Source: a virus
IMG/VR virus record: IMGVR_UViG_3300037140_000070
Span: 1 to 44,241 of that record
Direction: 5' to 3' (one strand)
Length of the DNA: 44,241 bases
Shown: piece after piece, positions 1 through 44,241 of the stretch
Layout: every line of letters begins with the position of its first letter
Position numbering within the stretch: the first letter of the stretch is position 1
Notes under the pieces: model-generated
Database searches by the model: none
Told to the model about the DNA's origin: nothing
What the model saw: the letters and a program-made list of their open reading frames with translations, nothing else
Program-made: the position numbers and the translations under genes

Positions 1-2
1 CT

Positions 3-83
3 GTATCAGACGAACAACTTAGAATGTGGCTACCCGATCCAATTGAATTTGGGCAATGGGGCGCAGAAAAGGCGATAGAATGA
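3..83 (+). CDS. 3' end of an upstream gene (partial)
   Basis: The reading frame is open from the window edge and reads to a TGA that overlaps the next start as ATGA at 80-83. The 26 visible residues end in FGQWGAEKAIE. Too little is visible to assign a family. The overlap with the endolysin start suggests translational coupling in a plus-strand lysis operon that begins outside the window. Confidence 0.5.
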   Translation, partial: VSDEQLRMWLPDPIEFGQWGAEKAIE

Positions 84-529
84 CAGAACAAGATGCAATC
101 AAAAGATACGGTCCAATAGTTAACGGAAAGTTTTTGAATGAATCTCAATGGATGATTTTGATGCCGGTTGATGCTTTTATTTTCAGATGGAGAAATTCAG
201 CTACCAACCTTCGCCCGAGCCACATCTATTGTAACAAGGACTTTGCTCCGTTACTTATGACAGCGTTCCTAAGTATCACAAGAAGGGGCCTCAACGATGA
301 AATAGAGACCTTTGACGGCTGTTTCGGGCCAAGAATGATTCGCGGGTCTTTAACCGAATGGTCAGCCCATTCATGGGGAATTGCGCTCGATCTAAACGCA
401 AAGTTAAACCCACTCGGCGGCCCGATCCATTTTACTCCTGAGTTTCGAAAGTGCTTTAGTGACGCTGGACTTACATGCGGTGCCGACTTCAAGAGGGTTG
501 ACGGTATGCATTTTTCTATGGGATTCTAG
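80..529 (+). CDS. M15-type peptidase endolysin (VanY/L-Ala-D-Glu peptidase-like)
   Basis: Predicted zinc peptidase that cleaves peptidoglycan peptide bonds at lysis. The C-terminal half carries the M15_4-like signature: SAHSWGIALDLN (His and Asp zinc ligands, SxHxxGxAxD pattern) and the closing DGMHFSMGF (second His). The 149-residue length fits a single catalytic domain without a cell-wall-binding domain. The start at 80 is preferred over an in-frame ATG at 56 because it overlaps the upstream stop as ATGA and has AAAGG about 7 nt upstream. No signal peptide is seen, so export would need a holin. Small membrane-protein genes and a lipoprotein follow directly. Confidence 0.82.
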   Translation: MTEQDAIKRYGPIVNGKFLNESQWMILMPVDAFIFRWRNSATNLRPSHIYCNKDFAPLLMTAFLSITRRGLNDEIETFDGCFGPRMIRGSLTEWSAHSWGIALDLNAKLNPLGGPIHFTPEFRKCFSDAGLTCGADFKRVDGMHFSMGF

Positions 530-546
530 GAAGAAAGGGGGCCTCA

Positions 547-957
547 ATGATCGTGCCTTATGTCGTTAAAGATAATTTCGGAAACGCTGGACAGACAATT
601 TCATTTTGTCAGGGCGAAGTTAGAACCGTAACTATGTTTCTGTTTAGCTCGCAAGGTATTCCGCTTGTGATTCCTGGGACCATCAGCACAATAGTTTTGA
701 AAATTTTCAGCACTGGAAACAATGCTTCGATTCAAAAAACTTTGGCCGCTACCCAGGTAACTGCTATCACGCAGGCCGGTGTTAATCCTGGTTTGATTGG
801 ATTTCAATTCGCTTTGGCGGCTGCTGATACTTTGTCTATGGCTGCAAACAATAGCGGGTTGCCAATGATAGCAACTTTCATTGATTCGGCTGGGAATGTT
901 ACGCAAATTGATTTCCAAGCTGTGTTCAACGTAGAAGCGCCGACAGTGGTCACATGA
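547..957 (+). CDS. Hypothetical beta-rich phage protein in the lysis cluster
   Basis: A 136-residue protein of unknown family. It has alternating hydrophobic and polar stretches and a pattern such as 'RTVTMFLFSSQGIPLVIPG', resembling an Ig-like or BppU N-terminal beta-sandwich; that resemblance is a weak inference. It has no signal peptide or membrane span. A strong AAAGGGGG ribosome site precedes the ATG. Its stop overlaps the next start as ATGA (954-957), so translation is coupled to the following membrane protein. Confidence 0.6.
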   Translation: MIVPYVVKDNFGNAGQTISFCQGEVRTVTMFLFSSQGIPLVIPGTISTIVLKIFSTGNNASIQKTLAATQVTAITQAGVNPGLIGFQFALAAADTLSMAANNSGLPMIATFIDSAGNVTQIDFQAVFNVEAPTVVT

Positions 958-1190
958 AGATTGATGCCAAGACCACAGTTCCAATTTTTAGCATTTTGTA
1001 TTCAATGCCTTTCGTAATTGTGGCGGTTGTTGCATGGGCAAAGACAGATGCTAAGGCTACTATGGCACTTAGCAAAGCGAGTGCAGTAAAAAAAATAAGC
1101 TCGCAAATTCAGTACAGTTTGATTAGGATTGAAACGAAACTTGGGACTTTGCCGGAAAAAAATCCGTTTGAAGAACCATTAGAAGAATAA
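954..1190 (+). CDS. Small single-span membrane protein
   Basis: A 78-residue protein with one predicted membrane helix near residues 9-29 (VPIFSILYSMPFVIVAVVAW). A charged, helix-prone C-terminal part follows and ends in acidic EEPLEE. Size, topology and place between endolysin and holin-like genes fit a lysis accessory protein such as an inner-membrane spanin or antiholin, but no family signature is present. After it (1192-1211) an imperfect 7-bp hairpin CGCTCTC/GGGAGCG precedes the next ribosome site; there is no U-run, so it is not a classical terminator. Confidence 0.6.
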   Translation: MKIDAKTTVPIFSILYSMPFVIVAVVAWAKTDAKATMALSKASAVKKISSQIQYSLIRIETKLGTLPEKNPFEEPLEE

Positions 1191-1231
1191 CCGCTCTCAA
1201 TTACGGGAGCGAAAAACAAGGAGAATTTTTT

Positions 1232-1735
1232 ATGACAGCAAAAGTAGCAACCCCAGTTTTAAAGACTGCTTTCGATCCTGCGGCCCTGGCTGCTGGACTT
1301 GAATCAACTTCACTCGCAGATGCACCCAAGGCGCTTGGCGACTTACTAAGCATACTATTTGCTTGGCTCGCAGCTTCGCTAATTCTTTTGACCACCACCA
1401 ACCCGATCATGGCGATTGTAAGCGGATTTCTTCCGTCTATTATTTCCACGCTCGAAGCAGCTCTTCTGCCCATGTTTCCAGGTCTAAGCGTGACAACTGT
1501 TCAAATGACTTTGACAAAAGCGTTTGATCCTGCGGCTCTATTGGCGGCGCTAAAATCAGCAGAAACGCCAGACCTAGAAATTATTGCAAATGATGACATT
1601 GCATTTCTTTTATCGTGGGTTACTTCGTCTTTGGCTATGGGCAACTCCTATGAAATCGCAGCCGGTACAATCGTCAATCAATACGTCATCCCTCTAATTA
1701 CTACCGAGCTTGCAGCTTTAGAGAAGATGATTTAA
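1232..1735 (+). CDS. Hydrophobic protein with an internal duplication
   Basis: A 167-residue protein of unknown family that looks like two related halves. Half one starts TAFDPAALAAGLES and half two KAFDPAALLAALKS (from about residue 90). Each is followed by a hydrophobic segment (LLSILFAWLAASLILL and FLLSWVTSSLAMG) and ends in similar LEAALL/LAALEKM text. Two or more hydrophobic helices suggest membrane association. AAGGAG lies 8 nt before the ATG. The stop touches the next start (TAATG). A holin role is possible from context only. Confidence 0.6.
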   Translation: MTAKVATPVLKTAFDPAALAAGLESTSLADAPKALGDLLSILFAWLAASLILLTTTNPIMAIVSGFLPSIISTLEAALLPMFPGLSVTTVQMTLTKAFDPAALLAALKSAETPDLEIIANDDIAFLLSWVTSSLAMGNSYEIAAGTIVNQYVIPLITTELAALEKMI

Positions 1736-1974
1736 TGACGAGCTGGGTAAGGTCCTTGCTTTCAGAAAATCAAGATGTGTCTTGTATGAGATTTATGGCT
1801 ATCAGTGCGCTTTATTTTTCATTCGGTTTGACTATCATGGTTTTAATTCTGGGCAAGGACCTTTCCTCGTGGTCTGGCACAATTATGGGTTTTGCGGTTC
1901 TAGGATTCGGCGGAAAGTACGCCCAAAAACATGAAGAGGTAAAAGAGCATGACCACGACACCGGCAACCATTGA
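1735..1974 (+). CDS. Holin-like two-span membrane protein
   Basis: A 79-residue protein with a short charged N-terminus (MTSWVRSLLSENQDVSCMRF), two hydrophobic segments (about residues 21-41 and 46-60, with a GFGGKYAQK motif after the second) and a His/Asp/Glu-rich tail. The layout 'LLSE..G.VSSMRFM ... FGGKxAQK' resembles small holin-like proteins common beside phage endolysins (recognised from general knowledge, not searched). It would form inner-membrane lesions that release the endolysin. It starts on the upstream stop (taATGA context) and overlaps the next gene by 26 nt. Confidence 0.62.
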   Translation: MTSWVRSLLSENQDVSCMRFMAISALYFSFGLTIMVLILGKDLSSWSGTIMGFAVLGFGGKYAQKHEEVKEHDHDTGNH

Positions 1975-2296
1975 AATTGGTCAAGACGTTCAATTCGTAA
2001 AAGATGGCGAAGCTCTTCTTGTAACCGATGGCGCAATTTTGCTTCAATATTATATCGACACGATTCCAGTCGTAGGCGCGTTTCTTGCTCTACCTATAAT
2101 TAACAACATCACAGGAATGGTCATCAATGCAGCAGTCGGGTACATCATTAAAGAATTGGATTTGGCCGGTTATGCTATTTATGTCGCGTTCAAAACTCAA
2201 AAACAAGTCTCTGATTACATCGCGGCAAAAGCCTCCGGTAATCAATCGACCATTGACAACGCTGGAGACGCAGCGATCCACTTGGGGGGAATATGA
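1949..2296 (+). CDS. Hydrophobic protein of unknown function (lysis cluster)
   Basis: A 115-residue protein with a polar N-terminus and a long hydrophobic centre (about residues 30-80, including VVGAFLALPIINNITGMVI). A polar helix (KTQKQVSDYIAAKAS) follows. It could be a membrane protein with one or two helices. It overlaps the upstream holin-like gene by 26 nt, and its stop overlaps the lipoprotein start as ATGA, so the cluster is tightly coupled. No known family is recognised. Confidence 0.55.
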   Translation: MTTTPATIEIGQDVQFVKDGEALLVTDGAILLQYYIDTIPVVGAFLALPIINNITGMVINAAVGYIIKELDLAGYAIYVAFKTQKQVSDYIAAKASGNQSTIDNAGDAAIHLGGI

Positions 2297-2667
2297 GATT
2301 ACTACTATTCGCAATGCTGTTGCCTATTTTCGTTTCTTGCGCGGGAAAGCCACCAAACGACGAGATAGGATTCACGGATGCGCCAGGCCGGGCCAATTTC
2401 ACATATCTAGTTCAAGGCACAGACTTCGTAGTCGATAACCAAGGACACAATTACACTCTTCACGGACAGAATCTTAGTTACGATCAAATGAGAGATTTGT
2501 TTTTTTATGTGTCGCCTTGGACTCTTGCTGACATCAAGACTTTTTTCTTGAACTACTGCCATAAAAATCCAGGCGTTTGCGTTTATGATTCTCTGCTAAA
2601 AAAAATAAATGAGGTCGAGGCGCGAATCAATCTAAAGCGGCCCGGAAGTTTCCCCCCGCCTAATTGA
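2293..2667 (+). CDS. Lipoprotein, possible outer-membrane spanin-like protein
   Basis: The N-terminus is a lipoprotein signal: MRLLLFAMLLPIFVSC with a lipobox-like FVSC, so Cys16 would be lipidated. The mature part is about 108 residues, contains three further cysteines, and ends in a proline-rich KRPGSFPPPN. Position at the end of the lysis cluster suggests an outer-membrane spanin or other envelope lipoprotein. It is longer than typical Rz1, and no separate inner-membrane spanin is clearly recognisable. Its 3' end overlaps the convergent csrA gene by 36 nt. Confidence 0.65.
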   Translation: MRLLLFAMLLPIFVSCAGKPPNDEIGFTDAPGRANFTYLVQGTDFVVDNQGHNYTLHGQNLSYDQMRDLFFYVSPWTLADIKTFFLNYCHKNPGVCVYDSLLKKINEVEARINLKRPGSFPPPN

Positions 2668-2820
2668 TATTTCTTTGCTCGCCTTAAGCGCAATTCTTAC
2701 TCTGTTTCCTGCTATCTCGATCACTTCAATAATTAATTCACCATTGTTTATGATAAGCGTCTCGCCAACTTTGCGAGACGTTATCAATCCACCGATTTTC
2801 GACTTATTACTAAACTTCAC
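2632..2820 (-). CDS. csrA: CsrA/RsmA-family RNA-binding regulator
   Basis: A 62-residue CsrA homologue. It contains the CsrA core: LITSRKVGETLII (family L-x-R-(R/K)-VGE), a central IEVIEIAGNRVRIAL and the KEISIRRGE segment. In the last, the second Arg aligns with the RNA-contacting Arg44 of E. coli CsrA; the following Glu45 is replaced by Gly. CsrA dimers bind GGA-containing hairpins in mRNA leaders and alter translation or stability. The start is GTG at 2820, overlapping the fibre stop as GTGA, which adds about 10 residues before the usual first strand. A TTG further in would give a near-canonical length. It is the last gene of the late operon, so it is probably made late. Confidence 0.85.
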   Translation of the reverse strand: MKFSNKSKIGGLITSRKVGETLIINNGELIIEVIEIAGNRVRIALKASKEISIRRGETSGPL

Positions 2821-4571
2821 TGCTGATAGCTTATCTGGACTGAATCAACCAACCCTTGACCAACCATAAAAGGGCCTATTGATGCGTATGCCGGTCCAAT
2901 ATAAACCGGGTAAGTTGTACCAGGGACCACAGTCAAAGTCTGCATTGCAATCGTAGGAACCACCGCAGGAAGCAATCCACCGACAACAAGAACTGGAGAG
3001 CTAAAAGCTGCTGTTGTGGTATTGTTTCCGACAGCTCCAAATAAATTTGACCCCCAGGCGTAAAGCTGACCCTGATTTGTAACTCCAAGAGCTAAAGACC
3101 CACCGGATAAAATGTTTCCGCCTATATTTAAAGACAATGCAGACCAAACCAAACCACCAAGGACCAGGGTCGGAGAGCTTCGAGCCGATGTTGTCCCGTC
3201 ACCAAGCTGGCCGCTGGCATTTGTTCCCCATCCATACAATTGACCAGTTGTTGAAAGCCCATATTGAGTTATTATCCCCTGTCCTCCGCTATCAGAATTA
3301 GACCAATATTGAGCCCATTGAACCCCGCCAGAAACAAGAGTCGGAGAGCTTCGAGTTGAAATTGTTCCATCGCCGATCTGACCGCTTGCATTTGTTCCCC
3401 AAGAATAAAGAGCGCCTCCGATTGTCAAAGCAAAAGTATTGTTTAAATTCATAAAACATGAAGCCCATTGCAATCCACCAGGAACCAAAGTCGGAGAGCT
3501 GTAAGCTGACGTTTGAGTTCCGACACCTATGTTATAACTATTTGCTGCGTTAGCGCCCCAACCATACATTTTTCCGGTTGTAGTTATGCCCGTCACTGAT
3601 CCGTTATAATAAGCAACAGAAGACCACACAAGGCCGCCACCAACCAGAACTGGAGAGCTTCGTTTTGTTACTGTTCCGTCACCAAGCTGACCGAAAGTAT
3701 TAGAACCCCAGGCATATAGCGCCCCGGTTGTTGTGATTCCAAAGGTTGAAATTCCGTCACCTACAACGACAGAAAATAATAAACCACCAAGGACCAGGGT
3801 CGGAGAGCTTCGAGCCGATGTTGTCCCGTCACCAAGCTGGCCATTTGAATTAACGCCCCAGGCGTAAAGAGCGCCTGCGGTATTTATTGCATAGGCGTCT
3901 GGTTGAGCACCAGCCAACATAAACGAAGCCCAAGTTTGTCCACCAGAAACCAAATTCGGAGAACTAACGGCTAAGTTTCCAGTCGTTCCCAAAATTCCAC
4001 CTGTAGCGGCCCCCCAAGAGTAGAGCGCCCCGGTTGTTGTAAGCCCCATTAGCATATTTACGTTTCCCGAGTTAGCGGAACCAAGAGACCACTGCAAAGC
4101 AAGCCATTGAAGTCCACCAGGAACCAGCATAGGAGAAGATCTAGTTGATGTTGTCCCGTCGCCAAGCTGGCCATTTCCATTAATGCCCCAGGCGTAAAGA
4201 TTTCCATTTGTTGTTATTCCGTACTGACTCGGCCCAGATCCGTACATTCCTATCATTTGAGACCAAACCAACCCACCAGACGCCAATGAAGGTGAGCTTT
4301 TACTTACTACTGTTGCGTCTCCAAGACTTGCAAAAGCATTTGAACCCCAAGAGTAGAGCCTGCCTTGTGTGTCTATAGCAGTTGCTTGCATTGAGTTCTG
4401 GTCAAATGTCTTTGGCGTAGTTGGAACCGTGACGGAAATTTGAGTTACACCAGGCGGGCAAACAAATTGCCCAGCGATATTATTAGTTAAACTATTAGCC
4501 CAATTTTGACCTGCAACTTGGATATTAGGAATCTTTTGAATCTTGAAAATTTGCGTTACATTGTTCGCCAT
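2817..4571 (-). CDS. RCC1-repeat tail fibre / receptor-binding protein
   Basis: A 584-residue protein with about nine RCC1-type repeats (pattern LYAWGxNxxGQLGDGT...RSSPTLVxGG). These are predicted to form a beta-propeller-like domain over residues ~60-550, with a short non-repeat C-terminus. Being the last virion gene after gpI and another fibre, it is probably a distal fibre or receptor-binding protein. ATG 4571 is chosen because it lies just after the upstream TAA (4573-4575) and has GGTGGGG about 4 nt upstream; an upstream in-frame ATG at 4601 would add 10 residues. Repeats are also similar at DNA level, with one identical 62-nt pair. Confidence 0.75.
   Translation of the reverse strand: MANNVTQIFKIQKIPNIQVAGQNWANSLTNNIAGQFVCPPGVTQISVTVPTTPKTFDQNSMQATAIDTQGRLYSWGSNAFASLGDATVVSKSSPSLASGGLVWSQMIGMYGSGPSQYGITTNGNLYAWGINGNGQLGDGTTSTRSSPMLVPGGLQWLALQWSLGSANSGNVNMLMGLTTTGALYSWGAATGGILGTTGNLAVSSPNLVSGGQTWASFMLAGAQPDAYAINTAGALYAWGVNSNGQLGDGTTSARSSPTLVLGGLLFSVVVGDGISTFGITTTGALYAWGSNTFGQLGDGTVTKRSSPVLVGGGLVWSSVAYYNGSVTGITTTGKMYGWGANAANSYNIGVGTQTSAYSSPTLVPGGLQWASCFMNLNNTFALTIGGALYSWGTNASGQIGDGTISTRSSPTLVSGGVQWAQYWSNSDSGGQGIITQYGLSTTGQLYGWGTNASGQLGDGTTSARSSPTLVLGGLVWSALSLNIGGNILSGGSLALGVTNQGQLYAWGSNLFGAVGNNTTTAAFSSPVLVVGGLLPAVVPTIAMQTLTVVPGTTYPVYIGPAYASIGPFMVGQGLVDSVQISYQQ
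3151..3212. repeat. 62-nt exact direct repeat, copy 1 (inside RCC1 fibre gene)
   Basis: Identical over 62 nt to 3781-3842. It encodes the ...GQLGDGTTSARSSPTLVLGGL portion of one propeller repeat. Flanking bases differ, so the identity has clear edges. Confidence 0.9.
3781..3842. repeat. 62-nt exact direct repeat, copy 2 (inside RCC1 fibre gene)
   Basis: Second copy of the 62-nt identical segment, 630 nt from the first, an exact multiple of three. Recombination between copies would delete or add 210 residues in frame. Other repeats in the gene are diverged versions. Confidence 0.9.
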
Positions 4572-4572
4572 A

Positions 4573-5565
4573 TTACCCCACCACGTTCCAGTTTGTGCCA
4601 TCGCTCATGAATTGCCAATGACCATAGTTAGCCGCTAAATTCAAATCAGCAGCGGTATTATTTATTTTCTCAGCCGCATTTCTGTGCATCGTTATATTGT
4701 TAATATTCGTATATCCACCAACATCAACAACCACAAAGAGAAAGTTTTTAGTCGGAGCAGGAAGGTTGAACTGAAATGGACCCGTAGAAGTGTCAACATA
4801 GAAAACTTTCGCATTGTCGCCAGTTCCAACAACCAAAGACAGAGCATAAGGCGAATTTGAATTATTAACCGCAACTTGATGTTCAGTAGCATTGTCAAGT
4901 TGATCCAATTGCAATTGGACAGTCGCCCCGGTGGCAATGTTGTGATTCGTATTTGCCGCCGAAGTCGCAGAAGCTGGAACCCCTAGAAAAGTTCTTACGT
5001 CGGTTACAGATCCGGCCCCAGACATTCCAGCGGAAGATCCAAGATTCAAAATCTGACAGATTCCAATGTTTCCGGCAGGTAGCGAAGGAGCAACAGGAAC
5101 CGCCCCAGGCGTCCCAGGCGTAACAACCAGCGTGTAAGAGTCTTGAGCCACCTTGTTGACCGTAGTAAGCGCCACAGGGCCAACGCCGCCCGTTTTGACG
5201 TACCTTGAAGCTGTTGCGGTAACAGCCAAGAGATTTGGGGCCAGGGAGACCAGATCAATTCTATTGTTTGCGTTTGTATTGGCAACAATCACACCAGCGA
5301 TTGCGCTTAATGCCAGAATCATTTCATTTTTAGGAGTGAAGCCAGTATTTCCGCTGTTGTAAAAAAATCCACAACCGGCGGCCAAACTGAAAGCAAACTG
5401 GCTAACATACGAACCTTTGAAACTCCCATTTAAAACTCCACTCGCAGGAGTCCCAAACATATTATACAAAATATTGTCCTGTATCCCTTGCTGGACTGCG
5501 AACTGAAGATTGTTCATGTCCACAGAGTCGATTTTTTCGTACTGATTTAAAATTAGCTGTTGCAT
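4573..5565 (-). CDS. Tail fibre / collar-type structural protein
   Basis: A 330-residue beta-rich protein. The N-terminal part (about 1-110) looks like a baseplate-attaching domain, and residues ~110-200 are Val/Thr/Pro-rich. The C-terminus (NNITMHRNAAEKI...YGHWQFMSDGTNWNVVG) matches the common phage fibre ending in which a small beta-domain closes with 'SDGTNWxvv'. Position directly after gpI fits a proximal tail fibre. Initiated at ATG 5565; a 9-nt gap separates it from the gpI gene, with a GGGAG ribosome site. Confidence 0.7.
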   Translation of the reverse strand: MQQLILNQYEKIDSVDMNNLQFAVQQGIQDNILYNMFGTPASGVLNGSFKGSYVSQFAFSLAAGCGFFYNSGNTGFTPKNEMILALSAIAGVIVANTNANNRIDLVSLAPNLLAVTATASRYVKTGGVGPVALTTVNKVAQDSYTLVVTPGTPGAVPVAPSLPAGNIGICQILNLGSSAGMSGAGSVTDVRTFLGVPASATSAANTNHNIATGATVQLQLDQLDNATEHQVAVNNSNSPYALSLVVGTGDNAKVFYVDTSTGPFQFNLPAPTKNFLFVVVDVGGYTNINNITMHRNAAEKINNTAADLNLAANYGHWQFMSDGTNWNVVG

Positions 5566-5574
5566 TTTTCTCCC

Positions 5575-6201
5575 TTAATCATCTGAGTCTGTATCTGAGG
5601 CGCTTTCGTATAAAATATCGTAACTTGTTCCAAGGGCCTTATTTGCTTCAATCGCGGCAACTATATTTGTCATAATTGTGGCCTGAGTCCCAGCCGTTTG
5701 CAATGGAATGATGGCAGTCCAAAAATTATAGGTCTTTGTTCTTGGAATGAATCGAGTCCAATAATCGTCAAAATATGGAATGCCGTTTGTCTGTGTGACA
5801 TCGGCATCATCATAGAATCCATATTGCTCATTCTCGATAAAGAAAGCTGCACCATTGTTCAACTGCGCATTGATCTGAGCTTGGATAACAACTTGACCGA
5901 CATTCCTGAAAAGGCAATTTTGAACCGAAACATCATAAGCCGCATCGGACTGGCCGGCCAATCGCTTAAGTCCGCGCTCGTCACCAAGCAAATCAATGAT
6001 AGGACCAGGCGAAGCGGTGTAAAACGTCGCGGCCTGTTGGTCTAACATGTCCTGTTCTGCCTGTTGGAAAACTGCTGCGGCTGCAAAAAATACCGCATCC
6101 GTAACGGCAACACTCATGTTGTATTGATTTTGGAACCACCAGCCAGGAACCCACTTTTTTAATTTGTCATGCCATTGCTGGAGTGTTTGAGCTGTTGCCA
6201 T
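5575..6201 (-). CDS. Baseplate wedge protein, gpI/XkdU-like
   Basis: A 208-residue protein directly after the baseplate J gene (stop and start adjacent at 6201/6202), where Mu and PBSX phages encode gp48/XkdU (DUF2313-like). It has aromatic-rich segments (WVPGWWFQNQYN, YWTRFIPRTKTYNFW) and an acidic tail (ESASDTDSDD). Function is inferred from synteny: it would connect the baseplate wedge to the fibre. Direct sequence recognition is weak. Confidence 0.6.
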   Translation of the reverse strand: MATAQTLQQWHDKLKKWVPGWWFQNQYNMSVAVTDAVFFAAAAVFQQAEQDMLDQQAATFYTASPGPIIDLLGDERGLKRLAGQSDAAYDVSVQNCLFRNVGQVVIQAQINAQLNNGAAFFIENEQYGFYDDADVTQTNGIPYFDDYWTRFIPRTKTYNFWTAIIPLQTAGTQATIMTNIVAAIEANKALGTSYDILYESASDTDSDD

Positions 6202-7833
6202 TTAAACGGTCCCAATCGTGCCAGGAATGGCGTTTTGAGAAGCCCCTATTGAAACGTCAGCAGCAGGCAAAACGCTCATTGTGGTTGCAGCACTTGAGAA
6301 AGCTATCGTTGCCGAGCCCGTCCCCGTCGTCTTGGTAAGTGTTCCATTAGCAAGCGGTGCACCTCCTGAGCTATTGCAGATAACCGCTGTTGAGCTTGCG
6401 ACGGTGGCAACCACTGTGAAAGTGTATCCGCTTCCATCGGTATAAGTAGCCCCAACTGTTGCGCTCGCTGATGTGATTTGGAAAGTGTATTGCGCTTCAA
6501 GGTCGTTTGTCCCCAATGGTCCATAAATTGCCAAGATTGCAGCCTCGGCGGTCTGTCGAACGAAACTCGTTCCAGTTGGTAGCGTAGCAATATATTGAGT
6601 CATCGAAGCAACAATGGCAGACATATTGCCAGAGAATATTGAAAAATTTGGTCCAGCAGGATTCAAAACATAATGCGCCGACCAGTTAACCGTGACAGTA
6701 CTTGCGCCGGTTACAGTTATGTTAACCCCAAAAGCTCTAATTGGATTTATCGCAGCAATGACAGCCGAAATTTGTCCAGCACTGGCCGCCCCGGTGGCCT
6801 GGGCAACATATAACGTGACGTAAGGGATATAGAAATATTCATAGATCCCAAGCACAGCAACAGCAGAAGGCAAGTTGGTGCCGATATTCCAGGTTACAAC
6901 AGCCTGCTCAATTTCAACAGCAGTTGCAGAAGTAATTCCTGAAACCGTAAGAGCTGCGGATTGAATCGCCTGCTTAACAGCAGCTCGCAAAGCTAGAATC
7001 AAATTTCTAATAGTTTCCCGGTAAGTTGAATCTGGTTGCGCGTCTACTCCGTTTGCATTTCCTACGTTAGAACAAACGATTGTTGAATCTAAAAGCGAAG
7101 ACGAAATACTATTGATCGAACCGGCAACAGCATTGCCAATGGACCCAGAAACTGTTGCTGTGATCGGGACTGTCACATAGCAATCTGTATTTGTGAAAGA
7201 TGTAAAAGCTATTGTGGCGTCACCAGTGCCGGAAAATTTTGTCAAAGTTCCGCTTGTAGGTGGCAAAGTTGTGCCGGTCGTAGCAAGAGCCGTCAATCCA
7301 ACAATTGTGGTTGTGACTGTGTAGCTTGCCCCATTTGCATCTTTATAGACTGCCCCAAGTGTAGCATTTGCAGCAACAACAACGAACCCTACAACCCCCG
7401 CATGAGTGAATCCAACGTCGCTATTTGTTGTGTATTGCTGAGTTGTTCCGTTTGCATTTGGTTGAGTCTGGACCACAGTAAGTGCAGGAATATCAATTGC
7501 GCCTGCCCCATTTGTCGGCCTCGTGAAAGTCTCTGTGTCTGTTGAAGCAGAAGCACCAGGGCGGGCAAATGCAGAACCATAATGATCAACTGCTAGCGTT
7601 TGAAGATCGTCAGTGTTGCCGGTTATCGCTGGACCATTTGCAAGATCAATAAATGTTTTATTGAAATTCAAGGTCGTTTGCCTTTGAAGTTCCATGGCGG
7701 CAATTGAATAAGTTCCGCCTAATCCGTCGATCACAGATCCGGGCAAAGTGTCGCTGAGAGTCGCCAGTTTGCTTTGCAGCGTCGTTACGAAAAGATTATA
7801 AAATGTTTGTTGCGAAGATAAAGGTAGGCTCAT
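6202..7833 (-). CDS. Baseplate J-like protein with two inserted small domains
   Basis: A 543-residue homologue of baseplate protein J (Mu gp47/XkdT), the wedge protein linking the hub region to the periphery. The N-terminus (LPGSVIDGLGGTYSIAAMELQRQ) and the middle segment (QPDSTYRETIRNLILALRAAVKQAIQSAAL) match the family. Two related insertions are visible: about residues 155-215 (GAVYKDANGASYTVT...GTGDATIAFTS) and about 455-520 (GATYTDGSGYTFTVV...GTGSATIAFSS). These look like a duplicated small beta-domain. The gene lies between gp25 and gpI as expected. Confidence 0.85.
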   Translation of the reverse strand: MSLPLSSQQTFYNLFVTTLQSKLATLSDTLPGSVIDGLGGTYSIAAMELQRQTTLNFNKTFIDLANGPAITGNTDDLQTLAVDHYGSAFARPGASASTDTETFTRPTNGAGAIDIPALTVVQTQPNANGTTQQYTTNSDVGFTHAGVVGFVVVAANATLGAVYKDANGASYTVTTTIVGLTALATTGTTLPPTSGTLTKFSGTGDATIAFTSFTNTDCYVTVPITATVSGSIGNAVAGSINSISSSLLDSTIVCSNVGNANGVDAQPDSTYRETIRNLILALRAAVKQAIQSAALTVSGITSATAVEIEQAVVTWNIGTNLPSAVAVLGIYEYFYIPYVTLYVAQATGAASAGQISAVIAAINPIRAFGVNITVTGASTVTVNWSAHYVLNPAGPNFSIFSGNMSAIVASMTQYIATLPTGTSFVRQTAEAAILAIYGPLGTNDLEAQYTFQITSASATVGATYTDGSGYTFTVVATVASSTAVICNSSGGAPLANGTLTKTTGTGSATIAFSSAATTMSVLPAADVSIGASQNAIPGTIGTV

Positions 7834-7836
7834 TTT

Positions 7837-8232
7837 TTAATTCCCCGTAAATGGTGTAAAGTTCATTGAAAGTTCAGTGTATCCAACAGGCGTCAGAGTT
7901 ACATTGATTGTAACCGTTTCTGGAGTTTCATCCTCTGACGTAATAGAAACGCCAACCACAGCTTGAACCCTTGGGTCCTGTTCAAATTGATCTTTGATCG
8001 CCTCCGCAATAGCCTGCTGACTCGAAAAAGATGTGGGAGCATTTTGATATTGCAAAATCCCAACCCCGTAAGTTGGTCTATGCACAAGAGCGCCAGGACT
8101 CGTTATTAACCGATGAAAAAGGGCCTGCTGCAAATTATTCAACCCACTCACCGTCATCAAGTCACCACTCGCAGTGACTTGCATGTCGCCCATTAAAGAA
8201 ATATCTGTTTTCAATGCGTCTGTAATATTCAT
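7837..8232 (-). CDS. Baseplate wedge protein, gpW/gp25-like
   Basis: A 131-residue protein matching the GPW_gp25 family. It has an N-terminal 'DISLMGDMQVTASGDLMTVSGLNNLQQALFHRLITSPGAL' pattern and the family's YGVG(I/L) segment, followed by QDPRVQAV and a beta-rich end. In T4-type baseplates gp25 joins wedges and sheath initiation. It lies just before the J gene and overlaps the preceding small gene by 1 nt. Confidence 0.85.
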   Translation of the reverse strand: MNITDALKTDISLMGDMQVTASGDLMTVSGLNNLQQALFHRLITSPGALVHRPTYGVGILQYQNAPTSFSSQQAIAEAIKDQFEQDPRVQAVVGVSITSEDETPETVTINVTLTPVGYTELSMNFTPFTGN

Positions 8233-8492
8233 TAACTTAAAGTCCCCGTTCCAGTTCCGGTTACAGTGCCAGGAGCCCCGGCCCCGGTCGCAACTATTGC
8301 GGTTAGGCTGGCAACTGTCACAACAGCCGTTTTAGTTTGAGTATCAATTGGAGCAGCCAGGGCGGTAGCCAAATTTGATTGAGCTGTTGCAAGTTGAGCT
8401 TTTTGCGCTGTTGAGCAGCCAGTCGGAGGAGGAAACTGCGCTTGCAGTCCTGCTAAAATTCCAGCAACCAGCGTGGCATCAACCAAAGCCAT
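8232..8492 (-). CDS. Small Ala/Thr-rich baseplate-region protein
   Basis: An 86-residue protein between spike and gp25. It has an N-terminal helical part with one Cys (PPPTGCSTAQKAQLATAQSNLATALA), then a Val/Thr-rich segment ending in repeated GTGTGTLS. Adjacent starts and stops on both sides (8492/8493; 8232 shared) show it is part of the baseplate operon. It is possibly a virion component; no family is recognised. Confidence 0.55.
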   Translation of the reverse strand: MALVDATLVAGILAGLQAQFPPPTGCSTAQKAQLATAQSNLATALAAPIDTQTKTAVVTVASLTAIVATGAGAPGTVTGTGTGTLS

Positions 8493-9104
8493 TTATGGCC
8501 CCCTCTCAGTAAATACTATCTGAGAAATGATGTTTGTACTAGATGTTGTTACATACTTGCTCATCACATTGTTGAGCGCCGTCGTCACTGCTGGGTCTAG
8601 AACAACAGGGCCAAGAGCACATTGCCCTATGCTGCCAGACGAAGGAGTTAAAAAAGCATTGAGAATATCCGTCACGCAATTTATTAAAACGTCTCCCAAG
8701 ACCAATGGCGAGCTTTGTTCATTGCCTGCGTGACCGATTCCCACTTTCGTATCACTTCCCAGGTAAAGTTTTTGTCCTGGTCGAGAGTATTTTACTGTGT
8801 GACCACCTTGCATGAACTTAGGCAATGGCTCTTGTGGAGTATTGAGCGTCTTTAAAACGTGAGCTTCGTCTTGATCTCCGTCCGCCATTCCCAATAAAAC
8901 CAAATCATTTATCTCTGGATATTCTCCGTCATAAATATTGTTGAAAGTCATCTCTGCTAGAATCTCTCGATTTTCAGGAAGCAAATTAACCATGACTCTC
9001 AACGTGGATTGATCCATAGAAAGACCCAGCTTTGTAATCGTTCCGATTCCAAAATGAAGTCGAGTATCTTTGAAAATTTCTCTTAAAAACTCTAGGTCGT
9101 TCAT
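8493..9104 (-). CDS. Baseplate spike / assembly protein (gpV/Mu gp45-like)
   Basis: A 203-residue protein between the hub and gp25 genes, where the central spike is encoded. Residues ~15-110 fit an OB-fold (…LGLSMDQSTLRVMVNLLPENREILAEM…YPEINDLVLLGMADGDQDEAHVL). A glycine-rich 'KYSRPGQKLYLGSD' segment follows. It is expected to cap the tail tube as a trimer and puncture the outer membrane. The start overlaps the hub stop as ATGA. Confidence 0.7.
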   Translation of the reverse strand: MNDLEFLREIFKDTRLHFGIGTITKLGLSMDQSTLRVMVNLLPENREILAEMTFNNIYDGEYPEINDLVLLGMADGDQDEAHVLKTLNTPQEPLPKFMQGGHTVKYSRPGQKLYLGSDTKVGIGHAGNEQSSPLVLGDVLINCVTDILNAFLTPSSGSIGQCALGPVVLDPAVTTALNNVMSKYVTTSSTNIISQIVFTERGP

Positions 9105-10729
9105 AACGTCCTATTAGTGTTGTCGATCAAATTATAAAAGTCTACGTCAAGCTGAAATCCAGATGATTCGTTCATTTGCATCTTATAACTTTTGATCTGA
9201 AACCGTGGCGACATTTTCCCTATGGCACCAGAAATCAAGTCGGCCAATCCTGAGTCATACCCTTTCGATGTCAAATAATCAGACTTGTCTTGAGCTGTTG
9301 CAAATCGTGAAATTTCTTGCAAGTCAGGCGGGTCTATTTCAATGCAAATCGTTTGCCCTTTTTTAATTTGAGTCATGTCGTATGTTGTAAACGAAGTCTT
9401 GTTGTCAAACGTCGAGGTATCGGTTGTCCCGCGCCCAAGCATTTCCCAAGTTGAAAAACTTCCTTCTAGCTGCTGAAGCGAATATTGTTCATAGAGCATT
9501 TGCCCAATTAGCACCAAGGCGGCCTTGTTCGCAATCTTTGTGTAAGGAAAACTAATTGATGGCGCGACTTTGTTTTGAGTCGCGTCTATTGATCCATCCG
9601 GTTTTAAAACTGGAATAATTACGTCAGCTTTTGGAATCCCGTACTTGGTACACCAATTTTGATTCGCATCGAATGGTATCCTGCACGAAATTACTTCTTT
9701 CCCGCTTCTCGAAACAACTTGGATGTTGAAGTTCTTCAAGCGGCCGATTTTTCGCTTAAATCGAAGATTTTTCACATTGTTTCCATAGATGATTTTTATG
9801 TCATCGGTTGTAACCGTGGATTGCTTGCCGGTCTTTGGGTCAATGTTTAGACCCTGGTCCTTTGGAGTCACAAGGTAGATTGTAGGCGCAATGTCGCCAC
9901 TTGGAGTCTGGGCAATCCCCATGTAGCAAATCAGCCCGGCGCGGCCTGCAAGCTCTTGTATAATGTCCCAATAAGTTTCTCTCTTTCCACCACCTGTATT
10001 CATTCCCCCGGTCATAGGATCGCCAAAATTAGGATCATAGGAATTGATTACAGGCATTGCAACACCAGGCGAAGAATAGACTTGAATATTCGCCGTGGCC
10101 GGAAAGGTCGATAGCAGTTTTAAAATGGCTTTATTGAGCGGCAAATTAGGATAGAAAGGCCCGGTAACTGACTGAGTAATAACAGCCGGGGTTGAAACCG
10201 ATGGAAAGAATGGGGCCAAGATCCCAGGAATTACGCCAGTAGTTGCAGCCGGTGCCGGTGGAGCTGGAGCGACTACGCCTTTCTGAGAGGTGTATTTTTG
10301 GTCAATTAGCAGCGCCGTGGTGTCTCGACCACTCAAAAGCACTTTCCTGCCTGCATCGTCGAAAACAATTTCATTTTCATCGACGAACCCAATAAATACA
10401 GCGTTTGAGATATTTGGATCTCCGACAGAAGGACCACCGGGAATTATTATATTCACCTTGCCGGTGTCTTGGTTGTATATAGATCCCATGTCTTGCATGT
10501 AGATCACAACGCCACAAGCCCGGATAATTCTTGGATCAAATGGGAAGCTTTTGTAATCAATCTCTGCGGTGAAAGTGTCGGCGGTCTTGTAATCGTTTCG
10601 ACTTACCACAACGTCACGAACCTGGACATTGACCTTTGTAGTCGCATGCGCAGCCGCATTGCTGGAAAGACCGAAATCTTCCGGCAAAATTCTAAGCTGC
10701 ATACAAGCCCGAGGATAATAATAACTCAT
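9101..10729 (-). CDS. Baseplate hub protein (gpD/XkdQ/Mu gp44-like)
   Basis: A 542-residue late-control-protein-D/hub family member by position and features. The N-terminal beta domain includes VNVQVRDVVVSRNDYKTADTFTAEIDY (ligand-gate-like hub fold), then a 'VFIGFVDENEIVFDDAGRKVLLSGRDTTALLID' segment typical of XkdQ-like hubs. A Pro/Ala-rich linker sits near residues 150-175 (PAPPAPAATTG). It forms the centre of the baseplate beneath the tube. It overlaps both neighbours by 4 nt. Confidence 0.78.
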   Translation of the reverse strand: MSYYYPRACMQLRILPEDFGLSSNAAAHATTKVNVQVRDVVVSRNDYKTADTFTAEIDYKSFPFDPRIIRACGVVIYMQDMGSIYNQDTGKVNIIIPGGPSVGDPNISNAVFIGFVDENEIVFDDAGRKVLLSGRDTTALLIDQKYTSQKGVVAPAPPAPAATTGVIPGILAPFFPSVSTPAVITQSVTGPFYPNLPLNKAILKLLSTFPATANIQVYSSPGVAMPVINSYDPNFGDPMTGGMNTGGGKRETYWDIIQELAGRAGLICYMGIAQTPSGDIAPTIYLVTPKDQGLNIDPKTGKQSTVTTDDIKIIYGNNVKNLRFKRKIGRLKNFNIQVVSRSGKEVISCRIPFDANQNWCTKYGIPKADVIIPVLKPDGSIDATQNKVAPSISFPYTKIANKAALVLIGQMLYEQYSLQQLEGSFSTWEMLGRGTTDTSTFDNKTSFTTYDMTQIKKGQTICIEIDPPDLQEISRFATAQDKSDYLTSKGYDSGLADLISGAIGKMSPRFQIKSYKMQMNESSGFQLDVDFYNLIDNTNRTL

Positions 10730-11886
10730 GCTGAAGGAATCTCCAAGATAGTACCAGCAACAAGCGTGTTGCTCGTTAAGTTGTTATGCTCTGCGATCAC
10801 CGATGCATTTGCAGCGGTTTGATAAAACTTAATGCTGATATTTTGTAATGTATCGTTTTGCTGTACTCTGTATCTAGCTTTTGGAACAGTGACAGAAAGC
10901 GCAATCCATTGAGCTTGCATTTGAGCAAGATACAATTGGAGCTGCAAAGTTGCTTTCATTGTTTCAGCAATGTAACTGATATTCGCATAAGTGTCGCGAA
11001 CCTGCCCCGCTGAGTTTCCCTGAGAGCTTAAAGTGTTAAATCCATGCGCTAGAGCGTCTATGTTTCGATTGAAAGTTGAAATCGTAGCTTGTGCATTTTT
11101 AATGAGCCCCAAGGCCCTATTGGCACTTGCTTGGATGCTTTGGGCAGTCGATACGATATTGCCAACGAATCCGGTCACTGTGTTGATAGCGGTCGCCACA
11201 GTCGAAATATAACCATTGATGGCCCCGGCGATACTCTGCGGAACCGTATCAGGAACCGAAGAATAATTGGCCGCGAAGCTCGAAGCCGCATTGATCAAAT
11301 TTTGATTTACTGTTGCCGGTGCGGCCTGCTCATTTGCCGAGAAGTAATTATTGATTGGCTGAGTTTCACTGACCACCAAAAACGTCACTTCGTAGTCAAT
11401 CCAAGACAGCTTATTCATTTTGAAACTGGCCTTTTGGATGAACCCGAATCGAATCCAAGCTCCGTCAGGTCCAGCCATTCCAAACTTAACCAAGTTTCCG
11501 CGCTTCCGCATTTCATTGATTGCTAAATTGAATTGATATGAAACGCCGTAATAACTAGTCCCGTTCGCATCGGTTAAGCTGTATCGCTTGTCTTTTAGCC
11601 TTCCTTTGATCGTAACAGGGCCTTCTTTAGGTCCAAGCACCTGCACAACTGGCTCTGGATTGCCTGCGTAATAGTTCGTAATTAGGCGCTGCTCGCCATC
11701 CCACTCGAAGGGCTGGAATGGCATAAGGTTGCCGACAAGCACCAGCTTGGTATCGCCCTGCTTTACTCCATTGATGTATTCAAAAATTTGAAAACCGTGA
11801 GGGAAATCATTGCCCCTTAACTTAGGCTTTTTTACAGCCTGAGTTAGCGGATTTGCAATTGTGGCTGAGATTGAATCCAAGCTCAT
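10726..11886 (-). CDS. LysM-containing baseplate protein (XkdP-like)
   Basis: A 386-residue protein. The N-terminal ~180 residues include 'GPVTIKGRLKDKRY' and 'FIQKASFKMNKLSWIDYEVTFLV', as in phage proteins that follow the tape measure. The middle is an Ala/Asn-rich helical region. The C-terminal ~48 residues are a LysM domain (YRVQQNDTLQNISIKFY...LVAGTILEIPS). LysM in this place is typical of XkdP or T4 gp53-like proteins and probably fastens the hub to the tube end. Operon-coupled to the tape measure and hub genes. Confidence 0.78.
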   Translation of the reverse strand: MSLDSISATIANPLTQAVKKPKLRGNDFPHGFQIFEYINGVKQGDTKLVLVGNLMPFQPFEWDGEQRLITNYYAGNPEPVVQVLGPKEGPVTIKGRLKDKRYSLTDANGTSYYGVSYQFNLAINEMRKRGNLVKFGMAGPDGAWIRFGFIQKASFKMNKLSWIDYEVTFLVVSETQPINNYFSANEQAAPATVNQNLINAASSFAANYSSVPDTVPQSIAGAINGYISTVATAINTVTGFVGNIVSTAQSIQASANRALGLIKNAQATISTFNRNIDALAHGFNTLSSQGNSAGQVRDTYANISYIAETMKATLQLQLYLAQMQAQWIALSVTVPKARYRVQQNDTLQNISIKFYQTAANASVIAEHNNLTSNTLVAGTILEIPSA

Positions 11887-13691
11887 TAAGTCACCTGTCC
11901 ATTTCTATTGACCAGACCAGAATGAATTGAACCGCCACCTTTTCCTTGAGTCCCGTTCATCACGAGATTTTTCAAATGCGTAGTTACTGCAAAAGCGATT
12001 CGATCCGGCTCCAATTGTTCGCGCATGTCAAAGCGGGCCTCGACGTGGTTGTAATTATTCACAACTGGATTTGAAGTTTTATCTGACGGATTCAAATACG
12101 GATGCGTGGTCATGAAAGTGTCTGTTCCAGCATTGAAATTATCCATCACATTCTTAAATGGATTGTTCCACTTTGAAATGTCCATAACGAAACCCATCAA
12201 CACACTGACGAACCCAGAGAGCCCAACCATTGCCAAATAGGAAACTTTTCCAAGCCATTCGAAAATTCCAATCAAATTTTCTCCAATGTCTAGGCCGATC
12301 TTAACGTAGGTCGTGTATCTGAAAAACCACTCACTCAAATCAGCAACCCCTTGGATCACTAAATTGATTGGAGTCATGAAGTTTTGGAAAGCGTTATTCA
12401 ATCGCAACATGAAAGCCGTAAGTCTTGGAGTCAAGTCAACGATGGCTTTAGCGTCTGCAATTTTTGCCTGCGCAGATCCACGGCTTAAGCCTTGGAAGAC
12501 TGCCAGTACTGCAACGAAGCTGCTAATATATTCAACCAGGCCGATAAAGACCCAGCGTAGGATTTTGAAAACTGGCAATACGTTCCAAACGAATATCGCG
12601 AAATCCAATATGTAACCGCCGACAACTTTTAGGCCATTGATTAAGGTTGTGAGAATTACGCCATTGCCAATGCTTTTAAGAAAAGCGAAAATCAAGCTGA
12701 TCTCAATGAAATGAAACGAGTGTTTCATATCTTCTTGCAAGTGTCTCAACTGCATCAATCCGACAATGGCCTTCTCTGGGTCTCCAATAAAAGTATTTAT
12801 GATCGAAGCAATATTTTTCCCGATCTCTGGACCATTTTTAAGCAGCATCGTGTTGATCTGTTTTAGTACGATCATGAGCGGCGCTTTGAGCGCGTCACCA
12901 ATTGGGCCAAGCATTTGATTGATCGAACCCTTGAGCACATTAAAAGCTGTTGTCATACTGTTCAAACGCTCTGACAAATATCCTGCATTGTTTCCAAGCT
13001 CGCTCATTGATTTTATCAGAAGATCCATTTTCTTATCTTGCTGCATCCCTGACAATTGATGAGGGTGCAAAATTCCAGCACCGTGAAACGCCTGCGTGTT
13101 TACCATGCGTTCAAAGAGCTTTCCGCCAACTGCGCCACCGGGAGATAGACCACGCAATAAAGCCTCTGCAATGGCATTGCCGCCCATTCCTGTCGCTTCT
13201 CCTGCTATCATTGCGTTCTTAGCTAATTCAATGCCGCCCGAGTAATTGCGGCCCAATTTATGCCTTTGGGCCAGTGGTGTGGCGAATAACTGAGTCATGT
13301 GCGCAAGTTCACCGCGCCCCAGGCCCAACTTATCAGCAACGCCAGCGACATTTGTCATAAGCATTTTGCTTGTCTCTAATTGCTCGTTGAATCCATTGAT
13401 GTGACCTTTGAGCACATTCATATTTGAACCGATGGAATTGATAAAGCCCATCGAGCCCACTTGGAAGCCTTCGGAGAGCTTCACAGCTTCGGTTAAAACG
13501 CTGAGAAGTCCACCAGACCCAAGGCCCAAATGAGTTACTAAGCCACCAGCCAAATAAGAAAGGCTATTGAGTGCGCCATCTGCTGCACTTGATAATTTAC
13601 CCACTTCGCCGGAAAGCGCCTGGGTGTTAAACATGGCTTGACCAACGTCGAACCTGAACTCAGTAGCAACTTCAAAAGCCTCTTCAATCAT
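11886..13691 (-). CDS. Tape measure protein
   Basis: A 601-residue protein placed after the tail chaperone genes. The N-terminus is helical, Gly/Leu-rich and lacks a signal peptide (LSGEVGKLSSAADGALNSLSYLAGG). Several hydrophobic helices lie in the middle (about residues 320-430 and 465-500), as in tape measures that enter the host membrane. The family rule of about 1.5 A per residue gives a tail near 90 nm. Its ATG overlaps the stop of the frameshift chaperone extension as ATGA (13688-13691), supporting both starts. Confidence 0.85.
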   Translation of the reverse strand: MIEEAFEVATEFRFDVGQAMFNTQALSGEVGKLSSAADGALNSLSYLAGGLVTHLGLGSGGLLSVLTEAVKLSEGFQVGSMGFINSIGSNMNVLKGHINGFNEQLETSKMLMTNVAGVADKLGLGRGELAHMTQLFATPLAQRHKLGRNYSGGIELAKNAMIAGEATGMGGNAIAEALLRGLSPGGAVGGKLFERMVNTQAFHGAGILHPHQLSGMQQDKKMDLLIKSMSELGNNAGYLSERLNSMTTAFNVLKGSINQMLGPIGDALKAPLMIVLKQINTMLLKNGPEIGKNIASIINTFIGDPEKAIVGLMQLRHLQEDMKHSFHFIEISLIFAFLKSIGNGVILTTLINGLKVVGGYILDFAIFVWNVLPVFKILRWVFIGLVEYISSFVAVLAVFQGLSRGSAQAKIADAKAIVDLTPRLTAFMLRLNNAFQNFMTPINLVIQGVADLSEWFFRYTTYVKIGLDIGENLIGIFEWLGKVSYLAMVGLSGFVSVLMGFVMDISKWNNPFKNVMDNFNAGTDTFMTTHPYLNPSDKTSNPVVNNYNHVEARFDMREQLEPDRIAFAVTTHLKNLVMNGTQGKGGGSIHSGLVNRNGQVT

Positions 13692-13915
13692 TGCCCGTCT
13701 TTCCTTCCCGATTCTGCGTCTATCATCTCGTTCAGTTTAGCAACAAATGCTGTGAACTGCCAAGGCTTCAATTCTAGAACCATGTCCGGGGTCAGACTTG
13801 TGTAGCGGCAGATCCATGCGATTTGCCGCCACAACTCAATGCTTTTTTCGCTTACTCTGATGCCGCAACAAGTTCGATCTGAGGGTCCTTTTGTTTCTCG
13901 TCCCCACCGGAAATC
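13688..13915 (-). CDS. Tail assembly chaperone, -1 frameshift extension (gpT-like)
   Basis: This reading frame lies -1 relative to the upstream chaperone gene and has no start of its own. It is open from 13915 and continues past the chaperone stop to a TGA at 13690-13688, encoding ...SEKSIELWRQIAWICRY... and ...LELKPWQFTAFVAKLNEMID.... The Trp-rich 'W..IA.ICRY' pattern is typical of gpT/gp14-like extensions made by programmed frameshifting before the tape measure gene. The overlap window is 13852-13915. The best slip candidate is A-CAA-AAG at 13894-13888, though it is not a perfect X-XXY-YYZ heptamer. Confidence 0.72.
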   Translation of the reverse strand, partial: DFRWGRETKGPSDRTCCGIRVSEKSIELWRQIAWICRYTSLTPDMVLELKPWQFTAFVAKLNEMIDAESGRKDGQ

Positions 13916-14199
13916 TTACCAATCACTTTGAGAATTTGACTATACTCATTCGTGTTGAAAAGCTTATCCATGTCATCACGTTCCGCCATAGAAATTATCT
14001 TATCATCCACTTTAAACAAAAGCTGCTGGACTAAAGCCTTCTGCATTTTGAATTGAAAAAGCTGCTGACTTTCGCCCGCTTCGGTCGCAATTTGCTCCGC
14101 TGCTCTTTCTGTGTGTTTGATTTTAAGTTGGTGCAAGAGCACAACTTTACCAGTTGAAAGCGTAGTTTTTACCACGCTGAGTTTTGGACTATCTGTCAT
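13852..14199 (-). CDS. Tail assembly chaperone (gpG/XkdN-like)
   Basis: A 115-residue soluble helical protein between the tail tube and tape measure genes. It has a beta-hairpin start (VVKTTLSTGKVVLLHQLKIKHTERAAEQIA), a helical core and the tail KQKDPQIELVAASE. Such chaperones coat the tape measure before tube polymerisation. A longer fusion with the downstream extension is predicted by -1 frameshifting. RBS GGAGG precedes the ATG. No overlap with the tube gene: an 86-nt spacer with a strong hairpin lies between. Confidence 0.78.
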   Translation of the reverse strand: MTDSPKLSVVKTTLSTGKVVLLHQLKIKHTERAAEQIATEAGESQQLFQFKMQKALVQQLLFKVDDKIISMAERDDMDKLFNTNEYSQILKVIGKISGGDEKQKDPQIELVAASE

Positions 14200-14239
14200 A
14201 TAAAACGGCCTCCTAAACCGTATTGTTGACTAAATCAGC

Positions 14240-14268
14240 GAGGGGGGCTTATTCCACGGCCCCCCCTC
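14240..14268 (-). promoter_or_regulatory. 8-bp GC-rich hairpin between tail tube and chaperone genes
   Basis: A perfect 8-bp stem GAGGGGGG/CCCCCCTC with a 13-nt loop lies between the tube stop and the chaperone start. No U-run follows, so it is better read as an mRNA-stabilising or attenuating hairpin. It would keep tube expression higher than chaperone expression. Confidence 0.6.
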
Positions 14269-14285
14269 TATTTTACCGCAGGAGA

Positions 14286-14711
14286 CTATAAAGGTCTTCG
14301 CTTCATAGCCTGGAAATCTAAACGCTTGGTCATTTTATCTTGCAGTCCAGATTGATCTTTCGACATTTTGAACTGCATATCGAAATAGCCATAACTTTGA
14401 GACGGACCGTCAGAATAATTTTCTGTCGAAAGCATGGAGTAATCAGCAACTCCAATGCCGTTCAAGTTATTGGTTATCAACGCATCAATGAATAAATCAA
14501 TCCCTGCGTCCTTAACCTCACATTCAAGATTTCCCGACCAGCCTTCAATCGCTTGGTCGCCCTCTGGTTCAGACTGACCGACATAATACGATTTCATAAA
14601 TGTCGAATCTTGATTAAGAGTTACCTTCTTAATCGCTGCGATTTTTTGGTCTCCACCATTCATCAGGACCCTAAACTGGCCCTGATGACCTCTAATTGAA
14701 ACGCCACCCAT
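14286..14711 (-). CDS. Tail tube protein
   Basis: A 141-residue protein between sheath and chaperone, the usual tube position. The sequence is beta-rich with 'GHQGQFRVLMNGGDQKIAAIKKVTLNQDS' at the start, fitting a Hcp/gp19-like tube fold, and ends in KRLDFQAMKRRPL. Hexameric rings would stack into the inner tail tube. Preceded by a GGGGG ribosome site after the sheath gene, with a 14-nt gap. Confidence 0.78.
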   Translation of the reverse strand: MGGVSIRGHQGQFRVLMNGGDQKIAAIKKVTLNQDSTFMKSYYVGQSEPEGDQAIEGWSGNLECEVKDAGIDLFIDALITNNLNGIGVADYSMLSTENYSDGPSQSYGYFDMQFKMSKDQSGLQDKMTKRLDFQAMKRRPL

Positions 14712-14725
14712 TTAAGCCCCCTTTC

Positions 14726-16180
14726 TTAGCCGTTTGCTTCTGTTACGACAACACTTGTGCCGATTTGAGTTTGAAGAACAATAAACCTCATCGAACTATA
14801 GATCCGACGTTTGTAGATGATGTAAAAGAATCCAGCCGCGATTGCTGCATCATCATTCAAACTTGTGGTGTCGATAATCGAAGCGTTCCCAGAGCTGACT
14901 TCTGCGTCAGTAGGCACCAGGCCGGTCGATTCCAGCTTAGTGTTAAAGGTCGTTATTGCGACTTTCGCATTGTCACGATTCTTTAACGAGTTTACGCCGT
15001 TCTGATAATTGTCCATGAATATCGCAAGACTTTGAATAATATAATCAGCCATTCGTCTGCGGAAGATCATAATCAAAGAACTGTTTGCAATCTGCGTAAC
15101 AACTCCACTCTTAATTTTGATTCCAAAATAAGAATCAACTTCAAGAGCACAAATGCCAGCATTGAGAAGACTGATATAGTCAGATCGTTGCGGCTGAGAA
15201 GCCAAATCAAGCGAAGCAATCCCGCTGAGATATTGCGCATTTTGTGATTCTGCTGGATCAATGTTAGGCGCAATTTGCGACAACAGAGAAGCGTAAAATC
15301 CTGCTGGGCTGACTACCGTATTTACACCATTAATTGCGGTATAGACATACGGCCAGCCGTAAATCAATCGGCCTTGAGTGTCGCGATAGCTCGCAACATC
15401 CGTCACGGCAGTAGCGACAGAATCACCAGCGGCCCCGGCCAATATACACATTTTGTCGGTTGTTGCCGCCATCGAGGCCAGCAAATAGCCCTTGATTGCC
15501 GTATCATATTTGTCAGTCCACAGCACATTGCCAACGCCTGCGCTTTGGCATTGGTTGATAATTGCAGTCTGATAATCTCCATCTGCAATAGATCCGTCAG
15601 AACCACTTGCGAGAGCGGTCGCGGCCTGCGTAGCAGGTTCAAGAGCAGACGAATTAACAGTTGCAGTTACGAGATTAGAAGCTGCGAAAGTCGCACCAAC
15701 AGCAGAAATCACCACATTGTCATAAACTTCATCGGGCCACACTGCACCAGGGTTGCCGTCGTGAATCGTGTATTTTGATCCAGAGGTCGAGCCAGCTTGA
15801 ATTTTAACCGTGATAAGATTTCCATAAGCGCCGGTCCACAAAGCAGTAAAAGTAATTCGAGTCACAGTTGAGCTTGCGCAGGCCAAAACGCCATTTGCAG
15901 CACCAGAAGCAGCGACTACTCGAACGACTTTCAAAGATCCGAATTGCTTATTTTGCAAATCAGCTAACCCGGTGAAAGCTAAGTTGGTGCCGTAAAGCTG
16001 ATAAAGAGCTTTTACAGAACCTACGCTTTGAATCCCAGGAGCCCCGCGCTCGAATTGTCCAACTATGATGGCGACATTTACAGCAACGCCGACAACATTA
16101 GGCGGTGGAGCAACGTCATCAATGTAAACGCCATCGAGTGCTGACCAATCTAATGGATTGGTTGATTGAAAAATACTCAT
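14726..16180 (-). CDS. Contractile tail sheath protein
   Basis: A 484-residue sheath subunit that defines the phage as a myovirus. The N-terminus includes DGVYIDDVAPPPN and 'VNVAIIVGQFERGAPG', as in many sheath proteins; the C-terminal half includes 'ISLLNAGICALEVDSYFGIKI' and 'RRRMADYIIQSLAIFMDNYQNG', typical of the sheath C-terminal domain. The end, SSMRFIVLQTQIGTSVVVTE, fits the strand-exchange C-terminal arm. RBS GGAGGGG sits 7-8 nt before the ATG. Confidence 0.92.
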   Translation of the reverse strand: MSIFQSTNPLDWSALDGVYIDDVAPPPNVVGVAVNVAIIVGQFERGAPGIQSVGSVKALYQLYGTNLAFTGLADLQNKQFGSLKVVRVVAASGAANGVLACASSTVTRITFTALWTGAYGNLITVKIQAGSTSGSKYTIHDGNPGAVWPDEVYDNVVISAVGATFAASNLVTATVNSSALEPATQAATALASGSDGSIADGDYQTAIINQCQSAGVGNVLWTDKYDTAIKGYLLASMAATTDKMCILAGAAGDSVATAVTDVASYRDTQGRLIYGWPYVYTAINGVNTVVSPAGFYASLLSQIAPNIDPAESQNAQYLSGIASLDLASQPQRSDYISLLNAGICALEVDSYFGIKIKSGVVTQIANSSLIMIFRRRMADYIIQSLAIFMDNYQNGVNSLKNRDNAKVAITTFNTKLESTGLVPTDAEVSSGNASIIDTTSLNDDAAIAAGFFYIIYKRRIYSSMRFIVLQTQIGTSVVVTEANG

Positions 16181-16224
16181 AACTTAAACCCCTCCGTGGA
16201 GTAATAACCATTCGTCTTGAACGG

Positions 16225-16836
16225 CTACAAAATCGTATGTGATTCTGTGTTCGCTGTATCGTCTGTCATTTCTTCAGGTGAAGTTGTGACACCAACATCA
16301 ACAACGATTGTGTTTATAGCGTACATTGTTCTGTTCACTATTTCACGAGTATTTACTAAAAGAGAAATTCTTGCACGTCTTTCTTGTCGTTCGACTGCAA
16401 GTTCGTCGTCTCTAAACTCGTGAGTGTCAATTGTATAACGGGCAAAAATATTGAAATAATTTGTCAATTCAAGAGACAAACCAGCGGGGCCAGTGTCGGC
16501 GATTAGTGCCGCATTAAACAATGCGATAATAGCGTTAAGGTATTGACGCCTTTCCGCCACGTTCCTTGTCCAAAGGTCTAGCTGAATTTGAATTTCGTAA
16601 TCAGCAACCACCAGGGCCTCGACAACTTGGCCCGAACCATTCGGAGCGCCAACCGAATAAGTCTCTGGTTGAATCGGCGTTCTTTTGTCTAACCCAACTG
16701 TGAGAGTGACAGAAGGATAATTTAATTTTTTATTTGCAGCGGGCCACTCTGTTAAAACTGTGAGCGCAGGAATCTGCGCAGCTAAAAAAGTGTTGAGTCC
16801 ATCGACCGCTGCGTCCACGGCTCCAAGGCTAGGCAT
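16225..16836 (-). CDS. Tail terminator / neck completion protein
   Basis: A 203-residue protein immediately before the sheath. It has a helical start (GAVDAAVDGLNTFLAAQIPALTVLTEWPAAN) and a beta-rich middle (ADYEIQIQLDLWTRNVAERRQYLNAI), fitting the tail terminator/gpU-like fold with 'D(L/I)W' and arginine motifs. It would cap the tail tube and join it to the head. The 8-nt overlap with the upstream gene and its position support this. Specific family not certain. Confidence 0.6.
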   Translation of the reverse strand: MPSLGAVDAAVDGLNTFLAAQIPALTVLTEWPAANKKLNYPSVTLTVGLDKRTPIQPETYSVGAPNGSGQVVEALVVADYEIQIQLDLWTRNVAERRQYLNAIIALFNAALIADTGPAGLSLELTNYFNIFARYTIDTHEFRDDELAVERQERRARISLLVNTREIVNRTMYAINTIVVDVGVTTSPEEMTDDTANTESHTIL

Positions 16837-17281
16837 TTTTTAGCTCCAATCGAATGTTCTCAATAATTTTTGGAATCATATTTTCCAGTATGTGTTTTGG
16901 AGCTTGTCCGAATTGAGCAATTTTATTTTGCACGCCTTTTGCGAGCGCCCAAACTCTTGGCTCGTAATCAGGCGGCTGTGAAGAACTTCCCAAGACTCGT
17001 TTCGCCCAGGCGAGAAGTGGTGCAATTGGCATTGTGTGGGGTCGAGCTCCATGCTCTATCACGCCAGCGTAAGGTGCATAATTTCCAATGAAAGCAGAAT
17101 GTTCATCGGCAGTGAATCCCCAAGACGATGCATAAGCGCCAGTGTCAACCGGCGAAGCACCAACCAAATCAGGAATTGATTTTGCAATTCCAGCAAGTAC
17201 AGCTTTGCGCTTTTTATCAAGCGAAGTTCTTGAAAACGATTGAAGCTCTCCGCTGAATTTGCTGAGTGAAACTTTTTTCAA
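16829..17281 (-). CDS. Neck/minor tail protein, HK97 gp10-like
   Basis: A 150-residue protein with the HK97-gp10-type pattern: 'SPVDTGAYASSWGF', 'NYAPYAGVIEHGARPHTMP'. Members act at the head-tail joint or in tail completion. The start is assigned to TTG 17281, with AGGT 8 nt upstream and just after the preceding gene's stop (17292). A frame extending to 17428 would overlap that gene by 137 nt and encodes a Lys/Pro-rich stretch unlike the family. Confidence 0.72.
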   Translation of the reverse strand: MKKVSLSKFSGELQSFSRTSLDKKRKAVLAGIAKSIPDLVGASPVDTGAYASSWGFTADEHSAFIGNYAPYAGVIEHGARPHTMPIAPLLAWAKRVLGSSSQPPDYEPRVWALAKGVQNKIAQFGQAPKHILENMIPKIIENIRLELKNA

Positions 17282-17291
17282 TATTTTTACC

Positions 17292-17822
17292 TCATACGAC
17301 GTTAAGAGCTTTTTTGGCAAAAGCCAGAATTTTTTGAGCGTGAGCGGCCCCGGTTTTGGCCGCATTTGATAAATTTGATCTACCTGATTTGGTGCCCAAT
17401 AACACAGCTCCATAAGTTCCCCAGCCAAGCGCCTGGTTCAAGGCTTCATGTTTCGCCATTGCAACAGCTCGCTCTTTGGCGTGGCCTTTGCCAGCGAAAG
17501 CACCAACGGTCATGGCAGCAGATCCAACTTCACCGGCAACATGCACAACTGCATTTGCGGCAATACCTCTTTTGGTATGAACTGGAATTAACGCCGAGGC
17601 GGCCCCCTCGATCACCGCCACAGCAGAGGAACCATATTTTAAAAGAAAATTTGGCTTTACGCCACTTGTAGCAGCGACAGCCGTTTTTAATTTTTGAATT
17701 TTTCCCATGTTACTTTTTGCGGCGTTCATTGTCTTAATAGCCGCTTCCCCACGCTCGCCATTTGCAGTAATAGGAATAATCCTACCGTCTTTGCGAATGA
17801 AATGCGTAGGACCTTGGCTCAT
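17292..17822 (-). CDS. Ala/Gly-rich protein with an N-terminal FIRKDGRIIPI motif
   Basis: A 176-residue basic protein. It starts MSQGPTHFIRKDGRIIPI, followed by a Lys/Ala-rich linker and a long Ala/Gly/Val-rich, weakly hydrophobic region (SAVAVIEGAASALIPV, AMTVGAFAGKG). The N-terminal motif recurs in two proteins at 23619 and 24197. Start 17822 is preferred over 17846 because it overlaps the upstream stop as ATGA. It could be an internal virion protein; function is unknown. Confidence 0.6.
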   Translation of the reverse strand: MSQGPTHFIRKDGRIIPITANGERGEAAIKTMNAAKSNMGKIQKLKTAVAATSGVKPNFLLKYGSSAVAVIEGAASALIPVHTKRGIAANAVVHVAGEVGSAAMTVGAFAGKGHAKERAVAMAKHEALNQALGWGTYGAVLLGTKSGRSNLSNAAKTGAAHAQKILAFAKKALNVV

Positions 17823-18043
17823 TTTCGCCCCTTGTTTGGGAAACATTTATTTCCAGGCATGTCCATTCTTTCAGACAACTCCACAGAAACGCGCCTGTCT
17901 GGAGTCCCGTCGTCGTCACGGTCTGCAACTGGATCAAGACGATTCGAACCACTATTGTTCAAATCGCTAACTTTGCTCCCCCCAAATTTTCCAACGGTTA
18001 CTCTGTTGAAATCTTTGGAGAGAGTAGAGCTTGTTTTTGACAT
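17819..18043 (-). CDS. Small polar protein in the neck region
   Basis: A 74-residue polar, probably disordered protein with a DRDDDGTPDRR segment that resembles an acidic calcium-binding-like run without being a clear motif. It lies between other small genes, with 1- and 4-nt overlaps. Unknown function; the tight coupling supports expression with the late operon. Confidence 0.5.
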   Translation of the reverse strand: MSKTSSTLSKDFNRVTVGKFGGSKVSDLNNSGSNRLDPVADRDDDGTPDRRVSVELSERMDMPGNKCFPNKGRK

Positions 18044-18273
18044 TAAAAAGGGCCTGGGCCTTTGCGATAGCGACCAGCATCAGCGTTCAACTCTGTTGCA
18101 ACAGTGCCGCGCTTGGCATCGTCTACAGGGTTGTAACTACGATCATGAGACTTGTTCAAAAGCTCAGAATCTTTCCCAGCCGGAATTTCAGGACCAGCAC
18201 CTCCACCGGAATTACCGATAGCTTGCTTGTACTGCTTTTGTGAATTGTAAAGTTTCGATGCTTCATTTGCCAT
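18043..18273 (-). CDS. Small Gly/Asn-rich protein in the neck region
   Basis: A 76-residue polar protein (KLYNSQKQYKQAIGNSGGGAGPEIPAGKD...). No family is recognised. It shares its last base with the start of the next gene and starts directly after the stop of the preceding one (18274), so it is part of the same coupled run. Confidence 0.5.
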   Translation of the reverse strand: MANEASKLYNSQKQYKQAIGNSGGGAGPEIPAGKDSELLNKSHDRSYNPVDDAKRGTVATELNADAGRYRKGPGPF

Positions 18274-18717
18274 TTAATACCTCGTTTGGTTAGTGAGTTC
18301 TTTCAACACTAAATTCCAAGTCACATACTCTTGAGTGACTTTTACTACCTGATACACTTTAACACCTACAATAAAAAGATTCTCGACATTGTTTGCTGAA
18401 CTAGACCCATCAAGAGCGGCTTCGTTGAAACTCTCTTGAGAAATCATTTTCAGCATTATGTCGCCGTTCTTTACCGTTCCACCTTCGCGAGCTTTAATCT
18501 CCTGGGTCAAAGTCACAATTTGTGGAGAAGGTAACATCTGAGTCAGCACGTCCTTGGCTGACCCAGATATATCGGTCGATTGAACCGTAAATGTTCCATC
18601 CGTGAACCACGTTCGATTCAAAAAATAAACTGGCTGTTTACTCGCACCAATACTATCTCGGATGCTCAAAATTGAGTTAATCCCAGGTAATAATGATGCA
18701 AGTATTCCGCCACTCAT
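18274..18717 (-). CDS. Neck or tail-joining structural protein (unknown)
   Basis: A 147-residue protein with a short hydrophobic N-terminus (GGILASLLPGINSIL) and a beta-rich remainder ending KVTQEYVTWNLVLKELTNQTRY. The start is ATG 18717, which overlaps the upstream stop as ATGA; a TTG two codons earlier is less likely. Its place between head and tail genes suggests a connector or minor tail role, without recognisable signature. Confidence 0.5.
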   Translation of the reverse strand: MSGGILASLLPGINSILSIRDSIGASKQPVYFLNRTWFTDGTFTVQSTDISGSAKDVLTQMLPSPQIVTLTQEIKAREGGTVKNGDIMLKMISQESFNEAALDGSSSANNVENLFIVGVKVYQVVKVTQEYVTWNLVLKELTNQTRY

Positions 18718-19070
18718 ACGCAAACACTCACATTCGCGCCACCTTTAGCAATGTACGGAATATCAATGTGTTCGGCGATTTCTCTTGAGATACGTTTCCG
18801 CTCTCTCCTTAAATCTTCCAACTCACATTTGTTTACCGTTATGTCGCCAACTTTCTCAGCCGTAAGGCGAGTTATTGCGACATTCATTTGCGATTCGATG
18901 GCAGAAACTTGAGCGAGATAAGAAATAACCAGCGCCTCGCCATCGGGTGGAAGTTGGTGCAAGCGGTCGTTCATTACTCTATCGTAAATCACTGAACCGG
19001 CCTGAATCGCCTTCGATCCGTAACCGAGAAGCTGGACAATTTTATTCATCTGCGCACTTGTAAAAGCCAT
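18714..19070 (-). CDS. Head-tail joining-region protein, helical
   Basis: A 118-residue protein, mainly helical and charged in the second half (CELEDLRRERKRISREIAEHID). It lies after the head decoration gene and before the neck genes. It could be an adaptor or head-completion protein. No known family is recognised. Preceded by a GGCGG ribosome site. Confidence 0.5.
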   Translation of the reverse strand: MAFTSAQMNKIVQLLGYGSKAIQAGSVIYDRVMNDRLHQLPPDGEALVISYLAQVSAIESQMNVAITRLTAEKVGDITVNKCELEDLRRERKRISREIAEHIDIPYIAKGGANVSVCV

Positions 19071-19081
19071 TTAATCCGCCC

Positions 19082-19267
19082 TTAAGCCTTGGGAGTTTGC
19101 ACTGGAGTCGCGACAACAGGCTTCATTTCTTCCGCCTTTTTCGCTCGCTCCGCTTCTTCTTTTGCAAACGCTTCCTTCGCTCTTTTATGGTTGGCGGCGT
19201 GTGCCCGCTCTTTGTTAGCAGCAATTTGATTCGCAGCTTGTTGCTTGCGGGCATAGTTCAATCCCAT
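19082..19267 (-). CDS. Small Ala/Lys/Glu helical protein
   Basis: A 61-residue highly charged, probably fully helical protein (YARKQQAANQIAANKERAHAANHKRAKEAFAKEEAERAKKAEEM...). The start at 19267 is fixed by a strong GGAGG six nt upstream; an in-frame ATG at 19303 would lie in a hairpin. Unknown role, perhaps an internal head or scaffold accessory protein. Confidence 0.55.
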   Translation of the reverse strand: MGLNYARKQQAANQIAANKERAHAANHKRAKEAFAKEEAERAKKAEEMKPVVATPVQTPKA

Positions 19268-19289
19268 AATTTCCTCCATGGGGTGAATT

Positions 19290-19309
19290 GCCCGGACTTT
19301 CATCCGGGC
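19290..19309 (-). promoter_or_regulatory. 7-bp hairpin after the decoration protein gene
   Basis: GCCCGGA/TCCGGGC with a 6-nt loop lies 12 nt past the decoration gene's stop codon and before the next ribosome site. No U-run follows on the minus strand. Probably an mRNA-stability or partial attenuation element after the highly expressed capsid genes. Confidence 0.5.
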
Positions 19310-19321
19310 GGGTTGCCCGTC

Positions 19322-19822
19322 TTACAACGGATACGATTCGACCAAGAAGATGGCATTGGTCAGAACTTTATGCTGGGCTGAAGCGGTCCCTACCACATTC
19401 AGATTCAACATTGTTCCGGCAGGCACATCAACTTCACTTCCGCCAACTTGATCAGCATCTAAACCGCCGGTTGTTGCCGTAGGTCCAGAGTTATCAGCCC
19501 CAGCAGGTTGAGTGTCGAAAGCCAAACCGCCACCAACTTTCAGCGTCCCGCCAGCGGTGGGAAACTGAGTATTGACCACAACCGCACTTCCACTCGTTGT
19601 CACAACTGCATAAGCAACCGGGGTCGCCGAATTGTCTTGCAGAGTGAGAGTGAAATAATCGGTCGTGTCGCCAGTAGCACTAAGACCAGCTTGATCCACG
19701 AGATACACATTTTTGATTCTGCTTCTTTTTCTGAAGAAGATCCCAGGCAAGACAATGCTCGCCCCGGATGCTTGCGTTCCGATATAAACAGAATTGATAC
19801 TAGGCAATCTTTCGTTATTCAT
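19322..19822 (-). CDS. Probable head decoration / minor capsid protein
   Basis: A 166-residue beta-rich protein directly after the major capsid gene with a 9-nt gap. It is rich in Thr, Val and Gly (TTDYFTLTLQDNSATPVAYAVVTTSGSAVVV). It lacks signal peptide and catalytic motifs. Position and composition fit a capsid decoration or stabilisation protein. Not a recognised lambda-gpD sequence. Confidence 0.55.
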   Translation of the reverse strand: MNNERLPSINSVYIGTQASGASIVLPGIFFRKRSRIKNVYLVDQAGLSATGDTTDYFTLTLQDNSATPVAYAVVTTSGSAVVVNTQFPTAGGTLKVGGGLAFDTQPAGADNSGPTATTGGLDADQVGGSEVDVPAGTMLNLNVVGTASAQHKVLTNAIFLVESYPL

Positions 19823-19831
19823 ATTTCCCCC

Positions 19832-20731
19832 TTAACCGTTCGCCGTTACTGTGCGCAGAAGCGCAGTTTTCTTAAACAGCGGGCTAATAGTTTGATCGAA
19901 AGACCTCGTGCCGTACCATTGATCACCAGCGAAAACCCATTGGCGATGCAGCATATCGTAATCATGCTCCATTTCCATTTCTTGCTTCACCATGAAACCA
20001 AATGCGTTCGCTTTGCAGACGAAGGCATCGTAAGCATTTAGCGAATTGATTTGAGCGACAGTATTCTTGCCGACCGTATCAACCGAAATGATTGCGAGGC
20101 CAGCCAAACGACCTTCGAAACCCTCAACCAAAAACATTGGATCAAGAGCGTTAGCAACCAGGAAACCAGCGGTTGTATCTGTGAGCAAATCAAGAAACTG
20201 CATCGAGTGCATAAACACAACGATAGAATCTTTATGCTTGTCACCAAACGCCACAACTTTGCCGATGTTTAAAGATCGGATGTTCATAAGTCCATAGCTG
20301 TTACCAGCGGCGGAAGTATAACCAGTTGTGTAAGATGCAGACAAAGCGGTGTACAAATCTTGATCCACTTTTTCGGCCATAACTCGACCAATTTGTTCTT
20401 GAACTTCTTGGATAATTCTTTCAGTGCGAGCAGCGGAAACTTTGAAAGCCTTCTTGGAAACACCAACGGCTTTCGAAACTTCTGAAGCGGTCACATTGAA
20501 CGAATTATCGGTCAAGTTATCCACGATCAAACCCTCGTCTTCGCTTGGTGTCTGAGCGGCACCAACAGCAGAAAAGTAAGGGAAATTTTGGGTCAACCCA
20601 GGAGCAGCGGTCAAGCTGTCATCTCTGAGTGCGAAAGCTCCATAAACGAGCTTTCTATCGAAATACGCCATAATATGATCTTGCCAGACTTTCGGCGCAA
20701 AACTAAAGTCGGCTGCTACTGTTGCGGGCAT
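19832..20731 (-). CDS. Major capsid protein
   Basis: A 299-residue HK97-fold-type capsid protein, identified by position after the scaffold and by features common to such proteins. An N-terminal arm (DFSFAPKVWQDHIMAYFDRKLVYGAFALRDD) precedes 'ASEVSKAVGVSKKAFKVSAARTERIIQEVQEQIGRVMAEKVDQDLYTALSA' and 'DSIVVFMHSMQFLDLLTDT'. The segment EKVDQDLYTAL resembles the capsid spine helix region. It assembles the icosahedral head. No N-terminal delta domain is visible, which fits the separate scaffold gene. Confidence 0.85.
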   Translation of the reverse strand: MPATVAADFSFAPKVWQDHIMAYFDRKLVYGAFALRDDSLTAAPGLTQNFPYFSAVGAAQTPSEDEGLIVDNLTDNSFNVTASEVSKAVGVSKKAFKVSAARTERIIQEVQEQIGRVMAEKVDQDLYTALSASYTTGYTSAAGNSYGLMNIRSLNIGKVVAFGDKHKDSIVVFMHSMQFLDLLTDTTAGFLVANALDPMFLVEGFEGRLAGLAIISVDTVGKNTVAQINSLNAYDAFVCKANAFGFMVKQEMEMEHDYDMLHRQWVFAGDQWYGTRSFDQTISPLFKKTALLRTVTANG

Positions 20732-20742
20732 TTGGGAACCTC

Positions 20743-21495
20743 CTAAACGGCTCTACCTTTTGCCTTTGCTGCTTTGAAAAAAGTTTCATATACTTCCGGG
20801 CTTTCGAGATACAGCTTACTTTTTTCGGTTATGCTCATTTCGCAAAACTTATCTAAAGTCATCTGACCACTTTCGCCTGGACCGGCTTCCTTAATGGGCT
20901 TTCCATCTTTATCAAATCTAAGAACTGTTGAGGTGGCACTTTTGCCAGCTCCGCCCTTACATTTGGTTACGATTGCTGCCAAATCTTCTTCGGAAAGTTC
21001 GTCACCTTCCTCCAAAGCATTAAAGGCTTTCGCCATCAGGTATTCATAAAATTCTAAATTCTCATCTGGAATCTTATGAGCCCTAGAACTTTTTAAAATC
21101 AAAATCTCAAAGGCTTGTTGGTTATTTGTGGCTGCTGCATTGGCCAACTTTTCTTCGGGCTTCTCTTCATCGAGAAGTCCAGCAGCTTTTAAAATCGCCT
21201 TATTCCGCTGCTCTACTGTTTGAACTTTAGACACCAGGTCTTTGTTCTTGTTACGATGACTCGCATTTTCTTTGCGAAGTTTCGCTAAGTAAGCTTTGGT
21301 TTTAGGGTCCAGCTTGCTATCATCCAATTCTGGGTCAACCGGATCTGGATCTGCATCTGCTGCGGCTTTCGCATCGGTAAACACTTTTTCAGCGGCTACT
21401 ACTGCGGCGGCCAACTCTTTGTCTTCTGGTTTTGCGGCTGCATCGGCAATCGCTTTATCCCATATCGCTTTCAACTCTTCTAGAGTCATAAGCAA
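20743..21495 (-). CDS. Capsid scaffolding protein
   Basis: A 250-residue acidic, helical protein (LEELKAIWDKAIADAAAKPEDKELAAAVVAAEKVF; DPDPVDPELDDSKLDPKTKAYLAKLRKENASHRNKNKDLVSKVQ) directly before the capsid gene. A coiled-coil near residues 60-100 and an acidic linker are usual in scaffold proteins. The last helix (SPEVYETFFKAAKAKGRAV) is basic, as capsid-binding tails often are. Starts at TTG 21495 or ATG 21489; AGGAGGT lies 11 nt before the TTG. No protease motif was found. Confidence 0.78.
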   Translation of the reverse strand: MLMTLEELKAIWDKAIADAAAKPEDKELAAAVVAAEKVFTDAKAAADADPDPVDPELDDSKLDPKTKAYLAKLRKENASHRNKNKDLVSKVQTVEQRNKAILKAAGLLDEEKPEEKLANAAATNNQQAFEILILKSSRAHKIPDENLEFYEYLMAKAFNALEEGDELSEEDLAAIVTKCKGGAGKSATSTVLRFDKDGKPIKEAGPGESGQMTLDKFCEMSITEKSKLYLESPEVYETFFKAAKAKGRAV

Positions 21496-21545
21496 CTCAC
21501 TTTCTGACCTCCTGGGTCTTTCAATAATAATGAAGAAGAAAAAAC

Positions 21546-21574
21546 TGATTTACTAGGACAGACATTTGACGCTT
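21546..21574. promoter_or_regulatory. Shared bipartite motif, site A (scaffold/glycosyltransferase divergent region)
   Basis: Core AGGACAGACATTTGACGC. It matches site B (29253-29281) in all but 3 of 29 positions and shares GACA-N4-TTTGACG with sites C and D. It lies in the 143-nt gap between the minus-strand scaffold start and the plus-strand glycosyltransferase start. Presumed promoter or operator of one or both. Confidence 0.6.
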
Positions 21575-21638
21575 TTCTGGCCTTGACTTAATTTGAGGAA
21601 ATTTAGCAATATCAAGTACATTGCTGGGAGGCCACAAA

Positions 21639-22646
21639 ATGAAAGTTCAATTTATTTGCAAAAAGAATGAGTGCTATTCTTTTATTTCTTACACTCGACG
21701 AAGTTCTGGGTTGTTCAATTCCACTCGCTTTATTGTGGATAGTTTGCGCAGCCAAGGAGTCGATGCGGAAATAATTGAAGTCAATGACAACAACGATATT
21801 GACCGAGAAGTCAGACGATTCAAACCTGATTTGTGTGTGATCGAAGCCCTTTGGGTTGTGCCTGAAAAATTCGATGTCCTTTCGAAGCTGCATCCTAATG
21901 TGAAATGGTTTATTCACATGCATAGTGGAATCCCATTCTTGGCGCTCGAAGGTATCGCAATGGATTGGCTGATTAAATACGCCGAGCGCGGAGTCGGTAT
22001 CATTGCAAATTCCGAAGAAACTTACGCAGCTTTCAATACTATCATGGGGCCTTCTGGTCTCTACTATTTGCCCAATATTTACTTGAGCAAACCCATGCCA
22101 GCGATCTCGAAGCCTTGGGAACCCGTTTTGAATGTCGGTTGCTTTGGTGCAATTCGCCCAATGAAAAATCAATTGATTCAAGCATTGGCCGCAATTCAAT
22201 TTGCGAAAGAAACCGAACAAGAATTGGTTTTCTTCGTCAACGGATCTCGCACCGAAACGGGCGGCGATCCTGTGTTAAAAAATCTCGTTCAACTATTCGA
22301 TCAATTGCAAAATGCAAAATTAGTTCTCAAACAGTGGATGGAACCAGAGCATTTTCTACACTTCCTGCGCCAAATGGATATTGGGCTTCAAGTTTCGCTC
22401 ACAGAGACATTCAATGTCGTTTGCGCCGACTATGTAACTGCGGGCCTCCCGGTAGTTGCTAGTGACGATGTGAAGTGGTTGAGCTGTTGGTCGAAAGCCA
22501 AAGACGATTCCATAGAAGACATTGTTAAAAAAATGCATACGGCAATGGATAGAAGATTCATCATCAACAGGAATCAAAAGCTGTTGCTGAAAAATTCGGA
22601 TCACGCTCAATGCAGATGGTTCGAATTTGTAGATGGTCAATCTTGA
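21639..22646 (+). CDS. Glycosyltransferase, GT4/GT1-like (GT-B fold)
   Basis: A 335-residue soluble enzyme. The C-terminal half reads as a GT-B glycosyltransferase domain: 'VLNVGCFGAIRPMKNQLIQALAAIQF', 'QELVFFVNGS', 'FLHFLRQMDIGLQVSLTETFNVVCADYVTAGLPVVAS'. The E-T-F-N-x-V(x)n-G-x-P-V-V motif equals the EX7E-type donor region. It would transfer a nucleotide sugar to an unknown acceptor, perhaps a host surface glycan or virion protein. ATG 21639 has GGGAGG upstream; a TTG at 21621 is less likely. It is on the opposite strand to all surrounding structural genes, a moron-like unit. Confidence 0.8.
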   Translation: MKVQFICKKNECYSFISYTRRSSGLFNSTRFIVDSLRSQGVDAEIIEVNDNNDIDREVRRFKPDLCVIEALWVVPEKFDVLSKLHPNVKWFIHMHSGIPFLALEGIAMDWLIKYAERGVGIIANSEETYAAFNTIMGPSGLYYLPNIYLSKPMPAISKPWEPVLNVGCFGAIRPMKNQLIQALAAIQFAKETEQELVFFVNGSRTETGGDPVLKNLVQLFDQLQNAKLVLKQWMEPEHFLHFLRQMDIGLQVSLTETFNVVCADYVTAGLPVVASDDVKWLSCWSKAKDDSIEDIVKKMHTAMDRRFIINRNQKLLLKNSDHAQCRWFEFVDGQS

Positions 22647-22729
22647 TAGCCGTTATTTTTTTCATGATCGCAACCGGGGCGATCGCTTACGGAGTCGCCC
22701 TGGTTTTGATTTGGCTTTTCTTTAAATAA
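22610..22729 (+). CDS. Small membrane protein (39 aa) downstream of the glycosyltransferase
   Basis: A short frame that begins inside the glycosyltransferase 3' end: MQMVRICRWSILIAVIFF..., with a second hydrophobic part VALVLIWLFFK. It is almost all membrane-spanning, with basic residues at the N-terminus. Overlap with the enzyme (37 nt) suggests coupled expression; a TTG at 22643 is an alternative start. Its 3' end overlaps the convergent MuF-like gene by 8 nt. It could be a membrane partner of the enzyme. Confidence 0.45.
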   Translation: MQMVRICRWSILIAVIFFMIATGAIAYGVALVLIWLFFK

Positions 22730-23618
22730 GGCCCAAAGCCCAGTCTTTTAATCCCTTCGGAAAGCTACCAGGTATGAAAGCAGGCCCTTGAATCTTTCCC
22801 CACTCTCGTCGATACGGCACCATAACGGATCGGTCATTTGGCCGATCCGGTGGCACCATAAACACACGTTCAATTTCATTCCAAGTATAATGAAAGTCTT
22901 CGTCCATTTTTGCGACCAAATGCTTTTGTGCTGCATAAATTGAATCTTCGCCCGTTCTGCTATCCATAGGATGCATTAAAGTTTTTAAAAGGTCTGGGAT
23001 GTCGTCAGAAAGTTCTTCCATACTGTTCAACTTTCCGCGATTATAAACTCCATGAAGCTCTGTGCGAACAAGACGGCGAAGCTCCCACTCTTTTCCATTA
23101 AAGAAATGACCTATCCGTTCTATCACTTCGTCTTGCGTCGCTTCTCCTATCGCCGCAGAAAGAAGTCCCTTGCCCACTTGAGCAAGCAAATCCGTCCCAT
23201 AACTATCGAGATTTTTTCGATAGCGACTTATGAGCAATTGAGACGTATCTTCTGCCAGAAGTGCAACATTGAGATTGATCGGTGTTACTGCCCCAACAAA
23301 TTTTCGATCAAACAATTGAAGTTCTTTAATGAGGTGGTCGATTCCCTTCGTCGCGACTATCTTAGCGCCTTGGATCATGTTGCCGTTCAGTGTTTCAACA
23401 ATGGCCCCGATTGCGCCTTGGACCTGGGCAAGAACCCCCCGAAGATGCACGTCCGTGAAAGTACCTCGATTGGTGCGAGCAAGTTTATTCAATAGGTCCT
23501 GTTGAATCCCACGATACGATTTTAAAATTATTTTCTGTTGGTCGATTTCTAATTGCAAAACATCGTTGATGTGTTTCTCAACGATGCCTGTTGAATCAAC
23601 TTCCTCGAAGAATGACAT
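22722..23618 (-). CDS. MuF-like head morphogenesis protein
   Basis: A 298-residue minor head protein between portal-side genes and scaffold. The C-terminal half carries the MuF pattern: 'KEWELRRLVRTELHGVYNRGKLNSMEEL', 'LKTLMHPMDSRTGEDSIYAAQKHLV', and a late 'MVPPDRPNDRSVMVPYRREWG' (PPxRPNDR motif common in this family). It acts with the portal in head assembly or DNA ejection. Starts directly after the stop of the upstream gene. Confidence 0.85.
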   Translation of the reverse strand: MSFFEEVDSTGIVEKHINDVLQLEIDQQKIILKSYRGIQQDLLNKLARTNRGTFTDVHLRGVLAQVQGAIGAIVETLNGNMIQGAKIVATKGIDHLIKELQLFDRKFVGAVTPINLNVALLAEDTSQLLISRYRKNLDSYGTDLLAQVGKGLLSAAIGEATQDEVIERIGHFFNGKEWELRRLVRTELHGVYNRGKLNSMEELSDDIPDLLKTLMHPMDSRTGEDSIYAAQKHLVAKMDEDFHYTWNEIERVFMVPPDRPNDRSVMVPYRREWGKIQGPAFIPGSFPKGLKDWALGLI

Positions 23619-24200
23619 TTACTTCTTGAACCATTCGGCCATGTGCGGCCTGGGCATACCTTTTCGCCAAGCTGAGATATTTTGAGCGATCTTTCCAAGA
23701 CCTTTGACCGGCAGTGCTTTGTAATAAGCCCCAAGCACTAAAGCAGTTGTTACAGAAGCTGCGGCCCGCTCTCCAATGCTTGAAGATACACTTTGATCCT
23801 TCTCGCCTGTGATCCCTTTGTGGATTCTAGTGATTCCTTCACCTAATATAATGCTGCTTAGCGTTATGCCGGCCGCTAGCATCTTACCGCGAGCCCTAAA
23901 CATTTTACTGGCAATGAATCGCTTGGTCACAGCTTTGGCCATCGTTTCTTTGGCGTGAGGGGTTGAGAACAAATTCAATTGCCCACGCATTGAATCGGCA
24001 GCGGCCTTGTAAGCGACGTTTGATGCTTTGAAGACCTTCTTATGGACTTGGACCACTTTCGCAACGCCAACGCCTGTTCCAGCGCCAACAGCTAGACCAG
24101 CGCCGACCAGTGCGGTGCCAGTCTTCAAGTCTTTCTTTCTTTGCTTGCTCAACTTGATTGGAACAATTCGCCCATTGATTCGACGAAATACCAAGCTCAT
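23619..24200 (-). CDS. Ala/Gly-rich protein with an N-terminal FRRINGRIVPI motif
   Basis: A 193-residue basic protein. It starts MSLVFRRINGRIVPIKLS, then Lys/Arg-rich, then a Gly/Ala/Val hydrophobic stretch (ALVGAGLAVGAGTGVGVAKVV) and another near residues 110-120 (LAAGITLSSIILGEG). It shares the N-terminal motif with proteins at 17292 and 24197. Overlap with the upstream gene as ATGA, adjacent to MuF. Possibly an internal capsid or ejected membrane-active protein; function unknown. Confidence 0.6.
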   Translation of the reverse strand: MSLVFRRINGRIVPIKLSKQRKKDLKTGTALVGAGLAVGAGTGVGVAKVVQVHKKVFKASNVAYKAAADSMRGQLNLFSTPHAKETMAKAVTKRFIASKMFRARGKMLAAGITLSSIILGEGITRIHKGITGEKDQSVSSSIGERAAASVTTALVLGAYYKALPVKGLGKIAQNISAWRKGMPRPHMAEWFKK

Positions 24201-24616
24201 GATCTAGCCTTAATTTTTTTTCGAAGTTCTTTGTTAAATTGCATCACGCCATGCGAAGCAACTCCAATACCAACAGCGGTCAAAGCTAAAGCAGCATGAC
24301 CGGCCAGTCTAACCTTACTTCCAATCTTCCCAGCTTTCAGCGCGTCCTTCATGTGAGACACAGCATGGTCTTTTAATACGCGATATTTTGCGCTACCCTT
24401 TCCAGCTTCTCGTGCTTCACTGGCAAAACCCATAGCGCGGGAAGCATACTGCTGTTGAGCTTGTCCAAGTCCCTTCTGCGCAGCTTTTGAAAATTCCATT
24501 CCACCAACACCGACCAAAATAGCAGCCGAACCAGCATTGACTTTACGACTTGCTTTTTTCATTTGCGGGCTGTCTTTTATATGGACAACTCTTCCATGGA
24601 TTCTAACGAATGGCAT
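24197..24616 (-). CDS. Ala/Gly-rich protein with an N-terminal FVRIHGRVVHI motif
   Basis: A 139-residue basic protein starting MPFVRIHGRVVHIKDS, then a Lys-rich part and hydrophobic Ala/Gly segments (SAAILVGVGGM, HAALALTAVGIGVASHG). Third member of the set with 17292 and 23619. Adjacent to and overlapping the 23619 gene. The C-terminus is very basic (KELRKKIKARS). Role unknown. Confidence 0.6.
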   Translation of the reverse strand: MPFVRIHGRVVHIKDSPQMKKASRKVNAGSAAILVGVGGMEFSKAAQKGLGQAQQQYASRAMGFASEAREAGKGSAKYRVLKDHAVSHMKDALKAGKIGSKVRLAGHAALALTAVGIGVASHGVMQFNKELRKKIKARS

Positions 24617-24625
24617 TGATCCCCC

Positions 24626-25048
24626 TTAAAATGTGCAAGTAGTTCCGATTGATGAAACTTCTTTCCACGCGACACCAGTATAAACACAAAGAATCCAAAC
24701 CGACGTAAGAGCAAGTTGCCCGGCAGAATTTCCAGATGGAGTTACACCAAGCCCTGAAACTGGCAATGTTAGGACATTAGTCACAAGCATAATAGGAGTA
24801 GAAACACCAGTTACAAAAGTCTTCGTTCCTTCAATTGATTGCGTTCCGTTCGTAAGACAACCGCCAACAGTTGCACTTGCAGAAATACAACTCAATGCAG
24901 GAGTAGTGCCACCAGAGCTTGAAATCGGTGCCGAACCCGTCACAGTTGTAACAGTTCCAGCAGGACCGTATTGAGTAAGACCAGCATTGGCAACTGGCAT
25001 CACAAAACACATAACTAAGAATGAAAATAAAAAAATGAAGTCCCTCAT
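24626..25048 (-). CDS. Signal-peptide protein with tail-fibre-like repeat text
   Basis: A 140-residue protein with a classical Sec signal (MRDFIFLFSFLVMCFVMPVANAG, likely cleavage after ANA). The mature part contains 'TVTTVTGSAPISSSGGTTPALSCIS' and 'GTQSIEGTKTFVTGV', text common in phage fibre proteins, and a C-terminal 'WILCVYTGVAWKEVSS'. Four cysteines occur in the mature part. Export of a fibre-like protein from inside a head-gene operon is unusual. Pairs with the next gene, also secreted. Confidence 0.65.
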   Translation of the reverse strand: MRDFIFLFSFLVMCFVMPVANAGLTQYGPAGTVTTVTGSAPISSSGGTTPALSCISASATVGGCLTNGTQSIEGTKTFVTGVSTPIMLVTNVLTLPVSGLGVTPSGNSAGQLALTSVWILCVYTGVAWKEVSSIGTTCTF

Positions 25049-25049
25049 C

Positions 25050-25379
25050 TTATTGCCCTTCTACATAGTAAAACGCTTGCGTTCCTGTGACTGCGATCAC
25101 ATAAATTGATTCGGTTGTTGGCTTTATCATTTCCCAATTCCCACCGGCAGGAATCAAAATGCCCTCAGTCGCAGATTGCACAGCTCCAAACTTGATTGAG
25201 ATTGAAGCAGATCCGTTATTTTGGATCATAAGATATTGACGATAAAAATTCGCGCTCATCAGCTTCGTACTTGTGCCGGTAGCAGATCCAACGCCAGCAT
25301 TTGAAGTTGAGCCCCAATGATCGGCACCTTGAGCAAAAACGCCAACGAATAAGAATATAAAACACAATAAAAATTTCAT
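25050..25379 (-). CDS. Secreted small beta-rich protein
   Basis: A 109-residue protein with a Sec signal (MKFLLCFIFLFVGVFAQGA, cleavage likely near QGA). The mature domain reads 'FYRQYLMIQNNGSASISIKFGAVQSATEGILIPAGGNWEMIKPTTESIYVIAVTGTQAFYYVEG', resembling short phage beta-sandwich proteins that occur without signals elsewhere. It is predicted to act in the periplasm or be released. Located between the small 25380 gene and the other secreted protein. Confidence 0.65.
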   Translation of the reverse strand: MKFLLCFIFLFVGVFAQGADHWGSTSNAGVGSATGTSTKLMSANFYRQYLMIQNNGSASISIKFGAVQSATEGILIPAGGNWEMIKPTTESIYVIAVTGTQAFYYVEGQ

Positions 25380-25571
25380 TTAAACAATCTCCTTTAAACA
25401 AGATATATCACAACAAATCACCGGATGCACTTCACCTGGACCAGAGCTTTCATCAACAACTAAAACTTTCCCCTCCATATTCCTTGGCATGTCGGTGTCA
25501 CTTAACATCACATAACCATTGCCACGCTTTCCGCTTCGAGCGGTCCACTCTACTTTTGTCATTTCTTGCAT
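25380..25571 (-). CDS. Small protein of unknown function after portal
   Basis: A 63-residue protein (MTKVEWTARSGKRGNGYVMLSDTDMPRN... VHPVICCDISCLKEIV), with three Cys near the C-terminus. A strong GGAGGAT ribosome site precedes it. Unknown function; position between portal and the secreted genes. Confidence 0.5.
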   Translation of the reverse strand: MQEMTKVEWTARSGKRGNGYVMLSDTDMPRNMEGKVLVVDESSGPGEVHPVICCDISCLKEIV

Positions 25572-25573
25572 TT

Positions 25574-27064
25574 CTATCCTCCATCTCCAAAGCTACCGAA
25601 TGGACTCGGCAGCGGTTCTTGTACTGCTAATTTTTTAATTTCTTCTTCTGCATTGTCAGCAATATTAGTTTGAGCAATGATCCACTTTGTGAGCGATTCG
25701 CGGCTTATGATCTGCGCCGTTGCTAATACGTTCGCGGCCTGGGCCATCGTATTAATATCGGCAAGAGTCGGCGGAAATATGTTTGGCCATTGAACCGTAA
25801 AATCAAAGCTCGATGGGACATACCCAGGAGGCGTTTGGATTACTGTTTGCGCGCCCATTGCATTATAATGAAGACACGTCATTCCAATTTTTATCAACAG
25901 ATTTGTAAACTGAGGCTCAAGTGCTGCTCTCAAATCGTCAATCAATTCCAACATCGGTGCATAAAGCTGCTTCAATGCTTCGCCGCTTTGAGTGTTGCCT
26001 TTGATCTGTTCAGGGTCGCTAATAACAACTCGAACAACTTCTAGCATCCGATTGCGCATTTCATCTCTGCGATCACCGGCTTGTTCAATGCCCTTCATAT
26101 CTGTTTCTAAATATTTGGCTTCACCTTCTCGGCCAAGATTCCAGGCTTTGGTTGATGATCGAACCAGCTTATCAAGTTCGTCTTCATCCATTTTGTTGAA
26201 TACTAATTGCGGCTCTTGATTGTACGAAACAGCTTGCGAAGTTTGAGATAGAGAATAATTAAGCTCATCAATAAAGCCCAAAATATCCCCGTAAAGAGAA
26301 TAGCCGTCGAAATCAAATTTATCAGAATGAGTTTGAAGCCACTCACCTTGAACCCAGCCCAAGCCATGCTCCATGCGACCAGCTTCTTCGAAAGTCGGCC
26401 TTGATCCTGGGCGGTAAGTAGGATTATCAAACATAATGTCGGCCTGTTTTGTAAGAACAAGCTTATACCATTTCTTGATGGGAGTTCCATTTTGATCTTT
26501 GTCGTTCTGATCTTCATAGACATATTTTATCTCGCACGAATCAAGTTCGCCCATTTCATCGAAAATTGGATAGCAGTATTTGGACTTTGCAAATTCAATT
26601 TTGACAGCGCCATTGACCAAGTAATAACGAACAAAGCAGGCCCCAGCTTTCAGCATGTTTTTAACAGGGTCGATCATTTTAGCTCTGAACTTTACAGTTT
26701 TACCGACCACACGAAAAAATTCTGTGTCATCGTCGTCGTCTTCAATTACGAATTTTGGAAACGTCGATTCACCTATCAGCTTTGCCGCGACCTTCTCAAC
26801 CAAAACCTTAGCAACATTGTACATGATGCGCGGTTTTCGATCACGAATCGGTACATACTCGTCAGATTTTAAAGCCTCGTTCCAGTCTTGCAAATCTTCG
26901 TACTGTTCCGAATCGTAATAACGATCGAGTAAATCTAAATGATCGTTTCGAAACTCTTTGGCCTGGTTCATATCGTCGCCCATGATAACGCCTAAATGAT
27001 TTTGCGCGAATCTGCGCAAGCGACTTAAGTCTGACTTTGGTTTTTTTGATAAAGGTCGTGCCAT
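25574..27064 (-). CDS. Portal protein
   Basis: A 496-residue portal protein directly after terL. Family features: an N-terminal 'DRYYDSEQYEDLQDW', then 'RDRKPRIMYNVAKVLVEKVAAKLIG', a stretch 'YSLYGDILGFIDELNYSLSQTSQAVSYNQEPQLVF', and 'SDPEQIKGNTQSGEALKQLYAPMLELIDDLRAALEPQFTNLL' as in SPP1/phi29-type portals. It forms the dodecameric DNA gate and connects to the tail. Confidence 0.88.
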   Translation of the reverse strand: MARPLSKKPKSDLSRLRRFAQNHLGVIMGDDMNQAKEFRNDHLDLLDRYYDSEQYEDLQDWNEALKSDEYVPIRDRKPRIMYNVAKVLVEKVAAKLIGESTFPKFVIEDDDDDTEFFRVVGKTVKFRAKMIDPVKNMLKAGACFVRYYLVNGAVKIEFAKSKYCYPIFDEMGELDSCEIKYVYEDQNDKDQNGTPIKKWYKLVLTKQADIMFDNPTYRPGSRPTFEEAGRMEHGLGWVQGEWLQTHSDKFDFDGYSLYGDILGFIDELNYSLSQTSQAVSYNQEPQLVFNKMDEDELDKLVRSSTKAWNLGREGEAKYLETDMKGIEQAGDRRDEMRNRMLEVVRVVISDPEQIKGNTQSGEALKQLYAPMLELIDDLRAALEPQFTNLLIKIGMTCLHYNAMGAQTVIQTPPGYVPSSFDFTVQWPNIFPPTLADINTMAQAANVLATAQIISRESLTKWIIAQTNIADNAEEEIKKLAVQEPLPSPFGSFGDGG

Positions 27065-28773
27065 TATTTCCCCGTTCCCATGCTGAGTCCGCCAGCTTTA
27101 TATCTGTTATTAACTAGGTTCCAAAGCATCTCTAATGCATCAGGGAAATCGTCATGATCTCCTAACGGAAACGATTCTATTTGCCGCATCGCCGTTTGAC
27201 TAAGTGCTCGATTGAACAAGATCCAACCGTGGGTAATTTTAGGTTCCAGAGTATGAATCCGCTTTTCCTTATTTTCCACATTAACCACGTCGTAAATCGG
27301 TAAATAGACTTCTTTCTTAATTTCTTTTTGAAAGACTTTTCTCTCAGCTTCAACATTCGGTAATAGTAAATCACGATAGAGATTTGTTTCAAGTGCAAAC
27401 TTTTGATACTCGTACTCTTCATTATGCTCAAACATGGAGCGAATCCACTTTGACGGGCCGGTTCGCTTGGTCTCTTCCGCATGAACGAACAATCTGATTT
27501 TGTATTCTCTCCCAGGTACAGCAACACCCAACCCAGTTACTAGGGAGGAGTAATCTCCAAGCTTTCCAGGCTTGGCCTTCGTCTGCCCGGTCGCTGGGTC
27601 GAGTGCGCCATAAGCGTTTATCCAAGAGCCCTTTGGTTTTACCATGTCCCAAGGGATTGTAACGCCGTTCGACTCTATAAGTAGACCTTCGTCTGTTTCC
27701 TTATACCAGTGTATTTTATCAAATAGCGCATGATCCCCGCCAATAGGCTCGTTTTGCTTCTCTTTGAAAAAAGCTCTTCGCCCGGTCTCAATCAATTCTT
27801 TCATTAAATATAGATAGGTTTCTTTTTCAGGCCAAAGGACTTTAGTCCCTTGCAACATCAGCTTTTCGTTTGTTTTATAAAACTGTTCGGATCTAATTAC
27901 GCGATCAATGTCGTCAAGGTTGCAATAGATTTTTGTCCATTGCTCCCATAGGTCTTGGCGCTCTGACCAACTGATAATTGCTTTGTAAAGTTTGCCGTCG
28001 TAACCGGGATTGACAATTAGTTTCGAGAGTAGCGATTCGGGATGCAGAATCGTTCCGATTGTTTTGATATTGGTTTTGGTGTCTCCAATTTTTGATACGA
28101 CTTGAAAATACCAATCTTCATACTTCGCACGAATAGATTCATTAAGAACTTCTTCGGAGTGCTCAACGTCATCACAGATAACTTTGCTGGGTCGGCTTGC
28201 ACCGAACCTAATGCCCCTGACTTCTGTTCCAGATCCAAACGCCAAGAATAGACACTCAATACCATTGCATAATACTGTGTATTGAGTTTCACCCGGTTTG
28301 CTATTCGGAAACCCAACTCCATAATCAGCAATGAGCTGAGCGTTTGTAAGTATCTCAGTCCGAATGTCTTTAAGTTTTTGATTTGCTTGGTCTTGCGTGT
28401 TTGAGAATATAACAATGAAGTCTTCGAGCCCGTAACAAACATCGTGGATAGGTTCGACGAAGGCTTCAATCGTAGATTTTGCGTAACCGCGAGGAGCAGC
28501 CCTAGAGCGTCTAGCTGCTCTCTCACCAAACGCAGCCGAATCGAACAAGTCAAAATGAAGTTCGTTAAAAGGCAACTGACAGTAATGCGGAAAATAATAC
28601 ATGGCATAGAGTTCCAAATCGGTCGCACAACGTAACCAAAGCCATGTTTGAGCGTCTTCATTTTCTTCCCGGTCTTTGAATTTTTGCCATTGTTGATGCC
28701 ATTCTTCCCTTGTTATCAATGACACTTCCCGTATTTGGGCGAGGTCCGATTCCGAGTATTTTATTAAGCTCAT
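27064..28773 (-). CDS. terL: Terminase large subunit
   Basis: A 569-residue ATPase-nuclease that packages DNA. N-terminal ATPase: Walker A-like APRGYAKST (about 93-101) and Walker B 'VICDDVEHSEE' (about 195-205). C-terminal nuclease: 'YGALDPATGQ' and 'GDHDDFPDALEMLWNLV' supply acidic residues. It overlaps the terS 3' end by 116 nt. No good ribosome site precedes ATG 28773, but the conserved TDLELYAMYYFPHY segment means most of the overlap must be translated unless a GTG at 28725 is the start. Confidence 0.92.
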   Translation of the reverse strand: MSLIKYSESDLAQIREVSLITREEWHQQWQKFKDREENEDAQTWLWLRCATDLELYAMYYFPHYCQLPFNELHFDLFDSAAFGERAARRSRAAPRGYAKSTIEAFVEPIHDVCYGLEDFIVIFSNTQDQANQKLKDIRTEILTNAQLIADYGVGFPNSKPGETQYTVLCNGIECLFLAFGSGTEVRGIRFGASRPSKVICDDVEHSEEVLNESIRAKYEDWYFQVVSKIGDTKTNIKTIGTILHPESLLSKLIVNPGYDGKLYKAIISWSERQDLWEQWTKIYCNLDDIDRVIRSEQFYKTNEKLMLQGTKVLWPEKETYLYLMKELIETGRRAFFKEKQNEPIGGDHALFDKIHWYKETDEGLLIESNGVTIPWDMVKPKGSWINAYGALDPATGQTKAKPGKLGDYSSLVTGLGVAVPGREYKIRLFVHAEETKRTGPSKWIRSMFEHNEEYEYQKFALETNLYRDLLLPNVEAERKVFQKEIKKEVYLPIYDVVNVENKEKRIHTLEPKITHGWILFNRALSQTAMRQIESFPLGDHDDFPDALEMLWNLVNNRYKAGGLSMGTGK

Positions 28774-29227
28774 TTACGGCCCACTGCTTCGGCTCAAGCG
28801 TGATCTCTGTTCCCCACTCGCTTGGTTTAATCTTATTAAGAGCAAATCTTTTGTAGCCAAGATTTTTGTAGTCTTCAATCGTAGTATGAGACTTATATAG
28901 GTCTGTGAAATCTTCGTGTGATGCATGAGCGATCGCATGGAGCAACCGAATCGCATCTTCTCTTTTATAGTTAATGACTTGCTGCAATCGTTCGCGTTCG
29001 ATTTCAATTGCCTCAACAACGTGCGGAAACCGAAGCATCCGGCTCGCATTTGCAAGAGCGTCTGTTGCGGCCATTGAATCAGGGTCATTCCTTGGAACCG
29101 CTGCATAAGCTCGCACAGCATTGCCACCATTAGAAACATAATTCTCCACGAAGCGAGTTTGAAACCAAGTCAGTTCTTTTTTCTTGGTCGGCTCGCTCAC
29201 CTGGAGCGTAGTCGATTTTCTAGCCAT
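28658..29227 (-). CDS. terS: Terminase small subunit
   Basis: A 189-residue DNA-recognition subunit. The N-terminal part matches the Terminase_2 helix-turn-helix pattern: 'LTWFQTRFVENYVSNGGNAVRAYAAV' then 'ALANASRMLRFPHVVEAIEIERERLQQVINYKREDAIRLLHAIAHAS'. The C-terminus includes 'EPKQWAVNELNKILG'. It precedes terL and overlaps it by 116 nt. Motif site B lies about 30 nt upstream of its start. Confidence 0.88.
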   Translation of the reverse strand: MARKSTTLQVSEPTKKKELTWFQTRFVENYVSNGGNAVRAYAAVPRNDPDSMAATDALANASRMLRFPHVVEAIEIERERLQQVINYKREDAIRLLHAIAHASHEDFTDLYKSHTTIEDYKNLGYKRFALNKIKPSEWGTEITLEPKQWAVNELNKILGIGPRPNTGSVIDNKGRMASTMAKIQRPGRK

Positions 29228-29252
29228 GATTTAATGCTAAAGGACAAAAGTT

Positions 29253-29281
29253 TGATTAACTAGGACATACTTTTGACGCTT
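29253..29281. promoter_or_regulatory. Shared bipartite motif, site B (upstream of terS)
   Basis: Core AGGACATACTTTTGACGC. It differs from site A in only 3 of 29 positions. A second, weaker copy (AGGACAAAAGTTTGAT, 29241-29256) precedes it at a 21-nt period, two helical turns. It overlaps the stop codon of the HNH gene (29280-29282) and lies 26-54 nt upstream of terS. Presumed promoter or operator of the terminase operon. Confidence 0.6.
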
Positions 29282-29924
29282 AAGGTTTCCCCTCGGGAAT
29301 CTTTTGTTCTTGTTCGTCTATTTGCTCTTTCCCTTCAGGAGTGTTCTTATCCCCACAGATACGCTCACACTGAAATTTAGATCTAGACTTGGCAGAAGGC
29401 CTTCTCTCTGGGGATACACCGCACTCAAGTCGAATGTGGTCCAAGTGTTTCCAGTGCCAACCACGCGCTATGCCCTTGGCCGTACCAGCTGCTATCTTAT
29501 ATTCTTTTCCTACTTCTGAAAACTTTCTACCAAGCGATATTGACTTTATAATTTCTATTGCCTGCTTATCCGTTAATTTACACCCTGAGGCCATCTCTCC
29601 CGTTCGCTGCCTTCTAAGGCCCGTTCTGTGTGCATGAGCCATATTGTGACTGTGGTTAGATTTCTCAAGATTAGAGACGGCGTTGTTTAGCTTGTTGCCA
29701 TCAATATGGTTTACAATTTCAGAATCTTTAATTATCCCGAAGGCCTCTGCCACCATTCTGTGAAGTAAAAGGCTTTTTTTGCCATAGTGAATGTTAAGGT
29801 ATTGGCAGGTCCCAGTTCTTTTTGGATTAAGAATCTTCCATGTACCCGAATAATTAGACCTGATTCTGCCAAGACTAGAGACATCGTATCTCTCATTAAA
29901 GGATCTCCATTCTTCATTTTCCAC
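29280..29924 (-). CDS. HNH homing-type endonuclease (NUMOD4-HNH)
   Basis: A 214-residue free-standing HNH endonuclease. NUMOD4-like start (EEWRSF...YDVSSLGRIRSN), then the HNH core 'LLLHRMVAEAFG', 'VNHIDGNKLNNAVSNLE', 'NHSHNMAHAHRTG'; a C-terminal DNA-binding part follows (KLTDKQAIEIIKS, SEVGKEYKIAAGTAKGIARGWHW, AP2/NUMOD1-like). The start is GTG 29924, with GAGG 6 nt upstream, overlapping the previous stop; the frame further upstream is out of register with the family. It lies immediately upstream of terS, a common niche for such genes. Confidence 0.82.
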   Translation of the reverse strand: MENEEWRSFNERYDVSSLGRIRSNYSGTWKILNPKRTGTCQYLNIHYGKKSLLLHRMVAEAFGIIKDSEIVNHIDGNKLNNAVSNLEKSNHSHNMAHAHRTGLRRQRTGEMASGCKLTDKQAIEIIKSISLGRKFSEVGKEYKIAAGTAKGIARGWHWKHLDHIRLECGVSPERRPSAKSRSKFQCERICGDKNTPEGKEQIDEQEQKIPEGKP

Positions 29925-30273
29925 ACAGTACCTCACACTCGGCGATGGCTTCACTTGAAATAACGTATGTTTGCGTAGAATCAGGATAAGTATCCATGAA
30001 AAACGCCAAGGCCTTCTGCTGCACCTCAAGCACCTTAAGCAGTTTGGGGAGTTCGTTGGCGGCGGATGCAAAATACTCAAGGTCATGTTCGAAAGAAGCT
30101 CTACAAACCTTGCCTCTTTGAATCTCTTCAGTTTCTGGCTCAAGTATCTGGAACCATCTGCAAAAAGGACCTCGTATTGTTCTGTCATGTGTGTGCACGT
30201 ACCACGATACAACTGGAGTCGACTTAGATTTCGCCTCCCTCAACGCTTGAATCAAAGTTTGAAGTGCGGTCAT
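29914..30273 (-). CDS. Hypothetical early protein
   Basis: A 119-residue protein with a helical pattern 'ASAANELPKLLKVLEVQQKALAFFMD' resembling small phage proteins of unknown role. Start 30273 overlaps the upstream stop as ATGA; the in-frame ATG at 30306 adds MQGTRSVQGDE. Its stop overlaps the HNH start region. Confidence 0.5.
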   Translation of the reverse strand: MTALQTLIQALREAKSKSTPVVSWYVHTHDRTIRGPFCRWFQILEPETEEIQRGKVCRASFEHDLEYFASAANELPKLLKVLEVQQKALAFFMDTYPDSTQTYVISSEAIAECEVLCGK

Positions 30274-30527
30274 TTCGTCTCCTTGAACGCTGCGAGTGCC
30301 TTGCATTTTAAACAGTCATGAGAATGTTTTATTTTATCCGCGTCTCCAAAACCACCGCTTATTTTTATTACCAAGCAAGGTAACAACTCCAAAGCCTCAA
30401 CCAGCGCCAACAATCTCGGCTCAGATCTCAAGCATTCGTCCCAACCAGCTTTGAATCCATCATGAGCCAAGGTATCATAGGTCTTGCCATACTGTTTCTC
30501 CGCAGCTTGGTCTCTGACTTTGCTCAT
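30270..30527 (-). CDS. Hypothetical small protein
   Basis: An 85-residue protein: charged helix at the N-terminus, then 'EPRLLALVEALELLPCL', then 'HDCLKCKALAAF'. The LLALVEALE pattern is similar to the following gene's. Preceded by the phosphatase gene with a 22-nt gap. Unknown function. Confidence 0.5.
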   Translation of the reverse strand: MSKVRDQAAEKQYGKTYDTLAHDGFKAGWDECLRSEPRLLALVEALELLPCLVIKISGGFGDADKIKHSHDCLKCKALAAFKETK

Positions 30528-30549
30528 AAATTCCCTTCAGGAGTCGTTC

Positions 30550-30984
30550 TCATACCTTTTTCCACCAATACCAAAGCAGGCCCAACAGAAACGGATGAAA
30601 TCCGTTTGCAAGCATTTCTTGGAAAGCCTTCTCTTTGGTCCATCCGAATATCTTGACGCGAACAATACCCAAGACCAGGCCGGTGCGATCTTCTCCATGC
30701 TCGCAATGGACAAAAGTCGGTATCTGACTAATGCCGCTTATGAATAATGAATCTTGAATCACTTTCATGTTTGCATCACTCGGAGCCCAGAAACCAGACA
30801 GCGGAATGTAGTCCAATTGAATCCCAAGAGATTTACACCACGCGATTTCATCCGAAGATTGATCTGAATTTAGCTTTATGATCTTTTTAATTCCAATATG
30901 CGCCAATTGAACCATATCAGCTTGAACTAGCGGCTGACCACCGCGCCATAGATTACTTGTGACCTTTATGAAATCATTTATCAT
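30550..30984 (-). CDS. Siw14/dual-specificity-type phosphatase
   Basis: A 144-residue cysteine phosphatase. N-terminal 'SNLWRGGQP' and 'LAHIGIKKIIKLNSD' match the Siw14/PFA-DSP layout. The active-site loop is VHCEHGEDRTG: Cys nucleophile and Arg in the H-C-X5-R-T form; the acid could be the Asp in this loop or elsewhere. Such enzymes hydrolyse inositol pyrophosphate or other phosphoesters. Start 30984 overlaps the GT21-like stop as ATGA, implying coupled synthesis. Substrate unknown; a lipid or sugar phosphate linked to the neighbour is possible. Confidence 0.8.
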   Translation of the reverse strand: MINDFIKVTSNLWRGGQPLVQADMVQLAHIGIKKIIKLNSDQSSDEIAWCKSLGIQLDYIPLSGFWAPSDANMKVIQDSLFISGISQIPTFVHCEHGEDRTGLVLGIVRVKIFGWTKEKAFQEMLANGFHPFLLGLLWYWWKKV

Positions 30985-32102
30985 GGCATTAGCTCCTTTG
31001 TGCATTTGCCTTCTCTATTTACTCTATATATAGACCCGCGCCACTTAACCGTATTACCAAGCAACGAAACGAACCAAATCGGCAACATTAGCCACTCACT
31101 AACAACATAAGCGAGAAACGACATTCGTCCGCCGACTTTACGAATCATTCTGATTTCAATATACGTCCAAAGCGTTTGGATTATCACAGCAGACCACCAT
31201 GGCATGATAAACATGCACAACATGGAACAAACCGTGAAATATGTTAGCGGCTCTAACATAAAGATCCATGGCGCGTGCGCTTTGCGCATCCTCGACCATC
31301 TTACGTTACGATTAAATACTTCGCGAAACGAAGTCCATCCAATTGGTTGCTGGACTGGAATACTCATTACCTTTGTGCGCAGTCCTGTTGCACTTATGAA
31401 CTTACCAATGTTGTAATCTTCCGCCATGAACGAACCAACCAATAATAATCCGCCGCATGTCTCAAGTGCAGACTTTCGAAACATCATCGACTTACCAAGC
31501 ACAATTGATTCATTAATAGAATTAAGCACAAGCAACCACTTGTTATAGAAACGATGAATTAACATTGCTTCAATCTCTGCTGCTAGTCCGTTCATCTTGG
31601 TACAACACAATGTCGACGTTAAAACGCCGCATCCATCTTTGAACTCATTGTCGAGTATATTTAGATAATTGGATGGCAATTGCACATTGCTGTCACTAAT
31701 TAGAATCAAGTCGTTATTTGCGTTCATGTATGCTGCAAGTATGTTGCTGACCTTTGGATTCAAGTTCGTCTTTGACTGAGCAACGTATTTCTTTGCTGGG
31801 ACATGCGGAAACATGAAAATAAACCGATCAACGTACTTGTGAGCTGGATCGGTAAAGCTATCAAGACAGAAAATCAATTCATCACGCTTGCCTTTGTCGT
31901 AACCAAGCATCCAATCCAAACCAGCTAAAGACTCCAAATTGTACCAAAGGCTGTAATCAATCCCCTTGCAAGGCTTTAGGACAGTGATAGGTCTTTGACG
32001 GCCCGGCTTTCGATTGCGGCCCACAAGGCGTTTTTGCGCCAATACGGTGGCATAAATCGTTAGGGCCAAACCGAGGAAAACGATTAGGTTCAAAATGATC
32101 AC
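30981..32102 (-). CDS. Membrane glycosyltransferase, GT21-like (ceramide glucosyltransferase/HpnI type)
   Basis: A 373-residue enzyme with a N-terminal membrane helix (IILNLIVFLGLALTIYATVLA), a catalytic domain, and C-terminal hydrophobic segments (LTYFTVCSMLCMFIMPWW; LAYVVSEWLMLPIWFVSLLG). GT21 features are seen in order: ITVLKPCKGIDYSLWYNLESL; a DPAH region; NPKVSN; the D1-type LISDSNVQLP; GKSMMFRKSALETCGGLLL; EDYNIGKFI; and the (R/Q)xxRW motif as RNVRWSRMRK. Family members use UDP-glucose or GlcNAc with ceramide or hopanoid acceptors. Coupled to the phosphatase by ATGA. Confidence 0.85.
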   Translation of the reverse strand: MIILNLIVFLGLALTIYATVLAQKRLVGRNRKPGRQRPITVLKPCKGIDYSLWYNLESLAGLDWMLGYDKGKRDELIFCLDSFTDPAHKYVDRFIFMFPHVPAKKYVAQSKTNLNPKVSNILAAYMNANNDLILISDSNVQLPSNYLNILDNEFKDGCGVLTSTLCCTKMNGLAAEIEAMLIHRFYNKWLLVLNSINESIVLGKSMMFRKSALETCGGLLLVGSFMAEDYNIGKFISATGLRTKVMSIPVQQPIGWTSFREVFNRNVRWSRMRKAHAPWIFMLEPLTYFTVCSMLCMFIMPWWSAVIIQTLWTYIEIRMIRKVGGRMSFLAYVVSEWLMLPIWFVSLLGNTVKWRGSIYRVNREGKCTKELMP

Positions 32103-32341
32103 TTTCGGCCCACAGGCATAAACGCTTTATCAGCTACCCGGCCAATGTAAGACTTGGCATTATCGTCATTAGACCCACCAGTGACAAACAGCTCGAAGAA
32201 GTCAGAACCGTTAGCATCAACCGATGAAATCACTCTTACGCCACAATTACGCGCTTTAGCGTGTACGACCTGTCCTTTCTCTCCACCGCTTATGCCTTGA
32301 GTAGAATGTCTGAAATTAGTAGCAGAACAATAGAACCTCAT
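32099..32341 (-). CDS. Hypothetical 80-aa protein upstream of GT21
   Basis: An 80-residue basic protein with 'GGEKGQVVHAKARNCGVRVISSVDANGSDFFELFVTGGSNDDNAKSYIGRV', a compact beta-rich pattern. First gene of the accessory operon; overlaps GT21 by 4 nt. The frame upstream is closed by an intergenic region with weak motif site E. Unknown function. Confidence 0.55.
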   Translation of the reverse strand: MRFYCSATNFRHSTQGISGGEKGQVVHAKARNCGVRVISSVDANGSDFFELFVTGGSNDDNAKSYIGRVADKAFMPVGRK

Positions 32342-32378
32342 TTGGGACCCCCTTAAATAATTATTACAAATTAATCGT

Positions 32379-32394
32379 GTTGAACAATTGACGC
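32379..32394. promoter_or_regulatory. Weak variant of the shared motif, site E
   Basis: GTTGAACAATTGACGC resembles sites C and D (GTTGACA...TTTGACGG) with a shortened spacer. It lies 38 nt upstream of the first gene of the accessory operon, the same position as the strong sites have. Lower confidence than sites A to D. Confidence 0.35.
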
Positions 32395-32410
32395 AAAATC
32401 AAGCGAAAAT

Positions 32411-32680
32411 CAGAGGTAACAACGTGTTACCTGTTTGTTACCTGTTTGTTACCTAGCTATCTTATTAATATATATATATAATATATAATATAATAAGAAT
32501 AAGTAACAAGGTAACATATATTCATGAACGTCATGAGGGCTTATTTATTTCTAAATAAAAAAAAGACCCTTAACGGGCCTCTATACTTTCTGATTTTTGT
32601 TACCTTTGTTACCTGGACTTAACTATATGATATTATTGATATTGACATTTGCGCAAAGGTAACAACGGTTTTGTTACCTT
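32411..32680. other. Candidate replication origin: GTTACC repeats flanking an AT-rich core
   Basis: Non-coding, 270 nt. GTTACC occurs nine times (both orientations): 32415(rev), 32426, 32437, 32448, 32510(rev), 32599, 32608, 32658(rev), 32673. Three direct copies are spaced exactly 11 nt (GTTACCTGTTT unit). Between them lies an A/T-only run of about 30 nt (TATATATATAATATATAATA and neighbours). Directly after the primase/helicase gene. Iterons plus an AT-rich melting region next to a replication gene is a classical origin layout; also possible as a transcription-control region. Confidence 0.6.
32556..32580 (-). terminator. Rho-independent terminator of the replication operon
   Basis: On the minus strand: AGGCCC-GTTAA-GGGTCT stem (6 bp, one G-U pair) followed by seven to eight T. 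It lies about 100 nt past the primase/helicase stop, inside the candidate origin. Confidence 0.7.
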
Positions 32681-35185
32681 TTATTCTTGGTCAATAAAAT
32701 GGGAAATTGGCACTATTATGCACCTAAATGGAGTCCCTGCAATCTTCACAAGTTTGCCTTTTGTTGCACCTTGGAGGCGCGAAAGACTATCGCCCCATAT
32801 CTTGGACCACTTCTCGTTCTTCCAAATAACTCTTTGTTGTTCGGCGTGATTACCTGAAGCAACAGCAACAGAGTCTTCTCTCACAATAATTCCAAGACGC
32901 TTCAAAACGTCGCGCTCGTAACTGTCTTTCAACGATGACTTGTGAACTATTCCTATCAACTCACCAATAAGCGCCTCTTTGCGCTCATTCATGCCTTGAT
33001 ATGCAACACTTGTTGTTAATAGGTGGCTTAATGCATCCAATTGATCCGATTGCTTTGAAACTTCGCGCTGCTCGTCCAAGTTGATTTGACTTACTAACCA
33101 TGTTGCTTCTTCTGCTGTTATTGGATCGTCCATTATCAATATGCTGAAACCAGCTAACAACATTCCGTATTGATCGCCGAATCTTGTGTCAGCAGTGCGA
33201 GCAAGTGCAACCTTAAGCAGTTTGAAGTTTGATAATAGATTTGGAATGTTCTTGATTGTGCGAGAAAACAAACGATTGCAAAACTCTGCATCAATTTGAT
33301 TTGTATATTCAACTAGTCGCAACCATTGGTCTGCATCACCACCATGCGGCTCTAATTCTAAAACGGCGAAACGACCACGATCCGCTTCGTTTAATAGATT
33401 GGTGCGGATTGACGAAACGATTGCAGAGAACCGGACTTGATACTGGCTTGCGTGACCATTGGCACCGCCTTTGATGATTACCCCGCCTGTTTCAGACCAA
33501 GAGGCCCGCATCAAGTCTATTGTAAGGGCTATTTTTGCGGCAGAATCTGGACCGTTAGTTTCAAATTCATCAAAGAGTATTGGTATGGCGTCAGATCCGA
33601 GGGTCTGCCTGATTCCTGCTTCTGAGGTATTTCCAACAACGTAAACTTTGTTCTCTCCAAGGATAGGTTTGATAATTCGCTCAAGTAACGTAGTTTTCCC
33701 CGTGAGAGCTGCTCCCGTAATCCAGGTGTGAGGCCGGACAGGTAAAGCACCGCAGATTCTGGATAGGACGAGGGCACCCGCAAGAAGCAGTCCTGAGTCT
33801 GGCTTTTTCCACTTAAGAGTCTTACAAGCATCCACCAAAACGCTACACTCAGAAACAGAGAGTGAATTAGTATGCAAAGCACTGAGGCTAGACCCCAATG
33901 TGTAAAAAAATCCAGACTTAAGCTCACCCAGCTCCACCCGGCGACCATCGACAATAAGATGATTACCCATATTGACAACAATCCTACCTTCATCATTCCA
34001 GACCCCCGCACCGCGCACTAAGCGCCCTTTAAAGATTCCCCTACGCCTCGCCTGGTCTTTCAGATCACTTCGAGCTGAAGTCCAGTCAACACGGCCTTGG
34101 CCGCTATGACTTGGATATTGAACTTCCCAGTAGTTGATAGTCATCAAATTTAACATCTTGTCTTCTGTAAATGTAGAAATCGGGACAATCTGACGGTTCT
34201 GGGTTGATGTGAAAAAACAGGTGTCACCATCGAAACCCAGTGGATAAACCGCCATAGCCGGTGGCGGCTTTATGTCTAATAGCGCACTAACAGCTTCAAG
34301 GCCCTGGAGAACGTGGAGGTCGTTAAAGTCAGTTGGGCTTGAAGCCTCGTCTGTAAACGCTGGATAAACCGCGATGCCGAAGCAGGCGTGTGCGGCAGCT
34401 TCCGCACTTTCGCGACCTGGATTTTTGACAGGGTCTTTCCATTTGTCATCGTCTCCGCATATAATAATAGGGACGTGCGGGTATTTTTTCCTAATAATTG
34501 AGGCTGCATTAGAAAGATTCCCCGAATCAAATGCAACAACCACAGCTTTCTTTGTAGCAATTCTAACCGAAGCGCCTGTCGAGAAACCCTCTGTGATGTA
34601 AACGGCCTCGCTATCGCTAATAGATCCAATAATAAAGAGTCCACCTTTTTTACGTCCACCAGGGTAATATCTTTTTTCGCCGTCTTCAGCGATGCTTTCA
34701 AGCGACCAGATTTTTCCAGTTTCGTCTTGGATTGGGACATAAATAAAACCTCCATCAAATCTGACGCCGAGATTGACGCCAGCAATTTTCTTTCTATCTA
34801 AATAAGGTGACTCGCCAACAGTTGAAAAAGTTTCCCAAAGCGCCTGACATTCTTTCGCAGAAATTTCGTGAAGAATTTCCTTGCGCTCTTCCTCGGCTTT
34901 CTTTGCCTTGGCCATCTTCTCACGAATGATTTTGTTATCTTCTTTAGAGTAAACAACGTCAGATTTAAAAGAGTGTCTAGAGTCCTTGCCACCTTCTCGC
35001 ATGTTGCCAAATTCAGCGACAACGAAAACCTCACCACCTGCAACAGTATGATGCTGCCACCCTATAACCCACCCAGAATATTTATGATCATTAGGTTCTA
35101 TTTTGAATTTGTGGAGTTTTCCGTCGAGAGAGAAGGCACCAGGGTTGAGACCCTGTTGGGCCATTGCTGCTAGAAGTTCATTCAT
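32681..35185 (-). CDS. Primase-helicase (Toprim plus DUF927-type ATPase)
   Basis: An 834-residue replication protein. About residues 130-300 are Toprim-like: 'EAVYITEGFSTGASVRIATKKAVVVAFDSGNL' (Glu), 'VPIIICGDDDKW' (DxD) and 'DFNDLHV'. The C-terminal half is a DUF927-type ATPase: Walker A 'ITGAALTGKTTLLERI' and Walker B 'PILFDEFETN', then 'SIRTNLLNEADRGRFAVLELEP' with an arginine-finger candidate. No zinc-binding CHC2 domain is clear at the N-terminus. It would prime and unwind phage DNA. The origin-like repeats lie directly behind it. Confidence 0.85.
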   Translation of the reverse strand: MNELLAAMAQQGLNPGAFSLDGKLHKFKIEPNDHKYSGWVIGWQHHTVAGGEVFVVAEFGNMREGGKDSRHSFKSDVVYSKEDNKIIREKMAKAKKAEEERKEILHEISAKECQALWETFSTVGESPYLDRKKIAGVNLGVRFDGGFIYVPIQDETGKIWSLESIAEDGEKRYYPGGRKKGGLFIIGSISDSEAVYITEGFSTGASVRIATKKAVVVAFDSGNLSNAASIIRKKYPHVPIIICGDDDKWKDPVKNPGRESAEAAAHACFGIAVYPAFTDEASSPTDFNDLHVLQGLEAVSALLDIKPPPAMAVYPLGFDGDTCFFTSTQNRQIVPISTFTEDKMLNLMTINYWEVQYPSHSGQGRVDWTSARSDLKDQARRRGIFKGRLVRGAGVWNDEGRIVVNMGNHLIVDGRRVELGELKSGFFYTLGSSLSALHTNSLSVSECSVLVDACKTLKWKKPDSGLLLAGALVLSRICGALPVRPHTWITGAALTGKTTLLERIIKPILGENKVYVVGNTSEAGIRQTLGSDAIPILFDEFETNGPDSAAKIALTIDLMRASWSETGGVIIKGGANGHASQYQVRFSAIVSSIRTNLLNEADRGRFAVLELEPHGGDADQWLRLVEYTNQIDAEFCNRLFSRTIKNIPNLLSNFKLLKVALARTADTRFGDQYGMLLAGFSILIMDDPITAEEATWLVSQINLDEQREVSKQSDQLDALSHLLTTSVAYQGMNERKEALIGELIGIVHKSSLKDSYERDVLKRLGIIVREDSVAVASGNHAEQQRVIWKNEKWSKIWGDSLSRLQGATKGKLVKIAGTPFRCIIVPISHFIDQE

Positions 35186-35206
35186 GGCTGATTCCCAGTG
35201 ATGGTT

Positions 35207-35248
35207 AAAAAATCAGGGAGGTTTGCCGACGCTAAGGTCGGGCCTCCC
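35207..35248 (-). terminator. Nested hairpin with T-run between VRR-NUC and primase genes
   Basis: Minus strand: outer stem GGGAGG/CCTCCC (35248-35243 with 35221-35216) and inner stem CCGAC/GTCGG (35241-35226), followed by TGATTTTTT. It fits an intrinsic terminator or attenuator in front of the primase gene (start 35185). The 35186-35309 gap holds no gene. Confidence 0.6.
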
Positions 35249-35309
35249 CTACAAAGAAATCGGTCATCACTCCGATAGACATTCGAATGTCATGTCGCTT
35301 TTTCGAGAC

Positions 35310-35672
35310 TTAAATCGTCAAATATCTGTTTAAGTCTGTCAACACTTGTTCGACGTTACGCGCTTGTATATAAATGCCCCCGAATCTGACAACCATATCT
35401 CTAAATTTCTTTTGATTTTTGCTTAGAGTCCCACCACCAGTTTTGCATTCTATTTCAATGCGCAAACCGATTGGGTAAGGAGTAGAGCCCTTTCTTAGCA
35501 AAGCAATACCTGTGATGTCGGCGGCACCAACCGGCCCAATTGTTACAGCTCGGCGGCCATCGAACGTGCGAAAGTTTCCGACAACCTGGGGCCACACACG
35601 ACAATGCAACAAAGATCCAACTGCAAAGAGAACGTCATCAACCAGCTTTTGATGCTCGACAGTGTTGTTCAA
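35310..35672 (-). CDS. VRR-NUC domain nuclease
   Basis: A 120-residue PD-(D/E)XK nuclease of the VRR-NUC type: 'GAADITGIALL' (Asp), 'LRIEIECKTGGGTLSKNQKKFRDMVVRFGGIYIQARNVEQV' (ExK, then Q and the G-x-Y-I/V strand typical of the fold). It probably processes branched or Holliday-like DNA in replication. Overlaps the gene before it by 4 nt. Confidence 0.85.
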   Translation of the reverse strand: MNNTVEHQKLVDDVLFAVGSLLHCRVWPQVVGNFRTFDGRRAVTIGPVGAADITGIALLRKGSTPYPIGLRIEIECKTGGGTLSKNQKKFRDMVVRFGGIYIQARNVEQVLTDLNRYLTI

Positions 35673-35872
35673 TTGAACCCTCCATTTTTTCTGACTTCTC
35701 TCACGTTACGATACCAATGCAACCAAATATCAAGATCGGACTTTAGCCATTCGGTTTTCTGAATTGGCTTTGGGAATAATAGGAATCTGTTTTTTCTTAT
35801 TTCGTACAACCGAGACGGACCAAGACCAAGATAAGATCCAAGATCTTTTATGCTTGATACCGTGGCGCTCAT
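35669..35872 (-). CDS. Small HTH (excisionase/AlpA-like) DNA-binding protein
   Basis: A 67-residue protein with a winged-HTH-like pattern: 'SSIKDLGSYLGLGPSRLYEIRKNRFLLFPKPI' and 'TEWLKSDLDIWLHWYRNVREVRK', as in AlpA/Xis proteins. Start 35872 overlaps the preceding 56-residue gene's stop as ATGA; an in-frame ATG at 35944 would lie inside that gene. It may regulate transcription or replication. Confidence 0.68.
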   Translation of the reverse strand: MSATVSSIKDLGSYLGLGPSRLYEIRKNRFLLFPKPIQKTEWLKSDLDIWLHWYRNVREVRKNGGFN

Positions 35873-36039
35873 AGCTTTATGCGCTCCTGCGCATCTCTGT
35901 TGAACCGCTCGATTGTGTCTCTTGCCATTAGATAGCAAGACCATGGCTTTTTATTTCGCTTAATGAACTGCAAAGCATCGAGCAAATATTTTACGATCCC
36001 TTCCAGTCTTTTGATTTCAGCTTCCTTGCTTTCATCCAT
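35869..36039 (-). CDS. Small charged protein (56 aa)
   Basis: MDESKEAEIKRLEGIVKYLLDALQFIKRNKK...RDAQERIKL: a highly charged helical small protein. ATG 36039 follows directly after the upstream TAA, with GGAG 7 nt before it; the stop overlaps the next start as ATGA. Coupled on both sides, so likely real. Confidence 0.65.
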   Translation of the reverse strand: MDESKEAEIKRLEGIVKYLLDALQFIKRNKKPWSCYLMARDTIERFNRDAQERIKL

Positions 36040-36219
36040 TTATCTACTCCAATGCTTCATAGCTTTGTTGTGCGCAGCCAACCACTTGGCCGCGCTCGTT
36101 TGATACGCCTTTGTTATCTCATTGCGAATTAGAATTGGTAATCCAGTCCAGTGAAACGTGCAGGCGTACTTGTTGCGCGGCTTCATGGCTTTGCAGTCTG
36201 GATGCGGGCATTTGTTCAT
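36040..36219 (-). CDS. Small Cys/His-containing protein (59 aa)
   Basis: MNKCPHPDCKAMKPRNKYACTFHW...: a C-x4-C...C-x2-H pattern that could bind zinc, then a basic helical end. The start overlaps the preceding stop as ATGA (36216-36219), and the TAA abuts the next ATG. No family recognised. Confidence 0.65.
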   Translation of the reverse strand: MNKCPHPDCKAMKPRNKYACTFHWTGLPILIRNEITKAYQTSAAKWLAAHNKAMKHWSR

Positions 36220-36515
36220 TGGTTAGCCTCTAAAAATTCTTTGTTGGCCGTTGAATCTGGTTGCTCCATCATCTCTTGAACCCCAATGCTTCCTTTCCAT
36301 GGCGGTCTAAGATCAAGCTGAGACTCAGCAACGGGCGGCTGATACACAACTGAAATTCCATCTGTGATCGGCACAATAAGCAATTCTTTTTTGTCCGCTG
36401 TCTTAACTGCGTTATCAAGCCGGTCGGCAAGCTCTCGCAAATACTGCGGAGTAATCTCGATGAACCGAGTAAAACGAACGTGAGCAATTGGTGACGCTTT
36501 TTCTGTGACTAACAT
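36216..36515 (-). CDS. Hypothetical 99-aa protein
   Basis: Unknown protein with 'IEITPQYLRELADRLDNAVKTADKKELLIVPITDGISVVYQPP' (helix then beta). Overlaps the zinc-ribbon-like gene upstream by 7 nt. Confidence 0.55.
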   Translation of the reverse strand: MLVTEKASPIAHVRFTRFIEITPQYLRELADRLDNAVKTADKKELLIVPITDGISVVYQPPVAESQLDLRPPWKGSIGVQEMMEQPDSTANKEFLEANQ

Positions 36516-36775
36516 AGTACCTCTCTTAGTTTGTCAGCGCGATGTTTTGAAATCACACTGTAGTTTAAAAACTCTTTGCTCCCACACTTGGGACATTTTT
36601 TAACCCTATCAAAACTTACCACTCTGCCCTTGAGACCAAGGTTGCCAGTGTGACACTCTGGAGACAAACAGCATGTCACAGTTGGGTCTTGATTCTTTCC
36701 TGACAATTCTCCTATGTCTGGAGCATCAACATTTATCAAGCCACTCCGAACCATCGTCCTATTGGAAAAACTCAT
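36509..36775 (-). CDS. Small zinc-ribbon-like protein
   Basis: An 88-residue protein with a zinc-ribbon-type pair: 'TCCLSPECHTGNLG' and 'KKCPKCGSKEFLNYSV'. The start at 36775 overlaps the helicase stop as ATGA. May bind nucleic acid. Confidence 0.6.
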   Translation of the reverse strand: MSFSNRTMVRSGLINVDAPDIGELSGKNQDPTVTCCLSPECHTGNLGLKGRVVSFDRVKKCPKCGSKEFLNYSVISKHRADKLREVLC

Positions 36776-38112
36776 TTTTTCCACCTTTCAAATCTTGAAG
36801 ATTTTATTAAACTTTTATGGTCGTATCTCTTTGCGTACATTGGCGACATATATTTTCTCGAAGCATCTCCAAACTCACGAAACAGTTTTGAGAAAGCGTC
36901 CTGGCTGCTCATTGTTCGCTTAAGCTCTTTGAGTCGCATTGCGATTCGATCAATATCTTGTTTTGTGATTTGCTTAAGCTCTCCTTCGGACTCTCCAATA
37001 ACTGACGTATTGACAAGAGGCTTGTGACCACACTCTTGACAATGCGTACCTCTATATATTGCGAAGCAGTTAGGGCACCGCTTAGATTCTTTCGGGATCT
37101 TCTCTGTTTTTGGTGCTCCATCTAAAAAAACCTCTGGTTCATCTGTTGGGAATCCATGTCTTAACCAATTGCCTGCGTGATCGAGTAAGACACAATCCGT
37201 TTTACCTTTTTCTAATCTAGTTCCTCTCCCACACTGTTGGACGAATCCGTTCCTTTGGAACCACGGTCGAGCTTGGATAACAGCACTAATGCAAGGAATA
37301 TCAACACCACGGCCAGCGATACCGACATTGCAGATGCCTCTTGTCTCTCCACTCTGTACTCTACCAATGACACTATTTCGCTCGCCGTCTGTTGAATCTG
37401 CATCCAAATGCTCGAACCTAATGCCTTCATCGTTGAACCTCTCGGTTAAAAGTTTGCTGTGTTTCACATTTGTTGCAAAGCAAATTGTTGGGCGATTGAA
37501 GGCTTTATCTTTCCAGTGCTTCACAATGTTGCCGGTCAATAGCTCCGAACTCATGATGATGCTTGATTGATCGGTCATATAATCTTTAGTGCTGCGCGAG
37601 ATTTCACATCGAGACATATCTGGATTGTCTGGCCCGTACATTGTGAACCCGCAAAGATAGCCCTGCTCAATAAGTTCTTCCATCGTGATTGGATGCACAA
37701 TTGAATCAGCAATGTGTCTTAACCCATCTTCCACCCAAGGGGTTGCTGTGCAAGAGACAATGTAAGAATCTTTGTACTTTGGATGATCGAGAACCGTATT
37801 GAAACCTTTTGAAACGGCCAAATCTGCTTCGTCGATAATTATAAGGTCGGCGTCTGGATATATTCCGCGAGCAATCAAGGTATCAATCGAGCAAACCTGA
37901 ACCGATGAATTGGGGCGGTAATTCCAGTGACCTGCCATCATTACGCCGTGACTTACGCGCTCTCTAAGTAATCGCTGTGAAGCCTGGTCAACCAGCTTTC
38001 TGCCACGGACAAGAATAATTACCTTGAGGTCTCTTGAAACTGACTCTTTGGTCATCTTGCAAAAAATCCAGGTCTTCCCGGCCCCGGTGGCCAGCCACAA
38101 AAGCACTTTCAT
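36772..38112 (-). CDS. SF2 (DEAD/DEAH-type) helicase, apparently interrupted at the 5' end
   Basis: The 446 residues from ATG 38112 hold SF2 motifs: LATGAGKTW (I), IIIDEADLA (II, DEAD), SCTATPW (III), TICFATNVKHSKLL (IV), GICNVGIAGRGVDIP (V), QQCGRGTRL (VI), and a CPNC...CQEC zinc knuckle near 340-360. It unwinds DNA or RNA in replication. The frame continues upstream of 38112 without ATG/GTG/TTG and reads ...SRGYQDLSIELIRQEFSSGI, the usual helicase N-terminus with its 'YQ'. A likely true start is ATG 38334 (RBS GGGTGGG). Between them is the 141-nt element at 38174-38314. Confidence 0.8.
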   Translation of the reverse strand: MKVLLWLATGAGKTWIFCKMTKESVSRDLKVIILVRGRKLVDQASQRLLRERVSHGVMMAGHWNYRPNSSVQVCSIDTLIARGIYPDADLIIIDEADLAVSKGFNTVLDHPKYKDSYIVSCTATPWVEDGLRHIADSIVHPITMEELIEQGYLCGFTMYGPDNPDMSRCEISRSTKDYMTDQSSIIMSSELLTGNIVKHWKDKAFNRPTICFATNVKHSKLLTERFNDEGIRFEHLDADSTDGERNSVIGRVQSGETRGICNVGIAGRGVDIPCISAVIQARPWFQRNGFVQQCGRGTRLEKGKTDCVLLDHAGNWLRHGFPTDEPEVFLDGAPKTEKIPKESKRCPNCFAIYRGTHCQECGHKPLVNTSVIGESEGELKQITKQDIDRIAMRLKELKRTMSSQDAFSKLFREFGDASRKYMSPMYAKRYDHKSLIKSSRFERWKK

Positions 38113-38173
38113 TATGCCAGAAGAAAATTCTTGACGGATTAGCTCAATGCTTAAATCTTGATAGCCCCTTGAA

Positions 38174-38314
38174 ACGTCGATGAGTCCCCCACAATGATTC
38201 TTTCTTTCAGAAGGGGCGCAGGTGACTAACCCATTTCCTTAATACTAGCTCGCACACTGTGAAGCCTAGTATTTGCGCCCCTTCTGAAAAAACTGGATGA
38301 GTCCTTACTTATCG
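38174..38314. repeat. 141-nt hairpin element inside the helicase 5' end
   Basis: Ends carry the inverted repeat AACGTCGAT (38173-38181) and ATCGACGTT (38311-38319), 12 of 13 matched if extended, overlapping a 4-bp direct ACGT. Inside are a perfect 16-bp stem (38205-38220 with 38274-38289) and an inner 8-bp stem AATACTAG/CTAGTATT (38241-38248, 38266-38273). It contains in-frame stops (TAA, TAG, TAG, TAA). Its length is divisible by 3, and its removal fuses the upstream ATG frame MVSAINV to SRGYQDLSIEL of the helicase. Confidence 0.65.
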
Positions 38315-38358
38315 ACGTTGATAGCCGAAACCATTCGAGACCCACCCAGAACGAACCA

Positions 38359-38634
38359 CTATCCCCTTTGACCCACTTCAAGAAATTTAATACTACTCGG
38401 AGAGTGATTTAACTCAATCTCTTTTCGCAATAAATTATTAAACCTAGACGCAGTTTGCTGATAAGTATTGGACAGGTCTTTCAACTCTCTGTTTTTAGTT
38501 ACCAGAACTTGGAGATCGGCTCGAATAATTTTAAGAGTTTCGCTTAACTCACAAAGATTAACCTTTTGGGTCTCAATAATAATTTTCAGCTCACGAACCT
38601 CTTTTGATTCGTTTGGTGTCTTTCTCGCAGCCAC
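38359..38634 (-). CDS. Small coiled-coil protein
   Basis: A 91-residue charged helical protein with heptad-like spacing (RELKIIIETQKVNLCELSETLKIIRADLQVLVTKNRELKDLSNTYQQ). Unknown function. It shares one base with the next gene's stop region (38634). The helicase start candidate at 38334 follows 25 nt after its stop. Confidence 0.6.
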   Translation of the reverse strand: MAARKTPNESKEVRELKIIIETQKVNLCELSETLKIIRADLQVLVTKNRELKDLSNTYQQTASRFNNLLRKEIELNHSPSSIKFLEVGQRG

Positions 38635-38963
38635 TATTGCACCGCCTGTGCAGTGTCATCACCAAACGGCATTTTTTTTGCTGGAGCTGCTACGGCTGCA
38701 ACTTTTTTAGGAGCTGCGGCCTTTTTAGCTGCGGGCTTCGCCATAACTTTGCGGGCTGTGATCTCACGAAAACCAGCAGCAATTTCACATTCTGGAATCA
38801 TGCCTTCCAGACCGGCAACTTCATAAGCGAATCCGTCTTTCTTTGTCATGATTCCAGTCACTTCTCCGTAAAGAAATACCTGCGTTTTTGTTTCAGACAA
38901 CGGTCGGCTATCGTCGATAACTTTTACAGTCGTCCCAACTTTGTATTTTGCTCTTAATGCCAT
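38634..38963 (-). CDS. Small KOW/Tudor-like protein with a basic tail
   Basis: A 109-residue protein: beta-barrel-like 'YKVGTTVKVIDDSRPLSETKTQVFLYGEVTGIMTKKDGFAYEV', then a Lys/Ala-Pro-rich tail ending 'KKMPFGDDTAQAVQ'. The tail resembles the KK(L/M)PF ending of the next gene's product. It could bind nucleic acid or the replication proteins. Confidence 0.6.
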   Translation of the reverse strand: MALRAKYKVGTTVKVIDDSRPLSETKTQVFLYGEVTGIMTKKDGFAYEVAGLEGMIPECEIAAGFREITARKVMAKPAAKKAAAPKKVAAVAAPAKKMPFGDDTAQAVQ

Positions 38964-38993
38964 TTTCTTATCTCCTGTTTTGCCTCTCGGCGG

Positions 38994-39587
38994 TTAAAAA
39001 GGTAATTTCTTACCTTCTGGTTTTTTTGCATGGTTCACTAACTCTTTTTTTGCTTCTGTCTTGACTGCGGGCTTCGCTGCTTGCGTCTCTTCCTTCGTAG
39101 GAGATGACGCCGATCTAATTTGCGCCATGGCCTCAACTAATCCAAGGCGTTTGGATATTCCAGCAACTTTCTCTGGACTGCATCCAAAATTATCAGACGA
39201 ACCAGTGCGATTCACCCAGGCAATTTCATTGTAGGCTTTGCCGTTATAAATTTTTTCTTGAACGTCTAACTCAACTTCTTTTCTAAACGCAAAGACTGTT
39301 CCTTCTGGATCGTACCAACCATCTTGGTCAACTTGTTCGAGTGATTTTACATCACCATTCCAGCCAAGGACATCCGTCATTCTGTTGAATGAATTGACTG
39401 TCGCTTTTTCTGACAAGTAAGCAGTCCAAGGCAATCTTTCAATCCCGTCTGTTGACGGCTCTTTGAACTCAAAAATAAATTCAATGCAAGGATTTTTCGG
39501 ATTGCCGTCTTTATCCTTTGGCTCCAAGAATCTGGCCTTGACCAAGAATCCTTCTTTACTTCCTACCGTAACGTCTCGCTTTCCCAT
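38994..39587 (-). CDS. Single-stranded DNA-binding-like protein
   Basis: A 197-residue protein of the replication/recombination cluster. Residues ~1-130 are beta-rich (ARFLEPKDKDGNPKNPCIEFIFEFKEP; GKAYNEIAWVNRTGSS), fitting a phage SSB-like OB fold, followed by a Lys/Ala/Glu-rich linker and the C-terminal KKPEGKKLPF, reminiscent of the SSB tip for partner binding. No canonical SSB signature is present. It follows the Sak4-like gene, a usual companion. Confidence 0.6.
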   Translation of the reverse strand: MGKRDVTVGSKEGFLVKARFLEPKDKDGNPKNPCIEFIFEFKEPSTDGIERLPWTAYLSEKATVNSFNRMTDVLGWNGDVKSLEQVDQDGWYDPEGTVFAFRKEVELDVQEKIYNGKAYNEIAWVNRTGSSDNFGCSPEKVAGISKRLGLVEAMAQIRSASSPTKEETQAAKPAVKTEAKKELVNHAKKPEGKKLPF

Positions 39588-39595
39588 CGTTCCCC

Positions 39596-40528
39596 CTAAG
39601 TGTGGCGCGGATCTGGCCGCCCCGTTGATTCACAGATTCGTACTATTATATTGTTCAGCTCTCCAAGGTCGTCAGTCTCATAAGCCGCATTTGTTACAGA
39701 TTTTATACTGGCTATTGTCGCAGCGTCTTCAATGTATCCAATCAAAAACACAATGTGCTGTGCAAGTTCATCCTTGGTCAACGCGACTTCTGTTTTGATT
39801 TCATTTATCAATTTCGCAACTGTCAACTCTTCTTTCGGTGCGGGCTTTGCGCCATTCAGCCAAGCTCGAATTTGCTTCCCTGTTTCTTTTGTCGGTTTAA
39901 AAACTTGTCCGTCAAAAAGTCCAGTCCGATCTTTTGAAACCATGGCGTTATGATCCATGCCCATATCAAAAACCGTGGTGAACTCATACTCGAACCCGTC
40001 ACGCTGGATCGGAGCAAGGCCGACTTTCTTTGGGGCTGACTTGCCTTTGTCGGTTGTCTCCATGACATAATCTTGCTTAGACCTAACAGTGACGATCATG
40101 TCAATGTCGCTGTTCACGAGCGCATTTAAAAACATTTGCTGTTTTGGCGAAAAGTTTTTCCAGTTGGTAAAAGAATTTCCACCACGATCATCAACAATGG
40201 TTTTCTGTTCCAAGATACCACCGGCCCCGGCCCATGCGTGAGAAGCTGAATCAACAATGATGCAGTCGCAGCCGTCTGCAATAGCTGTATCAATCGCCTT
40301 GACGTATTTTTCAACAGTGTAGGGCGCGGCCAGCTTCTCAATGAAGAAATCTATCGGATCACCCTCATAAAGGCTTGAAGATCCATTTTCAGAATCAATT
40401 ACCTTTACGCATTTTGCGCCGAGACCTTGCGCTATATATAGAGCACTTTTTGTTTTTCCTGACCCGCTTGGGCCTGAAATCGCTAATTTTATTTTGGCCT
40501 GCGATCTGACGGCCTTTATTAACGCCAT
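39596..40528 (-). CDS. Sak4-like RecA-fold ATPase (single-strand annealing)
   Basis: A 310-residue RecA/Sak4-type ATPase. Walker A 'ISGPSGSGKTKSALYIA' near residues 16-24, then 'CVKVIDSENGSSSLY', Walker B-like 'CDCIIVDSASHAW', and 'MIVTVRSKQDYVM'. The C-terminal ~80 residues are helical. Such proteins anneal or load ssDNA in phage recombination, usually with an SSB and exonuclease, both encoded nearby. Start 40528 (AAAGG 6-7 nt upstream) is preferred over the in-frame ATG at 40579. Confidence 0.8.
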   Translation of the reverse strand: MALIKAVRSQAKIKLAISGPSGSGKTKSALYIAQGLGAKCVKVIDSENGSSSLYEGDPIDFFIEKLAAPYTVEKYVKAIDTAIADGCDCIIVDSASHAWAGAGGILEQKTIVDDRGGNSFTNWKNFSPKQQMFLNALVNSDIDMIVTVRSKQDYVMETTDKGKSAPKKVGLAPIQRDGFEYEFTTVFDMGMDHNAMVSKDRTGLFDGQVFKPTKETGKQIRAWLNGAKPAPKEELTVAKLINEIKTEVALTKDELAQHIVFLIGYIEDAATIASIKSVTNAAYETDDLGELNNIIVRICESTGRPDPRHT

Positions 40529-40553
40529 GTTTTCCTTTCGATGAAAAGTTGAT

Positions 40554-40572
40554 GTTGACAAATATTTGACGG
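40554..40572. promoter_or_regulatory. Shared bipartite motif, site C (Sak4/YqaJ divergent region)
   Basis: GTTGACAAATATTTGACGG. Its centre CAAATATTTG is a perfect palindrome. It shares GACA-N4-TTTGACG with sites A, B and D. It lies between the divergent Sak4-like and YqaJ genes. A second palindrome, AAGAGAA-ATAA-TTCTCTT (40591-40608), lies between it and the YqaJ start. Confidence 0.6.
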
Positions 40573-40629
40573 CACTCAAAACTTTGTGTCAAGAGAAATA
40601 ATTCTCTTTTCATAAAAAGAGGTCATCAA

Positions 40630-41619
40630 ATGTCTTTATCCTTTAACAGCCGGGAAGATTGGTTACGTTGGCGAATGGGAAAGCTGGGAAGTTCAGACGC
40701 TCCAATTATAATGGGCGTTAGTGAATTTTCCACAATCCTAAAGCTCTACAATCAAAAAATTGCAAAAGATCCAACTGAAGACGATAGCGATTCGTTCATT
40801 AAAAGACTTGGCAACGCAGCAGAACCGAAAATAAGGGCGCTCTGTGAGCTGAAACTTGGTAAGTCGTTCAAGGCTTGCAACTTGGAGTCTTCCGAGTTTC
40901 CTTTTTTATCGGCTTCAATGGACGGCCGATCACCATGCACCAAAGAAGGTCTTGAAATTAAACTGATAAACAAAGAAGACTGGGAAGCTGGAAAGAAAAA
41001 TGGATTTGTTCCAAAGCAGTACAAGCCCCAGGTCTATCACCAGATGAATGTCGGCAATCTTGATGTTGTTTACTTGGCGCTGTATTTGTATTCTGCTTTC
41101 AAAGACAACCCAAGCAAAGTTTCACTTGAGAATCTGGTTATTATTCCCTGCTATCCTGAAATTGAATATCAGACTGAACTCTTAAAAGCAGAGATACAAT
41201 TCTGGGATTTGGTGACAACCAAGAAGCCACCATCTTCGGGTAAAGGCGATCTTGTCCCACTAAATGGAATGAAGGACTGGGCGAATCAATGGAAGTCTGC
41301 ACAAACTAAGATCGAAAAAATTTCAGCTCAGTTGAAAGTTAAAACTGCTGCGCTTGATGAAAAAATGGCGGCGGCTTTGATGGAAGTTGCGGAAGCTGAA
41401 CAAGCCATGAAAGATGCTGCAAAAGAAGGAGGCCAGTTAGGCTATTTGTGTTACGGCCTAGAGATAAAACTTAGTTCAAGAATTGGGGCTATTGACTATG
41501 CAAATATCCCCGAGTTAGCATCGGTAAAGTTAGACGAATATCGAAAACCAGGAACGACTTCCTGGTCGATAAAACCAACAAAGGAGAAGGAAGCCAATGG
41601 CAAAACAAGTAAAGGCTAA
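40630..41619 (+). CDS. YqaJ-type viral exonuclease
   Basis: A 329-residue lambda-exonuclease-like enzyme (YqaJ family). 'WRMGKLGSSDAPIIMGVSEFSTILKLYNQK', 'RLGNAAEPKIRALCE' and the catalytic 'LSASMDGRSP...GLEIKLINKEDWEAG' (Asp; ExK) followed by 'VPKQYKPQVYHQMNVG' are all typical. It degrades one DNA strand to make ssDNA for annealing. Strong AGAGG precedes the ATG. The partner Sak4 and SSB-like genes are on the other strand, sharing the promoter region. Confidence 0.88.
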   Translation: MSLSFNSREDWLRWRMGKLGSSDAPIIMGVSEFSTILKLYNQKIAKDPTEDDSDSFIKRLGNAAEPKIRALCELKLGKSFKACNLESSEFPFLSASMDGRSPCTKEGLEIKLINKEDWEAGKKNGFVPKQYKPQVYHQMNVGNLDVVYLALYLYSAFKDNPSKVSLENLVIIPCYPEIEYQTELLKAEIQFWDLVTTKKPPSSGKGDLVPLNGMKDWANQWKSAQTKIEKISAQLKVKTAALDEKMAAALMEVAEAEQAMKDAAKEGGQLGYLCYGLEIKLSSRIGAIDYANIPELASVKLDEYRKPGTTSWSIKPTKEKEANGKTSKG

Positions 41620-42100
41620 CAGCCAAGAAGTAGCAGCGGAACAAGCGGCAGCATCGGAAGGCGCGGAGAAGCGTGAGGCGGTTGTTATTGACGAGGTAGC
41701 AGCAGACCCAAAGCCAGATGCTCAAGATGCAAGTATTGTATCGGCAGATGCTTCCGCAGAACCTTCAAAAGAAGAAGATGCGCATGACGGCCACACAGCT
41801 AAAGAAGATGTTGTGGCAGTTGATCCAGACGCAGCCGACAAGATTGCAAGCGGAGCTGCGAAAGATCCGGGTCGATTGCGAGTTGCGCTTGGTCACTTGG
41901 AAGAGCTGCACAGATTCTTGAAGCACAAAAAGGAAGATGAAGTAATCAACGATTTGAAACTTCATAAAGTCCATTATCATGCGATTCTAGAAATGGGCGA
42001 TCTGAAAGCGGCTAGAAAACTAACGCATCTTTCTGACGGTTCGTGCGAACTTCTTTCGAGTGTTTACAAGAGACTTAAGCCTCGTATGCCAAGAAACTAG
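41597..42100 (+). CDS. Acidic/basic two-part protein, unknown
   Basis: A 167-residue protein. The N-terminal ~90 residues are Ala/Glu/Asp-rich and probably disordered. The C-terminal ~75 (GRLRVALGHLEELHRFLKHKKEDEVINDLKLHKVHYHAILEMGD...) are helical and basic. It overlaps the exonuclease by 23 nt and the convergent Fis-like gene by 4 nt. No family recognised. Confidence 0.6.
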   Translation: MAKQVKANSQEVAAEQAAASEGAEKREAVVIDEVAADPKPDAQDASIVSADASAEPSKEEDAHDGHTAKEDVVAVDPDAADKIASGAAKDPGRLRVALGHLEELHRFLKHKKEDEVINDLKLHKVHYHAILEMGDLKAARKLTHLSDGSCELLSSVYKRLKPRMPRN

Positions 42101-42309
42101 GTCCCATATTTTTTTAGCTTCTCAACCAGGGTCGTTCTATTAAGCGACAACGCTTCTGCGGCCCTGGCCTTAACTCCGCACTTCATGTGCAAAACCTTCA
42201 CAAGAATTGCCTTCTCAAGAGCGCAAAGCATATCTTGAAGTCTAATCGGCTTCTCACTGTTAACATCCAACTGCATCGAGTTTCCGTCTTTTTCTATTCT
42301 AACCTGCAT
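42097..42309 (-). CDS. Fis-like HTH transcription regulator
   Basis: A 70-residue protein with the Fis/NtrC C-terminal HTH_8 motif: 'LEKAILVKVLHMKCGVKARAAEALSLNRTTLVEKLKKYG' (the classical ARAAEALSLNRTTLxEKLKKYG end). The start is ATG 42309 with GGAGG upstream. It would bend or bind DNA as a dimer. Its promoter holds motif site D, and it is a candidate reader of the shared motif. Confidence 0.85.
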   Translation of the reverse strand: MQVRIEKDGNSMQLDVNSEKPIRLQDMLCALEKAILVKVLHMKCGVKARAAEALSLNRTTLVEKLKKYGT

Positions 42310-42329
42310 AAAAATTGCCTCCAATAAAT

Positions 42330-42348
42330 GTTGACATAGATTTGACGG
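42330..42348. promoter_or_regulatory. Shared bipartite motif, site D (Fis-like gene promoter)
   Basis: GTTGACATAGATTTGACGG. It shares GTTGACA-N4-TTTGACGG with site C and GACA-N4-TTTGACG with A and B. It lies 21 nt upstream of the Fis-like gene start and between divergent genes. Confidence 0.6.
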
Positions 42349-42381
42349 TTGAGACAAGCTATTTTTCAAGGAGAAATTTTT

Positions 42382-42816
42382 ATGAAAAAAAAGCCATTAG
42401 AAAAAGGACCAGTCCTTAAAAGGGATGAGCACAACCAGCTTGATAAAAATCACGCCGACGAAGTGCTTACCGATCTGACCAAAAATCTCATTGAGACCGA
42501 GCGAGATTTTCAAAAAGACAATGCCATGAGAAAGGCAATGACCAACAAAAGGGACATTGTTGTTAAGACCGTTATCTATTTGCGAAACACTGTAAACGGC
42601 CACTTGATCCAAGAAGATGCCACAGACCCACAGTATGAAAAATTCAACGATAATAAAATGGACCCGCTTCGCTATCGCTACGTCGATCACATTGATGGCG
42701 AGTTATTCGTCAGGGACATGCCAATGAGCATGGCTAAGGTAGGACAATGGTCTATGGGAATGTTCAAAGCATTAATCAACTATCTTTGCCAAATGGGAGT
42801 ATTTAACCGAATATGA
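42382..42816 (+). CDS. Hypothetical early protein
   Basis: A 144-residue protein, charged N-terminus (MKKKPLEKGPVLKRDEHNQLDKNHADEVL...), helical middle and 'MDPLRYRYVDHIDGELFVRDMPMSMAKVGQWSMGMFKALINYL'. AAGGAG precedes ATG 42382. Unknown function; overlaps the next gene by 4 nt. Confidence 0.6.
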   Translation: MKKKPLEKGPVLKRDEHNQLDKNHADEVLTDLTKNLIETERDFQKDNAMRKAMTNKRDIVVKTVIYLRNTVNGHLIQEDATDPQYEKFNDNKMDPLRYRYVDHIDGELFVRDMPMSMAKVGQWSMGMFKALINYLCQMGVFNRI

Positions 42817-43328
42817 GCCAACCAATCGGATTTCCAACAACGCCACTAATGAGAATCAAAAAAGCTGTTTCCGACACTCTCGGAGCGCGAAGGCGAGACA
42901 TAGAGGCCACCAGGAAGGCGGGAAAAATTACAGCAGACTATGCGCTGGGATTTTGCAACGCTCTTGTGTATTTCGATCACACATTGAACGAAAGAAAATG
43001 CGAACCAGTCTATTACAATCGAACCACTTCAATTGGAAAGCTACCTGTTCCGATCAAGCTCAATTCGGGAGATGCGACCAAAGACACCACCACTTATCAA
43101 TTTTTGATGGATCAAGTCTTGTTACATGCAAGAGCTTTGTTTGTTGCCGGAAACTCGAAAGACAGCGAAGCAGTTCTTGAAGCAATGGCACGACTTGAAA
43201 AATCAATTGGATCTCTTGACGATTTCGAAAGTGGGGATCGAGATGGACGAGACGAAAAGCAGACGCCAACAGCGGCGCTTGAACAAAAACCGGCAGAAGA
43301 AAGCAAAGAGGTTGAGCAAAATGGCTGA
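42813..43328 (+). CDS. Hypothetical early protein
   Basis: A 171-residue protein; helical core 'RIKKAVSDTLGARRRDIEATRKAGKITADYALGFCNALVYFDHTLNERK', 'TTYQFLMDQVLLHARALFVAGNSKDSEAVLEAMARLE', then an acidic tail. Starts by ATGA overlap with the previous gene. No family recognised. Confidence 0.6.
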   Translation: MSQPIGFPTTPLMRIKKAVSDTLGARRRDIEATRKAGKITADYALGFCNALVYFDHTLNERKCEPVYYNRTTSIGKLPVPIKLNSGDATKDTTTYQFLMDQVLLHARALFVAGNSKDSEAVLEAMARLEKSIGSLDDFESGDRDGRDEKQTPTAALEQKPAEESKEVEQNG

Positions 43329-43554
43329 TACAAGCGGAGGTCTAAACAAAGCCCCAGGTCGAGTTAGCAGCTTGCAATCAAGACTCTATTGCCGAACCTG
43401 TCACGCTGAACCGTCAGAAGTTTCCGCCGACGTAAAAGAAGGCGTAGTCACATTTACGGTTAAGTGTCACGGCGAAAGCGTCACAAAAGTTGTTATGAGA
43501 ACCGACATCATGAAGGGCCACACAATAGAACTATTTATACCAAAGGAGAATTAA
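43321..43554 (+). CDS. Small protein with a Cys pair
   Basis: A 77-residue protein with 'LYCRTCHAE' and 'TFTVKCHGESVTKVVMRTDI'. The start 43321 overlaps the upstream gene's end by 8 nt; a longer in-frame ATG at 43243 with a very basic extension is possible. Stop overlaps the next start (TAATG). Confidence 0.5.
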   Translation: MADTSGGLNKAPGRVSSLQSRLYCRTCHAEPSEVSADVKEGVVTFTVKCHGESVTKVVMRTDIMKGHTIELFIPKEN

Positions 43555-44241
43555 TGGAATCGAAACCACTTCCGGTAGGCGGCTGGACTAAGCATGATAG
43601 ATGGGCAGTTCCTGGCATGAGAATCCCAGCTTTCCGCTCTGGTCTCGCAGCTCAAAAAGGAACAAACAATAATATTCTAATCAAGACTTGGGGCGGAATT
43701 GGCGACCAAATTTGTTCAGAACCTACTTTGAGATATGCGAGAGAGCATTTTAAAAAAGTAAGGCTGACTTTGGTCTCTCCAATCCCAGAAGTTTTTTCAC
43801 ACATAAAGTTCGATGACGTTTACAACAACACGCAGGAGTGGCCAATTTATGACGATTACCTATGTCTTGAAACAAACAGCGAGACAGATAAGTGGAATCT
43901 GTTTTACCAATTTGTTTCTCACAATGTTGTGCATTGTGTGGATTTTCCTTGCCTGTCTGCGCTTCGCTCCACTCTTCCCGTCGATAAGAAAGTTGTTCGA
44001 CTCATTCCTCCTACGCCTGGTCTAAAGTTCTTTGATTTGCTTCGAGACGTAGATTTAAAAAAATGTGTGGTTGTTCACGCTGGAAAGCATTGGCAGTCGA
44101 AGACATTTCCAAAAGCGTGGTGGGATGCCGCGATCAATTCCATAACAGAAAAAGGGCTTACCCCTATTTTGATTGGAAAAGAAAACGGCCCTGGTCAAGG
44201 TACTGTTGACACTACGGTTGAGCTTTGCATTGACATGAGAG
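43554..44241 (+). CDS. Glycosyltransferase family 9 (heptosyltransferase-like), 5' part
   Basis: At least 229 residues, cut by the window end. Family features: 'ILIKTWGGIGDQICSEPTLRYAREHFKKVRLTLVSPIPEVF' (GGIGD motif), 'DDVYNN', 'CVVVHAGKHWQSKTFPKAWWDAAINSITEKGLTPILIGKENG'. GT9 enzymes add heptose or similar sugars to LPS core. AAGGAG precedes the ATG. It follows early genes rather than structural ones. The C-terminal third lies outside the window. Confidence 0.85.
   Translation, partial: MESKPLPVGGWTKHDRWAVPGMRIPAFRSGLAAQKGTNNNILIKTWGGIGDQICSEPTLRYAREHFKKVRLTLVSPIPEVFSHIKFDDVYNNTQEWPIYDDYLCLETNSETDKWNLFYQFVSHNVVHCVDFPCLSALRSTLPVDKKVVRLIPPTPGLKFFDLLRDVDLKKCVVVHAGKHWQSKTFPKAWWDAAINSITEKGLTPILIGKENGPGQGTVDTTVELCIDMR

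Follow-up and report, generated by a model that had tools for sequence, protein, structure and literature searches.

Introduction

To our knowledge, those glycosyltransferases of bacteriophages that are understood act on DNA, lipopolysaccharide or O-antigen. Glycosylation of bulk membrane lipids would add a new kind of target for such phage enzymes, and in the open-licence literature we found no paper with both GT21 and bacteriophage. Besides ceramide glucosyltransferase, family GT21 includes the processive diacylglycerol glycosyltransferases Pgt of Mesorhizobium and Agrobacterium, for which diacylglycerol is preferred over ceramide (PMC8231724, PMC3972451).

The locus studied here lies in a single IMG/VR virus record of 44,241 bases, the whole of which was analyzed and is referred to as the window. 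A preliminary description had assigned to it a membrane glycosyltransferase with the motifs of ceramide glucosyltransferase and HpnI, joined to a Siw14-type phosphatase. The window encodes a contractile-tailed phage, as evidenced by matches of its terminase, portal, tail sheath and baseplate proteins to PHROGs families, and appears to be a dwarf myovirus. Its tail region also holds an RCC1-repeat (beta-propeller) protein (2817-4601, minus strand; Pfam PF25390, E 2.9e-65), and three tandem genes that resemble this protein by eye were seen in the 175-kb phage G297 (L147 3104-7565).

Arrangement of the cassette

The following features were defined in the region:

32562..32582, minus strand: terminator-like hairpin with a T-run, between primase and cassette (consensus match only)
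32099..32341, minus strand: 80-aa open reading frame, first gene of the coupled unit, with a GTGA overlap with the GT21 gene and the Shine-Dalgarno-like AAGGGGGT
30981..32102, minus strand: GT21 membrane glycosyltransferase, 373 aa, GTG start, assigned from PF13506, the match to 26qf, the alignment and an AlphaFold2 model
30550..30984, minus strand: atypical dual-specificity phosphatase (DSP), 144 aa, P-loop HCEHGEDRTG, with an ATGA overlap with the GT21 stop

Coordinates, strand and motifs of the glycosyltransferase and phosphatase genes agree with the preliminary description. The GTG start of the glycosyltransferase at 32102 overlaps the stop of the 80-aa frame (GTGA), so that the coupled unit comprises at least three genes. 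At its other end, the TGA stop overlaps the phosphatase ATG at 30984, an ATGA overlap that had been noted before and that is preceded by a Shine-Dalgarno-like AAAGGAG. The phosphatase frame as listed opens at 31005 and would yield 151 aa, but with AAAGGAG just ahead of ATG 30984 the 144-aa product is more likely. No Pfam match was obtained for the 80-aa protein, and in PHROGs only a weak one to phrog_5927 (E 0.01). The stretch that separates the cassette from the small terminase gene holds an HNH homing endonuclease frame (29280-30212, minus strand; PF13392, phrog_59).

The gap of 340 bases between the primase gene and the 80-aa frame contains the terminator-like hairpin and a cluster of GGTAACA repeats. 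Terminator-like sites, scored by consensus match only, number 10 in the region, against 5.4 expected (sd 2.3). GGTAACA occurs 13 times in the window where 3.5 copies are expected, and nine of the 13 fall within 264 bases (32415-32678) that surround an AT-rich tract; they may mark a replication origin, as iterons, or an operator. Promoter-like matches in the gap were no commoner than in shuffled sequence. Given the hairpin and the repeat cluster, the cassette is probably transcribed as a separate unit, and we regard it as an accessory, moron-type gene set.

A GT21 glycosyltransferase with an intact catalytic set

The Pfam family Glyco_transf_21 (PF13506) covers residues 99-271 of the glycosyltransferase with an E-value of 2.7e-40 and 138.1 bits, against a cut-off of 21.7, and human ceramide glucosyltransferase (PDB 26qf) could be aligned by phmmer to residues 8-366 (E 5e-34). 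The catalytic set is complete, with D85, D137 (DSNV), D229 (AEDYNIG) and R265-R268-W269 (RNVRW, of the type (Q/R)xxRW), in line with the full motif set reported earlier. Loss of these residues in relatives would have spoken against the assignment; in an alignment of 17 sequences, the window protein and 16 relatives from Bdellovibrionota, the residues of DSNV, AEDY and RxxRW are invariant or nearly so.

The AlphaFold2 model (mean pLDDT 87) shows an N-terminal membrane helix and C-terminal helices, and together with hydropathy analysis places a GT-A catalytic domain between them. Its best Foldseek neighbors are cellulose synthase (BcsA) and hyaluronan synthases, which are likewise membrane GT-A enzymes. 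The 26qf entries do not appear among the top 50 Foldseek matches; the Foldseek library probably predates them. Neither the glycosyltransferase nor the phosphatase could be assigned to a PHROGs family. The proposed membrane enzyme of family GT21 is thus borne out by Pfam, by the match to 26qf and by structure prediction, and it is well supported that the phage carries a complete member of this lipid-glycosyltransferase family, apparently active as judged by its intact residues.

Placement within GT21 and cellular relatives

Among NCBIfam models TIGR03472 (HpnI) fits the protein best (E 3e-53), but its 181 bits stay below the equivalog cut-off of 310, and identity with HpnI was rejected on this basis. 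In our trees the phage glycosyltransferase falls outside the HpnI clade (100/100) and outside the alphaproteobacterial Pgt crown clade (100/99); it stands beside Bdellovibrionota and human ceramide glucosyltransferase with a support of 88/83 and on a long branch. Sister positions to Pgt or HpnI are not rejected by the AU test (p-AU 0.145), and the sampling of GT21 for relatives and tree centred on Bdellovibrionota and Alphaproteobacteria.

A scan of genome contigs returned, among the matches listed, three Bdellovibrionota first (31-34% identity), ahead of Alphaproteobacteria. GT21 matches were found in 29 of 291 Bdellovibrionota genomes, mostly 31-37% identical to the window protein, and among the matches listed this phylum appears to hold its closest cellular relatives. 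A PHP-domain gene lies upstream of GT21 and overlaps it in most of 30 such stretches, and often GT21 also overlaps a downstream gene of the GH1 beta-glucosidase type. Note that many of these stretches (L104-L131) share a conserved overlapping cassette of PHP phosphoesterase, GT21 and GH1 glycosidase.

Alphaproteobacterial plasmid genes named ceramide glucosyltransferase are 25-29% identical to the window enzyme. They follow a metallophosphoesterase gene annotated as UDP-2,3-diacylglucosamine diphosphatase (LpxH-like), the products of which score below the NCBIfam cut-offs. As these GT21 sequences group with those of Mesorhizobium loti, we infer that they are Pgt orthologues. GT21 thus has a phosphoesterase as neighbor in three settings, and the fold differs each time: a metallophosphoesterase in Alphaproteobacteria, a PHP protein in Bdellovibrionota and a DSP in the window; this is a pattern, not proof of function.

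The preliminary description had named sphingolipids or hopanoids as acceptors. Glycosylation of a hopanoid by an HpnI-like enzyme would agree with TIGR03472 as the best model and with the survey of the inferred host phylum, where a strong match to hopene cyclase was found in 5 of the 29 GT21-bearing genomes against 12 of the 262 others (Fisher p 0.018), many of them probably incomplete drafts. The other 24 GT21-bearing genomes have no strong match, so that most in the phylum show no sign of hopanoids. With a score so far below the HpnI cut-off, plasmid HpnI sequences in a separate clade and no hpn gene among the neighbors of the GT21 gene (primase, 80-aa frame, DSP and HNH endonuclease), we consider a hopanoid acceptor highly improbable. 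The HpnI score and these 24 genomes make ceramide or diacylglycerol the likely acceptor. The earlier claim stands as far as GT21 is concerned, but its restriction to sphingolipid or hopanoid does not, as the diacylglycerol-preferring Pgt enzymes belong to the same family.

Phage relatives and probable host

The primase of the window is about 44-45% identical to that of Bdellovibrio phage phi1422, a dwarf myovirus (PMC3391216), over 99% of its length, while the next best phage reaches 30%. Five further proteins match phi1422 at 29-48%, namely the helicase (48%), an endonuclease (42%), RecE (39%) and two small proteins. For terminase, portal and sheath/tail proteins no blastp match to phi1422 was obtained at E 1e-4, and no match to GT21 or the DSP was found in that phage. 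As a host marker the terminase is uninformative and gives no pointer to Bdellovibrionota, whereas the primase is informative. With replication genes that match phi1422, but structural genes that do not, a host among the Bdellovibrionota (Bdellovibrio-type predatory bacteria) is likely, as judged by the replication genes. Bdellovibrio bacteriovorus is reported to contain sphingolipids and Bdellovibrio stolpii a sphingophosphonolipid (PMC10626005, PMC6148460), which makes ceramide a possible acceptor.

The phosphatase

The 144-aa protein contains the HCEHGEDRT loop given in the preliminary description, with C94 and R100, and matches PF03162, the Siw14 family of Pfam (E 3.1e-12; 46.8 bits, cut-off 27), as well as PTP-SAK (E 1.6e-8). 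Its AlphaFold2 model (pLDDT 92.8) has TpbA as top Foldseek match (TMq 0.81). TpbA is the nearest solved structure by both sequence and fold, followed by plant PFA-DSP1 and Siw14, while PTPMT1, a lipid phosphatase, ranks lower. The basic P-loop residues of Siw14 and PFA-DSP (HCNRGKHRT and HCKRGKHRT) are absent, and the acidic residues found where Siw14 has K and H argue against highly phosphorylated inositols as a substrate. The label Siw14-type is therefore correct at the level of the Pfam family, but in sequence and structure the protein is closer to TpbA. By inspection no signal peptide was seen, the protein starting with MINDFIKVTSN and no hydrophobic signal.

Single-sequence scans of IMG/VR with the glycosyltransferase and with the phosphatase gave no match, and alignments were needed as queries. 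The phosphatase family was then found in 14 viral contigs of up to 230 kb (L154-L167), 13 of them without a detected GT21, although many are fragments; several members have lipoprotein-like N-termini. The family typically shows HCEHGxDRTG, often with a GFHxxLxGL tail, and no PHROGs match was found for two members tested. Two phosphatase matches in INPHARED, both in a record labelled Acinetobacter phage MD-2021a (L153, CAKLQH020000002.1), were not accepted as relatives from phages, for this record carries secA, trpA, accD and folC and looks chromosomal. A diverged DSP (HCKSGVDRTG) is also present at 8672-9127 of L002, the contig closest to the window by terminase (74%), in a different position from the window gene. 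The combination of GT21 and DSP is thus suggestive, not obligate, and the phosphatase is a phage gene that exists independently of GT21 and has been joined to it here.

This raises the question of whether the two genes are unrelated passengers, with the DSP an independent TpbA-like phage phosphatase for protein phosphotyrosine or serine that merely stands behind GT21. The 13 viral contigs without detected GT21, the lipoprotein-like N-termini, the other location in L002 and the proximity to TpbA would all be in line with this. The ATGA overlap, however, speaks against it, as does the presence of both genes in the unrelated 175-kb phage, although phage contigs with GT21 are too few for a significance test. 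We consider independent functions a serious possibility, albeit one that we would rate below even chances.

Occurrence in other phages

The supposed rarity of such enzymes in phages was confirmed, as none of 50,697 isolate phage records in INPHARED has a match to this GT21. When IMG/VR was queried with an alignment of the Bdellovibrionota clade, one more phage emerged, the 175-kb contig G297 (L137) with a GpA-type terminase and a baseplate gene, which also encodes a relative of the window phosphatase (37% identical), 29 kb from its GT21. A third contig of 101 kb, G298 (L103), with terminase and portal, carries an alphaproteobacterial-type GT21 and then a metallophosphoesterase that is 28-32% identical to those preceding the alphaproteobacterial GT21 genes. 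Here, a DSPc phosphatase upstream, GT21 and the LpxH-like metallophosphoesterase lie within 3.5 kb (L103 4429-7889). The combination of a phage GT21 with a phosphatase gene was hence found at least three times, in unrelated phages. Six further IMG/VR contigs (L097-L102) have a rhizobial-type GT21 whose sequences nest with Rhizobiaceae genes, and gave no DSP match; we excluded them, since their GT21 probably belongs to host DNA flanking predicted prophages. What we observed directly is the gene structure, the family membership, the intactness of the catalytic residues and the presence in unrelated phages.

The metallophosphoesterase of G298 and its alphaproteobacterial counterparts also bring up phosphorus salvage. 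Phospholipid-derived diacylglycerol would be converted to glycolipid, as by bacterial lipid-remodelling pairs under phosphate starvation, the phosphatase supplying diacylglycerol (or recovering phosphate), GT21 capping it with a sugar and the phosphate serving phage DNA. Pgt-type enzymes prefer diacylglycerol and a Pho box is predicted for pgt (PMC3972451), and infected cells can turn to phospholipid recycling at low phosphate (PMC12282109). Nevertheless, the window has a DSP instead of a metallophosphoesterase, and we noticed no Pho-type gene in it; its GT21 falls outside the Pgt crown clade, and the alphaproteobacterial phosphoesterases fall short of their models. Phosphorus salvage is the most interesting of the remaining readings, but an unlikely one. 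In its wider form, several unrelated phage lineages would carry a lipid-remodelling pair of GT21 and a phosphatase that replaces phospholipid or phosphosphingolipid with glycolipid and reclaims phosphate, the phosphatase being recruited from different folds, a DSP in the window and G297 and a metallophosphoesterase in G298. We would not expect this generalization to hold; if true, it would be a kind of auxiliary metabolism of which we found no description in the literature.

The five contigs closest to the window in terminase sequence gave no GT21 match. L002 has an unrelated frame upstream of the small terminase gene, and GT21 thus behaves like an accessory gene that can be exchanged. Two frames of L002 (1561-2301 and 4513-5190) look glycosyltransferase-like by eye, the first without a Pfam match. 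Superinfection exclusion, as suggested in the preliminary description, would have a putative new glycolipid hide or alter the receptor or a membrane site of competing phages. A cassette that comes after a terminator-like site, as expected of a moron, and the different glycosyltransferase-like frame (by eye) near the small terminase in L002, which suggests swapping of accessory genes, are compatible with such a role. On the other hand, no lysogeny gene was recognised among the window proteins examined, and GT21 products form on the cytoplasmic leaflet and require flipping to reach the surface. Exclusion is possible, but we deem it quite improbable.

A putative lipid modification

With slightly better than even confidence, we favor a reading in which the GT21 enzyme of a dwarf myovirus with a probable Bdellovibrionota host glycosylates a neutral lipid, the co-translated phosphatase taking part in the same process. 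An intact member of a family that glycosylates membrane lipids, directly coupled to a phosphatase gene, suggests an alteration of host membrane lipids by the virus. From the sequence data, lipid glycosylation by the window enzyme is likely, and so is a neutral lipid acceptor, ceramide or diacylglycerol, in a Bdellovibrionota host. Host, acceptor class and donor are what we infer, as are the part played by the phosphatase and any advantage for the phage.

Situated in the inner membrane, GT21 would take UDP-hexose, probably UDP-glucose, in the cytoplasm and add a beta-linked hexose to a neutral lipid of the host membrane that offers a free primary hydroxyl, presumably ceramide or diacylglycerol and not a hopanoid. 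The phosphatase would most likely take off a phosphate in connection with this reaction, for instance from a lipid phosphate, thus freeing the acceptor, but could also have a protein target. Infected cells would thereby end up with an envelope of altered glycolipid content. The gene of GH1 beta-glucosidase type beside GT21 in Bdellovibrionota is as expected for a beta-hexosyl product. Against this reading count the long branch of the enzyme with its 88/83 placement and p-AU of 0.145, the 13 of 14 DSP contigs without detected GT21, and a terminase that gives no pointer to the proposed host phylum. The locus would make testable whether phages remodel lipids to save phosphate, and what the role of the GT21 gene is in Bdellovibrionota, where its cassette is conserved.

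Comparison with known systems

With Bdellovibrio phage phi1422 the window phage shares a homologous replication module of primase, helicase, endonuclease, RecE and two small proteins, but its structural genes find no match there, and neither do GT21 and the DSP. Its phosphatase has the Cys-based DSP fold and the HCxxGxxRT loop in common with TpbA of Pseudomonas aeruginosa and with Siw14/PFA-DSP, but the loop is acidic (HCEHGEDRT) where Siw14 has HCNRGKHRT and TpbA HCKHGNNRT, and the signal peptide of periplasmic TpbA was not seen on inspection of the window copy.

Of the GT21 systems, HpnI is of the same family and provides the best NCBIfam model, but the window enzyme scores below its equivalog cut-off, belongs to a separate clade and has no hopanoid genes nearby. 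Pgt of Mesorhizobium and Agrobacterium is likewise a GT21 enzyme, and the alphaproteobacterial genes also adjoin a phosphoesterase gene; identity is 26-29%, however, Pgt forms a separate crown clade (100/99), and the partner is a metallophosphoesterase. The GT21 of the PHP-GT21-GH1 cassette in Bdellovibrionota is the closest cellular relative among the matches listed (31-37%) and has the same conserved residues, whereas the phage copy has the DSP next to it in place of a PHP or GH1 neighbor and a 7-residue insertion at about residues 66-72. Ceramide glucosyltransferase (UGCG; PDB 26qf) is distant in sequence from the phage-borne enzyme with its bacterial host, but the two match over nearly their full length and share the D2, D3 and RxxRW motifs and the same membrane layout.
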